Assembly: GCA_944390795.1 (NCBI GenBank)
Contig: CALXRI010000022.1
Coordinates: forward strand, 1-50,359
Source: an uncultured Victivallales bacterium
GTDB lineage: Bacteria > Verrucomicrobiota > Lentisphaeria > Victivallales > UBA1829
DNA: 50,359 nt
Direction: 5' to 3'
Shown here: positions 1 to 50,359 of the stretch, piece after piece
Position numbering within the stretch: position 1 is the first letter of the stretch
How the letters are laid out: each line of letters starts with the position of its first letter
Notes under the pieces: model-generated
Database searches by the model: none
What the model was told of the DNA's origin: nothing
The model's input: the letters and a program-made list of their open reading frames with translations, nothing else
Made by a program: the position numbers and the translations under genes

Positions 1-320
1 TTTTGGCTGAAATATAAGTTGCATCCAGAACCATCATCTTTCAACTTTTTCTTTTCCTATGGGATGGCTGTGAAAAAAATTATAAAATATATTCAGAATG
101 CAGTGGAAGTCTGGTTCTTCTGCACTTTGTGTAAAAAATGGGAATGGAATATCCGGAACCCCTGTGCAGTCAAGTCCCAATCCGGCATAATCGGTCGCGA
201 TGCTCCCTTTTATTCCGTTTGAAACTTGACAGCTTCGGGAACCCGTCTGAAAAGAATATTGATGCTTTCCGAAAAAAGTTTTCGGAAAACTTTGTGGAAG
301 AGAAGCGACTGGCCACATCA
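1..320. other. Left edge, no recognisable gene
   Basis: I see no convincing gene here. The short open frames on both strands lack a recognisable motif and overlap each other. An inverted repeat lies near 266-290 (GAAAAAAGTTTTC core), too A/T-only to call. The stretch ends where the ISL3-type fragment begins, so it may be flanking DNA or older insertion debris. Confidence 0.4.
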
Positions 321-557
321 GGCTCTATGTTTTAGTTTGGAGACCAAACATGGAGGAACATAATGTCGACCAGTCTTGCATACCATACACAGGGAATTGT
401 TGGATTTCAACACCATTCTTTTCAATATTCTGAAGGAGAAGTGATTCAGCGTCTGAAACGGAAGGAATTTCGCTGTCCCAAATGTGTATCTCTTATGATC
501 TTTCAGGATGACGGTCTTTTGCCTTCATTATGTGAAATTGAAATCGCCTTTCTGTAA
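321..557 (+). mobile_element. ISL3-family transposase remnant (N-terminal fragment)
   Basis: An ORF at 363-557 (64 codons) starts after a good ribosome site (GGAGG, 352-356) and reads MSTSLAYHTQGIVGFQ, then RCPKC. ISL3 transposases begin with MSTSLLYH-type residues followed by a CxxC zinc-binding pair, so this is the N-terminal part of such an enzyme. It ends after about 64 residues instead of about 400, and the second cysteine pair and the DDE core are gone. The GGCTCTATG at 321 resembles the GGCTCT start of ISL3 terminal repeats and is a plausible left end; that point is inference. The remnant ends just upstream of the glycosidase at 589, so the deletion removed the rest of the element. Confidence 0.6.
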
Positions 558-588
558 AACACTATATCAAAAAGGAATGAATTTGATC

Positions 589-2193
589 ATGGATCAGGTT
601 GAATCTATCAAGTTTCCCAACGTTGGAAAACTTGATTTCAAGTCGAAGAAAGAACTGCGCGGGGAGTGGCGCAGAAAAGCCGATGCTCTGATTCCGGAGT
701 TGCAGCATAAAACGGTTTCACCCGCATCCCTGGCGGAACTTGCCAACGATCCGGAGGCCTGGCAGGGAATCGGGATCAGACCTGAAAAGAAGGCTTCGGA
801 ACTTCCCCTGCTGGAGGGGGGAAAAGGAAAATCCCTCATCCTCGATTTCGGCGAGCATCATGTCGGATATTTTGTTCTCTCCATGCACATTGCCGACGGA
901 TACTGCGATTCCCCGGTTTTTCTGCGCCTGCTGGCCGCGGAACTCCCTTTTGAACTCGCTTACAAGGCGGAAAATTTCAAGGGAGGGCTGAGTCAGGCAT
1001 GGATTCAGGAGGAGTTCATCAAGATCGACGTGCTTCCCGGATCGATCCGCCTTCCCCGGCGTTACGCGTGCCGCTATCTGCGGATCGATGTGCTCGCGAC
1101 ACCGGGAGCGCTGATTTTCGACAGCGTGGCATTCGACACCGTTTCCGCCGCAAATTATCTGCCGCCCGCGCCGGAACATCTTTCCGCATTGGAAAAAGAG
1201 ATTTACACCGCGGGATGCCGGACTCTGCGCGACTGCATGCAGACCTGTTTCGTAGACAGACCGAAACGCGACCGGCGCCTGTGGCTCGGCGATCTTTATC
1301 TCGAGGCGAAAGTTAACGCCGTAACCTACCGGAATTTCCGGCTTGTGGAACGCTGTCTCTATCTCCTTGCGGCAGACATCGACGAACGGGGAATGCTTCC
1401 CGCATGTGCGTTTGAGCAGAAAGGCATGCGGACGAAGTGTTTCATTCCGGATTACTCCCTGCTTTTTCCCGCGCTGCTTCTGGAACACGGCAAGGCCTCC
1501 GGAAACCGGGAAATCATGGAGGAATTCTATCCGCTCGCAGCGCATCAGGCGGAACTCTTTCAGGATTTTCTCCAGGAAGACTGCACGCTCAGGAACACCG
1601 GCAGTTACTGGTTCTTTGTGGATCACGATGCGAAACTGGAAAAGGAAACTTCGGAATTCTGCATCTATCTCTTTGCTCTCCGGAACCTGGCGGAACTGGC
1701 ACGTCTGCTCAACAGGGAAGATGACAAGGCGGAGTTTCTTGGGAACTACAGTCACTGGCGCGAGATTGTCCGACGGAAAACCATGGATCCGGATACCGGA
1801 CTTCTTCTTTCCGGAAAAAACCGCCAGATTTCCGAGGCTTCGCAGATCTGGGGGGTTCTTTCCGGAGTTCTCAACGCCGGAGAGGGACGGCGCGCCCTTG
1901 CAAAAATGAAAAAGCTTCCGGATGTGATCCGGTCGCGCAATCCCTATCTGCTTCATTATCTGCTGGAGGCATACTGCATCTGCGGCCAGGAAGAAAAGGC
2001 ATATGCTCTGATCCGTGACTACTGGGGCGGCATGATCCGTCTGGGTGCCGATACCTTCTGGGAAGTGTTCGATCCGGCTGGATCCAGTCCGGTTCTTTAC
2101 GGGGACGCCCATCTTGTCAGCGCCTGCCATGCCTGGAGCTGCACGCCGTGCCTCTTCCTGCAGAAGAAGGGAAGCGCGCCGGAAATCAGTTGA
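589..2193 (+). CDS. Alpha-L-rhamnosidase-like six-hairpin glycosidase
   Basis: A protein of 534 residues resembling the GH78/alpha-L-rhamnosidase-like six-hairpin superfamily, which removes terminal rhamnose from plant or mucosal glycans. A beta-rich N-terminal half (about residues 80-200, with ILDFGEHHVGYF) is followed by an (alpha/alpha)6 barrel. The barrel opens with VDRPKRDRRLWLGDLYLE near residue 225, the position of the acid residue cluster in GH78, and ends with GADTFWEVFDP and SACHAWSCTPCLFL, matching the family's C-terminal TFWE and HgWs signatures. No signal peptide is visible, so it probably acts in the cytoplasm on imported oligosaccharides. The start at 589 is chosen because AAGGA (572-576) lies 12 nt upstream; 577 is too close to that site. 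It is shorter than usual GH78 enzymes and lacks the extra N-terminal modules. The exact substrate cannot be read from sequence. Confidence 0.75.
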   Translation: MDQVESIKFPNVGKLDFKSKKELRGEWRRKADALIPELQHKTVSPASLAELANDPEAWQGIGIRPEKKASELPLLEGGKGKSLILDFGEHHVGYFVLSMHIADGYCDSPVFLRLLAAELPFELAYKAENFKGGLSQAWIQEEFIKIDVLPGSIRLPRRYACRYLRIDVLATPGALIFDSVAFDTVSAANYLPPAPEHLSALEKEIYTAGCRTLRDCMQTCFVDRPKRDRRLWLGDLYLEAKVNAVTYRNFRLVERCLYLLAADIDERGMLPACAFEQKGMRTKCFIPDYSLLFPALLLEHGKASGNREIMEEFYPLAAHQAELFQDFLQEDCTLRNTGSYWFFVDHDAKLEKETSEFCIYLFALRNLAELARLLNREDDKAEFLGNYSHWREIVRRKTMDPDTGLLLSGKNRQISEASQIWGVLSGVLNAGEGRRALAKMKKLPDVIRSRNPYLLHYLLEAYCICGQEEKAYALIRDYWGGMIRLGADTFWEVFDPAGSSPVLYGDAHLVSACHAWSCTPCLFLQKKGSAPEIS

Positions 2194-2382
2194 ACGCCTT
2201 TTCCGGAAAGGTTCCGTCCGGAAAAACACAGACACCGGAAAAATTCCGGACGGTCACGCCATTTTCCGAGCCCCCACCTCCCTCCTCTCCCTCCTCGGCC
2301 GCGGAGAAAAAACATGAATTCAAAGAAAGCCGCCGCGCAAATCAACGGGATGCGGCTTCCTGCGGCCGATGCGCAGGCATAC

Positions 2383-2410
2383 TTGAAAAAAGAAGAGTTT
2401 ATGTTACTAT
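2383..2410 (+). promoter_or_regulatory. Candidate sigma70-type promoter before the AraC remnant
   Basis: TTGAAA (2383-2388) and TACTAT (2405-2410) are separated by 16 nt, 40 nt upstream of the ATG at 2450. The 256-bp gap from 2194 otherwise shows only CCGGAA-rich inverted repeats and no gene. Confidence 0.45.
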
Positions 2411-2449
2411 TAATAAACTGGGATTGTTCAACAAACAGCCGGAGCGTCA

Positions 2450-3094
2450 ATGGAATCGGAACTGAAGCAGCAAATCTGGATATCTCTCCAGAACAGCCGC
2501 CGCCGTATCGATTTTCCATGGAAAGTGCGGGAGCTCGGCTGCCAGATCGGTTCGCCGCGCGTCGGCGGAACCGTTTCCCGGAACGGGGCGCGGAAAATGA
2601 GCCGCCTTCCGGACAAACTGGAGTTCTGCATCCGTATCTCCCCCTCCACGGAAACAATCCGCCACACAATCAACGGAAAGGAATACGTCAACACCTACCC
2701 GCATATCCAGGTAAAGCTTCCGCTGGAATATTATTTCTATGAAGTTCTGGACACCCGGGACGCCTTCTTCATCATCTATCCGCCGGAATTCGTCGAAAAA
2801 TTCACCCGGGTCGGACTTCTGGACGACACGCTCTGCTGGAACATCCAGCTTACTGCGGAAGTTCTCGCCTATCTGAACCGTCTCCGCGACATGATGGCGC
2901 ATGCGGAGGAGTTTTCCGTTGCGGACAGGATCGACCTCCTCTCCTTTCAACTTCTGGAGGAGCTTTTCTTCCAGAAAAAAGCCCTTACGGCAATCCGGGA
3001 TGAAATGTCCGGGAAAATAGAAAAAATCGCTTCTTATTTCCAGCTCCATTTCGCGGACAATCTTTCCATGACCCAGATCGCAGCGGAACATGGA
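2450..3094 (+). pseudogene. AraC-family regulator, truncated inside its helix-turn-helix
   Basis: The frame opens at ATG 2450 and reads as an AraC-type regulator: an N-terminal sensory half, an all-helical linker around residues 150-190, and then SYFQLHFADNLSMTQIAAEHG near residues 195-215. That is the usual lead-in and first helix of an AraC DNA-binding domain. After IAAEHG (about 3094) the similarity stops; the recognition helix and the second helix-turn-helix, about 80 residues, are missing and unrelated sequence follows. The protein should not bind DNA. It follows the rhamnosidase-like gene, so it may once have controlled that locus. The family call rests on this single terminal signature plus the layout. 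Confidence 0.65.
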
Positions 3095-3100
3095 ATTCCC

Positions 3101-3208
3101 TGTGTTCTGGTCGGAACCGATGGAAACATCTATGCGCTCTTAGGGCGCGCCCGGCAAGCTCTGAGAAGAGGCGGTCGACCGGATCTGGTCGAACTGAGAC
3201 AATCCGGT
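3101..3208 (+). pseudogene. Fragment of a small conserved protein (LVGTDGN type)
   Basis: In frame with the AraC fragment but unrelated to it, this stretch reads VLVGTDGNIYALLGRARQAL followed by a basic loop and LVEL. It resembles a family of small proteins of about 60-70 residues in many gut bacteria that begin with a VxLVGxDGNxFxL pattern and have no known function. Here the start codon and the C-terminal half are missing. It is joined in frame to the AraC remnant, so a chimeric protein of 264 residues could be made. Confidence 0.4.
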
Positions 3209-3444
3209 TTCTGGTGGTGCGCGACCATCCGAATTTCCTGCTGATGAATCCGCAGATCAGTGCTCTGGAGGAAGATCACGGCTTCATCGGGTATTCCATT
3301 GCAAAAGCGCTGATGCAGGATCCTTTTCTGCCGCAGGAGTATTTCTTTCACTATTCATTTCTGGACCGGGAATCCACGGGCGGAGCCTATGTCACGCCAC
3401 AGACGGACGCAAACAATTCAGAAGAGGAGTTGTCTTATGGGTAA
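3206..3444 (+). pseudogene. C-terminal fragment of a LacI/GntR-type regulator sensor domain
   Basis: Read in the frame ending at 3444, the sequence gives FLLMNPQISALEEDHGFIGY, then a helix, then FLDRESTGG. Periplasmic-binding-like sensor domains of LacI-type regulators end in the same way: a PPLTTVxxP-like strand, a GxxAxxLL helix and a final LVxRxST motif. No helix-turn-helix or start codon belongs to this piece. Its stop overlaps the prepilin start at 3437, the arrangement of regulator followed by prepilin seen intact at 5267-7117. It is therefore probably the relic of an equivalent regulator. Confidence 0.5.
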
Positions 3445-4195
3445 CAGTCGTAACGGAAGACCGTTTTTCCGTGATTGGTTTACATTGATAGAACTTCTTA
3501 TCGTAATTGCGATTCTTGCGATTCTGATTGCCCTGCTGCTGCCGGCTCTTGGCAAGGCGCGGGATGTGGCAAAACAGGTGATCTGTCAGGGAAACACACG
3601 CTCTCTTGGCGCGTTGTTTCTCGGGTATGCCAATGAAAACATGGGATATCCGCCGCAGGGGGAATACGTCCGCCCGCTGAGTCCGGCCTACTGGATGGAC
3701 ACTTTTGCCATCGACTACCATGCGCCGAAATACACTTATGATCTCCGCGACCGGGTCAAACCGGAAAATACCGTCTGGTACTGTCCGAGTCATCCGATGG
3801 AGCGTTACAAGGCAAGCAATTTGAAGACCAGCTACGGATACAACTACTGGGCGATGAATCTCGGTTACACCATTCCGCTCCGCCGGGTGGATTTTTTCAA
3901 GCGTCCCAGCATGACCTTCTGGGTTGCGGAGAATTTCAGCCACAGGGAGGCCAGTCCCTGCGGCGGTGTTCCGGGAAAATATCTGACGGATGCCGATACC
4001 ATCAATCTCAACGTCGTGGCATACCGTCACAACAAAAAAGCCTCCTACACTTTTTTCGACGGACATGCCGAAACAAGGGGCATGCAGCAGTCGCCTACCG
4101 TCCAATATTATTCCTCCGTGAGTGCGGATATTCTCCGCAACACGTGGTTTGTGTCCGGCGCTCCGACGGTGCAGGATACATTTCTGGGATATTGA
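3437..4195 (+). CDS. Prepilin-like (type II pseudopilin) protein with H-X9-DG tail
   Basis: A 252-residue protein with a type IV prepilin leader: a basic N-terminus, then [20 protein letters not shown] (about residues 15-34) with the conserved Glu at +5. The residue before the cleavage point is Trp, not the usual Gly. The globular part ends with an H-X9-DG motif ([18 protein letters not shown], about 4030-4060), as in the large prepilin-like families of Planctomycetes and Lentisphaerota. Start 3437 has GAAGAGGAG seven nucleotides upstream. These proteins are anchored by the hydrophobic helix; whether they form pili or serve as surface or envelope proteins at glycan loci is unknown. Here it follows relics of regulators and precedes a truncated secreted protein. 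Confidence 0.8.
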
Positions 4196-4237
4196 AAACA
4201 AGTCAGAACAGAAACTGAATTTCAGGAAAGGGAAAGC

Positions 4238-4408
4238 ATGAAAGGGAAGTTGTCAGCACTCGCCATTGTGTTTGTTTCAGCCGCATGCCTGGGGGGTGCG
4301 GTTGATCCGTATCTCCCCAGTCACCCCCATGCCAGAAGTCAGGAGAGCAAAATTTTTGGTCGTGTTTTTTTGCCTTTGAATGCGTCAGGACGGATTTTTC
4401 GTCTTTGA
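4238..4408 (+). pseudogene. Secreted-protein gene cut off just after its signal peptide
   Basis: ATG 4238 follows a strong ribosome site (CAGGAAAGGG) and encodes MKGKLSALAIVFVSAACLGG followed by AVDP, a typical signal peptide. From about 4309 the translation continues into what appears to be the end of an IS66-type element and stops at 4408 after 56 codons. The intact gene was probably a secreted protein of the glycan locus, transcribed with the prepilin 42 nt upstream. The leader may still be translated, but no mature domain remains. Confidence 0.55.
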
Positions 4409-4631
4409 CCGGCAAGAGATGAGGGATTCCCGTTGAAATCGCTTAGAGGCGCGTTTGCGTGGCTTTCCCGGGATATTTCAACGTGGGTTGAAGATCCCAG
4501 TTTTGAGGGAGCAAAGAGTCGATCTGTGATGCTGGCGTGGTATTGATGCGGATCAAAATGTCTTCCAGCCATTGACGGTAGTTGACGCCATTGGCTTTGC
4601 AGGTCGCCGCGAAGGAAAACAGAATCGCCAC
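4309..4631 (-). mobile_element. tnpC: IS66-family element remnant (C-terminus of TnpC)
   Basis: On the minus strand, from about 4630 down to the stop at 4443, the translation reads ATCKANGVNYRQWLEDILIR, then TTPASQIDSLLPQNW. This is the conserved C-terminal end of IS66 transposases (TCKxNGxxPxxxLxDVLxRI, then LLPxxW). The rest of the roughly 500-residue enzyme is absent. The segment 4309-4442, beginning GTATCTCCCCAGTCACCC, would be the terminal part of the element, because the signal-peptide gene loses sense exactly there; this boundary is inferred. The other end was removed by a deletion that joined the remnant to hydE. Confidence 0.7.
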
Positions 4632-5042
4632 GATATCGACATGATCGGCATGGGGCCCTACATCCCGCATGAGGACACGCCGCTCGGCGCGGGGATCCGT
4701 CTGACGGAGGACTATCGGAAGCACCAGCTTGAACTTGGCTTGAAGATGATTGCCTGCGCGCGCCTTCTGCTGCGGGATGTGAATATTGCTTCGACGACCG
4801 CGCTTCAGGCTCTTGATCCGCAGGGGAGAGAACTCGGGCTTCTTGCCGGAGCGAATGTCATCATGCCGAATCTGACCGACACAGCCTATCGGAGCGGATA
4901 TCTGCTTTATGCCGGAAAACCGGGGATGGACGAGAGTTCTGAATCCAGTCTTGAGGCATTGACGCGGAGCGTGGCGGCCGCCGGGGAGAGCATTCTCTGG
5001 GATGCCGCCGGTGATTCTCTTCATTATTTCCGACGGCATTGA
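4632..5042 (+). pseudogene. hydE: HydE 3' fragment ([FeFe]-hydrogenase maturase, radical SAM)
   Basis: Starting at DIDMIGMGPYIPHEDTPLGA and running through TTALQALDPQGRELGLLAGA and NVIMPNLTDTAYR to the stop at 5042, this is the C-terminal third of HydE, the radical SAM enzyme needed to build the H-cluster of [FeFe]-hydrogenases. The radical SAM CxxxCxxC half is missing. The sequence immediately upstream belongs to the IS66 remnant, so the 5' part of hydE was lost in the same rearrangement. No hydF, hydG or hydrogenase gene is in the window. The open frame continues into the insertion sequence, so a protein could be made, but it would be inactive. Confidence 0.75.
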
Positions 5043-5225
5043 TCTTGCGCCGTTCCTGTGATTCCGCCTTCTCACAACTGATCCATTGTTTCCTCGGCGG
5101 ATTTCTTGCAAAGAATTTGGATTGATACTGCAATCTATTACACGGATTCTTTAGGAAGAGGATGTAAAAAAATCAAGATTTTTTTTGTTTGGCTCTTGTT
5201 TTTTTCTATTTCAATATTATAATCT

Positions 5226-5245
5226 TTTATTGCACGTGTAATAAA
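5226..5245. promoter_or_regulatory. Palindromic LacI-type operator
   Basis: TTTATTGCACGTGTAATAAA is a 20-bp palindrome with one mismatched pair, centred on CACGTG and 22 bp before the start of the LacI-family gene. A second half-like copy, TATTACACG, lies at 5136-5144, about 91 bp upstream centre to centre. LacI regulators often control themselves and their neighbours through paired palindromes of this form. Binding by the adjacent product is inference. Confidence 0.6.
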
Positions 5246-5266
5246 GAGAAATAAAAAAGAGAAATC

Positions 5267-6316
5267 ATGAGTGTAACCTGCAAAGATATTGCGCGGATGG
5301 TGGGCGTTTCCAGGCAAGCCGCTGCATCGGTTCTGAATGACAGTTCTGTCTGCTTGGTTTCCAAAGAGAAGAAGGAAAAGATCCTGATGCTGGCGCGGGA
5401 ACTTCGTTATGTACCGAACAATGCGGCACGGATCTTGAAAGGCAAGCCCCAGAAGATTATCGGATCTGTTCTTGACGGGTTCGGCGGCGTTGGCGCATGC
5501 CGTCAGGAATATCTGGCAATGCGTCTTTACATGAGGGGCTATACTCTGCAGACTGTTTTTTATACAGGAGCCTTGCAGGCAAGGCATGCTCTGGATTTCT
5601 TCGCCGGTAGTGGAGTTGCCGCCCTGCTGTTCCCGCACTATATCTTCCGAGAGCTGCGCCATGAGGATTTCTCCATTCCTGTGATTATTACGGATGGTGA
5701 GGACATTGGAGACACGTTCATTGATTACGGCTATGGCTGTCAGGAAATGACGAAACATCTGATCTGGCATGGCCATCGCCGAATCTGTTTTCTTTGTGCA
5801 GAAGCTTGCTTCGGAAGTGCTCTGGGCTATCAGGGGTATGCAAATGCGATGAAAGAAGCCGGATTCAGTCCACTGCCTCCATTTGAAGTTATTGGGAAAA
5901 ACTCTCTGCCGGAAATGATCCATGATCTGGTCCGCCGGAAAAAAATCACAGCGTTTCTGTGCAACGGCGACAGCCGTGCGGATCAGCTGATTATGCAGCT
6001 GATCCGCGACGGAATCCGGGTTCCGGAGGATGTTGCTGTTACCGGTTTTGGGGGAGTCATGACGCCTCGGGGGATCGCAACAATTGTTCAGCCGATTCAG
6101 GAAGATGTCAATGCTCTCGAAACTATTCTGTTTCACAAAATCAGGAAAAATATTCTGCAACGGTATTCCGAACCATACAAGCTAAAACCTTATCTCTATA
6201 CGAATCGTTCCTGCGGCTGTCCTTATCATGAGAAAATATCTCTGGAAAATCATTATTCTCCGATGAGTTATGATTTTGTCCGGGCGGGCAAAGGAAATGC
6301 GTCATGGGGTAACTGA
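5267..6316 (+). CDS. LacI-family transcriptional regulator
   Basis: A 349-residue protein with an N-terminal LacI helix-turn-helix: CKDIARMVGVSRQAAASVLN at residues 5-24, then the hinge region VPNNAARILKGK near residues 50-61. The periplasmic-binding-like sensor follows, with the family's MTKHLIWHGHRRICFL pattern near residue 165 and PEDVAVTGFGG near residue 255. The C-terminus carries four cysteines (SCGCPYHEK), which is unusual. It heads a rightward set with a prepilin and a beta-helix protein, so it probably senses a sugar released from that locus's substrate. The start has GAGAAATAAAAAAGAGAA upstream. The palindrome at 5226 is the likely operator. Confidence 0.9.
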   Translation: MSVTCKDIARMVGVSRQAAASVLNDSSVCLVSKEKKEKILMLARELRYVPNNAARILKGKPQKIIGSVLDGFGGVGACRQEYLAMRLYMRGYTLQTVFYTGALQARHALDFFAGSGVAALLFPHYIFRELRHEDFSIPVIITDGEDIGDTFIDYGYGCQEMTKHLIWHGHRRICFLCAEACFGSALGYQGYANAMKEAGFSPLPPFEVIGKNSLPEMIHDLVRRKKITAFLCNGDSRADQLIMQLIRDGIRVPEDVAVTGFGGVMTPRGIATIVQPIQEDVNALETILFHKIRKNILQRYSEPYKLKPYLYTNRSCGCPYHEKISLENHYSPMSYDFVRAGKGNASWGN

Positions 6317-6364
6317 CTTTGTGAAAACAAGCAACTTGAATATAAAAAAGGAGGAGCTCACGTT

Positions 6365-7117
6365 ATGAGAACAGACAGAAAAGGGTTTTATTTCACATTA
6401 ATTGAACTTTTAATTGTAATATCTATCATTGTGATACTTGCCGCTATTCTGCTGCCGGCACTGGGGAAGGCAAAAATGAAGGCAATGGGAATTTCATGTC
6501 TCAGCAATGAACGCCAGGTTGGAAGTGCATTTCAAATGTATCTGGGAGATTTCAAGGAATACTTTCCCCCTGCAGAAGTTCCGAATATCTGGTCATGGGA
6601 GTTCATGAATGCAAAATATGTGCCGGGCCTGACTGTGTTTCTGTGTCCGGTTCTGACAGCGAAAAATGCAGGAGGGCAATGGCTTGTGACAGATCCGGTA
6701 AAGCGGCAGTATTGTTCTCATGGTATTGGCTACAACGGCTATCTGGGCGGATTCCGGAATGCTGTAGCGAACTCATGGGCAGACGGTTCTCCGAAATTAG
6801 CCAAGTTGCCCAGGATTAAAGACCCGTCCGGAGTTTATCTTGCCATGGATTCCCTGGGTGCAAGAAATAATTCCCTGTTTCAGGGTGAACTGGAAGGAAT
6901 GGGAGCGCATCGTGTGGATAATTATCCGCGTGACGGGCTGCAAGCTCACGCACGGCATCTTGGCGCGATCAATATCGTATATGTAGACGGGCGTGCTTCT
7001 GCATTCAAATGCCGTTATCCGAACTACTTCACCCCTTATCCCGGCGGGCCGTATGCCCCGGCCCCCTTCGGTCTGACCTGGGGTGCGGCTCCATGGGGAC
7101 TTGGAGACATGTTTTAA
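6365..7117 (+). CDS. Prepilin-like (type II pseudopilin) protein with H-X9-DG tail
   Basis: A 250-residue prepilin-like protein. The leader MRTDRKGFY precedes [20 protein letters not shown]; the residue before the predicted cleavage point is Tyr rather than Gly. The helix is followed by LLPALGKAK, typical of the group, and by a globular domain. The end carries His-LGAINIVYV-Asp-Gly, an exact H-X9-DG spacing. The ribosome site AAGGAGGAG (6349-6357) is close to consensus. It lies 48 bp after the LacI gene and 33 bp before the beta-helix gene, so the three probably form a transcription unit. Its role, whether pilus subunit or surface accessory to glycan breakdown, is not shown by the sequence. 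Confidence 0.85.
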   Translation: MRTDRKGFYFTLIELLIVISIIVILAAILLPALGKAKMKAMGISCLSNERQVGSAFQMYLGDFKEYFPPAEVPNIWSWEFMNAKYVPGLTVFLCPVLTAKNAGGQWLVTDPVKRQYCSHGIGYNGYLGGFRNAVANSWADGSPKLAKLPRIKDPSGVYLAMDSLGARNNSLFQGELEGMGAHRVDNYPRDGLQAHARHLGAINIVYVDGRASAFKCRYPNYFTPYPGGPYAPAPFGLTWGAAPWGLGDMF

Positions 7118-7150
7118 ACGGGATACATCACAAAACAGGAGAACTCTTTC

Positions 7151-9046
7151 ATGTGGATTCACGGAAAAATACCGGTACTGTGCATTGTGCTTCTGCTGCT
7201 GAATCAAGGATATGCGCAGACGGTAAAGGCATCCTCTTTTGGTTTTCACCCTGAAAATGCGACAGCGTGTCTTCAGGCTGCGATTAATTCCAATGCACGG
7301 AAGGTGATTGTTGATTATCAAGGTAAAGACTGGATAATTGAACCTGTGACTCTAGTTTCTGATCAGGAGATTATTTTTGAAAACAATGTTATTATCCGTG
7401 CCAGGAAAGGGGCCTTCAAAGGAAAAGACGACAGTTTGTTTACAGCCACGGGAAAGAAAAACATCATACTGCGTGGTTTCGGCAGTGTTAAGATGATCAT
7501 GAATAAGGCTGATTATCAGAGTCGCCTGTATACTCCTGCAGAATGGCGTCACTGTCTCAATTTTCTCAGCTGTGAAAATGTAAGGATTGAGAATCTGACG
7601 TTGCTTGCAAGCGGAGGAGACGGCATTTATCTTGGTAATGATTGGAAGAACAAAGGAATTTCTTATTGCAGAAATATCAGAATTGAAAACGTTGTAGTTG
7701 CAGAACAGCATCGCCAGGGAATTTCTGTCATTTCAGCGGAAGATCTTCTGATCCGGAACTGCTCCTTCAATAACACCAGCGGTACACCGCCGGCGGCGGG
7801 GATTGATTTTGAGCCGAATAATCCGGGAGAACGTCTCGTAAATTGCGTTTTGGAAAACTGTGCCTTCAAGGATAACCAGGGAAGTGGAATTGAGTTTTTC
7901 CTGAATGCTTTGAATGAAAAATCAGTTCCTGTTTCCGTGACAATAAAAGGATGTGTGATGGAGGGAAATGCCGCGAATATCCGATTTATGCAGGGGCAGG
8001 ATGAGAATGTTCGTGGAGAGGTTTATTTTCAGGATAGCATGCTGGTTTCAAATGGAAGACAGAACGTATCAATTCTTGGTTTGGGCTCCCATTTCCGACT
8101 TGGTTTTGCAAACTTGAAGATTGAGAATACCAGGAACCCATCGGAAGCTTTTTCCATTGCTTCCGGATTTGAAAGTATGGGGGAAATCCGTTTTGACAAT
8201 GTGTCCGTCACGGAACGGAAAATGCGTCCGGCAATCGGGGTGAATCTGTTTCAGGGGAAGCTCCCCACCGGAATCAATGCCTTCGGAGACATTACACTGA
8301 ACGGAAAGCGATTCGATGTGAAACAGTTCTGCCGTGAGCATGAAACGTTTGTCCATGGACTGCAACAGAAAAAGTGGAAAGTAAAAACGAAGGAACTTGC
8401 TGTTAAATGGGACAGAAAGCCTCTTGAAAATGCTGCGTTATTCAGAATCCGGTCTCCATTCCAGTTCCTCCAGTATTGTCGGGCGGGGGAAACTCTGAAT
8501 ATCGATGTTTCAGCAAAAGCGGCGGGACGCAATCGCAGCAGGATCGCATTGACCGTCCACAGCCCCGCAGGAGAACTGATACGTTCCAGAAAACTTGATC
8601 CCGGCGAAACACTTCGCCTGAACGACAAGGCTGACAAAACTGGTTTTTATCGGATCAAGTGCAATCCCGAAAATAATCTGGCCATCATTGCCTCAAAAAT
8701 GCCCGGACAGGCTATTGTCCCAGACGGAATTCTTCAATTGATGAATCCTGTTGGCAGTCTCTACTTTGAGGTCCCCGCTGGGGTGGAAAATTTCAGCCTG
8801 ATGGCAGCTGGAGATCCTGGTGAATATGTCACTGTAACACTTCGGAATCCGGAAGGGAAAACCATACTGCGCCGGGAACATTTTGATACCCCTTATATCT
8901 TTCACGTGACACGCGAAAACAAAAACATAGCGGAGATCTGGTCGATCAGTTTTGAAAATGCAGTTGAGGATGTTTCAATCCTGCTGGGAAGCGCACTGAA
9001 TCCGCTTTTGGCTGTTGATCCGGCGCTTCTTCTCCGCAAAAAATAA
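7151..9046 (+). CDS. Secreted right-handed beta-helix protein (pectate-lyase superfamily)
   Basis: A 631-residue exported protein. The signal peptide is MWIHGKIPVLCIVLLLLNQG with a YAQ cleavage site near residue 23. The region from about 30 to 330 has the repeating coils of a parallel beta-helix (IIFENNVIIRA, NIILRGFGSV, VRIENLTLLAS, GDGIYLGND, IRIENVVVAE), and the start SFGFHPENATACLQAAINSN matches the pectate-lyase-3/GH28-type opening. The part after residue 400 is beta-rich and unassigned, perhaps a carbohydrate-binding or sorting module. It probably cuts or binds an acidic or branched polysaccharide. The ribosome site ACAGGAGAA lies about 10 nt upstream. The enzyme class (lyase, hydrolase or epimerase) cannot be told by eye. 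Confidence 0.75.
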   Translation: MWIHGKIPVLCIVLLLLNQGYAQTVKASSFGFHPENATACLQAAINSNARKVIVDYQGKDWIIEPVTLVSDQEIIFENNVIIRARKGAFKGKDDSLFTATGKKNIILRGFGSVKMIMNKADYQSRLYTPAEWRHCLNFLSCENVRIENLTLLASGGDGIYLGNDWKNKGISYCRNIRIENVVVAEQHRQGISVISAEDLLIRNCSFNNTSGTPPAAGIDFEPNNPGERLVNCVLENCAFKDNQGSGIEFFLNALNEKSVPVSVTIKGCVMEGNAANIRFMQGQDENVRGEVYFQDSMLVSNGRQNVSILGLGSHFRLGFANLKIENTRNPSEAFSIASGFESMGEIRFDNVSVTERKMRPAIGVNLFQGKLPTGINAFGDITLNGKRFDVKQFCREHETFVHGLQQKKWKVKTKELAVKWDRKPLENAALFRIRSPFQFLQYCRAGETLNIDVSAKAAGRNRSRIALTVHSPAGELIRSRKLDPGETLRLNDKADKTGFYRIKCNPENNLAIIASKMPGQAIVPDGILQLMNPVGSLYFEVPAGVENFSLMAAGDPGEYVTVTLRNPEGKTILRREHFDTPYIFHVTRENKNIAEIWSISFENAVEDVSILLGSALNPLLAVDPALLLRKK

Positions 9047-9187
9047 ATCCCGGACATCGTATTTTTCCCTATTTTTCTGTTTCGAGAGGGGGAATCTGAG
9101 AAAACTGCATCTGCCTGAAAAATACTTGTCAGCCCTGAATGCCGGAAACATGTTCTGGCGTTTTCCCTTGCGGGGAGTGAACTGCCG

Positions 9188-10033
9188 GTGGACGTGAAAC
9201 TGGAAGGTCCCTACAACACTCAGCAGTTCAGTTTCAGCAGAAATATCATTTTTTCCAACGGGCACAACCGCTACACACTTGTATTCGTTCAGAACAAAGC
9301 CACGGAAACAAGCGCTCCGCGGACTTCGATGTATCTGCACGGCCCGACCCTGTACGGAAGCTTTTCCCGTCCTACGGATTTTGCAAGGCTTACGGTGAAT
9401 GGCATTCCGTTCAGCAGACTGGAACCCCGGGCGGAGGACATCAGACTCTGGAAGGACGGGAAAAACGCAGGTGCGGATATCTCGCTGAATTTTGACGGCG
9501 CCAGGTTGATCCTGCGTTTTTACATGCGGGAGGATTCTCCCGTCCTTTTCGGTTCTGTCAGGCGCGCGGAAAACTCCGTCACGCCGTTTCAAACTGCAAT
9601 CCTGCAGTTCCATGCGGTTCCTTCCGGTCTGACATACGGCAAAGACCGCAAGATCGTGTGGCAGGGGGAGGATTTCGCCAGAGAAGCCGTTACGGCGAAA
9701 CGAACGATCCTGGCGGATGAAAAGGCTGTTCCGCTTTCTCCGGAAGACTGTTATTTCATTCTGCAGGATTCCAGAAACAACGGTGTCCTGAAACCGGAAC
9801 AGAAGGACAATCGGGAAAACATCGGTCCCTGCTTTCTGACATGCGATCTCTCAAAAGGCGTGGAAAGAAGCGATCTGCTGATCCGCCGCTCCTCCACGGT
9901 AGTTTTTACCTTTCGTCTGTGTCCGGAGCAGGGGGAATTTCGTTTCGGCGTCTGGCAGCATAAAAACCGCCATTCCAACAGCGAATTCAGGACCCTTTTT
10001 GAAAAGACCAGGTCCGCGTTTCTTCTGAAGTGA
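9188..10033 (+). CDS. Uncharacterised protein downstream of the beta-helix gene, 5' end uncertain
   Basis: I do not recognise this 281-residue product. It is beta-rich and soluble and has no clear signal peptide; the GTG at 9188 is the first available start. The same frame stays open back to 9119 and reads KHVLAFSLAGSELPVDVKLE across the assigned start, which looks like genuine coding sequence without an ATG. The gene may therefore have lost its N-terminus, or a frameshift may lie near 9100-9120, where another frame (9015-9197) begins. It is 141 bp downstream of the beta-helix gene and on the same strand, so it probably belonged to the same locus. No function is proposed. Confidence 0.55.
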   Translation: MDVKLEGPYNTQQFSFSRNIIFSNGHNRYTLVFVQNKATETSAPRTSMYLHGPTLYGSFSRPTDFARLTVNGIPFSRLEPRAEDIRLWKDGKNAGADISLNFDGARLILRFYMREDSPVLFGSVRRAENSVTPFQTAILQFHAVPSGLTYGKDRKIVWQGEDFAREAVTAKRTILADEKAVPLSPEDCYFILQDSRNNGVLKPEQKDNRENIGPCFLTCDLSKGVERSDLLIRRSSTVVFTFRLCPEQGEFRFGVWQHKNRHSNSEFRTLFEKTRSAFLLK

Positions 10034-10267
10034 TCCCGGCGTGCGTCTTCTGGCATAAAAGAGTTTTTGAATGAGGGGGTGTGCGGCGCATGGAGCCGCT
10101 GGTGTTGCATCCCGGAGCGGGGGACATTCGGGATTTTTCCGGAATCCCGCGCGTGAACACAGCGGGCGTCTCAGGCGGAAGAGCCTTCGGACCGGATCGT
10201 ATTTCATCCATGCCGCCGTATCGCGGAAATGGCGGGACCTGTCCGTGGAAGATTCGCGCTTTCCCCG

Positions 10268-10738
10268 TTACTTTTCCACGATGCCTTCGAGCATTTTCTC
10301 CTGCTCCGGCAGGATGTTCCGGCGGAAAACCTCCCCCGGGATTCCGCCGATCAGACGCATGAGGAGACTTGTGTTCAGCATGGCAAGATACGTTTTCCCG
10401 TCCTGTTTTTCATAGATCGCCGTCCGACATGGAATGAGGCAGCCGATCTCCGGATCGGTGGTGAGGAGCGGCGCGGCGTATTTCCGCGAACAGAGCTCAA
10501 AGACCGCAATTTTTCCGGCGGGAAGTCCGCATTTCTGCGTCCGGACCGTCCAGCCGGGCACGGCGGAGGCGTTGCGCGGAAACTCCTCGACAGTTTTCTC
10601 ATAGGAAAGGCTCCCCGGTATTTCGCGGATCAGCGAGGCGCGCAGAAAGAGCACTCCTCCGGTGAAGGTCAGCGCGATTCCCCAGAACAGTCCGAGTCCG
10701 AAAAATACAAGACGCACATGGCGCTCGATGAATTTCAT
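10268..10738 (-). CDS. DUF302 family membrane-anchored protein
   Basis: A 156-residue protein with one N-terminal membrane segment (VFFGLGLFWGIALTFTGGVL, about residues 11-30) and a DUF302 domain after about residue 60. The characteristic stretch is ELCSRKYAAPLLTTDPEIGC, followed by IPCRTAIYEKQDGKTYLAML. DUF302 domains occur in many bacteria and archaea; their biochemical role is unknown, though a cofactor or heme-binding task has been suggested. Start 10738 is chosen because GGAGGAAACATC directly precedes that ATG; an upstream open frame lacks such a site. It is divergent from the EamA gene, with its own promoter. Confidence 0.75.
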   Translation of the reverse strand: MKFIERHVRLVFFGLGLFWGIALTFTGGVLFLRASLIREIPGSLSYEKTVEEFPRNASAVPGWTVRTQKCGLPAGKIAVFELCSRKYAAPLLTTDPEIGCLIPCRTAIYEKQDGKTYLAMLNTSLLMRLIGGIPGEVFRRNILPEQEKMLEGIVEK

Positions 10739-10767
10739 GATGTTTCCTCCTCTCCGTATTGCAAAAT

Positions 10768-10795
10768 AATATAGTGCGGAGCTTCCGGAAATCAA
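10768..10795 (-). promoter_or_regulatory. Candidate promoter of the DUF302 gene
   Basis: On the minus strand TTGATT (10795-10790) and TATATT (10773-10768) are 16 nt apart, and the ATG at 10738 follows 30 nt downstream. It lies back-to-back with the promoter of the EamA gene at 10800. Confidence 0.5.
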
Positions 10796-10799
10796 CCGC

Positions 10800-10827
10800 T
10801 TGAAAACCGGGTTTCCCATGATATAGT
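10800..10827 (+). promoter_or_regulatory. Candidate promoter of the EamA transporter gene
   Basis: TTGAAA (10800-10805) and TATAGT (10822-10827) are separated by 16 nt, 80 nt upstream of the ATG at 10908. Only four bases separate its -35 box from that of the divergent promoter, so one regulator or polymerase could affect both. Confidence 0.5.
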
Positions 10828-10907
10828 AACGGCCGTTTCCGGTCGGGGACGGCGGGGAAACGTCAATGCCATGCCGTCCGGTCGGATGTCTGAAAAAAGG
10901 TTTTGCC

Positions 10908-11810
10908 ATGTTGTTCGGAATTGCCGCCGGGCTGGTTTCCGCCCTGCTTCAGTCGGTTTCCTATCTGTGCAGCGCAGGTTTCATGCTGAAATACCGTTCG
11001 CCGTTGCGGCTCGTCATCTTTTCCCAGCTGGTGATGGGAGCGTTCTGTCTGCCGTTCGTGCCGTTCGTTTTCCCGCGCGAGCTTCAGGAGCACCTGTTGG
11101 AATTCACGCTGTGGATCGGCGTCTGGCTGGTGGTCTTTTCGATTGGACAGGTGGCCTTCTTCAGTGCGCTGCGTTCCATTGAGTCCAGTCGGATCTCCTC
11201 GCTGCTCGGACTCAAAATTCTGGTGCTTTCCGCGATTTCCATCCTTGTCCTCCGCACGGAACTTGCCGCGCTCCAGTGGATCGCAATTCTCCTCGCCACC
11301 GCCGCGGCGGTCGGAATGAACTGGAGCGGCGGGGCACGGTTTTCCCCGGCGGGGATCGCCTGGCTCTTTCTCGCGCTGATCTTCTATTCGCTGACGGATA
11401 TGACCGAAACCCGCCTCGTGACGATGCCGCATGAGGGAAGTCTTGCATTCCACAGTTTTTCCGTCGGGTGCGTCTGCTATGCCGCCCTCGGGATTGCGAC
11501 TCTGCCGTTTCTGCTGAAATTCCGCTGGACGAACAGGCAGTTCCTTCATGCCGTTCCGTTTGCCGGAGTGTGGTTTTTTTCGCAGGTGGCCCTCTTCGTC
11601 TGCTTCGGACTGCTCGGAACCGTGTTCGGCAACGTGATCCAGGCGAGCCGCGGTCTGATTTCCATTGCCCTCGGCATGCTGCTTTTCCGCTTCGGGCTCG
11701 GGAAGTTCGACGCGAAGATCGGAGGGCGGATGTGGCTGCGCCGTGCCGTCGCCTCAGTTCTGATGGCGCTCGGAATTATCCTCTATTCCCTTGCGCAGTG
11801 GCGCGCCTGA
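10908..11810 (+). CDS. EamA/DMT-superfamily transporter
   Basis: A 300-residue integral membrane protein with about ten hydrophobic segments in the two-fold EamA arrangement, from LFGIAAGLVSALLQSVSYLC at the N-terminus to LMALGIILYSLAQWRA at the end. An EamA-like signature sits near residues 95-110, where ALRSIESSRISSLLGLKILV corresponds to the inner repeat end, and again in VFGNVIQASRGLISIALGML near residue 250. DMT family members export or import small metabolites such as amino acids, nucleotide sugars or drugs; the substrate is not predictable. The start at 10908 gives the N-terminal helix; an earlier ATG at 10866 would add an unlikely soluble tail. It ends 13 bp before ligA's stop, convergent. 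Confidence 0.75.
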   Translation: MLFGIAAGLVSALLQSVSYLCSAGFMLKYRSPLRLVIFSQLVMGAFCLPFVPFVFPRELQEHLLEFTLWIGVWLVVFSIGQVAFFSALRSIESSRISSLLGLKILVLSAISILVLRTELAALQWIAILLATAAAVGMNWSGGARFSPAGIAWLFLALIFYSLTDMTETRLVTMPHEGSLAFHSFSVGCVCYAALGIATLPFLLKFRWTNRQFLHAVPFAGVWFFSQVALFVCFGLLGTVFGNVIQASRGLISIALGMLLFRFGLGKFDAKIGGRMWLRRAVASVLMALGIILYSLAQWRA

Positions 11811-11823
11811 TCGATCTTCCGCT

Positions 11824-13716
11824 TCAGAATTTGTGTCCGGCGAAGAGATCGTCCTCCGGGGGCGTTTCCTTCCGGGCTCCGGCGAGCGAACCCAGCCATT
11901 CCGTGAGCGGGAGAACCTTTACGCCGAGTTTTGCCGCCTTCTGCGCCTTGGTCGAGTTCGATTCCCCGTCCGCCGCCACCAGAAGCGAAAGGGCGGCGGT
12001 GACGGAATCGACCGCTTCATAGCCGTTTTCCGCGGCGAGTTTTTCGTAATACGAGCGTTTCTCGGGCATTTTCCCTGTGAAGCAGATCGTCGGACGAGGC
12101 GCATCCGCGCTGTTTTTCGTCGTGCGCATGCTGACGCCTGCCAGAAGCTCGTCGAGAAATGCCTTCTGCGCCCTGAGCTCCTCTTCAAGCGCCGCCGCGC
12201 GTTCCGGTCCGATCCCGTCGATTTTCGCAAGTTCTCCGGCATTCAGTCCTTCGAGTTCGGCAAGCGTGTACTGCCGGAGAATGCTTTTGGCGATGTTGGG
12301 ACCGATTCCCCTGATGTTCAGAGAGGCAAGCACCTGCCAGTCGGGAACGTTTTTCGCCGCCTGAATTTCGTTGTAGAGATTGTGCGCGGAGAGCGCCTGG
12401 AATCCTTCCAGCTTCATGATGTCGGCCGTTGTGAGGCGGAAGATGTCGTTCAGGTCGCGCACGCCGAGGACGGCGATCATCTTCCGGATGTTGGGCTCTC
12501 CGAGCCGTTCGATGCCGATATTTCTCACCGCCGCAAGCAGACGCATGACACGGGTTTCGGGGCATTCGGGATTGACGCAGCGGAGTTCGGGCAGATCGCG
12601 GACCAGCTCCTTCCCGCACGAGGGGCATACGGTGATGATGCAGTCTTTCCGTTCCCCGCCGGGCGCGGACGCGACAATGTAGGGAATGACGTCTCCCGCG
12701 CGTTCCACCGTGACAGTGTCGCCGATGTGAATATCCTTGTCCAGCACGTTCTGAAGATTGTGCAGACTCACATGGCGGATGGTCGTTCCGCTGATTTCAA
12801 CGGGGTCGATCTCCGCCACGGGCGTGAGGCAGTTTTTTCCGAAGCTCCACTCGACGGCACGGACGCGCGACTCCCGGCGGACGCCGCTGAACTTGAAGGC
12901 GATCTGGCCGCGCGGATGATGCGCCGTGCTGCCGAGGGAGCGCGCGTAGGCCTCATCCGCGAGCTTGAGGACGATGCCGTCCATGGGATACGGAAGCGTC
13001 TCGATTTTCTGCACAAGCTCATCCCAGTTTTCGCGCAGGGTTCCGTATGTCGTGTTCCACGAGTGGAGCGAATAGTCGACCAGCGTCAGTTTCGCGTGCT
13101 GGTGAAGCATCATGGCGATGTCCTTGAGTCCCATGATTCCGGCTGCGGCGTTGCGGGAGTTCCGGTAGGTCGCGCCGCTGCGGTTGCGGATGTTGGCGTA
13201 GAGGGTTTTGAAGTCGTCGTCGCGGATCACGATCTCGCCGCGCGCCTGTCCGCGGAACTCCGCAAGCGGCATGACGCCCTTCGGATGTTCCAGTTCGATC
13301 AGCGGGACCTTGTCGCTGATGTTCTCCCCGGTTTCGCCGTCGCCGCGCGTGGCGAGGATGCCGCCGGACCAGACGGCCGAAATCCCGTCGTATTTCGGCT
13401 GAACGAGCAGCGGTTCAACTGGCGTGCGCACGTATTTCCCCGCCCATTCCATGACTTCGTCGAGCGAATACGCCTTGTCGAGCGAGAGCATCGGCTCGCG
13501 GTGGACGACTTTTCCCGAACCGGACACTGCCGGCGCATTGACCGCGGAGAGCAGCGGATGATCCGGATTGAGTTCGGCAAGACGCCGCATCAGGAAGTCA
13601 TACTTCTCGTCGGAGATCTCCGGCTCCGCCTCCTTCCAGTATTTGACGTTGTGATATTCGATCAGCCGCGCCAGCTGCGCCTCGTTCAGATTCCGGATTG
13701 CATTTTCGTCAAGCAT
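11824..13716 (-). CDS. ligA: NAD-dependent DNA ligase
   Basis: LigA seals nicks using NAD+ and is essential in bacterial replication. The 630 residues show all modules in order. They begin with a short domain Ia and the SLDKAYSLDEV stretch. The adenylation lysine lies in QPKYDGISAVW (about residue 109). The OB-fold contains SFGKNCLTPVAEIDPV. A four-cysteine zinc finger (CPSC, then CVNPEC) lies near residues 375-400. Helix-hairpin-helix repeats follow (IRGIGPNIAKSIL, KIDGIGPERAAAL), and the C-terminal BRCT domain has TICFTGKMP near residue 550. It is somewhat shorter than the usual 670. A leftward single gene; its start is the only good ATG. The plus-strand open frame covering it is a codon-bias shadow. 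Confidence 0.95.
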   Translation of the reverse strand: MLDENAIRNLNEAQLARLIEYHNVKYWKEAEPEISDEKYDFLMRRLAELNPDHPLLSAVNAPAVSGSGKVVHREPMLSLDKAYSLDEVMEWAGKYVRTPVEPLLVQPKYDGISAVWSGGILATRGDGETGENISDKVPLIELEHPKGVMPLAEFRGQARGEIVIRDDDFKTLYANIRNRSGATYRNSRNAAAGIMGLKDIAMMLHQHAKLTLVDYSLHSWNTTYGTLRENWDELVQKIETLPYPMDGIVLKLADEAYARSLGSTAHHPRGQIAFKFSGVRRESRVRAVEWSFGKNCLTPVAEIDPVEISGTTIRHVSLHNLQNVLDKDIHIGDTVTVERAGDVIPYIVASAPGGERKDCIITVCPSCGKELVRDLPELRCVNPECPETRVMRLLAAVRNIGIERLGEPNIRKMIAVLGVRDLNDIFRLTTADIMKLEGFQALSAHNLYNEIQAAKNVPDWQVLASLNIRGIGPNIAKSILRQYTLAELEGLNAGELAKIDGIGPERAAALEEELRAQKAFLDELLAGVSMRTTKNSADAPRPTICFTGKMPEKRSYYEKLAAENGYEAVDSVTAALSLLVAADGESNSTKAQKAAKLGVKVLPLTEWLGSLAGARKETPPEDDLFAGHKF

Positions 13717-13956
13717 CGCTTTGATTCCTGTTGTTGGAGATGAAGAAATATAATCAGTTTTTCCGGATTATACAAGAGAGGAAAGGGCGCCTGTGAAAGA
13801 AAAGCGCAATGTGATGCGCATATGCCGGGAATGTTTGATTCGTGAATCCGCGGAGTGTGCCACGCTCCGCAGTCCGCTTGATTTTTTCCCGCGCGGGGAT
13901 ATATTCCGCATGAGACGGGGAGGGGAGGAATGAAAACACCGGAAAGGGGGGCGGCG

Positions 13957-14502
13957 ATGAAGGAATTTCCACTGCAGAAAGTTTTCACCTTGATCGAGCC
14001 GGGACCTGTGCTGCTGCTGACGACGGCCGCCGGGCGCAGGAAAAACATCATGACGCTCTCCTGGAGCATGGTCATGGATTTCAGCGGGAACATCGCCATC
14101 GTGACCGGTTCGTGGAATCATTCGTTTGAGGCCCTGATGAAGACGGGAGAGTGCGTGCTTGCCGTTCCGGGGGCGGATCTGATGGAAACTGTCATCGGCA
14201 TCGGTACATGCTCCGGCGCCGATACGGACAAATTCGGAGCGTTCGGCCTTACCGCGAAGAAGGGCGGGGAGGTCGGGGCGCCGCTGATCGGAGAATGTCT
14301 GGCGAACATCGAATGCCGCGTTGCCGATTATGTCGAGGCGCACAGCCTGATCGTGCTTTCCGCTGTCAGGGCATGGACCAATCCCGACCGGGGGGAACGC
14401 CGGACGTTCCATGCCGTCGGCGACGGCACGTTTGTCATTGACGGCAGACATGTCAGGAACCTCCGCGCCCGGATGGAATCCAAGCTTCCGCCCGGAGTCT
14501 GA
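13957..14502 (+). CDS. Flavin reductase family (FMN-binding split-barrel) protein
   Basis: A 181-residue protein of the flavin-reductase-like split-barrel family. It opens with FPLQKVFTLIEPGPVLLLTT, followed by RRKNIMTLSWSMVMDFSG, where the backbone binds FMN phosphate, then IVTGSWNHSFEAL and KTGECVLAVPGADL. Relatives reduce flavins with NAD(P)H or act as flavoredoxin-type electron carriers in anaerobes. Start 13957 (MKEFPLQKV) fits the family; the ATG at 13930 with GGGGAGGA is also possible and would add nine residues. It stands alone, converging with nifS, 22 bp away. Partner and substrate are not indicated by the context. Confidence 0.8.
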   Translation: MKEFPLQKVFTLIEPGPVLLLTTAAGRRKNIMTLSWSMVMDFSGNIAIVTGSWNHSFEALMKTGECVLAVPGADLMETVIGIGTCSGADTDKFGAFGLTAKKGGEVGAPLIGECLANIECRVADYVEAHSLIVLSAVRAWTNPDRGERRTFHAVGDGTFVIDGRHVRNLRARMESKLPPGV

Positions 14503-14523
14503 AGGAGCCTCCGGACGCACATC

Positions 14524-15699
14524 CTACGGGGCCGGCTGTTTCCAGTAGGGGGAAATTTCCCGGAGGCGCGCAATCACCGGAGGCAGTTTTTCCAGCACGA
14601 AATCCACTTCCTCCATCGTGTTGTAGCGCGAGAGGCTGAACCGGATTGCGCCGTGCGCCGCCGTGTAGGGCGTTCCCATCGCACGCAGAACATGGGAGGG
14701 TTCCAGGCTTCCCGTCGTGCAGGCGCTGCCGCTCGACGCGCAGATCTGAAACATGTCCAGCAACATCAGGATCGATTCCCCTTCGATGTACTCGAACGAG
14801 ATGTTGCTTGTGTTGGGAAGGCGGTTCGCGGGATCGCCGTTCACGCGGACGGCGGGAATGGTCGCAAGAACCGTCTGCTCGAGCTTGTCCCGCATCGCGC
14901 GGACGCGTGTCTGCTCGTCGCCGATGTGAAGGCGCGCGAGCTCCGCGGCCTTGCCCAGTCCGACGATCGAGGCGACGTTTTCCGTTCCCGCGCGCCGCCC
15001 GCTCTCCTGATGTCCGCCGACAATGAACGGACGGAAGCGCACGCCGCGCTTGACGTAAAGCGCGCCGACTCCTTTCGGCGCATGGAGCTTGTGCCCGGAA
15101 AGGCTCAGGAAATCGATGTTCATGTCGGAGAGCTTCATCGGGATCTTGCCGACCGCCTGCACGGCGTCGGTGTGGAAGAGCGCTCCGTTCCGGTGCGCGA
15201 GCTCGGCCAGTTCCGCAACCGGATAGAGATTGCCGGTTTCGTTGTTCGCCCACATCACGGAGACGATCGCGGTTTCGTCGTCGATCATCTCCGCCGCGCG
15301 TTTGAGATCGAGGCGGCCTTTCCCGTCGACGGGGATCAGCGAGACGCGGTAGCCGCGCCGCTCCAGTTCCTTGCCCAGGCTCAGAACGGCCGGATGCTCG
15401 ACTTTTGTCGTCACGACCTTGTTGCGTTTCGGACAGTTCAGGAGCGCGCTGAAAATCGCCGCGCTGTCGCTTTCCGTTCCGCAGGAGGTGAAGATGAGTT
15501 CGGTCGGAGCCGCGCCGAGAAGAGAGGCAAGCGATTCCCGTGCCGCCTCCACGTGTGCCGCAACCTGTCCGCCGAAGCGGTGAATGCTCGACGGATTGCC
15601 GTACAGATTCGTCAGAAACGGCTTCATCGCCTCAAAAACTTCCGGCGCCACCATCGTGGTCGCGTTATTGTCGAAATAGATGACTTTCCCTTCTTCCAT
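14524..15699 (-). CDS. nifS: Cysteine desulfurase, NifS type
   Basis: A PLP enzyme that takes sulfur from cysteine for iron-sulfur cluster assembly. The 391 residues contain the family's landmarks: YFDNNATTMVAPEVFEAM at the start, TSCGTESDSAAIF near residue 70, the PLP lysine in LSGHKLHAPKGVGALY near residue 205, GGHQESGRRAGTEN near residue 228 and the persulfide cysteine in ASSGSACTTGSLEPSHVL near residue 325. It lies 12 bp downstream of nifU on the same strand, and the pair probably forms the cell's Fe-S assembly unit. Nothing in the window suggests nitrogen fixation, so the Nif names reflect the protein type. Confidence 0.93.
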   Translation of the reverse strand: MEEGKVIYFDNNATTMVAPEVFEAMKPFLTNLYGNPSSIHRFGGQVAAHVEAARESLASLLGAAPTELIFTSCGTESDSAAIFSALLNCPKRNKVVTTKVEHPAVLSLGKELERRGYRVSLIPVDGKGRLDLKRAAEMIDDETAIVSVMWANNETGNLYPVAELAELAHRNGALFHTDAVQAVGKIPMKLSDMNIDFLSLSGHKLHAPKGVGALYVKRGVRFRPFIVGGHQESGRRAGTENVASIVGLGKAAELARLHIGDEQTRVRAMRDKLEQTVLATIPAVRVNGDPANRLPNTSNISFEYIEGESILMLLDMFQICASSGSACTTGSLEPSHVLRAMGTPYTAAHGAIRFSLSRYNTMEEVDFVLEKLPPVIARLREISPYWKQPAP

Positions 15700-15711
15700 A
15701 TCGCGCCTCCT

Positions 15712-16590
15712 TTACTGAACCTCGCCGACGGTGAGATCCTCCGAAACGAATTCGTTGAGCTTGCTCTGCACCAGCTTTTTGAGCGTCAGCGTGGAGTTCG
15801 GGCATGCGGCGCAGCGGCCTTTGAGGCGCACCTTGACCATGTTTCCCTCGATGTCCACCAGTTCGATGCTGCCGCCGTCCTTTTCGAGCGCGGGGCGGAT
15901 CTCCCGGTCGATGACCTCCTGCACGCGGATGACCTTCTGCACAACGGAGAGCGAGGCGAATTCCGCCGCCTTTCCGCTCCGGTGCTCCGCGTTCTCCGTG
16001 CTGTGCTCGCGCCAGATGCCGTCCAGAATCTCCTGAATCTGATCGAGACAGCGTCCGCAGGCACCGCCCGCCTTCGTATAGTCGGTGATCTCGGCGACGG
16101 TATGCAGATTGTTGTCGAGCGCCACTTTGCGGATTTTCGTATCCGTCACGCCGAAGCACTTGCAGACGATGCGTCCCTCGTGCTCGTCGTCCTGCGCGGC
16201 CTCTTCGACCTTCTCGCCGTGTCTGCGCTTGTAATCGGCGATCGCCGCCTGAAGCGCCTCCATGCCCATGACCGAGCAGTGCATCTTCTCCTCCGGCAGT
16301 TCGCCGAGCTGCGCCACAATCTCCCTGTTGGTGACTTTCGCCGCCTCGTCAAGCGTCATTCCCTTCACGATTTCCGTGAGGGCGGAGGAGGACGCGATCG
16401 CGCTGGCGCATCCGAACGTCTTGAACTTCACGTCGCAGATCCTGCCGTTTTCATCGAGTTTCAGAAAAATCTTCAGCGCGTCGCCGCAGCTGACGTTCCC
16501 GACTTCCGCCACCGCGTCGGCGTCCTTGATTTCGCCGACATTGCGCGGATTCAGAAAATGATCCATTACTTTCGGAGTATAGTTCCACAT
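15712..16590 (-). CDS. nifU: Fe-S cluster scaffold NifU (three-domain)
   Basis: The 292 residues hold the full NifU architecture. An IscU-like scaffold spans residues 1-125, with its three cysteines in NVSCGDALKI, KTFGCASAIAS and EKMHCSVMGM. A BFD-like [2Fe-2S] domain spans about 140-190, with VCKCFGVT and GGACGRCLDQI. A C-terminal Nfu domain spans about 215-290, with KGRCAACPNSTLTL. The protein assembles transient clusters from NifS-derived sulfur and passes them to apoproteins. It follows proS by 58 bp and precedes nifS by 12 bp, consistent with a proS-nifU-nifS transcript. A full NifU is typical of anaerobes that use NIF machinery for general cluster building. Confidence 0.93.
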   Translation of the reverse strand: MWNYTPKVMDHFLNPRNVGEIKDADAVAEVGNVSCGDALKIFLKLDENGRICDVKFKTFGCASAIASSSALTEIVKGMTLDEAAKVTNREIVAQLGELPEEKMHCSVMGMEALQAAIADYKRRHGEKVEEAAQDDEHEGRIVCKCFGVTDTKIRKVALDNNLHTVAEITDYTKAGGACGRCLDQIQEILDGIWREHSTENAEHRSGKAAEFASLSVVQKVIRVQEVIDREIRPALEKDGGSIELVDIEGNMVKVRLKGRCAACPNSTLTLKKLVQSKLNEFVSEDLTVGEVQ

Positions 16591-16648
16591 GTCGCACTCT
16601 GCCTTTCAAGGCGCGGTCCCGGACTTTTCCGGAGCCGGCCGTTTTGTT

Positions 16649-18379
16649 TCACTCATACTGTTTCAGTTCGTCTTTTACGCGTTCCGCCAGAACCTTTGCC
16701 GCATCCGTGATCGGAATCATCTCGGAGGAGCGCGAGGTGCGCAGCTTGAACTCGACCATCCCCTGCTCCATGCTTCTGGGCGAAACGATCACGCGGAACG
16801 GAATGCCGATCAGGTCGGCGTCGCTGAACATGAACCCGGCCTTTTCGCCGCGGTCGTCGAACAGGACTTCCACGCCGAGGCGCGTCAGTTCGCCATAAAG
16901 CGTTTCTGCGGCCTCCATCACGCCTCCCTTGTCGGGATTCAGCGCGCAGATCTCCACATGATACGGCGCAATCGACATCGGCCAGACCGGTCCGTAATCG
17001 TCGTGGGAGTCTTCGACGACGGACGCCATCGTGCGCCCGACGCCGATGCCGTAGCAGCCCATGATCATCGGATGGGACTTGCCGTCCTTGTCCAGATAGT
17101 TGCACTGCATCGGCGCGGAATACTTCGTCCCGAGCTGGAAGATGTTGCCGACTTCGATGCCGCGCTTCATCTGGAGCGGTTCGCCCGTCACGGGGCAGGG
17201 GTCGCCGTCGCGGACCATGGCAATGTCCACGACGGCGGCATCCCTGAGGTCGCGCCCGTAGTTGAAGTTCCGGTAGTGATAATCGGCTTCGTTCGCCCCG
17301 ACCACCAGATTGGAGGAGCCTGCGACGGAGTTGTCGATGACGATTCGCACCTTTGCCGGGTCAATGCCGATGGGCGAAGCATAACCGGGCACCGCGCCGA
17401 CCTTCCGGATCTGCTCGTCGTTCGCAAAATGGATGGAAAGGAGCCCGAGGTGATTCTGAAGCTTGCTTTCGTTGACCTCGAAGTCGCCGCGGATCAGCAC
17501 AAAGATCAGATTGCCTCCGTCGTCGGCGTAGAACACGGCCTTCCCGGTGTTTTCCGGTTTGACGCCGAGACAGTTCGCGACCTCCTCGATCGTCTTGCAT
17601 CCGGGCGTGTGCACCTTTTCCAGCGGAAGTTCCGGACCGCTTTTTTCAAACTTGAGCCCGGAGACCGCGATTTCGCGGTTCGCCTTGTAGCTTTTCCCGT
17701 CCGGAGACAGGAAAATCGTGTCTTCGCCGCACTCCGCCACTGACATGAACTCATGGGAAATGTTCCCTCCCATCATGCCGGAATTCGCCTTGATCGAGAC
17801 GACGTGCTTCAGACCGACGCGGCGGTAGATGTTGACATACGCCTCATGGGCGCGCCCGTAATATTCTTCCAGCGACTCCTGGGAGGTGTGGAAACTGTAG
17901 GCGTCCTTCATCGTGAACTCGCGGACGCGGATCAGTCCTGCACGCGGGCGTGCCTCGTCGCGGTATTTCGTCTGGATCTGATACGCCATGATCGGAAGCT
18001 GCTTGTAGCTGGTGATCTCAGTGCGCACGAGATGCACGATCGCCTCCTCGTGGGTCATGCCGAGGATCATCGGCTTGTCGTTGCGGTCCTTGAAGCGGAG
18101 CAGCTCCTGTCCGACGGAGTCGTAGCGGCCCGACTCCTGCCAGAGTTCGGCGGGCAGGACAACAGGCATCTTGACCTCCTGTCCGTCGATCCTGTTCATC
18201 TCCTCGCGGATGATGTTTTCGATCTTGAGGATGATCCGTTCTCCGAGCGGGAGAATGGAGTAGATTCCGGCGGAAACGGGACGGATGTATCCTCCGCGCA
18301 CCAGAAACTTGTGACTGATGGTCTTCGCGTCCTTGGGATCCTCCTTGATCCGCCGTCCGAGCATTTTCGACATTCTCAT
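16649..18379 (-). CDS. proS: Prolyl-tRNA synthetase (prokaryotic type with editing insert)
   Basis: ProRS charges tRNA-Pro. The 576-residue product has class II motif 1 near residue 60 (REEMNRIDGQEVKMPVVLP), the TXE loop (MTHEEAIVHLV, near residue 108), motif 2 with FRDEARPRAGL-like YRDEARPRAGLIRVREFTMK near residue 140, and motif 3 with GCYGIGVGRTMASVVE near residue 440. An insert of about 180 residues between motifs 2 and 3 (about 225-400, with GNLIFVLIRGDFEVNESKLQ) is the YbaK-like editing domain of bacterial-type ProRS. The C-terminal anticodon-binding domain contains VLFDDRGEKAGFMFSDADLI. Start 18379 is supported by family length; the open frame extends further upstream without similarity. 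Confidence 0.94.
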   Translation of the reverse strand: MRMSKMLGRRIKEDPKDAKTISHKFLVRGGYIRPVSAGIYSILPLGERIILKIENIIREEMNRIDGQEVKMPVVLPAELWQESGRYDSVGQELLRFKDRNDKPMILGMTHEEAIVHLVRTEITSYKQLPIMAYQIQTKYRDEARPRAGLIRVREFTMKDAYSFHTSQESLEEYYGRAHEAYVNIYRRVGLKHVVSIKANSGMMGGNISHEFMSVAECGEDTIFLSPDGKSYKANREIAVSGLKFEKSGPELPLEKVHTPGCKTIEEVANCLGVKPENTGKAVFYADDGGNLIFVLIRGDFEVNESKLQNHLGLLSIHFANDEQIRKVGAVPGYASPIGIDPAKVRIVIDNSVAGSSNLVVGANEADYHYRNFNYGRDLRDAAVVDIAMVRDGDPCPVTGEPLQMKRGIEVGNIFQLGTKYSAPMQCNYLDKDGKSHPMIMGCYGIGVGRTMASVVEDSHDDYGPVWPMSIAPYHVEICALNPDKGGVMEAAETLYGELTRLGVEVLFDDRGEKAGFMFSDADLIGIPFRVIVSPRSMEQGMVEFKLRTSRSSEMIPITDAAKVLAERVKDELKQYE

Positions 18380-18424
18380 ATTTGCATTCACTCCCGAATC
18401 GCGTTGTTTTCTCTGTAACCTATT

Positions 18425-18453
18425 AATATCATACTGAAACGCGATTCTTTCAA
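18425..18453 (-). promoter_or_regulatory. Candidate promoter of proS
   Basis: On the minus strand TTGAAA (18453-18448) and GATATT (18430-18425) are 17 nt apart, 46 nt before the proS start. This would drive the proS-nifU-nifS unit. Confidence 0.45.
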
Positions 18454-18576
18454 GCCGCTTTCCGGGAAATGGCGCGAAATCTCCGGCGCGGCGGCATTTT
18501 CCGGGATTTTTTCCGGCGGCGGCTGGCAAAAATCTCTCATCCTGTTATATTCCCGATGAAAGAATATCGGGAGGCC

Positions 18577-20445
18577 ATGAAAGGAATCATGAAAAAACTG
18601 CAAGCCGCTTTCCTCTGTTTTGCCGCTGGGCTTGTTCCAGGCTCCGCCGACGCGGCGTCAGATCGGGAGAAACAGATCATGCTGCCGGAAATTCCAGACT
18701 CGCATCCCCGCCTCTTCGTCAACTCCGGAACCGGATTCCGCCCGCTGCTGGAAGCCCGGAAATCCGCAGCTGGAAAAGCCCTTGCCGCACGCGTGGTCCA
18801 TGACGCGCGGGTGCTTCTGAAGGAAAAACCGGCGGAACGGATCATGGAGGGAAGGCGTCTGCTCGCTGTGAGCCGCAATGTCCTTTACCGGGTCAACACG
18901 CTTGCGGCGGCGTTCCGTTTGACCGGGGAAAAGGCATTTGCCGAACGCGCCGCGCTTGAAATGTGCGCGGCCGCGGATTTCCCGGACTGGAATCCGGCTC
19001 ATTTCCTGGATGTCGCGGAAATGACGCTTGCGCTTGCCGTCGGTTACGACTGGCTTTATGAAACGCTGGACGAGGCGCGGCGCGTGAAGATCCGCGATGC
19101 GATTCTGGAGAAAGGGCTCCGCCCCTCCTTCCGGGGACGCCAGTGGTGGGTGACGGGGAAAAACAACTGGAATCAGGTCTGTCATGCGGGTATGGTTGCG
19201 GGAGCGCTCGCCATTGCCGATTCCGAACCCGCGCTGGCGCGGAAGGTCATGGAGCGCGCCATCCGGAATCTGCCGCGCTCCATGAAGGCGTCCTTTTCTC
19301 CGAACGGGGCTTATCCGGAAGGTCCGATGTACTGGGGATACGGCACCGAATTCACCGTGGCGCTGCTGGCGCTGCTGGAGGGAGCGTTCGGACAGGACTT
19401 CGGACTTGCGGAGATTCCCGGTTTTTCCGTGACCGGGGATTTCGTCATTGCCGCGACCGCGCCGTCCGGACTCCTGTTCAATTATGCCGACTGCGTGAAA
19501 ACGCTCGGGCCCTCCTTCGCCATGCATTACCTGACTTTCCGTTTCGGGCGCCCGGACTGGTTTTCCCGTCACGAGCGGGAGATCCTGGACCGCGAGGCGA
19601 AGGAGCGTCCGCGAAATCTGCGTGCCGGGCGGAACCGCATGCTGCCTCTTTCGCTTCTGTATCTGCGCGACTGGCCGGAAGCGGATCCCCGCGCGGGAAA
19701 AACTTTTTACTGCAGCGGGAACACGGCGGCGGTGCCTGTGGCAATGTACCGGACGGGCTGGAAAAAGACGGACGCCTATCTCGGCGTGAAGGGCGGTTCG
19801 CCTTCCGGTCCTCACGGTCACATGGATGGGGGCTCTTTCATCTATGAGGCGGACGGTGTCCGCTGGGCGTCCGATCTCGGCATGGAAAATTATCACGGAA
19901 TAGAGGCCCGGGGCATCGAGCTCTGGAACAACAGCCGGAACAGTGAACGCTGGAGCGTGTTCCGGATCGGGCCGGACAGCCACAATATTCTCCGGATCAA
20001 CGGAAATCCTCAGCTGACGGACGGGAAGGCGAAATTCCGCAGATGCACACCGGAATCCTGTACGCTGGACCTGACGGGCTTGTACCGGAACGATGCGGAA
20101 AAGGTGGCGCGCACTTTGGAACTGCGCCCCGATGGTTCCCTGCGGATCACGGACACACTGAAAGGGGTGAATCCGGGCGTGCGCATCCGCTGGCAGCTCT
20201 GCACGGAGACTGCCGCACTTTCCTCCGGCGCATCGCTTCATCTGCAATCCGGCGGGAAAAAACTCGTCATCCGGAACGACTGCGGCGCGGACTGGACCGT
20301 CACGCCGGCGGAGCAGTGGATGCACGATTTCGACTCGCCGAACGGGACGGCGAAGATCGTTTTTTTCGAAATTCCGGCTCCCGGAAGCGGCAGACTGAAA
20401 ATGACTGTTGAATTTCTTCCGGGTTCGATCCGGAACCGGAAATGA
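18577..20445 (+). CDS. Secreted heparinase II/III-like protein
   Basis: A protein of 622 residues with a signal peptide (MKKLQAAFLCFAAGLVPGSA, from the inner ATG at 18589). The first half, about residues 30-330, is an (alpha/alpha) toroid with SHPRLFVN, YDWLYETLDEARRVKIRDAI, GKNNWNQVCHAGMVAGALAI and NGAYPEGPMYWGYGTEF. The second half is the heparinase II/III beta-sandwich, with GSPSGPHGHMDGGSFIYEAD near residue 410, the histidine-bearing motif of the family. Such enzymes are polysaccharide lyases acting on uronic-acid polymers such as alginate or glycosaminoglycans. Start 18577 follows GGGAGG closely; 18589 is also possible. It stands alone on its strand, followed by the hairpin element. Confidence 0.85.
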   Translation: MKGIMKKLQAAFLCFAAGLVPGSADAASDREKQIMLPEIPDSHPRLFVNSGTGFRPLLEARKSAAGKALAARVVHDARVLLKEKPAERIMEGRRLLAVSRNVLYRVNTLAAAFRLTGEKAFAERAALEMCAAADFPDWNPAHFLDVAEMTLALAVGYDWLYETLDEARRVKIRDAILEKGLRPSFRGRQWWVTGKNNWNQVCHAGMVAGALAIADSEPALARKVMERAIRNLPRSMKASFSPNGAYPEGPMYWGYGTEFTVALLALLEGAFGQDFGLAEIPGFSVTGDFVIAATAPSGLLFNYADCVKTLGPSFAMHYLTFRFGRPDWFSRHEREILDREAKERPRNLRAGRNRMLPLSLLYLRDWPEADPRAGKTFYCSGNTAAVPVAMYRTGWKKTDAYLGVKGGSPSGPHGHMDGGSFIYEADGVRWASDLGMENYHGIEARGIELWNNSRNSERWSVFRIGPDSHNILRINGNPQLTDGKAKFRRCTPESCTLDLTGLYRNDAEKVARTLELRPDGSLRITDTLKGVNPGVRIRWQLCTETAALSSGASLHLQSGGKKLVIRNDCGADWTVTPAEQWMHDFDSPNGTAKIVFFEIPAPGSGRLKMTVEFLPGSIRNRK

Positions 20446-20550
20446 GCTTTCGTCTGCTGCGGAAATCCCTGTGACGCGCAGCTTTTCTCCGGGACGCTGC
20501 GACAGGATGCGTGAGGCGGGGATTTTTTATTCAAAAAAATTTAGGTTAAT

Positions 20551-20673
20551 ACCGCGATGCTCTGCATCGCCAAAAATTGCTTCGTGCAGGACTCTCAGTC
20601 CTGCCGCGATCCAGCTGCGCAAGCTGGTCGCCGGAGGCGAAATCCCTGATACCGCGCATGCTTGCATCGCGGT
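20551..20673. repeat. Five-hairpin palindromic element
   Basis: Within 123 bp between convergent genes there are five adjacent perfect or near-perfect stem-loops: GCGATGC-TCT-GCATCGC (20554-20570), GCAGGACT-CTC-AGTCCTGC (20586-20604), CCAGCT-GCGCA-AGCTGG (20611-20627), TCGCC-GGA-GGCGA (20628-20640), and ACCGCG-C-ATGC-TT-GCAT-CGCGGT (20651-20673). The outer sequences TACCGCGATGC and its complement GCATCGCGGTA form terminal inverted repeats, so the whole could fold back as one MITE-like or REP/BIME-like unit. It sits between the heparinase-like gene and the GntR gene, where it could end transcription from both sides. Its identity is unknown to me. Confidence 0.75.
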
Positions 20674-20676
20674 AAT

Positions 20677-21312
20677 TTATTTCGCTTTTTTCTGCACAGG
20701 TCCGATGCAGCCGTTCAGAATATGCTTTTCCAGGAGTCTTTCCGCCTTTTCCAGATTCTGTTCCCGGATGGCGGATAAAATGCCGATGCGTTCCGCAATC
20801 AGATCTTTGAGCCGCGCGTTCTCATAGTTGCGGTAATTCCGGTAGGGGGCGGTCTTTCTGTGGAACTGTTCGATCAGCGCGGCAAGGCAGCGGTTGCCGC
20901 AGTAATCCCGGATCAGCGCATGCATTTCCTGATCCGCCGCAAGCGCGCTTTTCCGGGCGTTTTCCCCCCGGGGGCATTGCCGGAGCGCGGCGAGAAGCCC
21001 GTCGGTTTTTTCCGCCGGAATCCGTCCGATTGCGCGTTTCAATGCCTGAAGTTCCAGCATGCAGCGGCATTCGAAGAGCTCCCGGAGCGCTTTTTCATCC
21101 GGCAGCGCGACCCGGAAACCGCGAGGCAGGGGCTCGATCAGCCCTTCCGCCGCAAGTCTGCGCAGAGCTTCCCGGACCGGTGTCCGGCTGATTCCGAATT
21201 CCACCGTGAGTTTTTCCTCCGGGAGGGTTTCTCCTGCCGGGTATGTCCCGGATACAATTTTTTTCACAAGCTCCTCATAGGCCTGATCGGAAAGGTTTAT
21301 CTTTTTCAGCAT
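20677..21312 (-). CDS. GntR-family regulator, FadR/FCD subfamily
   Basis: A 211-residue regulator. The winged helix spans about residues 5-72, with the usual VSGTYPAGETLPEEKLTVEF, then GISRTPVREALRRLAAEGLI. It is followed by an FCD ligand domain of about 130 residues, all helical, with CRCMLELQALKRAIGRIP and a DQEMHALIRDYCGN segment that supplies metal-binding Asp and His. FCD regulators respond to organic acids such as uronate breakdown products, which would fit the heparinase-like lyase next door; that link is inference. Start 21312 (MLKKINLSD) fits the family; a longer open frame runs through the putative operator and is unlikely to be translated. Confidence 0.88.
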   Translation of the reverse strand: MLKKINLSDQAYEELVKKIVSGTYPAGETLPEEKLTVEFGISRTPVREALRRLAAEGLIEPLPRGFRVALPDEKALRELFECRCMLELQALKRAIGRIPAEKTDGLLAALRQCPRGENARKSALAADQEMHALIRDYCGNRCLAALIEQFHRKTAPYRNYRNYENARLKDLIAERIGILSAIREQNLEKAERLLEKHILNGCIGPVQKKAK

Positions 21313-21352
21313 GCCGGAAAGCTCCGCCTGTTGTCTGGTTCCATACGCCGGA

Positions 21353-21366
21353 TGTATGCAGTATAC
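21353..21366. promoter_or_regulatory. Possible GntR/FCD operator
   Basis: TGTATGCAGTATAC contains GTATAC and the similar GTATGC, separated by one base, about 40 bp upstream of the GntR start. FCD-type regulators commonly recognise GTATAC-like centres with flanking symmetry. This is a weak match, offered as a self-regulatory site. Confidence 0.3.
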
Positions 21367-21573
21367 CTCATAAAAAACAAAAAGCAAAGGGGAAACAGAC
21401 TTTTTGGCGGATAAAATTCCTTCCGCATGCAAGGCGGTCGTCGGGGCGCTCCGCCCGCAGTTCCGGGGTTTTCCGCCTGGTGTCTGCGAATCACTTCCCG
21501 GTCCGGCGGACGTTTTTTCTTTTCCCGGCCATTTCCTTTCAGACGTTTTTCATTTCCGCAGGAAAAAGCGTAT

Positions 21574-22278
21574 TCAGCGTGCCGCCATCCGGGGACGCGG
21601 CGGACCGAAGCTCTTTCCGGTCGCCTTTGCCCGTGCCTGAAGTTCGCGCATATACTGGTTGCGCATGGCGCGGCTTTCCGGAGAGGTTGTCTCTGTGCGT
21701 GTTTTCATCTGCGCCGCGCGCTGGGCATCGGTCGGGCGCGGAGGGCGGTTGGCGTCTGCCGTGCCGTTCTGATTTCGCGCCTGGCGTTTTTTCCGCTCGG
21801 CGTCCATTTGCTCCCGGCGTTTTTCAAATTCGGCGCGGCGTTCTTCCATTTTCGCAAGTTCCGCATCCAGAAAAGCGTTTTTCTCCTCCTGCGTCTGAAG
21901 CGCGAAATATTGTTTCATCCGGCGGTTGCGCTCCTGTTCGAACACCTTCCGCATATTGTTCCGGAAAGCGGAACGTTCCTCTCCGGACATCGTCTGCATT
22001 TCTCCGCGCTTGGGCGGGCGACGCTTCCCCCGCTGTTCCGGGCGAAGTTTTCCGAGCCATTTCCGACGTTCGGCGATGCTGAGGCGGTTGAAATCGGCAG
22101 AGGCGACGAACTTCATGATGTCCTCCCGTGCCTCCGATTTCGGACGCGGTTTGCGGAACATGTCATATGCGGCCGTTCCGAGCGCGCCTGCCGTCAGCAG
22201 AGCCGCTGTGACCGAGAGGATGATTTTTGTCCGTTTCGGGAGATGCTTTTTTTCCGGTTTTTTCTTCCATGGGTTCAT
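21574..22278 (-). CDS. Basic coiled-coil protein with one membrane anchor
   Basis: I do not recognise a family. The 234-residue protein has a lysine-rich N-terminus, one membrane helix (IILSVTAALLTAGALGTAAY, about residues 19-38), and then a very charged region rich in Arg, Lys, Glu and Gln that should form long helices or a coiled coil (MKQYFALQTQEEKNAFLDAE, about residue 120). The C-terminal 60 residues are Pro/Arg-rich and probably disordered. It follows the prepilin at 22339 by 60 bp on the same strand and is likely co-transcribed. Similar small charged membrane proteins occur in Planctomycetes-Verrucomicrobia-type genomes near pilin-like genes. The orientation suggests one helix with a large domain on one face of the membrane. 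Confidence 0.6.
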   Translation of the reverse strand: MNPWKKKPEKKHLPKRTKIILSVTAALLTAGALGTAAYDMFRKPRPKSEAREDIMKFVASADFNRLSIAERRKWLGKLRPEQRGKRRPPKRGEMQTMSGEERSAFRNNMRKVFEQERNRRMKQYFALQTQEEKNAFLDAELAKMEERRAEFEKRREQMDAERKKRQARNQNGTADANRPPRPTDAQRAAQMKTRTETTSPESRAMRNQYMRELQARAKATGKSFGPPRPRMAAR

Positions 22279-22338
22279 GATGCGGTTTCCCTTCCCGTGA
22301 ATGATTTGAAGATGCGGTCTGCCTGCGGGAGATATGCT

Positions 22339-22923
22339 TTATTTCCAGTCGTCGACGCGTCCGTCGGCAAAGAGATAGTTGCACGATCCGGCTTTTCCGG
22401 CGGGACCGTGGTAGGGGCGCAGGTCGTGCATCAGCATGCTGCGCGAGCGGTTGGTCATTCTGCGTCCGGCAAGGCGCGTGTTGAATTCATAGCTGCTGCC
22501 CTCGTTTTCGAAATCGGGTTTCCCGTTGCTGCTGGCGTAATTGAAATTGGTGCTTGTCACTTCGTCGCTGTCCTCCTCCTCATCCGTGAAAACGCCCACG
22601 ATTCCGTTGATCCCCCGGTCCGCCGGACAGCGGAAGACCTTCGAATTTTCACCCCCGAGCTGCGGGGCGAGCACCTCCTGAAGCGCAGGAACCTCCGGAT
22701 CCGTTTCAATGGATTTCATCACGGCGACGCGCGGGAAAATTCCTTTGAAGTCATCCGTGTAGCTCTGAATTGCGATTCCGAGCTGTTTGAGATTGCTCCG
22801 GCAGGCGATCCGTTTCGCCTGTTCGCGCGCCGTGTTCAGGGCGGGCATCAGGAGGCCGGCGAGAAGCGCGATGATTGCAATGACGATCAGAAGTTCAATC
22901 AGTGTGAAATATTTTCTCCGCAT
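22339..22923 (-). CDS. Prepilin-like (type II pseudopilin) protein
   Basis: A 194-residue prepilin-like protein with leader MRRKY before [20 protein letters not shown]; the residue before the cleavage point is Tyr. After [20 protein letters not shown], typical for these proteins, a shorter globular domain follows and ends in [13 protein letters not shown]. Unlike the prepilins at 3437 and 6365, the tail has DG but no His nine residues before it (Lys is there instead). Start 22923 follows GAAAGGAC. It leads a two-gene unit with the coiled-coil membrane protein and is not beside a glycan enzyme, so it may be a true secretion or pilus subunit. Confidence 0.8.
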
Positions 22924-23113
22924 TGCCAAGTCCTTTCGTTGTTCATGTTCCAATGCCGTATGGCGGTAAAACGCTCCTCTGGCGTTTTTATTGTGCTGAA
23001 AGAGGGAAAATCGCCGCATATTCCCGAATTTCAGCGTGAGGAGCGCATTGTTCCCTTCCGGAATCCGGGAGAGTTGAGAGAACGGATAAAATCATATTTT
23101 TTTCAACTCCCTT

Positions 23114-23142
23114 TTGAAGTTTGCGGAACAATACAGTATATT
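23114..23142 (+). promoter_or_regulatory. Candidate promoter of the rhomboid-glgA-queA unit
   Basis: TTGAAG (23114-23119) and TATATT (23137-23142) have the ideal 17-nt spacing and lie 48 nt upstream of the ATG at 23190. Confidence 0.6.
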
Positions 23143-23189
23143 ATGCGTTCTGATGACTGAACTTTTTTTACAGCAAAACGGGAACCGAT

Positions 23190-24008
23190 ATGGACAACAA
23201 CGACTTTGAAACGCGTTCGAAGAGCGGAAACATCGCCTTGTTCGGGATCATCTGCCTGACCGTTCTTTTCTTTATCCTGACCCGCGGAGGCGCAAATGCC
23301 CCGCTCCTCAATTTTCTGGTGCTGACGCCGGAAACGCTGCGGGATTTCCAGCTCTGGCGGATCGTGACCTCGCTTCTGGTCAATTACGACCCCTGGAATC
23401 TCTTTTTCGCCATGTTCACGCTTTACATTTTCGGCAATCTCTCCACGCCGGTTCTGGGGCCCCACAAGACGATCTGCCTTTATCTGTTCAGCGGAATCAT
23501 CGGCAATCTTCTGCTTGTGCCGTTTGTCTGGAACTACCCTGGTACGCCGATTCTCGGCTGCTACGGCGCTGTGATGGGAGTGCTGATGGCCTCTGCAATG
23601 GTTCTGCCGAACATGCAGATGTATCTGCTTTTCATTCCCTTTCCGATCAAGATCAAGACCATGGCGATCGTCTTCTTCGTCTTCTACCTGCTTTTCTCGC
23701 ATCTGAGTCTTTTCTCCCTTACGATCGTCGGGGGATTTCTAGGCGGCTATCTGTTCATGAAGCTGTTCGCACGGAAATATGTCAGCTGGGAGCCGCTTGA
23801 TATGTTTTTTCCGAAACGCCCCCGGGGGGCCTCTGCACCGCATCCGGCCTATCCCTTCCGTCCGCATCCGAATCCCTCTTCCGGCGTGCCCGACAGCAAT
23901 GAAATCGACCGGATCCTGACGAAACTCTCCCGCACGGGCATCAACAGCCTGACGCCGGAGGAGGTGAAGGCGCTGGAGGATCTGCGCGAACGGATGCGCA
24001 AGCAGTGA
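23190..24008 (+). CDS. Rhomboid-fold membrane protein lacking the catalytic residues
   Basis: The 272-residue product has six hydrophobic segments in the rhomboid order, with the usual LWRIVTSLLVNYDPWNLFFA lead-in near residue 55. In active rhomboids this is followed by HxxxN in helix 2, GxSG in helix 4 and a histidine in helix 6. Here the corresponding places read WNLFFAMFTLYIFG (His and Asn gone), GCYGAVMG (Ser replaced by Tyr) and TIVGGFLGGYL (His gone). It is therefore a pseudoprotease, probably a substrate binder or membrane chaperone. The soluble C-terminus is a Pro-rich linker followed by a helical hairpin (EIDRILTKLSRTGINSLTPE) seen in several rhomboid relatives of this group. It precedes glgA by 65 bp. 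Confidence 0.75.
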   Translation: MDNNDFETRSKSGNIALFGIICLTVLFFILTRGGANAPLLNFLVLTPETLRDFQLWRIVTSLLVNYDPWNLFFAMFTLYIFGNLSTPVLGPHKTICLYLFSGIIGNLLLVPFVWNYPGTPILGCYGAVMGVLMASAMVLPNMQMYLLFIPFPIKIKTMAIVFFVFYLLFSHLSLFSLTIVGGFLGGYLFMKLFARKYVSWEPLDMFFPKRPRGASAPHPAYPFRPHPNPSSGVPDSNEIDRILTKLSRTGINSLTPEEVKALEDLRERMRKQ

Positions 24009-24073
24009 TGGTGAACCTGCCTTTTCCCGTGTTTTTCCATGGAGAGGGCTTGCAACAACAACGGAGGCAGCTT

Positions 24074-25543
24074 ATGAATATCGTCTGGGCGACCAGTGAA
24101 GCGGTTCCCTATGCCAAGACCGGCGGACTTGCGGATGTTTCAGCCGCATTGCCGAAGGCGCTGGCGCGGCGGGGCCACTCCATCCATGTCATCATGCCTT
24201 ACTATCCGCAGCAGATGGCGAAACTGAATCTGAAATTCGATGCCGTCCATGAAATGCTCGGCGTGCCGTTCGGCGACGCCAACGAGTGGGCGCAGATCCG
24301 CATCCTCAAGGTGGAGAGGAATCTGACCTGCTGCTTTATCGAGTTCAACCGCTTCTACGACCGCGCCACCCTTTACGACTGGAACGGTTCGGAATACCCG
24401 GACAACGCCCAGCGTTTCATTTTCTTTTCCCGCGCCGTGATGCAGACGGTTCTGGCGCTCGGGCTGCATCCGGACATTCTGCATCTGAACGACTGGCACT
24501 GCGCCCTCTGTTCGGTCTATCTGCGCAGCAGCCTCTACTCGGGCTTCAGGAATTTTGCGGACTGCCGTTCCGTGATGACGATCCACAATATCGGCTATCA
24601 GGGCGTCTACGACCAGGGAAACCTCTACTGGACCGGGCTGGGATGGGAGTATTTCAACTTCCGCTGCCTGGAATTCTACAACCGCATGAACCTTCTCAAG
24701 GGCGGCATCATGTGCGCGGACATGGTCAGCACGGTCAGTCCGACCTATGCCGAGGAGATTCTTTCGCCGGAATACGGATTCTCCCTTGACTCCTCTTTGC
24801 GCCACTGCGCGTATCACGGCAGACTCCGCGGCATTCTGAACGGAATCGACGTCTCCGAATGGAATCCGGCTTCCGATCCGCGTCTGCCCGCCGTTTTCTC
24901 GCCGGACGACATGGGGGGAAAGGCCGTCTGCAAGGCCGCGCTTCAGGAGCACTTCAAACTGCCTGTCCGTGAGGACGTTCCGCTTTTCGGCGTGATTTCG
25001 CGCCTCGCCTACCAGAAGGGGTTGGATGTCTTTGCGGATTCCCTCGAAGACATGCTTTATCACGACGACAGCCAGTTCATTCTGATCGGTTCCGGCGACC
25101 CGTGGCTTCAGGCGCGTTTCTCGTGGCTCGCGTCGAAATATCCGAAGAAATTCGCCGCCTACATCGGTTACGCCTCCGACAAGGTTTCCCATCTTCTGGA
25201 GGCGGGTTCGGACTTCTTCGTCATGCCGTCGCGCTACGAGCCCTGCGGACTCAACCAGATGTACAGCATGCGATACGGCACGCTGCCGGTCGTCCGGAGC
25301 ACCGGCGGACTCGCCGACACGGTCCGGAACTACAACGCCGGCGATCCGTCCGCATCGACCGGTTTCGTGCTCTGGGACCTGAATCCGACCTCCCTGCGGA
25401 ACACGATCCGCTGGGCGGCGGATGTTTACCGGAAGAACCCCGAGGCGGTCGCGCGGCTGCGCCGTAACGGCATGACTGCTGATTTTTCGTGGGACAATAC
25501 AGCCTCGCAATATGAAAAGATGTACCGGGATGCGCACCAGTGA
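24074..25543 (+). CDS. glgA: Glycogen synthase (ADP-glucose type, GT5)
   Basis: GlgA transfers glucose from ADP-glucose to the growing alpha-1,4-glucan. The 489 residues match bacterial GT5 enzymes: the ADP-glucose-binding KTGGLADVSAALPKALARRG near residue 15, a central LNDWHCALCSVYLR near residue 140, TIHNIGYQGVYDQ near residue 175, and the C-terminal domain with RLAYQKGLDVFADSL near residue 310 and the catalytic glutamate region YEPCGLNQMYSMRYGTLPVV, followed by STGGLADTV. Start 24074 follows ACGGAGGCAG. Its stop overlaps the queA start by 14 bases. Glycogen storage thus appears present, although the rest of the pathway lies elsewhere. Confidence 0.95.
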   Translation: MNIVWATSEAVPYAKTGGLADVSAALPKALARRGHSIHVIMPYYPQQMAKLNLKFDAVHEMLGVPFGDANEWAQIRILKVERNLTCCFIEFNRFYDRATLYDWNGSEYPDNAQRFIFFSRAVMQTVLALGLHPDILHLNDWHCALCSVYLRSSLYSGFRNFADCRSVMTIHNIGYQGVYDQGNLYWTGLGWEYFNFRCLEFYNRMNLLKGGIMCADMVSTVSPTYAEEILSPEYGFSLDSSLRHCAYHGRLRGILNGIDVSEWNPASDPRLPAVFSPDDMGGKAVCKAALQEHFKLPVREDVPLFGVISRLAYQKGLDVFADSLEDMLYHDDSQFILIGSGDPWLQARFSWLASKYPKKFAAYIGYASDKVSHLLEAGSDFFVMPSRYEPCGLNQMYSMRYGTLPVVRSTGGLADTVRNYNAGDPSASTGFVLWDLNPTSLRNTIRWAADVYRKNPEAVARLRRNGMTADFSWDNTASQYEKMYRDAHQ

Positions 25544-26591
25544 TTTTGACTACGATCTGCCGGAGGAGCTGATCGCCCAGCATCCGCCGGAGCGCCGCGG
25601 CGATTCGCGCATGCTTGTGCTGGATCCCGCGGCGGAGACGATGGAAATTGTTCCGTTTCATGACTTTCCCGACTATTTCAGAGCCGGCGATCTGATCGCG
25701 CTCAACGACACGAAGGTCATCAAGGCGCGCCTGTTCGCGAAAAAGGAGAGCGGAGCGAAAATCGAGATTCTGCTTCTTTCGCCGGTGACAGGCACGAGCT
25801 GGAACTGCCTTCTGAAACCCGCAAAGCGCGTGGCGCCGGATACTGTTCTCCGCCTTCTCGATCCATCCCTTGCCGAATCGGGCAGACATGTCAGGCTTGT
25901 CTCCAAGGACCCCGCCGGAAACTGCGTGATCGAGTTTCTCGAACCGGATGTGGAACGGACGCTTGCCGAATGCGGGCATATGCCGCTGCCGCCGTACATC
26001 CGGCGCACGGTCGATTACGCGCCCGATGCGGAACGCTATCAGACCGTCTACGCGAAAGCGCCCGGCGCAGTCGCCGCTCCCACGGCGGGACTTCATTTCA
26101 CTCCGGAGGTTCTGAACGCGCTGACGGGAAAAGGCGTCCGGCGGGCGGACCTGACGCTTCACGTGGGGCAGGGCACCTTCAAGCCTGTCACGGTGGAGAA
26201 TATCGCAGATCATCCGATGCACAGCGAGCACTTCATTCTGAACGCGGAAAATGCCGCGCTCCTGAACCGCACGCGCCGGGAGGGGGGGCGCATTGCCGCG
26301 ATCGGGACGACTTCGCTCCGCGCGCTGGAATCCTGCGTAAGGGATGACGGACTGTTTGACGCCGTCGAGACGGATACCTCCATTTTCATTTATCCGCCTT
26401 ATGCCGTGAAGTCCGCCGACATGCTCCTGACGAATTTTCATCTCCCCAAAAGCACGCTCCTGATGCTGGTTTCCGCCTTTGCCGGCCACGCGCTTGTGAT
26501 GGAGGCCTACCGTTACGCGGTGGAGGAGCGGATGCGCTTTTTCAGCTACGGGGACTGCATGCTGATTCTGAGCCGGATCGGCTCCTGCTGA
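25530..26591 (+). CDS. queA: S-adenosylmethionine:tRNA ribosyltransferase-isomerase
   Basis: QueA converts preQ1 in tRNA to epoxyqueuosine using S-adenosylmethionine as ribosyl donor. The 353-residue product begins with TSDFDYDLPEELIAQHPPER and contains LIALNDTKVIKARLFAKKES near residue 55, APTAGLHFTPEVL near residue 185, LHVGQGTFKPVTVENIADHP near residue 215 and NFHLPKSTLLMLVSAFAGH near residue 310, all family signatures. The start at 25530 lies inside glgA, so translation is probably coupled. The usual neighbour tgt is not in the window. Confidence 0.95.
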   Translation: MRTSDFDYDLPEELIAQHPPERRGDSRMLVLDPAAETMEIVPFHDFPDYFRAGDLIALNDTKVIKARLFAKKESGAKIEILLLSPVTGTSWNCLLKPAKRVAPDTVLRLLDPSLAESGRHVRLVSKDPAGNCVIEFLEPDVERTLAECGHMPLPPYIRRTVDYAPDAERYQTVYAKAPGAVAAPTAGLHFTPEVLNALTGKGVRRADLTLHVGQGTFKPVTVENIADHPMHSEHFILNAENAALLNRTRREGGRIAAIGTTSLRALESCVRDDGLFDAVETDTSIFIYPPYAVKSADMLLTNFHLPKSTLLMLVSAFAGHALVMEAYRYAVEERMRFFSYGDCMLILSRIGSC

Positions 26592-26649
26592 ACAGCGGAC
26601 AGGGCGTTGCCTTTCCTTCCTCAGGATGCCGCCCCGATCTTTTCCCCGT

Positions 26650-28185
26650 TTACTGAATGACGAGATTCAGCATCTTTTCCGTTGCGACGACGGCGGCGGT
26701 GAGCTGATCGCTGTCGACTCCAGTTGTAGTCAGCGTGCGGTCCGGCATCTCCCAGCTGATCGTGGTTTCGACCAGAGCGTCGGTTTTGCCTCCGGGCGGA
26801 ATCCGCACTTCATAGTCGGCGAGTTTCGGGAAAGTGATGCCGCGTTTTCTGAGCAGTTTGCGCAAGGCCTTGACAAACGCGTCGTATCCGCCGTCCCCGG
26901 ACGCCTTTTCGGTGATTTTCTCTCCGTCAAGTTCAATTGTGACAACCGCCTTCGGGGTTGATTTCAGCGTGCTTTCCACCTGATAGTCGACGACCTTGAC
27001 GCGTCCCGTGATCGGCGTGCGCAGGACGCTGGCGATGATGAACGGAAGATCCGAGGGCGTCACCTGTTTCTTCTTGTCGCCGAGACGGACCACCTCCTGC
27101 AGAACTTTGGCGCGCACTTCCGGTGCCAGTTCGGCCATTCCCAGGAGCTGGAGATTCTGATCCAGGGAGGCCTTGCCGGAAAGTTTGCCGAGCGCGTAAT
27201 TGCGCTTGCGTCCGAAACGCTCCGGAAGGAGGCGGTTCGCATAGAGATTGCCTTTCCGGTCTCCGTCCGCATGGACGCCGCAGGTCTGCGTGAAAACGTC
27301 CGATCCGATGACCGGCGTGTTCCATGAATAGCGTTTGCCCGAGATCGTCTGCACCAGCTCGGAGGCGTGCTGAAGTTCCTTTTCCGGCACCCGTGTCGTC
27401 CGGTCCGTGTGGTCGTTGATGACGACGACCAGCTGGGCGAGCTGCTGGTTTCCCGTCCGTTCGCCGAGTCCGTTCACGGTGACATGGACGCCGTTCACGC
27501 CGGCTTTCACGGCGGCGAGGCTGTTTGCCGTCACAAGTCCGTAGTCGTTGTGGCCGTGGAAGTCGAGCCGCGCATCCGGAAACGCCGCATACATCCAGTC
27601 CAGACAGCGTGTCACATCGTCCGGCGTCATGATGCCGAGCGTGTCGGGCAGCATGATCCGCTCGAGAGGCATGCCGCGCAGGGCGCTCAGGAAGGAATAG
27701 ACATAATGGAAGGAATGCGCCATTCCGTTCGACCAGTCTTCCAGATAAAGATTGACTTCCAGACCGAGCTTGTGCGCATTTTCAATTTCGCGGCAGACCT
27801 CGTCGAAATGCTGCCGCGGCTCCTTGCGAAGCTGGACGCGGCAATGATTCTCCGAACCTTTTGCGAGCAGATTCATGACTTTGCCGCCGGCTTCCCTGAT
27901 CCAGGAAGCGGACTTTCCGCCGTCCACGAAACCGAGAATCTCCATGCGGTCCAGACTGCCGCGGTGTTCCGCCCATTTCAGGATCGCGCCGAGCGCTTCG
28001 CGTTCTCCGTCGGAGACTCTTGCCGATCCGATTTCCAGGCGGTCGATGCGCAGGTGGGAAATGAGAATGCGGGCGATCTCAAATTTTTCCGCGGGCGTGA
28101 AAGCGACGCCGGGCGTCTGCTCTCCGTCACGCAGGGTTGTATCGAGCAGTTCGACATACCGTCCGTGTCTTGCTTGCGTTTTCAT
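26650..28185 (-). CDS. 2-isopropylmalate/citramalate synthase family protein
   Basis: A 511-residue member of the LeuA/CimA/NifV family, which condenses acetyl-CoA with a 2-oxo acid. The catalytic TIM barrel opens with VELLDTTLRDGEQTPGVAFT near residue 10 and holds DFHGHNDYGLVTANSLAAVK near residue 200 (metal-binding His-x-His) and VNGLGERTGNQQLAQLVVV near residue 235. VFTQTCGVHADGD lies near residue 285. A LeuA-type regulatory domain follows from about residue 400, so end-product control is expected. The barrel resembles the Bacteroidetes version annotated as isopropylmalate synthase; citramalate or homocitrate synthesis cannot be excluded. Start 28185 fits the family. It follows the IclR gene by 65 bp on the same strand. 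Confidence 0.85.
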   Translation of the reverse strand: MKTQARHGRYVELLDTTLRDGEQTPGVAFTPAEKFEIARILISHLRIDRLEIGSARVSDGEREALGAILKWAEHRGSLDRMEILGFVDGGKSASWIREAGGKVMNLLAKGSENHCRVQLRKEPRQHFDEVCREIENAHKLGLEVNLYLEDWSNGMAHSFHYVYSFLSALRGMPLERIMLPDTLGIMTPDDVTRCLDWMYAAFPDARLDFHGHNDYGLVTANSLAAVKAGVNGVHVTVNGLGERTGNQQLAQLVVVINDHTDRTTRVPEKELQHASELVQTISGKRYSWNTPVIGSDVFTQTCGVHADGDRKGNLYANRLLPERFGRKRNYALGKLSGKASLDQNLQLLGMAELAPEVRAKVLQEVVRLGDKKKQVTPSDLPFIIASVLRTPITGRVKVVDYQVESTLKSTPKAVVTIELDGEKITEKASGDGGYDAFVKALRKLLRKRGITFPKLADYEVRIPPGGKTDALVETTISWEMPDRTLTTTGVDSDQLTAAVVATEKMLNLVIQ

Positions 28186-28250
28186 TTCTGCCTGTCTTTC
28201 CTCGCTGTTAAAATCATGGGAAGCTTTAAAATACTCCCATGCGGACATTT

Positions 28251-29039
28251 TTACAAGCCGCCCGCGTTTTTTTCGCCGGAGGAAATCCGGGAATCCGCTC
28301 TTTCCAGCGCCAGGGAAAGGCGTTCCGCCGTTTCACGGCAGTGTGTCGCGATGACTGCTCCGCGCGTGCCTTTTGCCCGGAAGGTCGGATACCAGCAACC
28401 GAGCACGCATTCCAGTGTTCCGCGGAACAGGACCGGAACCGCCAGCGCGCGCGTGCTGTCCAGGCCGCTTCCGCGCCTGTCGAAGGCGATGCCCTCCCGC
28501 CGGATCTGCGCAAGACGCAGACGGAATTCCTTCCATCCGGACACATCCGGAAAGATGGATCCTTCAAACGGCTGAATCCGCTCATAGCGATCCAGTTCCG
28601 TCTCCGGCATCCAGGCGAGCATGACGCATCCCGTCGCACTGAGCATGAGATTTTCCGTGATGACCGGATCGTTGACTTGCAGTTCCCGCGTGCTTTTCCG
28701 GATCAGCAGGACGATCCGCTTGTCGTCCGAGCGCGTGGCGATCAGGCAGTTTTCGTTGACGGCGGCGACCAGTTCATCGAGGAACGGCGCGGCGCATTGC
28801 GTCAGATACCGCTTATACATTCCGAAGCGGACCAGCAGGGAAGGGGCGGGGCCGAGACGGTATCCCTCCCTGCCGGCGGATTCCAGATATCCCAGTTTCA
28901 CCATGCTGGAAACGATGTTGGCGCATGCCGAAGGCGAGATCTCCAGAAGCGCGGCAAGATCGCGCAGACGGCAGGGGCGGTCCCGACGCGCTGCGACATG
29001 TTCCAGAATGACGGCAGCGCGTTTCAGCACCTGGATCAT
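28251..29039 (-). CDS. IclR-family transcriptional regulator
   Basis: A 262-residue IclR-type regulator. The winged helix covers about residues 1-65, with CRLRDLAALLEISPSACANI and MVKLGYLES. The effector domain follows, with ENCLIATRSDDKRIVLLIRK, LSATGCVMLAWMP near residue 130, and ALAVPVLFRGTLECVLGCWY near residue 200; IclR effector domains usually have this strand layout with SATG or HATA. The start at 29039 follows GGAGG by eight bases and forms ATGA with the stop of the upstream oxidoreductase, so the two are translationally coupled. It probably controls its own operon; the phased repeats at 31771-31813 are candidate binding sites. Confidence 0.9.
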   Translation of the reverse strand: MIQVLKRAAVILEHVAARRDRPCRLRDLAALLEISPSACANIVSSMVKLGYLESAGREGYRLGPAPSLLVRFGMYKRYLTQCAAPFLDELVAAVNENCLIATRSDDKRIVLLIRKSTRELQVNDPVITENLMLSATGCVMLAWMPETELDRYERIQPFEGSIFPDVSGWKEFRLRLAQIRREGIAFDRRGSGLDSTRALAVPVLFRGTLECVLGCWYPTFRAKGTRGAVIATHCRETAERLSLALERADSRISSGEKNAGGL

Positions 29040-30859
29040 CTTCCGCACCTCCTAAGGATGTTTTTTTCCACCGCCGTCAGTTCCGTCCTGTCCAGAACGG
29101 CATGGATGGCGTGGGGGATTCCCCAGCGGTCCAGTTTTGCCGCGGTCAGAATCCGCATCCGGTTCAGAATGTCCAGAGGGCGGTCGCTGCCGAAACAGCG
29201 GATGAACAGGGGCGGCGCATCCTCCAGCATGGATGACTCCAGGACTTTCCCGATCCCGGCGCGCAGCTCCGGCGCGTGTTCTCCGATCCTCGTCAGCGCA
29301 TTCCAGGCGTTGACCGCATAGGATTCCGAACGGCGTTCCCGGAGAATGCCGCTCAGAATCCCGACGCTCGTCCTGTCGTGCAGAAAGCCGAGCAGATAGA
29401 CTGCGATTGCGCCGTATTCCTGGCGGTGCGGCTCGTTGCGCGGCGTTTCCGGAAGCGTGGCGTCCCGGCGTTCCGCCAGTTCCCGCAGGACGCCGAGGCA
29501 GGACGGGTGACGCAGGAGAGCCAGCGCAAAAGCCGCGTGCGCACGCACTGCGCCGGATTCCCGGAGCAGCGCTTCCAGATATCCGGATTCTCCGCGGCGG
29601 TAAGCCGACCAGATCGCCCGTCCCGGCGAAGGAGAGCGGAGCCCTTCCACGATTTCGCACTGATTTTTCAGGAGAATCTTCCCGTTTTCCCCGCTGAAAT
29701 CCTGCCAGGCGAGTTCCGCGGCGATCCTTTCGTACGGAACGTCCCGGACATCGCGGCGCATCCTGACGGCAAGCGAAGCCATCACGGCGGCGGCTTCTCC
29801 GGTGAACTGCATGCAGTCTTTCATGCGCACAGCCTGGGAGAGGTCATGATCCACCGCAAGCATCCGGCCTGCAACGAGGATTCCGCGAAGTCCCTTCGGA
29901 ATCAGCGCACCGCGCGGGACCGGAATGTGCAGGACCGTTCCCCACTGCATGGCGGCGACGCACCAGAGCATCATGGTGTCGTCTTCGAATCCGAGGTCCA
30001 GACTGTGCGTGTCGCAGTTGGAACGCTCCCAGGCGACCGTTTCCGGAACCTTCATGCCGTGAATCACATCATGCAGCGTAACGTTCGTTTCGCCGACGAT
30101 CCGCCGTCCCTCCCGGACGCAGAAGTGGTCCGAAAGGAAATCAATCCGGTCCTCCGGCGTGAAGCGTTCCTTCCAAAGAAGGGCGGACTGATGCAGAATT
30201 TCGTCCGTCACTTCCCCGGAATCGGAGGGATTGACATAGCCGCCGTCCCCGTAATTGATCTGCCGCCCGCCGTTGCGGAGCCGGGAGTAGTTCAGCGTGT
30301 AGGTCTGTGCCAGACCGTCGCTGTCCCGTCCGAAACGGAATGCCCCGCCTGCGAGAAAGACGACCTGCGCATCGGCGGTAGCATCGATCACATAGCGGCA
30401 GCGCGCGCTGTGAGCTCCGTCCGCCTCATGCCAGGAAAGACCTCCGACTGTGGTGTCGTCCCGCATCAGGACGGCGTCGACGACCGCCTCGAAACGGATG
30501 ATGCCGCCCGCCTGCAGAATCCTCTGCTCCAGTTCGATTTTCTTGAGCTCCGGAGAGAAGCAGTTCGGACGCACGAGATAACCGGAATTCCGTTCCCGTT
30601 CGCGGACGCTTTCGTCAATTTCCGTATGCGTGCCGTGCCGGATTCCGTAATAGTAGTTGGAGACCAGTCCTCCCGTGCCGATTCCGCCGCAGCAGGAGCT
30701 TTTTTCCAGAACCAGCGTTCTCAGTCCGTGCGAGGCCGCGACAAGTGCGGCGATGGCCCCCGCCGTTCCTCCGCCCGCGACGATGACGTCATACTCCTCC
30801 TCCGGATCGTCGCGGACGGTCCGCAGAAGTTTGCCGCCGGATATGACGGAACGGATCAT
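29036..30859 (-). CDS. FAD-dependent oxidoreductase (FAD_oxidored type) with helical repeat tail
   Basis: A 607-residue flavoprotein. The dinucleotide fold is near the N-terminus: YDVIVAGGGTAGAIAALVAA (about residues 23-42), then TLVLEKSSCCGGIGTGGLV. The FAD_oxidored family continues with DATADAQVVFLAGG near residue 165, DTHSLDLGFEDDTMM, then GALIPKGLRGILVAGRMLAV near residue 330 and AVRMKDCMQFTGEAAAVMAS. The last 200 residues are unlike the family core and look like HEAT/ARM helical repeats (ESGYLEALLRESGAVRAHAA). Substrates of this large group in Lentisphaerota and Planctomycetes are mostly unknown, often linked to sugar-acid or ester catabolism. It overlaps both its neighbours by four bases (ATGA), which ties three genes into one operon. 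Confidence 0.85.
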   Translation of the reverse strand: MIRSVISGGKLLRTVRDDPEEEYDVIVAGGGTAGAIAALVAASHGLRTLVLEKSSCCGGIGTGGLVSNYYYGIRHGTHTEIDESVRERERNSGYLVRPNCFSPELKKIELEQRILQAGGIIRFEAVVDAVLMRDDTTVGGLSWHEADGAHSARCRYVIDATADAQVVFLAGGAFRFGRDSDGLAQTYTLNYSRLRNGGRQINYGDGGYVNPSDSGEVTDEILHQSALLWKERFTPEDRIDFLSDHFCVREGRRIVGETNVTLHDVIHGMKVPETVAWERSNCDTHSLDLGFEDDTMMLWCVAAMQWGTVLHIPVPRGALIPKGLRGILVAGRMLAVDHDLSQAVRMKDCMQFTGEAAAVMASLAVRMRRDVRDVPYERIAAELAWQDFSGENGKILLKNQCEIVEGLRSPSPGRAIWSAYRRGESGYLEALLRESGAVRAHAAFALALLRHPSCLGVLRELAERRDATLPETPRNEPHRQEYGAIAVYLLGFLHDRTSVGILSGILRERRSESYAVNAWNALTRIGEHAPELRAGIGKVLESSMLEDAPPLFIRCFGSDRPLDILNRMRILTAAKLDRWGIPHAIHAVLDRTELTAVEKNILRRCGR

Positions 30860-31620
30860 AAGGCCTCCTCTCCGGCGACGCCGGCGTCGAACGCCGCCGC
30901 CGGATTTTCATAATTTCCCGAAAAGACACAGAGATGGTTCGGCGCAATTTTACGCACGGTTTTTTCCAGCTTCAAGGCGAAGCGCATGGCGCTGCCCGTT
31001 ATGGTCCAGGCAGCGAGCTCCTCCGGACGTTTCCGCCAGAAGGTCTCAAGCCGGAGCCGGGCGTCCGGGTAGGGGCAGGATGGTTCCAGCGGCATTTTGA
31101 AATATCCTTCTCCCGGAAAGGCGCCTCTCTGAAACCCTTCCGTCTGAGGCAGAGCGTCTGTGTCGCCGGAAATTGCCGCATGGAAGGATTTTTCCCGGAC
31201 TGCGGTATTTTCAACGGAAAGAGTATCCAGATAGGAGAAGGCCAGGTATTCCAGTTCCCCTTCCGGCGCGGCGCAGCGGATGCGCAGAACGCCGTTTTCG
31301 GGAATTACCGATGTGACGGTCTGCACCAGACGGATTCCGATTCCGTTTTCCAGAATCATGGAAGAGAGAAACGGGATCAATGCGGGTAGGTGGAATGCCC
31401 CGTCCCGCAGAGCATTGCGTTTTTCCAGGCCGGCGCGGAACCCGCGGGCCTCGCCGGTCCGCAGCGGACCATTCCAGGCGCTGCCCGGATCGAATGCGTC
31501 GGCAAACTCTCCGCCGGGGTGAATGCCCGGCTCCAGGATCAGCGTGTCCGGTCCGGCATTCCAGGCGGCGCCGATTCCGTAACAGGTGGCGCCGCGGATG
31601 ATTTGTCTGTAGATTTTCAA
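30856..31620 (-). CDS. FAD-oxidoreductase-like companion with degenerate nucleotide-binding motif
   Basis: A 254-residue protein starting at an unusual TTG (31620), supported by AAGGAG eight bases upstream; there is no good ATG nearby. The first residues KIYRQIIRGATCYGIGAAWN, then TLILEPGIHPGGEFADAF, mirror the opening strand, GxGxxG loop and acidic end of an FAD-binding fold, but the glycine pattern is altered (G-A-T-C-Y-G-I-G). The rest is half the length of the partner and contains TSVIPENGVLRIRCAAPEGE and other segments that resemble its substrate domain. It could be a second subunit of the downstream enzyme or a paralogue that lost full cofactor binding. Stop and next start overlap as ATGA. 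Confidence 0.6.
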   Translation of the reverse strand: MKIYRQIIRGATCYGIGAAWNAGPDTLILEPGIHPGGEFADAFDPGSAWNGPLRTGEARGFRAGLEKRNALRDGAFHLPALIPFLSSMILENGIGIRLVQTVTSVIPENGVLRIRCAAPEGELEYLAFSYLDTLSVENTAVREKSFHAAISGDTDALPQTEGFQRGAFPGEGYFKMPLEPSCPYPDARLRLETFWRKRPEELAAWTITGSAMRFALKLEKTVRKIAPNHLCVFSGNYENPAAAFDAGVAGEEAL

Positions 31621-31770
31621 ATCTTTTTCTCCTTCCTGATTCCCGGGGGGTCCGCTTGTGCACGCTCCGTTCCGGAACGGCGGGCGCGCCGCCTTTTTCC
31701 TGCGGGATTGCATTTGTCAGGCGCAATGCCGCCTCAGCGCCGCGTGCGCTGCCGAAAGCGGACGCGCATA

Positions 31771-31813
31771 ATTACTCAATATTATTGAATAATATTTTAT
31801 ATTATTGAATAAC
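31771..31813. promoter_or_regulatory. Phased AT-rich inverted repeats, probable operator array
   Basis: ATTATTGAATAAT (31781-31793) and ATTATTGAATAAC (31801-31813) are 6-1-6 inverted repeats exactly 20 bp apart, two helical turns, and ATTACTCAAT at 31771 is a degenerate third copy. They lie 150 bp before the leftward oxidoreductase operon and 220 bp before the rightward lipoproteins, in a 412-bp gap (31621-32032) that has no other gene. The placement suits the IclR regulator encoded in the leftward operon, but binding is inferred. Confidence 0.55.
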
Positions 31814-32032
31814 ATAGATGCGGAACGGAAAAAGTCAAGTCATTCGTGTGCTGCTGCGCTGTTTTCCTGCGCCTGAAAGGGCGCATGAATGGAGTCCGGA
31901 ATGGAAAAAAATAAAGAAAAAAATGATTTTGCAGTGTTTTTTTTCAGAAAAATCATTATAGTTATGGGAAAATGCCCGGTGTCAGGACCGGACAGAAACA
32001 ATCTATCCAAACTGAAGAAAGGAAAGATGAAC

Positions 32033-32434
32033 ATGAAGAAAAAACTCTCACTCCTGATTGCCGCGGCCGGAGCGGCGGTTCTGTTCGCCGGTTGTTCCAC
32101 CGTCCAGTGTGCCGGAAGCAAGGAACTGAACGGTCAGGCCATTACCGCCTCCGGAACCTCTGTGGCGCATGTCAGCGGTTATGCCAGCGGACTTTACCTT
32201 CTGTCGATCCCGCTGATCGTCGGGTCCGCCGAGACTCCGGATTCCACTGCTTTCGGTGAAGATTCCGTCAATGTCACCGCGGTCACGAAAATGGTTACGA
32301 AAAAGAGCAAGGATCTGAAAGCCAACCGGACGGTCGATCTTGTTTCCATGACCGGCAGCACCAACATTCCGATTCCGATTCCCTTCCTGTTCTACTGGAA
32401 GACGGCGACGGTTTCCGGGAACGCCGTGAAATAA
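32033..32434 (+). CDS. Small lipoprotein (first of a paralogous tandem pair)
   Basis: A 133-residue protein with a lipoprotein signal ending in LLIAAAGAAVLFAGC (lipobox FAGC, cysteine near residue 21). The mature part is short and contains ELNGQAITASGTSVAHVSGY, LYLLSIPLIVGSAE, VTKMVTKKSKDLKANRTVDL and an end of VSGNAVK. These segments recur in the next gene in the same order, so the two arose by duplication. I do not recognise a named family. The product should be anchored to the outer or inner membrane by lipid. ATG 32033 is nine bases from GGA (32021-32023); ATG 32027 is too close. Confidence 0.7.
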   Translation: MKKKLSLLIAAAGAAVLFAGCSTVQCAGSKELNGQAITASGTSVAHVSGYASGLYLLSIPLIVGSAETPDSTAFGEDSVNVTAVTKMVTKKSKDLKANRTVDLVSMTGSTNIPIPIPFLFYWKTATVSGNAVK

Positions 32435-32474
32435 TCCGCCCCGAAACGGAAAACTCCAACACAGGAAATTCATC

Positions 32475-32855
32475 ATGAAAAAAATCATGCTTTTTCTCTC
32501 CATTGCCGCCGTCGGTCTTCTCATGAGCGCTTGCGCCAGCGTTGAAGTCGTCAAGAATCCGAATCTCAACGGGCAGGCCATTGCCAACAGCGGCAGAACG
32601 ATCGCCCATATTGACGCCCAGAACTGGGGAATTTACCTTTTCACGATTCCGCTGTTCACCGGCTCCACCACGAATCCCGGCAGCATTGACGTGCTGAACG
32701 ATACGGTCAACGTGCCCTCCCTGATGCCTGTTCTCACGAAAAAGAGCAAGGAGCTCGGAGCGACCAAGACGCTTGATCTCGCTTCCCAGTACAGCGAGTC
32801 CGGGCTGATCTTCTACTCCCGTTCCGTGAATATTTCCGGAAACGCCGTCAAGTAA
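32475..32855 (+). CDS. Small lipoprotein (second of a paralogous tandem pair)
   Basis: A 126-residue lipoprotein with the signal MKKIMLFLSIAAVGLLMSAC (lipobox MSAC). The mature domain repeats the first paralogue's pattern: LNGQAIANSGRTIAHI, GIYLFTIPLFTGST, DTVNVPSLMPVLTKKSKELG, then NISGNAVK at the very end. The shared order suggests one small domain of about 100 residues with a glycine-rich centre. ACAGGAAATTCATC precedes the ATG. Only 40 bp separate the two genes, and a strong terminator follows. Homologues seem likely to be stress- or envelope-related, but I cannot name a function. Confidence 0.7.
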   Translation: MKKIMLFLSIAAVGLLMSACASVEVVKNPNLNGQAIANSGRTIAHIDAQNWGIYLFTIPLFTGSTTNPGSIDVLNDTVNVPSLMPVLTKKSKELGATKTLDLASQYSESGLIFYSRSVNISGNAVK

Positions 32856-32872
32856 GGCGTCTCCGAGCGGAA

Positions 32873-32905
32873 AAACCAGCCGCGGCCGGTTCCGGGCTGG
32901 TTTTC
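32873..32905 (+). terminator. Intrinsic terminator after the lipoprotein pair
   Basis: AAACCAGCC and GGCTGGTTT form a 9-10-bp stem around a GC-rich loop, and the rising arm ends in TTTTCTCTTT. It lies 18 bp after the stop at 32855 and should end transcription of the two lipoprotein genes. Confidence 0.75.
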
Positions 32906-32926
32906 TCTTTGTCTTCAGGCTTTTCC

Positions 32927-33859
32927 ATGACTTTCCGACATTTTTCCGACCCGATCACGCTGCACCCCTCCTTTTCTCTTCCCTCGCGCGCAATTCTTTC
33001 CCCGCTGGAAGGAATCATGAACCGGGATTTCTTTTTTGACGCCGCGTGTTCGCTCGGACTGCTGGACTCCTGGATGCCTCCTTTCCTCGGCGTGTCCCGC
33101 GGGGCGGTTCCCGCTACCGGCAAACTGAAAAAGCGTTTTGCACATTTTCTCGATTCCGCACTGCCTCTGACGGTTCAGCTTCTGGGAAACGATGCGGATT
33201 CTCTTGCGGAAACGGCGCATCGCCTTGCGGAATGCGGGGTGCGCTCCGTGAATTTGAATTTTGCATGTCCGAGCGGAACGGTTGTGAGGAGCGGTTCCGG
33301 CGGCGCACTGCTGCGGGATGTCCGGCATACGGCGGAGATTGCCGCGGTGCTTTGCTCCCGGGTGCCGCAACTCTGCGTGAGCGTGAAGCTCCGTTCCGGC
33401 TTCTCCTGTGCGGAGGAGACCGGGGAATTGATCCGGCGTCTCTGCGGCGCGGGCGTCTCCTGGATTCTGTTCCATTTCCGGACGGTTTCGGAAAATTACG
33501 CCTTTGTCGGACGGGACGAGGCGTTCCGCCGGATCGGGGTGGCGGTTCAGGCCGCCGGCGCTGTTCCGGTGTTCGGGAACGGTGACATCCGGACGCCGGA
33601 AGATGCCGGAAGGATGCGGGACGCTTCCGGATGCGCCGGGGTTGCCGTCGGGCGCGGCTTTTTGAAAAACCCCTTTCTGCTGCGGGAGATTCGCGGCGCA
33701 TGTCCGGATGAGGATGCAAGGCGTCTTTTTCTGGAAGCGCTCTTCCGGAGGGCTGCTTCCGGGCCGGGGAGACGGAAACATGATTTTTATCTGGAGTGCG
33801 TCCGGATGGCCTGCGGCGCGGATTCGGCGGAATTTCAGGAAGCCCTCCGGCGGAAATGA
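32927..33859 (+). CDS. tRNA-dihydrouridine synthase family protein
   Basis: A 310-residue FMN protein that reduces uridine in tRNA D-loops. Key parts are AILSPLEGIMNRDFFFDAAC near residue 20, QLLGNDADSLAETAHRLAEC near residue 80, the active-site cysteine in SVNLNFACPSGTVVRSGSGG near residue 105, SVKLRSGF near residue 150, FHFRTVSENYAFVGRDEAFR near residue 185 (normally HxRTxxQxY) and VFGNGDIRTPEDA near residue 210. SPLEGI rather than APMxGx recalls the DusC branch. FRTVSENY is altered, but Cys, Lys and the phosphate-binding loop remain, so activity is likely. The start MTFRHF is chosen from family fit; its ribosome site is weak. Confidence 0.85.
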   Translation: MTFRHFSDPITLHPSFSLPSRAILSPLEGIMNRDFFFDAACSLGLLDSWMPPFLGVSRGAVPATGKLKKRFAHFLDSALPLTVQLLGNDADSLAETAHRLAECGVRSVNLNFACPSGTVVRSGSGGALLRDVRHTAEIAAVLCSRVPQLCVSVKLRSGFSCAEETGELIRRLCGAGVSWILFHFRTVSENYAFVGRDEAFRRIGVAVQAAGAVPVFGNGDIRTPEDAGRMRDASGCAGVAVGRGFLKNPFLLREIRGACPDEDARRLFLEALFRRAASGPGRRKHDFYLECVRMACGADSAEFQEALRRK

Positions 33860-33891
33860 ATTTTTATTTTTTCAAAAAATACACTTTCCGG

Positions 33892-33919
33892 TTGCATTTT
33901 ATATCATATTTTGTTAGAT
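33892..33919 (+). promoter_or_regulatory. Candidate promoter of the GspE-like gene
   Basis: TTGCAT (33892-33897) and TTAGAT (33914-33919) with a 16-nt spacer lie 40 nt before the ATG at 33959, in an AT-rich gap. Confidence 0.45.
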
Positions 33920-33958
33920 TATTCCGTTAATGATGAAAATTTGGGAAAGGAAGGAAAA

Positions 33959-35413
33959 ATGGCGTTTGCTCCGGTGAAACTGATTCTCCTTTTCGCCTGG
34001 TTTCTGTGCGGACTCTACGCCTTGAAACTCGGCGACGAAAAGCTGGGCAAGCGTCATGGAGCCTGGAAAGAATACTACAACCTGCTGGCTCTTTTTCTGG
34101 GGCCGTTTGCGCTTTGCGCCTGTTATCTCCGCGGCAATGCCTGGGAATTCATCCTCGGTCTTTTCCTGGACAAAAAGGCGCCTGTGAAGCAGGAGATCCC
34201 GGTCGTGATCCGGGATGCAAAGGGAAACCCTCTTGCCGATTCCGACGATGAGCACGGAACGCTGACCTTTCTGAAACGGCTGATTTACGACGCCGTGAAG
34301 AAGCAGTGCAGTGATATTTTCATTGATCCGAAGAACGACGCATATTCCGTGAGAATCCGTGTCGACGGCGCAATCAAGGTCTATGACATGCTTGCTGCGG
34401 ATGCCGCGCTGGCGGTCATCAGCACAGTGAAAGTCGCAGCCGGAATGGACATCGCCGAGAAACGCCGCCCGCAGGACGGTTCCTTCAGCGCCCTGGTGGA
34501 GGAAGATCAGCCTTCGTTTCGCGTCGCCTCCGTGGGGGTGTTCGGCGGAGAGAAACTTACGATCCGGGTCATGGCTTCCGACATGGGCCAGCGCAAACTG
34601 GAGACCATCGGGCTTTCGAACGATCAGTACCGGATCATATCATCGGCGATCCGGCTTCCTTCCGGCATGGTTCTGATGTGCGGACCGACCGGCAGCGGCA
34701 AGACATCCACTCTTTATGCCATGCTCGGCGCCATTGACTACAATATGAAAAATGTGATTTCGATCGAGGACCCGATCGAACACGTCATGCCCGCCATCAG
34801 CCAGATGGAGGTCAATGTCAAGGCCGGCATCACATTCGCCTCCCTGCTGCGCAACGCCCTGCGGCAGAACCCGGATGTGATCTGTGTCGGGGAAATCCGT
34901 GACGAGGAAACCGCGGAAATCGCCGTGCACGCCTCCCAGACCGGGCATCTGATTATTGCCACGCTGCACAGCAACGACAATCTCGGGACGATCGACCGTC
35001 TGATGAATCTCGGCATTCCGCTGCGTTCCATTGCCGCGACTTTGCATGTCATCATCTCGCAGCGGCTGATCCGCAAGCTGTGTCCGCACTGCCGCAGAAA
35101 AGCGGAACTTTCGCCGGACCGCAAGGCGTTCATGGAACAGTACGGTTTCCCGACGGAAAATGTGCAGGCGCCGCAGGGATGCCCGAACTGTGACGGGACC
35201 GGTTATCTCGGACGCCAGGCATTGTTTGAGATTCTGGTGGTGGATGCAGGGCTGCGCGCCGTTCTGGAATCGCCGGATGCGTCGAATACGACGATTCAGG
35301 AGTATGTGGACGCGCATCAGACGACGGCGAACATCGCCGGGCAGGCTCTGACTCTCGTCAGCGGCGGCATCACGTCCTACGAGGAATTCGAACGCGTAAC
35401 GCTGAACATTTAA
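33959..35413 (+). CDS. Membrane-anchored GspE/PilB-family secretion ATPase
   Basis: This 484-residue ATPase would power pilus or pseudopilus assembly for prepilins such as those in this window. The core has LIYDAVKKQCSDIFIDPKND near residue 105, Walker A GPTGSGKTSTLYAML near residue 240, the Asp box IEDPIEH, Walker B with QNPDVICVGEIRDEETAEIA near residue 310, the HASQTGHLIIATLHSNDN histidine box, and a four-cysteine zinc site (CPHC, CPNC) near residues 375-415. Unlike typical GspE the N-terminal domain is replaced by two membrane segments (KLILLFAWFLCGLYAL and NLLALFLGPFALCACYL). It precedes the CvpA-like gene by 18 bp. Start 33959 follows AAAGGAAGG. Confidence 0.88.
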   Translation: MAFAPVKLILLFAWFLCGLYALKLGDEKLGKRHGAWKEYYNLLALFLGPFALCACYLRGNAWEFILGLFLDKKAPVKQEIPVVIRDAKGNPLADSDDEHGTLTFLKRLIYDAVKKQCSDIFIDPKNDAYSVRIRVDGAIKVYDMLAADAALAVISTVKVAAGMDIAEKRRPQDGSFSALVEEDQPSFRVASVGVFGGEKLTIRVMASDMGQRKLETIGLSNDQYRIISSAIRLPSGMVLMCGPTGSGKTSTLYAMLGAIDYNMKNVISIEDPIEHVMPAISQMEVNVKAGITFASLLRNALRQNPDVICVGEIRDEETAEIAVHASQTGHLIIATLHSNDNLGTIDRLMNLGIPLRSIAATLHVIISQRLIRKLCPHCRRKAELSPDRKAFMEQYGFPTENVQAPQGCPNCDGTGYLGRQALFEILVVDAGLRAVLESPDASNTTIQEYVDAHQTTANIAGQALTLVSGGITSYEEFERVTLNI

Positions 35414-35431
35414 CAAAGGAATCTGTGCATT

Positions 35432-36178
35432 ATGGGCACTCTTGTCATTCTGACTGCCGCAGTCCTCGGCGGACTGGCATGCGCGAAGCAGACCTTGTAT
35501 CAGTCATGGATTTTTCTGGTCAACCTTGTGTTTTCCGTTTATCTGGCCGTATTTTTGTCTCCGCTGATCCGGGATCTTCTGCTGCCTTCCCTGAATCCGG
35601 GCAGAGAGACGGGGGCATACCTGCTGCCATCCATTATGCTGGCGCTTTTCCTTGTTCTGATCATTGTTCTTTACAAGGTGACGGATGCCGTCATCACCAT
35701 TGATTTTGACGATTATCCGATCCCCGCTCCCGTAAATAAAATCGGTGCGATGGCTTTCGCTGCAGTTTCCGGCGCGGTTCTGGCGGCTTTCCTTCTCAGC
35801 TGTGTTTCTCAGATGCCGCTGGCGCAGAGCATTCCCGTGGACCGGGTTTCCCTGGCGGATTCCGGAAGAAGGGTGTTGTCCTCCATGGTTCATACTGTAA
35901 ACGGCCTTTCCATGCAGAGCACTTCGAAAGAAGCCGTGAACATTCTTGAAAATCTTACGGCTTATCAGCCGCCGAGCGGAATTCCCGTGTATAAGAAGGA
36001 AAAGAACGAAGATGTTTCTCTCCCGGAGGCGATTGCGGAAAAGATCGTTAAAAAGGAACGCCCGGAGAAGATCGACGGCAAGGCCGTGGATCCGTCCGGA
36101 AGCACGCCGGCAGGCGTGTCCGTCCCCCGCGGAAAGCGGATTGAGAAGATCGACGGGAAAGCCGTGGAAACTCCATAG
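35432..36178 (+). CDS. CvpA-like membrane protein with a repeated basic tail
   Basis: A 248-residue protein with about four membrane helices (GTLVILTAAVLGGLACAK at the start, WIFLVNLVFSVYLAVFL, PSIMLALFLVLIIVLYKV, and AMAFAAVSGAVLAAFLLSCV) in the order of the CvpA family, then a soluble tail. The tail is rich in Lys and Glu and repeats EKIDGKAV twice (36067-36090 and 36145-36168), separated by a Ser/Pro linker. CvpA proteins are linked to colicin V production and envelope stability, but the mechanism is unknown. The association with the GspE-like ATPase on one transcript is notable. It ends 40 bp before the convergent glycosyltransferase. Confidence 0.65.
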   Translation: MGTLVILTAAVLGGLACAKQTLYQSWIFLVNLVFSVYLAVFLSPLIRDLLLPSLNPGRETGAYLLPSIMLALFLVLIIVLYKVTDAVITIDFDDYPIPAPVNKIGAMAFAAVSGAVLAAFLLSCVSQMPLAQSIPVDRVSLADSGRRVLSSMVHTVNGLSMQSTSKEAVNILENLTAYQPPSGIPVYKKEKNEDVSLPEAIAEKIVKKERPEKIDGKAVDPSGSTPAGVSVPRGKRIEKIDGKAVETP

Positions 36179-36218
36179 GGAACGGAATTCCGTCCGACGT
36201 CTGCTGTGAAAAGGGGAA

Positions 36219-37910
36219 CTACCGGCCGGAACCAGTTTCTTTTCCTTCCATGACGAAAAAACGAATTTTGGATCCTGATTCGGACTGTAAGGCGAGCATC
36301 TGCTCCACGCTCTGCTCCGGAGAATAATAGATCAGAATTTTCCCGTGTTCCGGTGCGGTTTTCGAGGTGACGAAGCTGTGATTTGCCGTCTGCAGGCGAT
36401 TTTTGAAAATAGCCCGGCATTGCAGAAATTGTTCCCATGGCGGCTCGTCAACCAGGACAATCAGGAATTTGTCCTTCAGAGATTCTGTTTTCTGAAGCGG
36501 TCGCAGGAGAAATTCCGAATATGTTGTTTCGCCGGCGATTCTTCCGCGGGAAACAGGCGCCATGCTGACCGGATAATTTGTTGTGCCGCCATCCCATTCC
36601 TGATAGATCCCGATTGCATCGGAGTTGATAAGCAGCAGGGAAATGGGACGTGATTTGATTCTTCGTAAATTATCCATATGAAATTCTTTTGTGAAAAGTG
36701 TTGAGATAATCAATGAATCCGTGGGGGAATAGATTGTCAGCGCTTCCCGGGGAACGGTCTGCGCCGCAGTGACGAAAACACCGCCCATGTCCGGCGGATT
36801 CATGTCTGCATAACGCATCTTGAATTGGAGTCCGGTGATCAGAAGGAACACTCCGAAGACAGGCAGGATCAGGCGCGGGCTTCGTTCCGCGAGACGCGGG
36901 CAGTCAAAGATCAGCGCCGCGGGGAGGGCAAGGATCGGGATCAGCGGAATGTAGACGCGGGAATCGCCCGCCTTGAATACCAGTGCGCTCAGGAGAACCA
37001 GCAGAGCGGAAAGCAGTCCCATGACTGCGATGCGCCGCTGAAAGGGATTTTTCAGCAGGACGGCGGCCGCCAGTGTGAGTGGAATCGTCAAAGTCAGCGG
37101 CAGTTCCGTGATCGTATGCCATGCAAAGGCGAGGAATCTGCCGGGAGAGGCGACCGATGCGCCGAAAGTCTGTCCCCTGGCAAGCGTGCTGTAATTCAGT
37201 CCGTACCAGAGAAGAACAAAGACGGAAAAAAACAGGAATGCGATCCAGAGCTCTTTCTTTTCCATCCATTTTTTGAGATCGTTCCATTTCCGCCAGTCGG
37301 TGAACAGGAGACCGTAGGAAAAGGCCAGCGCGGTTACGAAAATCACGCCGCTTGTGACGCTCAGACAGGTTCCTGCCGCGGAAATCAGAAACAGCGCGGC
37401 CCAGAGACTCCGCCGGAAGCGCGATTGCAAATCCATTTCGAAGAAGAGCAGGGAAAACATGACGCATGCCGTAAACAGGGCCTGAAACTCATATCCGCGC
37501 GCGGTCTGTGAATAACGGATCAGGGGAATGTTCAGGGCGAGCAGGAGAACTCCGAAAGCGAGTCCGGGGATTGATTTCGTCAGGCGGCGCAGACCGGATC
37601 CGAATGTGACCAGAAGGAGAATTCCCGCGAACAGGGCGGGCAGCCGGATCTGGAGCAGCTGATGAATGTTGAACATTCGGAAGCACTTGATGAGAAGGGA
37701 GTTCAGAGGATGGTTGTTCGGTGTGGCAAGGTCTGTGAAAATTTCTCCGACCGGCAGCTTTACATAATGGGCGAAGGTCCAGATTTCATCATATTCCAGA
37801 TTCCGCGTGTGGACTCCCGCGATCCGCAGTCCGATGCCGAGCAGAACCAGAACAAAGGTGATTCCGAGAATCAGCGCCGTTTCCTGTTTCCGTTTCCCCG
37901 TTTCCATCAT
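36219..37910 (-). CDS. GT-C type membrane glycosyltransferase (GT39/PMT-like)
   Basis: A 563-residue polytopic protein with about ten hydrophobic segments. The N-terminus carries GLRIAGVHTRNLEYDEIWTF, in which an acidic pair sits in the first extracytoplasmic loop, the hallmark of GT-C glycosyltransferases using polyprenyl-phosphate sugars. It is followed by LATPNNHPLNSLLIKCFRM and by RYSQTARGYEFQALFTACVM, the familiar R-Y-x-Q-x-x-R-x-Y/G region of the dolichyl-P-mannosyltransferase-like group. A C-terminal soluble domain of about 170 residues follows. It probably adds sugars to lipid or protein in the envelope. Its ATG follows the TAA of the Coa1-like gene without a gap, so these genes are co-translated. 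Confidence 0.75.
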   Translation of the reverse strand: MMETGKRKQETALILGITFVLVLLGIGLRIAGVHTRNLEYDEIWTFAHYVKLPVGEIFTDLATPNNHPLNSLLIKCFRMFNIHQLLQIRLPALFAGILLLVTFGSGLRRLTKSIPGLAFGVLLLALNIPLIRYSQTARGYEFQALFTACVMFSLLFFEMDLQSRFRRSLWAALFLISAAGTCLSVTSGVIFVTALAFSYGLLFTDWRKWNDLKKWMEKKELWIAFLFFSVFVLLWYGLNYSTLARGQTFGASVASPGRFLAFAWHTITELPLTLTIPLTLAAAVLLKNPFQRRIAVMGLLSALLVLLSALVFKAGDSRVYIPLIPILALPAALIFDCPRLAERSPRLILPVFGVFLLITGLQFKMRYADMNPPDMGGVFVTAAQTVPREALTIYSPTDSLIISTLFTKEFHMDNLRRIKSRPISLLLINSDAIGIYQEWDGGTTNYPVSMAPVSRGRIAGETTYSEFLLRPLQKTESLKDKFLIVLVDEPPWEQFLQCRAIFKNRLQTANHSFVTSKTAPEHGKILIYYSPEQSVEQMLALQSESGSKIRFFVMEGKETGSGR

Positions 37911-38324
37911 TTACTCCGTCTGTTTCAGGAGATCCCATTCTGTAAGATCCGGGAAGATCACTCTGCATTCCCGGTACTGCCATTGTCCGCCATCCATGAC
38001 GCCGTCCACCTGAAAAATGCCGGATCTGCGGCTTCCCGTCACCTCCTGTGCGAGACGGATCGCTCCGCTGCTGTCATTTTCCCAGGCCTCCAGATTCAGA
38101 ATTTTCCCCGTTTTCACGGGTTTTCCGATTCTGTCCGCCAGTGCGGGATTTTCCGTCAGGCGGACAAGAGCGCTTTTGTAGGCATTGGACTGCATCATGT
38201 CCGCGACAAGCTGCCCCTGAATGTCAGGACGGTAGCGGAATCCGGCGAGCCGGGCTCCTGCCGCGGTCAGAAGCAGGACAAGCAGGATGACCGCTCCCAG
38301 CAGGATGATCTTATTTCTTTTCAT
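37911..38324 (-). CDS. Coa1/Tim21-like membrane-anchored protein
   Basis: A 137-residue protein with one N-terminal membrane helix (KIILLGAVILLVLLLTAAGA) and a compact domain. LVADMMQSNAYKSALVRLTE and GKPVKTGKILNLEAW, then SGAIRLAQEVTGSRRSGIFQ match the pattern of the cytochrome-oxidase assembly Coa1 domain found in many bacteria. In bacteria the domain is often an accessory to membrane transport or glycosyltransferases, and no oxidase is near. Start 38324 has GGAGG six bases upstream; it overlaps the preceding gene by 14 bases. Confidence 0.55.
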   Translation of the reverse strand: MKRNKIILLGAVILLVLLLTAAGARLAGFRYRPDIQGQLVADMMQSNAYKSALVRLTENPALADRIGKPVKTGKILNLEAWENDSSGAIRLAQEVTGSRRSGIFQVDGVMDGGQWQYRECRVIFPDLTEWDLLKQTE

Positions 38325-39129
38325 GTTTTGCCTCCGGTTCATTTTTTGTTTCCGGCTGGAAAAGGACGGTGCGTGTCAGCTTTTCCAGTGTTCCGTCCGC
38401 AGAGAGTTTTGCCAGACGTTCCGTCAGCAGAGATGCAAGCTCGGAATCCGGTCTTCGCAGCCCGAAGAAAAGCTGTGCGTCCCCCCCCTTGAGATTGACC
38501 TTCCCGGCTGCAAGTCCGGAGGCTTTCTGCTGCGGGATGGAGACGCAGGAAAGAAATGCCGCCCGTTTTCCGGGTGCTTGCTCCATCTCCCGGAAGATGG
38601 TTTCCCGCGGAACCGGGCGTTTGGGGAGTTTTGTCTGCAATCGGGGCAGAAAGAAAATTTCCGGTGCGGAATCGGGATAGAGCAGCTCTTCTCCGGCGTT
38701 TGCTTTTTCAGGTTCCCGGAATTTCCCGCTGTGCAGAATGTAAAAGGACAGACGCAAATAAGGTGCGGCGGGAGCCAGATGCGCATCCTTCAGTTCCTGT
38801 TCCGTGAAGAGTCCGCAGATGATATCCGTCCGTCCCTCTCGGAGAAACGCTCCGAGCGTATCCCTGTCCGCACGGATGATCCGGAAACGGTATCCCGTCC
38901 CGTCCAGCAGTGCGGCGACAAGTTTCCGCTCCATTTCCGCAACCGGGGACGGGGCGATTCCGACGATCAGCATCCGGTGAGCGCGGATCGTTTCCATGCG
39001 GCGTTCCGCGATCAGCTCTGCGGGATCCGGCAGAACGTGTTCCGGCGGCTGATCCCCGGAATTGATGCATGCGGCAAGAAAGAGCGGAAGAAGAGATGCC
39101 AGAGCGGAAACAATCCATGCTTTCCTCAT
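38311..39129 (-). CDS. Solute-binding lipoprotein (SBP_bac_3-like)
   Basis: A 272-residue lipoprotein with a signal ending in LPLFLAAC (cysteine near residue 21). The body resembles bacterial extracellular solute-binding proteins of family 3: HRMLIVGIAPSPVAEMERKL near residue 50, GYRFRIIRADRDTLGAFLRE, then GRTDIICGLFTEQELKDAHL near residue 100 and the closing helices with LTERLAKLSADGTLEKLTRT. Such proteins bind polar amino acids or act as sensor domains. No permease or ATPase is near, so it could be a binding component for another protein. It lies 22 bp after carA on the same strand and overlaps the Coa1-like gene. Confidence 0.7.
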   Translation of the reverse strand: MRKAWIVSALASLLPLFLAACINSGDQPPEHVLPDPAELIAERRMETIRAHRMLIVGIAPSPVAEMERKLVAALLDGTGYRFRIIRADRDTLGAFLREGRTDIICGLFTEQELKDAHLAPAAPYLRLSFYILHSGKFREPEKANAGEELLYPDSAPEIFFLPRLQTKLPKRPVPRETIFREMEQAPGKRAAFLSCVSIPQQKASGLAAGKVNLKGGDAQLFFGLRRPDSELASLLTERLAKLSADGTLEKLTRTVLFQPETKNEPEAKHEKK

Positions 39130-39151
39130 GACTCCTCCGGGTGGTGATCTG

Positions 39152-40309
39152 TCAGCGTTTCATCAGTTCCCGGAACTGCCGGAAAAGATAGAACGGGTCG
39201 TGGGGGCCCGGCGCGGCCTCCGGATGATATTGCACGCAGAACATGGGCTCTTTTTTATGGCGCAGCCCCTCGACAGTTCCGTCATTGAGGTTGATGTGAG
39301 TTATTTCGACGGTATCAGGCAGACTCTCCGCATGAATGGCGAAATTGTGATTCTGGGAGGTGATTTCCACCGTTCCTTCCCGCAGATTTTTAACCGGATG
39401 ATTGCAGCCGTGATGCCCGAATTTCAGACGATAGGTGCTCCCCCCGCATGCGATTCCGAGAATCTGATGGCCGAGGCAGATGCCCATGACGGGCACTTTG
39501 CCTAGAAGCGTTTTTGCCGTTTCCGCGGCATAGGGCAGGGCCGCGGGATCGGCGGGTCCGTTGGAAAGGAACACGCCGTCGGGCTTCATCCTTAGAATCT
39601 CTTCCGCCGTGGTATGCGCGGGAACGACATGCACATTCATGCCGCAGAGGCGCATGGAACGCAGAATATTCCATTTGATGCCGAAGTCGCATGCGACGAC
39701 CTTGAGATCGGCACGCGGCAGTTCCCCCGGCATGCCCCAGGAACGGGTTTTGGAAAGGTCCGGATCCCAGTCATAGGCACGTTCCGTCGTAACTCTGGCC
39801 GCATAGTCCTGATTGTCCAGGCCGCACCATGCGGCGGCCTTTCCGACTCCGTCTTCCGGAGCAATCTCCGCATCGGAGCAGTGCAGAAATCCCTTGACGG
39901 TTCCCTGTCTGCGCAGTCTGGTCGTCAGTGCGCGCGTGTCGATGCCGGCGATGCAGGGAACGCGGTGTTTTTTCAGGAATTCCGCCAGCGATTCCTCGGA
40001 ACGCCAGTTGCTCGGTTCATTGTATTCGTGAATGATGAAGCCGTTGAGAAAGACCCCGCGGGATTCCATGTCGGCGGCATTGATTCCGCAGCTGCCGATT
40101 TCCGGATAGGTCATGGTGACGAACTGGCCCGCATAGGAGGGGTCGCTCAAAATTTCCTCATAGCCGCTCAGACCGGTGTTGAAAACAACCTCCCCGACTG
40201 CGTCAACCGGGGCGCCTGCGGAATAACCGTGCATGACGGTGCCGTCGGCCAGAGCCAGAAAAGCTTTTTTTTCACGTTTTTCGCGCCAGTTGTAATTGAT
40301 CCTGTCCAT
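39152..40309 (-). CDS. carA: Carbamoyl-phosphate synthase small subunit
   Basis: The glutaminase subunit supplying ammonia to carbamoyl-phosphate synthase for pyrimidines and arginine. The 385-residue protein has the CarA N-terminal domain (LALADGTVMHGYSAGAPVDA, VVFNTGLSGYEEILSDPSYA) and the class I amidotransferase half, with VVACDFGIKWNILRSM near residue 205, the nucleophile in VMGICLGHQILGIACGG near residue 280 (Cys), NHNFAIHAESLP and the final His-Glu in CVQYHPEAAPGPHD. Start 40309 gives the normal family N-terminus; the longer open frame is not similar. The large subunit is not in the window. Its neighbours pyrF and aspS suggest nucleotide and translation functions. Confidence 0.95.
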   Translation of the reverse strand: MDRINYNWREKREKKAFLALADGTVMHGYSAGAPVDAVGEVVFNTGLSGYEEILSDPSYAGQFVTMTYPEIGSCGINAADMESRGVFLNGFIIHEYNEPSNWRSEESLAEFLKKHRVPCIAGIDTRALTTRLRRQGTVKGFLHCSDAEIAPEDGVGKAAAWCGLDNQDYAARVTTERAYDWDPDLSKTRSWGMPGELPRADLKVVACDFGIKWNILRSMRLCGMNVHVVPAHTTAEEILRMKPDGVFLSNGPADPAALPYAAETAKTLLGKVPVMGICLGHQILGIACGGSTYRLKFGHHGCNHPVKNLREGTVEITSQNHNFAIHAESLPDTVEITHINLNDGTVEGLRHKKEPMFCVQYHPEAAPGPHDPFYLFRQFRELMKR

Positions 40310-40422
40310 ATGTGTGTCTTTCCTCAGAGGTTGTTTCCCGTGTGCTTTAAATCCATTTAATATACATCCGCTTCGGCAAAAAAAAAATGGCGATTGCAAT
40401 TTTTGCGGATTTTCCCGAAGAG

Positions 40423-40440
40423 AAAAGCCGGACATCCGGC
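40423..40440 (-). terminator. Possible intrinsic terminator after pyrF
   Basis: On the minus strand GCCGGA-TG-TCCGGC forms a six-pair hairpin with a two-base loop, followed by TTTTCTCTT. It lies 37 bp after the pyrF stop. The loop is very short, so confidence is moderate. Confidence 0.45.
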
Positions 40441-40476
40441 AGTGTTCGCTGAATATACGGGAAAGGACAGGGGGGA

Positions 40477-41292
40477 TCAGCGCAGGGCATTGATTGCGTT
40501 TTTCAGCTCGCGGCATGCCGCGGCCGCGGCCTCCGCAAAATCCGTGCCGGAAGACGCATAGATGATTCCGCGCGAGGAGTTGATGACCAGCCCCGTTCCG
40601 TCTCCGGTCAGTCCGTGTTTCAGAACGCCCTCCAGATCTCCCCCCTGCGCGCCGATGCCAGGCACCAGAAGCGGAGTCCGGCCGACAAGACGGCGGATCT
40701 CTCCGAGTTCCTGCGGAAAAGTCGCTCCGGCAACCAGCATCGTGTTTCCGTTATAGTTCCATGGTCCCGCGATCAGCTGCGCGACGCGCTGATAGAGAAA
40801 CTGTCCGTTTTCCAGTCTCAGTTCCTGGATCTCCCTTGCTCCCGCATTCGAGGTGCGGCAGAGAACCACAACACCCTTGTCCGCACGGTCCAGAAAGGGT
40901 TTCAGCGCGTCCATGCCCATGTAGGGATTCACGGTCACGGCATCAGCTCCGTAACGGTCGAACGCCTCCATGGCATACATTTTTGTCGTGTTTCCGATGT
41001 CCGCACGTTTTGCGTCAAGGATCACAGGGATTTCCGGATGGTGTTTCCGGAGATATTCCATTGTCATGAGCAATTCGTCGTCAACGCCCTGTCCGGCATA
41101 GTATGCGGCCTGCGGCTTATAGCAGCAGACATCGCGGCATGTCGCGTCGATAATCGCCCTGTTGAATTCAAAAATCGGGTGCGGCAGGGAACGGACGCAT
41201 GCGGGAAGTTTTGCCTTGTCGGGGTCAAGCCCGACACAGACCAGCGAATTGCCATCTTTCCAGGCTTTGCTCAGTTTTTCCATGAAGGTCAT
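40477..41292 (-). CDS. pyrF: Orotidine 5'-phosphate decarboxylase (subfamily 2)
   Basis: PyrF makes UMP from OMP, the last step of pyrimidine synthesis. The 271-residue enzyme belongs to the longer subfamily: SLVCVGLDPDKAKLP near residue 17, FNRAIIDATCRDVCCYKPQA near residue 45, the catalytic DAKRADIGNTTKMYA near residue 95, AVTVNPYMGMDALKPF and the phosphate-binding LLVPGIGAQGGDL near residue 210. Start 41292 has AAGGA upstream and is the last in the leftward unit aspS, lytic transglycosylase, DUF3047, pyrF. The spacing to DUF3047 is 14 bp. Confidence 0.95.
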   Translation of the reverse strand: MTFMEKLSKAWKDGNSLVCVGLDPDKAKLPACVRSLPHPIFEFNRAIIDATCRDVCCYKPQAAYYAGQGVDDELLMTMEYLRKHHPEIPVILDAKRADIGNTTKMYAMEAFDRYGADAVTVNPYMGMDALKPFLDRADKGVVVLCRTSNAGAREIQELRLENGQFLYQRVAQLIAGPWNYNGNTMLVAGATFPQELGEIRRLVGRTPLLVPGIGAQGGDLEGVLKHGLTGDGTGLVINSSRGIIYASSGTDFAEAAAAACRELKNAINALR

Positions 41293-41306
41293 GATGCAGG
41301 ATTCCT

Positions 41307-42011
41307 TTATTTGGAAGTTTTTTGTGCCGCCCGTGCGGGGAGGAATTCCACGTATTCGAGATATGCCGTTGCCCGGGACTTCGTATACTGGGAATTGCAG
41401 GAGATGCTCAGGGCGACGTTCCGGGTCGGAATTTTCCCCTTGAAGCGTTTGTCGAGCGCCTCGTAGATGTTGCATTCATCCACATACCAGACGCCGGTCT
41501 TGTCTTCCTTGTTGCGGACGCAGTGCCATTTCACGGAGACCATCCCGAGTCCGTAGGAAGCCTCCCCCTCCGCTTTTTTCGGGGTTTCGGTCTCCCATCG
41601 GAAGGCTACGCTGTTCGTGGTCCAGCGGCCCGCGCCGACATAAATGCCGATCGCCTGGTCGTCCTTTTCATCCGAACGGCCGTCCGCTCCGGACGGAAGC
41701 TCGTCCACCTTCCACTTCCAGCGCATGACGGGATATTTTTTGAAATCGATTTTGGAAATGTCGAACAGAATCGAACCCGTGCCGTTGACTGATTCCGCCT
41801 TCAGAACCTTCACGCCATTCTCCGTGATAATGGAGAATCTGGCTTTGTCCGTTCCGGGTTTTCCCTTGTAGGTCCATCCGCTGACGGTGTCCTTTTCCGT
41901 TTGGGATTTCGAGAAGTCGATCCGGCAGCCGGCGTTTTCCGCGCCGAAAAGGGTTCCGACGGAAAAGAGTGCGCCGGCGAAGGCCGCCGCGAGGGTGATC
42001 CGGTGTTTCAT
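41307..42011 (-). CDS. DUF3047 secreted protein
   Basis: A 234-residue exported protein: signal peptide MKHRITLAAAFAGALFSVGT ending at LFGAENA, then a beta-sandwich of the DUF3047 family with FKKYPVMRWKWKVDELPSGA near residue 90, KDDQAIGIYVG, and GWTYKGKPGTDKARF near residue 45. DUF3047 proteins resemble carbohydrate-binding jelly rolls and have no proven function. Located between a lytic transglycosylase and pyrF on one strand with small gaps, it may take part in envelope maintenance. Confidence 0.8.
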   Translation of the reverse strand: MKHRITLAAAFAGALFSVGTLFGAENAGCRIDFSKSQTEKDTVSGWTYKGKPGTDKARFSIITENGVKVLKAESVNGTGSILFDISKIDFKKYPVMRWKWKVDELPSGADGRSDEKDDQAIGIYVGAGRWTTNSVAFRWETETPKKAEGEASYGLGMVSVKWHCVRNKEDKTGVWYVDECNIYEALDKRFKGKIPTRNVALSISCNSQYTKSRATAYLEYVEFLPARAAQKTSK

Positions 42012-42023
42012 GGGTGGCTCCTT

Positions 42024-42641
42024 TCAAGATTGTTGCGGTTTCCAGTTTTTGCGGTAATCCTGGTATTTTTCCATGATTTCATCCACGTAGGTCCGCGTGG
42101 AGGGAATGGCGATCCGCTCCCGGAACGCCCCGTCGCGCGCTGCCGGTTTCCAGAGGTTGACGCGCCGGGCTCCCGCATTGTATTCACTCAGCGCCATCGG
42201 GATGCACTCCCGGTAGGCGCGCCATTTGCGGAGTGCGCGAGAGAGATACCAGGAACCGATTTCTATATTCAGTTCCGGGTCGAACAGGGCGCCGCGCGAA
42301 GGTGTGCGGAAGCCCTTCATCCGCGCCCAGTCCGCCGCGGCGAGATCCGGCATGATCTGCATCAGGCCGACTTCGCCCTTGAGTCCGCGTGCCCGCTTGT
42401 CGAAACGGCTTTCCTTCCAGATGACCGCCTTGATCAGGCACGGGTCCACGTCATTGCGCAGAGCCGCCTTCACGATCAGCTCGTCATAACGGGAGAAGCG
42501 TGCGTAGTAATCATAAAGGAAAGCGCCGATTCTCCAGAGAACGATAACCGAGCATACGGCGATCAGGGAGATGGCAAGGAGTACCAGAAACTGTGCTTTC
42601 CGGCTTTTTCCCCTTCGTTCCTGCCTGACACCGTATGCCAT
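42024..42641 (-). CDS. Membrane-anchored lytic transglycosylase
   Basis: A 205-residue SLT-type peptidoglycan hydrolase. One membrane segment (LVLLAISLIAVCSVIVLW, near residue 20) anchors an SLT domain from about residue 55: VDPCLIKAVIWKESRFDKRA carries the catalytic glutamate in WKESRFD, GEVGLMQIMPDLAAADWARM is the second motif (GLMQIMP) and MALSEYNAGARRVNLWKPAA the third (AYNAG type). It would cut glycan strands in the periplasm during growth or assembly of envelope machines. It lies 17 bp downstream of aspS and 13 bp before DUF3047. Confidence 0.9.
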   Translation of the reverse strand: MAYGVRQERRGKSRKAQFLVLLAISLIAVCSVIVLWRIGAFLYDYYARFSRYDELIVKAALRNDVDPCLIKAVIWKESRFDKRARGLKGEVGLMQIMPDLAAADWARMKGFRTPSRGALFDPELNIEIGSWYLSRALRKWRAYRECIPMALSEYNAGARRVNLWKPAARDGAFRERIAIPSTRTYVDEIMEKYQDYRKNWKPQQS

Positions 42642-42657
42642 GGGCCGTGTCTCCTGC

Positions 42658-44520
42658 TCAGGATTTCGCCGCAGTCTGCGCGGCCTGTTCGATTTCGCGG
42701 ATCCGCGCCGCCTCGGCCTTCAGCTTTTTAAAGGTTTCCTCGAATTTCAGTTCCGGTTCCAGCGGAATGATGCGGAGCTCGCGGAGCTGCTTCATATCGA
42801 CCTCCGCCGGAGCGTTCATCATCAGGTCCTGCGCCTGCTGGTTGAACGGGAAGGCGATGACTTCCCGGATGTTCGGCTCGTCGGCCAGGAGCATGACCAT
42901 GCGGTCGACACCCGGGGCAATGCCGCCGTGCGGGGGAGCGCCGAGCTTGAATGCGCGGATCATGCCGCCGAAACGTTCGTCGACGGTTTCGCGCTTGTAG
43001 CCGGCGATCTCGAACGCCTTGTACATGATGTCGGGGCGGTGGTTCCGGATCGCGCCGCTGGAGAGTTCAATTCCGTTGCAGACAATGTCATACTGATAGG
43101 CGAAAATGTCCAGCGGCTTCTTGTTGAGAAGCGCATCCATGCCACCCTGGGGCATCGAGAAGGGATTATGGCTGAAGATGATCTGGTTTGTTTCCTCGTC
43201 GAGCTCGAACATCGGGAAATCGACGATCCAGCAGAATTTGAAGACGTTCGGATCGATGAGGCCGAGACGGTTGCCGAGTTCAGTGCGGACCTGTCCGCCG
43301 ATTTCCAGCACCTTCGCCTCCTTGTCGGCGAGAAAGAACATCACGTCGCCGGGCTGGATGGATGCCATGGCTTTGAGCTGCGCGAGCTCCTCCGGCTTCA
43401 TGAACTTGACGATCGGACTCTTTTCTCCCTCGGCGGTCCAGATGATGTAGGCCATGCCCTTGGCTCCGACGCTCTGGGCGAACGCGATCATGTCGTCATA
43501 GAATTTCCGGGGCTGTGCGCCGCCGATGCCGGGCACCTTGATCGCGCGGACCACACCGCCGTTTTTCACGGTGGAGGCGAATGCGTTGAATCCGCTGTCC
43601 GCAAACACGCTAGAAACGTCGATCATTTCGAGCGGGTTTCGGAGATCCGGCTTGTCCGTGCCGTATTTCGCCATCGCTTCGCGATAGGGAATCCGCACGA
43701 ACGGCGCGGAACTGATCGTTTTTCCGCTGAATTTCGTGAAGATGTGGCAGAGCAGCTTTTCAATCACCGCGAAAATGTCATCCTGGGTGACGAAACTCAT
43801 TTCGACGTCCAGCTGATAGAACTCGCCGGGGGAGCGGTCCGCTCTGGCGTCTTCATCCCGGAAACAGGGCGCGATCTGGAAGTAGCGGTCGAATCCGGCG
43901 ACCATCAGAAGCTGCTTGAACTGCTGGGGCGCCTGCGGCAGCGCATAGAATTTTCCGGGATGGACGCGGCTGGGGACGAGATAGTCGCGCGCGCCTTCCG
44001 GCGAGCTGCTGGTCAGAATCGGGGTCTGATATTCCATGAATCCCATGTCGCACATGAATCTTCGGATCTCTGAGATGACTTTGGAGCGCAGGACGATGTT
44101 CTCATGGAGTTTTTCGCGCCTCAGGTCGAGAAAACGGTATTTGAGTCGCAGGGCCTCGGGCGCCTGTTCATCCTTGGCGATCTGGAACGGGATGACGTCC
44201 GCCTCTCCGAGGACTTCCATTTCCTCCGCAACGACTTCGATTTCTCCGGTTTCCAGTTTCGGGTTGACGGTTTCAGGCGTGCGGGCCACAACGGTTCCTG
44301 TGAAGCAGACCACGGTTTCGACGCGCCAGCGGTCAAGTTCCTGGTAGAAATGCATTTTGGGATCGACGACGATCTGGGTTTTCCCGTAATGGTCGCGCAG
44401 ATCGATGAAGATCACGCCGCCGTGATCTCTCACGCTGTGAATCCAGCCGGAAAGTTTGACTTTTGCTCCGACATCGGAGCTTCTGAGAGCCCCGCATGTA
44501 TGGGTTCTGAACATATGCAT
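42658..44520 (-). CDS. aspS: Aspartyl-tRNA synthetase (bacterial type)
   Basis: AspRS charges tRNA-Asp, or tRNA-Asp and tRNA-Asn in organisms that amidate. The 620-residue protein has the OB-fold anticodon domain ([20 protein letters not shown] near residue 22), class II motif 1 near residue 145, motif 2 [20 protein letters not shown] near residue 215, a GAD insert from about residue 290 ([20 protein letters not shown], then AKGMAYIIW) and motif 3 near residue 535, [20 protein letters not shown]. The GAD domain shows the bacterial type. Start 44520 has AAGGAG six bases upstream. It heads the leftward unit that runs to pyrF. Confidence 0.95.
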
Positions 44521-44587
44521 GATAGTCTCCTTGTCAAAATGCATGATACGAAACAGTAGCGCTGAAGTTGTAATATAGCATGCCATT

Positions 44588-44612
44588 CCCGTTATTTCTC
44601 ATGAAAAACGGG
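44588..44612. promoter_or_regulatory. Palindrome upstream of aspS
   Basis: CCCGTT-A-TTTC-TCAT-GAAA-AACGGG is a 10-pair stem with one bulged base, 68 bp before the aspS start and 102 bp before the tRNA-Val gene. It could be an operator or a structured leader. The TATATT of a possible aspS promoter lies between it and the gene. Confidence 0.35.
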
Positions 44613-44662
44613 AAGAAATCGGAGTATTTTGGATAAAACAGACGTTTTTTTGGGGAGGAAAC

Positions 44663-44691
44663 TTGAAAAAATCGCGGCAGAATGGTAAATT
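44663..44691 (+). promoter_or_regulatory. Promoter of tRNA-Val
   Basis: TTGAAA (44663-44668) and TAAATT (44686-44691) have a 17-nt spacer and end 22 nt upstream of the tRNA's first base. Confidence 0.55.
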
Positions 44692-44713
44692 TGAAGTCCC
44701 TGCACATGAATCA

Positions 44714-44790
44714 GGGCGCTTAGCTCAGTTGGTTAGAGCGTCACGTTTACACCGTGAATGTCGGGGGTTCGAGTCCCTCAGCGCCCACCA
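44714..44790 (+). tRNA. tRNA-Val (anticodon TAC)
   Basis: A 77-nt tRNA with an encoded CCA. The acceptor GGGCGCT (44714-44720) pairs with AGCGCCC (44780-44786); the D arm is GCTC/GAGC; the anticodon arm TCACG-TTTACAC-CGTGA exposes TAC, which reads GTA and other valine codons; the T arm is GGGGG-TTCGAGT-CCCTC with one G-T pair. The recombinase gene at 44903 begins 113 bp downstream, so its 3' end is the likely insertion site of a genomic island. Confidence 0.95.
44763..44790 (+). other. Probable attL of a tRNA-integrated island
   Basis: The T arm, acceptor strand and CCA of tRNA-Val make up the usual target of tyrosine recombinases, and such a gene follows at once in the outward orientation. 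No second copy of this sequence is visible in the window, so attR probably lies to the right or has been lost. Confidence 0.45.
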
Positions 44791-44902
44791 TTTTAGACTC
44801 ATTTTCAAAGAAAAGTTGCCGTTTATTACCATTCAGAGCTTTCTTTCTCTCTTTTCCGTATTATTTTAGCCAAAACAGGATTTTTCATCGCCGGAGGATG
44901 AA

Positions 44903-46198
44903 ATGGGAAAGAAAAACAAGATCAAACTGGAAACCGGAACTGTTTACCAGAAGGAAGAAGGCGGAACTTATTATTTCCGCTATCAGGTCAATCATGAACG
45001 AAAATGTGTCAGCCTGAAAACGCAGAATCAGGAAGAAGCTCTGAAAAAAGCAAAAGAACTTCTGCCCATCGTTCAGGCAACAACGGCAGAAGTGATCTCC
45101 GCACATGTTAAAGTGGCACGCAATCTCGCAAGAAAAAGCCGCCCGCTTGCTCTGAAGGACGCCTGGAAAATTTATGCGGAACATCCGGACAGGGCATTTC
45201 CCGCGACACGTCATGAAGAAATTTCCTACGAAACAACCTTTACGGAATTCATACGTTACATCGGGGAAGAAACACAGGTGGCGGCAATTACCCCAGGTAT
45301 CGCAGACCAATATGCGGCTTATCTCAAGACGACAGCAATTTCAGTATCCACACATAATCGGAAAATTCTCCGTCTCAGAAAAATTTTTTCCACACTCTCG
45401 GATTATTATTCCGAAGACAACCCGTTTGCATCCCAGAATCTGCGCAGAAAACCACGGGAAGAACAAGGAAACACGGTGCGCCGTCTCGCATTCACAAAAG
45501 AACAGGAAGAAGCAATTCTCAAGGTTCTGAACGATCCGAGTTTCAAAGTCATGAATAAAAAAGAGCTGAAAGTCATTTATCTGATCGGGATGTATACCGG
45601 ACAGAGGCTGAAGGACTGCGTTCTCCTGCAATGGGATCATGTGGATTTGATGCATCGCCGGATTTGGGTGAAACAGTTTAAAACCGGTAAAAAGGTATCT
45701 ATTCCCATCGCAGAACCGCTTGTCCGCGCACTGGAACAGGCAAAAGAATGGCGCATCGACTCCTACGTCTCTCCCAATGTGGCAAAACGTTATTTGACGG
45801 TAGACACAAAGGGAAAATCCGTAGGCGATAATTTTGTCAATATCGACGTGATGCGCGTCATCAAACGCGCCGGAATGGAAACCAACGTCGAAGTTCCCGG
45901 CAGAAAACGAAAGATGGTTGTCTACGGATTCCACAGTCTGCGGCACAGTTTTGCCTCGTTCTGCGCGGAGGCGGGTGTTCCGAAAGCAGTGGTGGTTTCG
46001 ATCCTCGGTGCGAACAGCGAAATCATTGATCAGTTTTATACGCACGTCGGGGAAGATGCCCAGCTCAAGGCGATAGAAGCCGTCAGCGGAACCGCAGGAC
46101 CATCCGACAGGGCACGGATCGAAAAAGCTTTGCAATATCTGCAAAATCTTCCAGATACACAAGAAGTGCAAAGTCTTATTAAAATATTAAAAGATTGA
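44903..46198 (+). CDS. Tyrosine recombinase (phage/island integrase)
   Basis: A 431-residue site-specific recombinase with an AP2-like or SAM-like N-terminal arm-binding part (GTYYFRYQVNHERKCVSLKT near residue 20, then ATRHEEISYETTFTEFIRYI). The catalytic domain has YTGQRLKDCVLLQWDHVDLM near residue 230 (first Arg), KQFKTGKKVSIP with the beta-hairpin Lys, FHSLRHSFASFCAEAGV near residue 348 (HxxR) and LGANSEIIDQFYTHVGED near residue 372 with the Tyr nucleophile. GGAGGATGAA precedes the start. It is 113 bp from the tRNA-Val and reads away from it, the layout of an island or prophage integrase. Confidence 0.92.
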   Translation: MGKKNKIKLETGTVYQKEEGGTYYFRYQVNHERKCVSLKTQNQEEALKKAKELLPIVQATTAEVISAHVKVARNLARKSRPLALKDAWKIYAEHPDRAFPATRHEEISYETTFTEFIRYIGEETQVAAITPGIADQYAAYLKTTAISVSTHNRKILRLRKIFSTLSDYYSEDNPFASQNLRRKPREEQGNTVRRLAFTKEQEEAILKVLNDPSFKVMNKKELKVIYLIGMYTGQRLKDCVLLQWDHVDLMHRRIWVKQFKTGKKVSIPIAEPLVRALEQAKEWRIDSYVSPNVAKRYLTVDTKGKSVGDNFVNIDVMRVIKRAGMETNVEVPGRKRKMVVYGFHSLRHSFASFCAEAGVPKAVVVSILGANSEIIDQFYTHVGEDAQLKAIEAVSGTAGPSDRARIEKALQYLQNLPDTQEVQSLIKILKD

Positions 46199-46215
46199 TT
46201 AATATGCTTCCTTGC

Positions 46216-46248
46216 AAATGCACAGGATAGTAATGTCTCTGTGCATTT
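46216..46248 (+). terminator. Hairpin after the integrase gene
   Basis: AAATGCACAG (46216-46225) and CTGTGCATTT (46239-46248) form a 10-pair stem around a 13-base loop, 18 bp after the stop at 46198, followed by ATAAAAATAT. It is a plausible terminator. The surrounding 46199-46382 is very AT-rich and holds no other gene. Confidence 0.5.
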
Positions 46249-46382
46249 ATAAAAATATAAAATGCACTATATGAATAAATATTTTTCTATAGAAAAAGAA
46301 AATAAGAATATGCTTTATTAAAAATATTATTTATGCAAAAATGGAATTTATTATTATCTCTATTAAAAAATAGAAATTATAC

Positions 46383-47780
46383 TTGATTTATGAATTTTTA
46401 TTTGCTATATTAATTATATTAGATATGATTTTATTATACTTATATATTTATGCAAAAGAAATAATGAAATCAAAAAAAATGAAGGATAAAAGCATGAAAT
46501 CAGAATCAGTAAATAATGGAAATCTACCATCTAATTATAGCGATAATTGTTCACAAGCCTCATCTGCATTTTCTCAAGATATCCCCCCATCTGCAAATGC
46601 TAATCTTCCAAACATGCTGCCCGATAATTCTTCCAGTTCTGACTCATCCTCCAATCAAGATATACCTATGCCGCTCATCTCACCAGTCCCCCAAAATGCC
46701 ACACACCAAGAGCCGTGCCATACTTCAATGGATTTTAACAAACTGGTTCCCAGCAGTCATTTTATTCTTGACAACTGGGAGGGGAAAAAAGCGATAGGCA
46801 GCCAAACGCTTGGAAAAGTTAAAAATGCAGTTTTCTGGGGAAATGGAAATCTTACCGCCTGGGGATTATCTATTGCGGCCTATATCGCTGACAGTAGTCA
46901 ACATCGTGACTGGTATGGAATCAACCAAATACAACGTGCCTGTGAGGAACAGGGAAATATTTTGCCGACCGGCATAAAAGGGGGAATTCCATGGCGTTTT
47001 AATCAAAATAAGGATGTTTTATACTTCAAAAATATTACAAATGAACAGGATTGCTGGAACTTTCATCAGCAAATAAAGCTTCTGCACCTAAATCTCGCTT
47101 TTGATGATCTCCGCAAAGAACTGGATTATGGAATAATAAGAAATGGGAAAAATTTCTTTTCATGTCTGCTGGGGAACAAATCCGCTCCTTGGCAGCTGAA
47201 CGAAACAGGAAAATCAAATTTGGAATGTATTTTGTCGATTCCCGGATTGCCGAAAAATATCTTTCTGGATGGATTTGAATATAAAAAAGCAGAAAAGCAA
47301 CTCCTAAAGCAAATGCTGAAAAATTTGGCGGAGGCTGGTTACTTTGTCTGTATTATTGCCAAAGAAAAAATGCCATGCTCACTATTTGAAATGGCTTATG
47401 AAGCGGACTACTGGCGTAAAGGAAAATCATCGGAACTGGACCTGTGTTTCCGGGATTGTATTGCCTCAAAATCTGCTTCCAGAGACATGTGTACATACCG
47501 GTATACATGCCATAAGGAAGCGATTTATTGGACGTATCGAATCAAGATGCTTCATTCTGCGCATCTCCGGGACTTTGTCTGGACACGAGTCCAACAGGGA
47601 CAGGATATTTCCCAGATAGTAAAGGACATTAATACACGTGTCATCATGCCAAAGCCTATTTCTGTTCCAACGCTACGTAAATATATGGCATTATGGAATA
47701 TTCGTGTCTATAAAAAACACAGGCATTACCGAAAACGCGGAATTCAGCAATGGAAAGATCAGTCACAGGAACTGATGTAA
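46383..47780 (+). CDS. Island protein of unknown function with N-terminal membrane helix
   Basis: I do not recognise this 465-residue product. The frame opens with a TTG in a strongly AT-rich stretch; a hydrophobic helix (FLFAILIILDMILLYLYIYA) leads to a Ser/Asn/Pro-rich linker (about residues 35-120) and a globular part of about 340 residues. The globular part shows a strand-loop VFWGNGNLTAWGLSIAAYIA, a later strand NIFLDGFEY preceding a long helix, and FVCIIAKEKM, an order resembling a RecA/RepA-like ATPase without its P-loop lysine, but this is a guess. The C-terminus (SVPTLRKYMALWNIRVYKKH) looks like a helix-turn-helix with a basic tail. An internal start such as ATG 46494 would leave out the helix. 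Codon use is more AT-rich than in the flanking genes, consistent with transfer. Confidence 0.55.
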   Translation: MIYEFLFAILIILDMILLYLYIYAKEIMKSKKMKDKSMKSESVNNGNLPSNYSDNCSQASSAFSQDIPPSANANLPNMLPDNSSSSDSSSNQDIPMPLISPVPQNATHQEPCHTSMDFNKLVPSSHFILDNWEGKKAIGSQTLGKVKNAVFWGNGNLTAWGLSIAAYIADSSQHRDWYGINQIQRACEEQGNILPTGIKGGIPWRFNQNKDVLYFKNITNEQDCWNFHQQIKLLHLNLAFDDLRKELDYGIIRNGKNFFSCLLGNKSAPWQLNETGKSNLECILSIPGLPKNIFLDGFEYKKAEKQLLKQMLKNLAEAGYFVCIIAKEKMPCSLFEMAYEADYWRKGKSSELDLCFRDCIASKSASRDMCTYRYTCHKEAIYWTYRIKMLHSAHLRDFVWTRVQQGQDISQIVKDINTRVIMPKPISVPTLRKYMALWNIRVYKKHRHYRKRGIQQWKDQSQELM

Positions 47781-48085
47781 TTCAGAACATCGGTATTGCG
47801 GTATCGCACTGCTGAGCCTACCATTTTCCTTTTGAATGGGAAAGCACCCTCGGCTTCGAGTTTTTTGAAATTGCTATGGCTGATGTTGAGCATCTCCGCG
47901 ACCTCACGCTGATCCAGAAGTTTCGGAGTGACCACAGCTTTGGGAACACCATGTTCCGCAAGGCTGGTCAATTGAGAGATTGCCTCGTTGTATTCCGGCA
48001 GTGAAATAATTCCTTCTTCTGCGACCGGACGCATGATCCGTTTGAAGAAACGGACGGTATTCATTGAAATTCTGATTTCATTCAT
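47759..48085 (-). CDS. AlpA/excisionase-like helix-turn-helix protein
   Basis: A 108-residue protein with an MerR-type HTH_17 domain in its C-terminal half: LLDQREVAEMLNISHSNFKK, then LEAEGAFPFKRKMVGSAVRY and DVLNYISS. Such domains occur in AlpA regulators and excisionases of integrative elements, which help the recombinase to leave the chromosome and regulate island genes. The N-terminal 50 residues (helical, with FFKRIMRPVAEEGIIS) are an extra extension. AAAGGAGGGGCG precedes the ATG. It reads against the unknown protein, and their ends overlap by 22 bases. The iterons start 200 bp beyond its start. Confidence 0.7.
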   Translation of the reverse strand: MNEIRISMNTVRFFKRIMRPVAEEGIISLPEYNEAISQLTSLAEHGVPKAVVTPKLLDQREVAEMLNISHSNFKKLEAEGAFPFKRKMVGSAVRYRNTDVLNYISSCD

Positions 48086-48288
48086 GTATACGCCCCTCCT
48101 TTGAGCGCATACGATCGCGGGTCATGAATCTTTTTTACTTTTGAGTTCCTGTTATTTTATGCGGGACCTAAGTGTAAAAGCTGCCTCATTCAGCATTACG
48201 GCAACTCATGTTTCGAAAAGTTATGGAAATACAGGCACATTCCAATCAGACTCAACTCGGTTATTAGAAATAGCTAAAGCTATAAAGC

Positions 48289-48351
48289 CATAAGCCTAAA
48301 CAGCAGGCATAAGTCTAAACAGCAGGCATAAGCCTAAACAGCAACCATAAG
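48289..48351. repeat. Three 19-bp iterons plus a partial copy
   Basis: CATAAGCCTAAACAGCAGG at 48289-48307 is repeated at 48308-48326 (one base changed, C to T) and at 48327-48345 (last two bases differ), and a fourth CATAAG follows at 48346-48351. Direct, ungapped repeats of 19 bp resemble iterons bound by replication or island-control proteins. They lie 86 bp upstream of the YagK/YfjJ-like gene and 204 bp upstream of the AlpA-like gene's start, on the opposite strand. The intervening 48086-48288 holds no gene. Confidence 0.8.
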
Positions 48352-48357
48352 AAAACG

Positions 48358-48441
48358 ATGAACAGAGAACAGGAAGCACAGAATAAGCCCGAAAATAAGA
48401 TACGGGAATTGATTTCTAATGATTATTCGAATTCAGAATGA
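48358..48441 (+). CDS. 27-codon ORF coupled to the YagK/YfjJ-like gene
   Basis: ATG 48358 to TGA 48441 encodes MNREQEAQNKPENKIRELIS plus seven more residues. Its stop overlaps the next gene's start as ATGA, suggesting translational coupling, and it directly follows the iterons. It is hydrophilic and helix-prone. The ribosome site is weak (AAGAAAA) and there is no family match; it may only be a leader peptide or chance. Confidence 0.35.
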   Translation: MNREQEAQNKPENKIRELISNDYSNSE

Positions 48442-48929
48442 GAATAATTACAGAACAGAAATCAATCATGGCATACATAAAATCATTCAGAAAAGGAGCA
48501 GAGCAAACCATGCCGAAAAGACACCACCACTCGGAGAGCCAGTTAAACCATTTATCCGTGAATGCCGATCCGGAGCATCCCGTTTATCGGGAGGCAGTGA
48601 ATGAAATTCAGAAACGGTTACGGTACATGACGGATAAGCATAGCCAGGTATTTGTAGGACATCTGGAATTCCGTTTTCCTCCTGAAATGGAAAACCAAAA
48701 TGACAACCGGCATATTTCCAATGCGATACGCAAATGCCGGATGAAGTTGAAGCGGGAGGGGATCGACGCCCAGCTTGTCTGGGCACGAGAACAACGTGAT
48801 TCCGAACATCCTCATTATCACTGCTATCCGGTTTGTGACGGCAACAAGGTTCAGCTCGGCCTCACTCATTTCATCATAGACGAGCTTCGCGTGGAAGATC
48901 GACAGTCCGCCCCGGACCAGATTCAGTAA
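48438..48929 (+). pseudogene. Truncated YagK/YfjJ (inovirus Gp2-like) replication-type protein
   Basis: The first 135 residues resemble the YagK/YfjJ family found in inoviruses, P4-like satellites and islands. After MPKRHHHSESQLNHLSVNAD come VGHLEFRFPPEM, NDNRHISNAIRKCRMKLKRE and, near residue 125, AREQRDSEHPHYHCYPVCDG, whose HYH recalls an HUH endonuclease site. The second half, with the expected Tyr, is missing: from about 48845 the open frame runs on the opposite strand of the aldo/keto reductase relic and ends at 48929. Full-length relatives have about 200-250 residues. The product is probably inactive. Confidence 0.7.
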
Positions 48930-49125
48930 TGCGAGATTGCGGGGTATATTTACTCCAATCGGACACGGCGAACAGTAGCGGCATGCCGTGCAAGGAACCG
49001 CGCCGGATTTGCGGTAAGCCGCCAGCACCTTGGTGATGACCTGACGCTCGGCATCGGTCAGAGGCTTCAGCGGGGAGAAGGTGCTGATGTTGTCCTCCAT
49101 CTGTTCTAGATCGTGTCGTCAATAG

Positions 49126-49513
49126 TTAAAAGACCCAAGCTGCAATACACCTGATTTGTACTGCAGCAAGAAACGAAGCGGTGTTTTTAGCATATCTGGT
49201 TGCGACTCCGCGCCAACGTTTTAATATCATGAATGCATTCTCGACAAAGTGCCGTAACTTGTACAACTCCTTGTCGTATTCACGTTGCGTTTTGCGATTC
49301 TTTCTTGGCGGAATAACTGCCTTCATCCCTGCTTTTTCCGCTTTCTCGACAATTGCGTCCGAATCATAACCACGGTCTGCCAGAAGAACCTTCGCTTTGA
49401 TGTTATCAATCAAGGCTTCAGCCTGCTTACAATCCGCCGTGGTACCTTCTGTAATAAGGATTCTGACCGGCATACCATGCGCATCCACGGCCAAATGTAT
49501 CTTGGTGTTGAGC
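49126..49513 (-). CDS. IS5-family transposase, C-terminal ORF B (reached by -1 frameshift)
   Basis: ORF B supplies the remaining DDE part: HLAVDAHGMPVRILITEGTT, the second Asp in LLADRGYDSDAIVEKAEKAG, and the Glu in LRHFVENAFMILKRWRGVAT followed by the basic RYAKN tail. It has no good independent start, so it should be made as a fusion with ORF A through slippage at the G run. The fusion would be about 270 residues, normal for the group. Both catalytic Asp residues and the Glu are present, so the enzyme may be active. Confidence 0.85.
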
Positions 49514-49883
49514 CCCCTTTTGTCTTGGCCATATCTTGATTGCCTCCACGAGCACCACTCCCATGTGCATGAACTTTGATATGACTTGCATCAATCATCA
49601 ACAGCTCAAATTCTGGATTGTCAATCAATTCCTGCAATAATTTCTCCCAAACTCCTTTGTCACGCCAACGGCAAAAACGCCGGTGAGTATTTTTCCAATC
49701 TCCGTAACTCGGTGGCAAATCACGCCAAGGAGCCCCCGTTCGTAAAATCCAAAATACCGCATTGATAAATTGCCGGTTGTCGCGAGCGTTGCCGCCCCAA
49801 GTTCCCTTGCGCCCCGGTAGCAAAAATTCGATTTTAGCCCAAGATTCATCCGATATATCATGTCGTTCGTATGCATTCGCCAT
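49410..49883 (-). CDS. IS5-family transposase, N-terminal ORF A
   Basis: ORF A encodes the N-terminal part. The N-terminus of IS5-type transposases (YERHDISDESWAKIEFLLPG, then DNRQFINAVFWILRTGAPWR, DLPPSYGDWKNTHRRFCRW) leads to the first catalytic aspartate in LLMIDASHIKVHAHGSGARG. Near 49512-49521 the run AAAAGGGGGC lets ribosomes slip back by one base, changing TKGGSTPR to TKGGLNTKIHLAVD, the usual family sequence, and entering ORF B. Without slippage the product is 157 residues and ends at 49410. Start 49883 (MANAYERHD) is chosen from ribosome-site spacing; 49892 is possible. Confidence 0.85.
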   Translation of the reverse strand: MANAYERHDISDESWAKIEFLLPGRKGTWGGNARDNRQFINAVFWILRTGAPWRDLPPSYGDWKNTHRRFCRWRDKGVWEKLLQELIDNPEFELLMIDASHIKVHAHGSGARGGNQDMAKTKGGSTPRYIWPWMRMVCRSESLLQKVPRRIVSRLKP

Positions 49884-50139
49884 TTTCCCCATATCCTTTT
49901 TTGACGTTTGCATAATATAGCACAAATCTATTGACGACACAACCTAGTGCGGACATCCCGGAAAGTACTACTTGCACATTGGGAAGACTGGCAACATAGC
50001 GCAGTCCCCACGACGCGATGCTTGCTTTCGGATTCGCCTTCTCGAAGACTTTTTTCGCTTCAGGCGTAAGCCGGACCAGTGTTCCGCCTTTCAGCGGCTC
50101 CATCACGCTGACCGGAATACCGAGTTTTGTCACCTTATG

Positions 50140-50263
50140 GTTCAACAATTTTCTGGAGGATGGTTATGTAAAATTAAGCCGTCCTTGTTCTCGTAAAGTC
50201 ATAGAGCAGGCACTTGTTTATCTGAAATCGAGAGCACGCTGTAATTACGATTTTTTAAGATAG
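50140..50263 (+). pseudogene. Unidentified 3' gene fragment at the right edge
   Basis: Beyond the point where the aldo/keto reductase relic stops (about 50136), a plus-strand frame reads NNFLEDGYVKLSRPCSRKVI, then EQALVYLKSRARCNYDFLR and stops. It has no start of its own and I do not recognise it. It could be debris from another mobile element whose insertion cut the reductase gene. Confidence 0.25.
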
Positions 50264-50267
50264 GCAC

Positions 50268-50302
50268 AAAAAAACCGACCCAAAAACAAACGCCCGGATC
50301 GG
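50268..50302 (-). terminator. Intrinsic terminator for a gene beyond the right edge
   Basis: On the minus strand CCGATCC and GGGTCGG form a seven-pair stem with one G-T pair, followed by seven T residues. It would end leftward transcription entering from beyond 50359. The last 57 bp hold no clear gene. Confidence 0.6.
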
Positions 50303-50359
50303 CTGAAAAATCTTTTCTTTTCCAAAGTGTCAAATTTGCACTTTGAAACTTTATTCCTG

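Follow-up and report, generated by a model that had tools for sequence, protein, structure and literature searches.

The window analysed here, a stretch of 50,359 nucleotides from an uncultured Victivallales bacterium (assembly GCA_944390795.1, contig CALXRI010000022.1), carries a gene with a heparinase II/III-like C-terminal domain and, convergent to it, a gene for a GntR/FCD regulator (Table 1). Between the two lies a cluster of hairpins at 20551-20673, which is one copy of a 150-bp, gene-less mobile DNA element. All five stem-loops that had been proposed from the sequence are present, including the two with three-nucleotide loops and seven and eight perfect pairs, and the outer repeats, described as facing each other, form an exact inverted repeat of 11 nucleotides (TACCGCGATGC at 20550-20560 and GCATCGCGGTA at 20664-20674). 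The extent given in the original prediction holds for the hairpins, but it cuts off both functional ends of the element.

Table 1. Features of the element and its flanking genes (positions in the window).
Feature	Position	Strand	Evidence
Flanking gene, heparinase II/III-like C-terminal domain	18469..20445	+	PF07940
Flanking target TTTAT, left cleavage site C_L	20526..20530	+	TTNAT before nearly all solitary copies; empty sites
Whole non-autonomous IS200/IS605-type element, 150 bp	20531..20680	+	49 matches in own genome; copies in sister species; orthologous empty sites
Left guide G_L, AATA; first A pairs with T at target -3	20548..20551	+	Covariation in 61 solitary copies
Left-end hairpin GCGATGC-TCT-GCATCGC, 7 bp, 3-nt loop	20554..20570	+	Pairing in 97.8 % of cells (40 aligned copies)
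Internal hairpin 2, GCAGGACT-CTC-AGTCCTGC, 8 bp, 3-nt loop	20586..20604	+	74 % of cells paired; kept in part of the copies
Conserved core (two hairpins, then AAATC), also found outside the 150-bp element	20611..20644	+	69 core versus 32 right-end matches
Core hairpin CCAGCT-GCGCA-AGCTGG	20611..20627	+	
Core hairpin TCGCC-GGA-GGCGA	20628..20640	+	
Right guide G_R, GATA here (AATA in most copies)	20648..20651	+	Position; covariation with C_R in autonomous relatives
Right-end hairpin CCGCG(C)ATGC-TT-GCATCGCGG, one bulged C	20652..20672	+	92 % of cells paired; same layout after tnpA in autonomous relatives
Right cleavage site C_R, the TTTAT that ends the element	20676..20680	+	Sequence; empty-site alignments
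Flanking GntR/FCD regulator gene, convergent	20677..21432	-	PF00392 and PF07729

The hairpin region has a folding energy of -62.1 kcal/mol, as compared to -42.5 ± 3.7 kcal/mol in shuffled sequences (z = -5.2). Among 40 distinct copies, pairing is kept in 95 % and 91 % of the cells of the two core hairpins, close to the values of the end hairpins, while the middle pairs of hairpin 2 are lost in about 16-18 of the 40 (~40 %). Covariation of the stems inside the genus is modest, with two-sided changes in 14 cells as compared to 4.6 expected by shuffling. Relatives that carry wholly different stems at the same places (see below) provide the stronger evidence.

The TAA stop codon of the gntR gene (20677-20679) lies inside the right TTTAT of the element; since target and right end have the same pentamer, the insertion would have kept this stop codon. 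In a congener (G002), the element occupies the same site and is joined by a second copy. Elsewhere in the window, G+C drops from ~0.57 to 0.435 toward the window end (42501-50000), near a tRNA gene (44714-44787), and this low-G+C region is possibly an integrated island.

Copies and insertion sites

BLAST returned 49 matches to the element in its own genome (G000; 3.44 Mb, 66 contigs), corresponding to about 45-50 copies, and at least 15 of these matches show 96-100 % identity across the full query. Dozens of further copies are present in the three tested congeners (G001, G002, and G003); the signal of the family is weak in G024 (another genus of the same bacterial family), and further genera and families hold the ends or the core alone. 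The original prediction had proposed to count copies in the genome and its relatives and had named a single copy without covarying stems as pointing to a chance or single-use terminator; the outcome is the opposite, namely many copies and covariation. Several copies in G000 are arranged in tandem ~150 bp apart and several lie at contig ends, as expected for a repeat that breaks assemblies; the element accounts for a main dispersed repeat of these Victivallales-like genomes, where its copies also break assemblies. Open reading frames of 150 aa or more contain fewer insertions than expected (22 of 38, as compared to 94 % of random sites), a depletion seen mainly in G000 and by a crude measure based on stop-free runs.

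We set the boundaries by aligning copies together with their flanks and by means of orthologous empty sites. The left edge, T(T)CAAAAAAA, stands immediately 3' of a flanking pentamer TTNAT, and the right edge reads ...CGCGGTAATT(T/C)AT. A boundary at the hexamer TTTATT was given up in favor of TTNAT on account of two left-end lengths (TCAAA and TTCAAA) and of the empty sites. The latter were sought by comparing the joined flanks of ten G002 insertions with G000, G001, and G003, and three loci filled in G002 proved empty in G000, that is, GCTTCAT^TCGAATTC, CGTTTAT^TTCACG (supported by G003, too), and GGTTCAT^TTCTTGAG, each with a single, unduplicated pentamer. A fourth locus, TTCAT^TCTGCCG in G003, agrees. 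Insertion is therefore exact, occurs 3' of TTNAT, and does not duplicate the target. Moreover, many G002 copies have TTCAT or TTGAT on the left and TTTAT on the right; pentamers that are unequal in so many copies do not constitute a duplication, and together with the empty sites this rules out reading TTTAT...TTTAT as a target-site duplication. Where copies stand in tandem, adjacent ones share a pentamer, which is the right one of the first copy and the left one of the second.

At one pair of orthologous loci (L007 on G000:C30 and L063 on G002:C29), G000 has an extra, older copy beside a shared young one, and G002 shows a clean junction, TTTAT followed by TTTTGAAATTC; either an exact gain or an exact excision would account for the difference. 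We also considered a general targeting of start codons by TTCAT insertions (ATGAA on the other strand) and rejected it, as most sites are not so placed; one such insertion (L068) lies directly before a plausible signal-peptide gene start.

Guide-target pairing

DNA-guided target choice of IS200/IS605 elements has been established in the laboratory with IS608, in which a change of the guide retargets insertion. In the element described here, the nine bases ahead of the left hairpin have the sequence ..TTN'ATACC or a similar one, with N'ATA as the four-base guide, and N' varies together with the N of the target. Among 61 solitary copies from five genomes, the target/guide combinations are T-A (25), C-G (12), G-C (12), T.G wobble (6), and other (6, one of which, the second match of L020, is a spurious parse). 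Watson-Crick pairs at target position -3 thus occur in 49 of the 61 copies, which are related by descent and not independent, as compared to 22.0 ± 3.4 in shuffled data (0 of 20000 shuffles reached as high). The mutual information of this position pair amounts to 0.81 bits and that of any other pair to at most 0.36 bits. Copies that stand behind another copy obey the relation in 6 of 11 cases (not significant), as expected where the left pentamer has been replaced by the end of the neighbor. The register matches that of IS608. In its structure, T-3 and T-4 of the target are bound by the guide bases A16 and A17, respectively (PMC5934647); in the 150-bp element, the partner of N at -3 is N', and the invariant T at -4 lies opposite the A that follows N'.

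At the right end, the rule can be followed in autonomous relatives, parsed with a looser regular expression; with a strict stem filter, nearly all of their right ends escaped detection. Of 37 distinct parses, 26 combine a right guide G with TTCAT and 7 a right guide A with TTTAT, so that right guide and C_R form Watson-Crick pairs in 33 of 37 (22.2 ± 2.1 when shuffled), and the four exceptions resemble misparses on inspection. The left ends of autonomous relatives, compared by eye, combine the guide AATT with TTTAA and AATA with TTTAT, which suggests that position -1 and the fourth guide base co-vary as well. Closely related natural copies hence follow the guide rule known from the laboratory, with guide and landing-site base changing together in three combinations; a second pair appears to change jointly among autonomous relatives. 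The copies thus offer natural material for asking which changes of the guide an element can tolerate.

Transposase and autonomous relatives

A Y1_Tnp profile search in 61 related genomes revealed IS200-type genes that have the same right end immediately behind them (G024:C293, L141; G058, L124; G044, L136; G057, L129). More broadly, the arrangement (G/A)ATACC-hairpin-...TT(C/T)AT directly after a Y1 tnpA recurs within the same family (G020, G024, and G044), within the order, and in other phyla. A Victivallales TnpA used as query retrieved 75 relatives in GTDB genomes, whose hosts include Lentisphaerae, Ca. Sabulitectum, Chryseobacterium, Confluentibacter, Bacteroides, Sulfurimonas, and others; in most of those inspected, tnpA is followed by GATACC- or AATACC-hairpin-GGTAGTT(C/T)AT and preceded by a matching left hairpin. 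Within the bacterial family of the host, intact tnpA genes of the matching subgroup are found in G020 (L299 and L312), with TTTTAT followed by TCTTTTGGGTTTAATACC... at the left end and ...GATACC...GGTAGTTCAT at the right. Both Pfam and NCBIfam assign the linked TnpA to IS200/IS605, and it resembles solved single-strand transposases including ISHp608 as well as the structure 2xm3, which we take to be the TnpA of ISDra2.

An intact tnpA of the matching subgroup was not found in G000 (95 % complete, 66 contigs), G002, or G003, and G001 holds only a remnant. At 95 % completeness this absence is unproven, and it concerns the ability of the element to move at present, not its assignment to the IS200/IS605 group. 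Species-specific insertions and copies at 97-99 % identity argue for recent mobility, which implies that an autonomous partner is either unassembled or was recently lost. The end hairpins have layout and guide in common with the known parents, but not the stem sequence (except for the right end in G024), and thus the direct parent is probably not among them. A different IS200 subgroup is represented by a fragment in G000 (C3:76606-76746, L031) and by an intact gene in G001 (C2, L127); the sequence beside the G000 fragment (reverse complement TTTTTCCGTTTGCATAACGCGTAATATAGCATACT) also follows the element copy that starts contig C39 (L019).

These data bear on the proposal of a REP/BIME (REPIN) unit that owes its copies to a RAYT (TnpA_REP). 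A REP/BIME-like unit was among the readings of the original prediction, and the proposal now appears very improbable. The element is indeed palindromic, multicopy, partly clustered, and depleted in open reading frames, and a HUH enzyme is involved in both systems. However, its foot reads N'ATACC instead of GTAG or GTGG, the unit measures 150 bp and has left and right cleavage sites, and the empty sites show insertion of the whole element beside a guide-matched target. The Pfam Y1_Tnp search detected no RAYT in G000, where the only Y1 transposase is the fragment mentioned above, and the matching transposase is an IS200-type TnpA, scoring 131 bits on the IS200/IS605 model (cut-off 55) and 30.6 bits on the RAYT model, far under its cut-off of 80.

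The hairpin core and a second repeat family

The core (CCAGCT..AGCTGG-TCGCC.GGCGA-AAATC) is the most strongly conserved part of the IS200/IS605-type element and is more frequent in G000 than the right end, with 69 as compared to 32 matches and 0 in reversed-pattern controls. Most of the surplus belongs to a second, larger repeat family, whose units of ~0.4 kb consist of many short hairpins. The core also occurs in another bacterial family (G039, L038), within an element whose end hairpins are quite different. In G000, the second, mosaic family is located at C24:39700-43200 (L282 and L283; tandem), C7:87500-88500 (L281), C11:19900-20800 (L284), and C18:55200-55800 (L285) and has the GCAGGACT/AGTCCTGC and CCAGCT/TCGCC modules in common with the 150-bp element. 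In another genus of the host's bacterial family (G019 and G024; L039, L047, L054, L059, and L060), intergenic arrays of very short hairpins with loops of 3-5 nt, for example, CACGCGTCAGCGTG, adjoin related core modules.

A structured RNA or terminator whose copies were spread by recombination instead of transposition would fit the strong fold, the location between convergent genes, and a core that is conserved across the order and common to the second repeat family. Against this reading, which we regard as very improbable and of which the structured RNA was also part of the original prediction, the element has no Rfam match (nothing relevant at the gathering cut-off and at E <= 1) and no T-tract directly behind the hairpins, hairpin 2 is missing in a large share of the copies, and the insertions are exact and guide-matched. 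The core may nonetheless have a secondary function. Tentatively, and with somewhat more doubt than confidence, we propose that single-base changes of the guide retarget the transposon family as it spreads (TTTAT to TTCAT to TTGAT), with sister genomes holding guide-sorted sub-families, and that the pair of core hairpins has a function of its own, as a DNA or RNA module borne by at least two repeat families.

Classification and proposed mechanism

Practically no likelihood remains for a MITE of the classical kind, which depends on a DDE transposase and shows terminal inverted repeats and target-site duplication: the 11-bp outer inverted repeat and the TTTAT on both sides of many copies resemble its hallmarks, but the pentamers differ in many others (left TTCAT, right TTTAT), the single pentamers of the empty sites already refute it, and the inverted repeat stems from similar end stems, which are unlike each other in many autonomous relatives. 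The element is thus very probably a non-autonomous single-strand transposon of the IS200/IS605 type, PATE- or MITE-like in character, and the original notion of a MITE-like mobile unit was right in substance, as the element is multicopy, inserts precisely, and has no gene of its own.

We infer that an IS200-type Y1/HUH TnpA would act in trans and bind the left and right hairpins on the single-stranded strand. The four-base guides 5' of the hairpin feet would pair with the cleavage sites, on the left with TTNAT in the flank and on the right with the terminal TTTAT or TTCAT of the element. The element would then leave its site as a single-stranded circle and insert 3' of another TTNAT picked through pairing with the left guide, presumably at the replication fork. 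Insertion into the lagging-strand template predicts a G-rich top strand; judged by the GC skew of the 16-kb surroundings, 18 of 21 sites in G002 have this orientation of the element (p = 0.0015), as do 14 of 22 sites in G000 (not significant), nearby and tandem copies not being independent.

Comparison with known systems

REP/BIME/REPIN units with their RAYTs are likewise multicopy, palindromic, and linked to a HUH enzyme, but differ in the motif at the foot, the size of the unit, the class of transposase, and the geometry of insertion. PATEs are palindrome-associated, non-autonomous derivatives of IS200/IS605 elements. Like these and like IS200/IS605-type MITEs, the element described here is short and gene-less and keeps the transposon ends; it adds the hairpin core module common to another repeat family, and the likeness is one of layout. 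A PATE-like element has been reported in Halanaerobium (PMC7290912).

IS200-type elements of Lentisphaerae ADurb.Bin242 (L183 and L195), a Victivallales MAG (L167), Chryseobacterium, and Ca. Sabulitectum have the same right-end layout, GATACC-hairpin-GGTAGTTCAT, and the same guide rule, and some have the same target (TTTAT followed by T). In contrast, they measure ~0.6 kb, carry an intact tnpA and other stem sequences, and have no hairpin core between the ends.

ISDra2 and IS608, single-strand 'peel and paste' transposons of the IS200/IS605 family whose target sites are TTGAT and TTAC, respectively, also insert 3' of a short specific site without target duplication. They have subterminal hairpins, too, and recognize the cleavage site in the same register through a guide on the 5' side of the hairpin foot (PMC5934647, PMC8612924). 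Unlike them, the 150-bp element has neither tnpA nor tnpB, and one family uses three target classes (TTTAT, TTCAT, and TTGAT) with matching guides. The element hence belongs to a kind already known but constitutes a new family, in which the natural covariation of guide and target is unusually clear and the switching of guides among copies is the notable feature.
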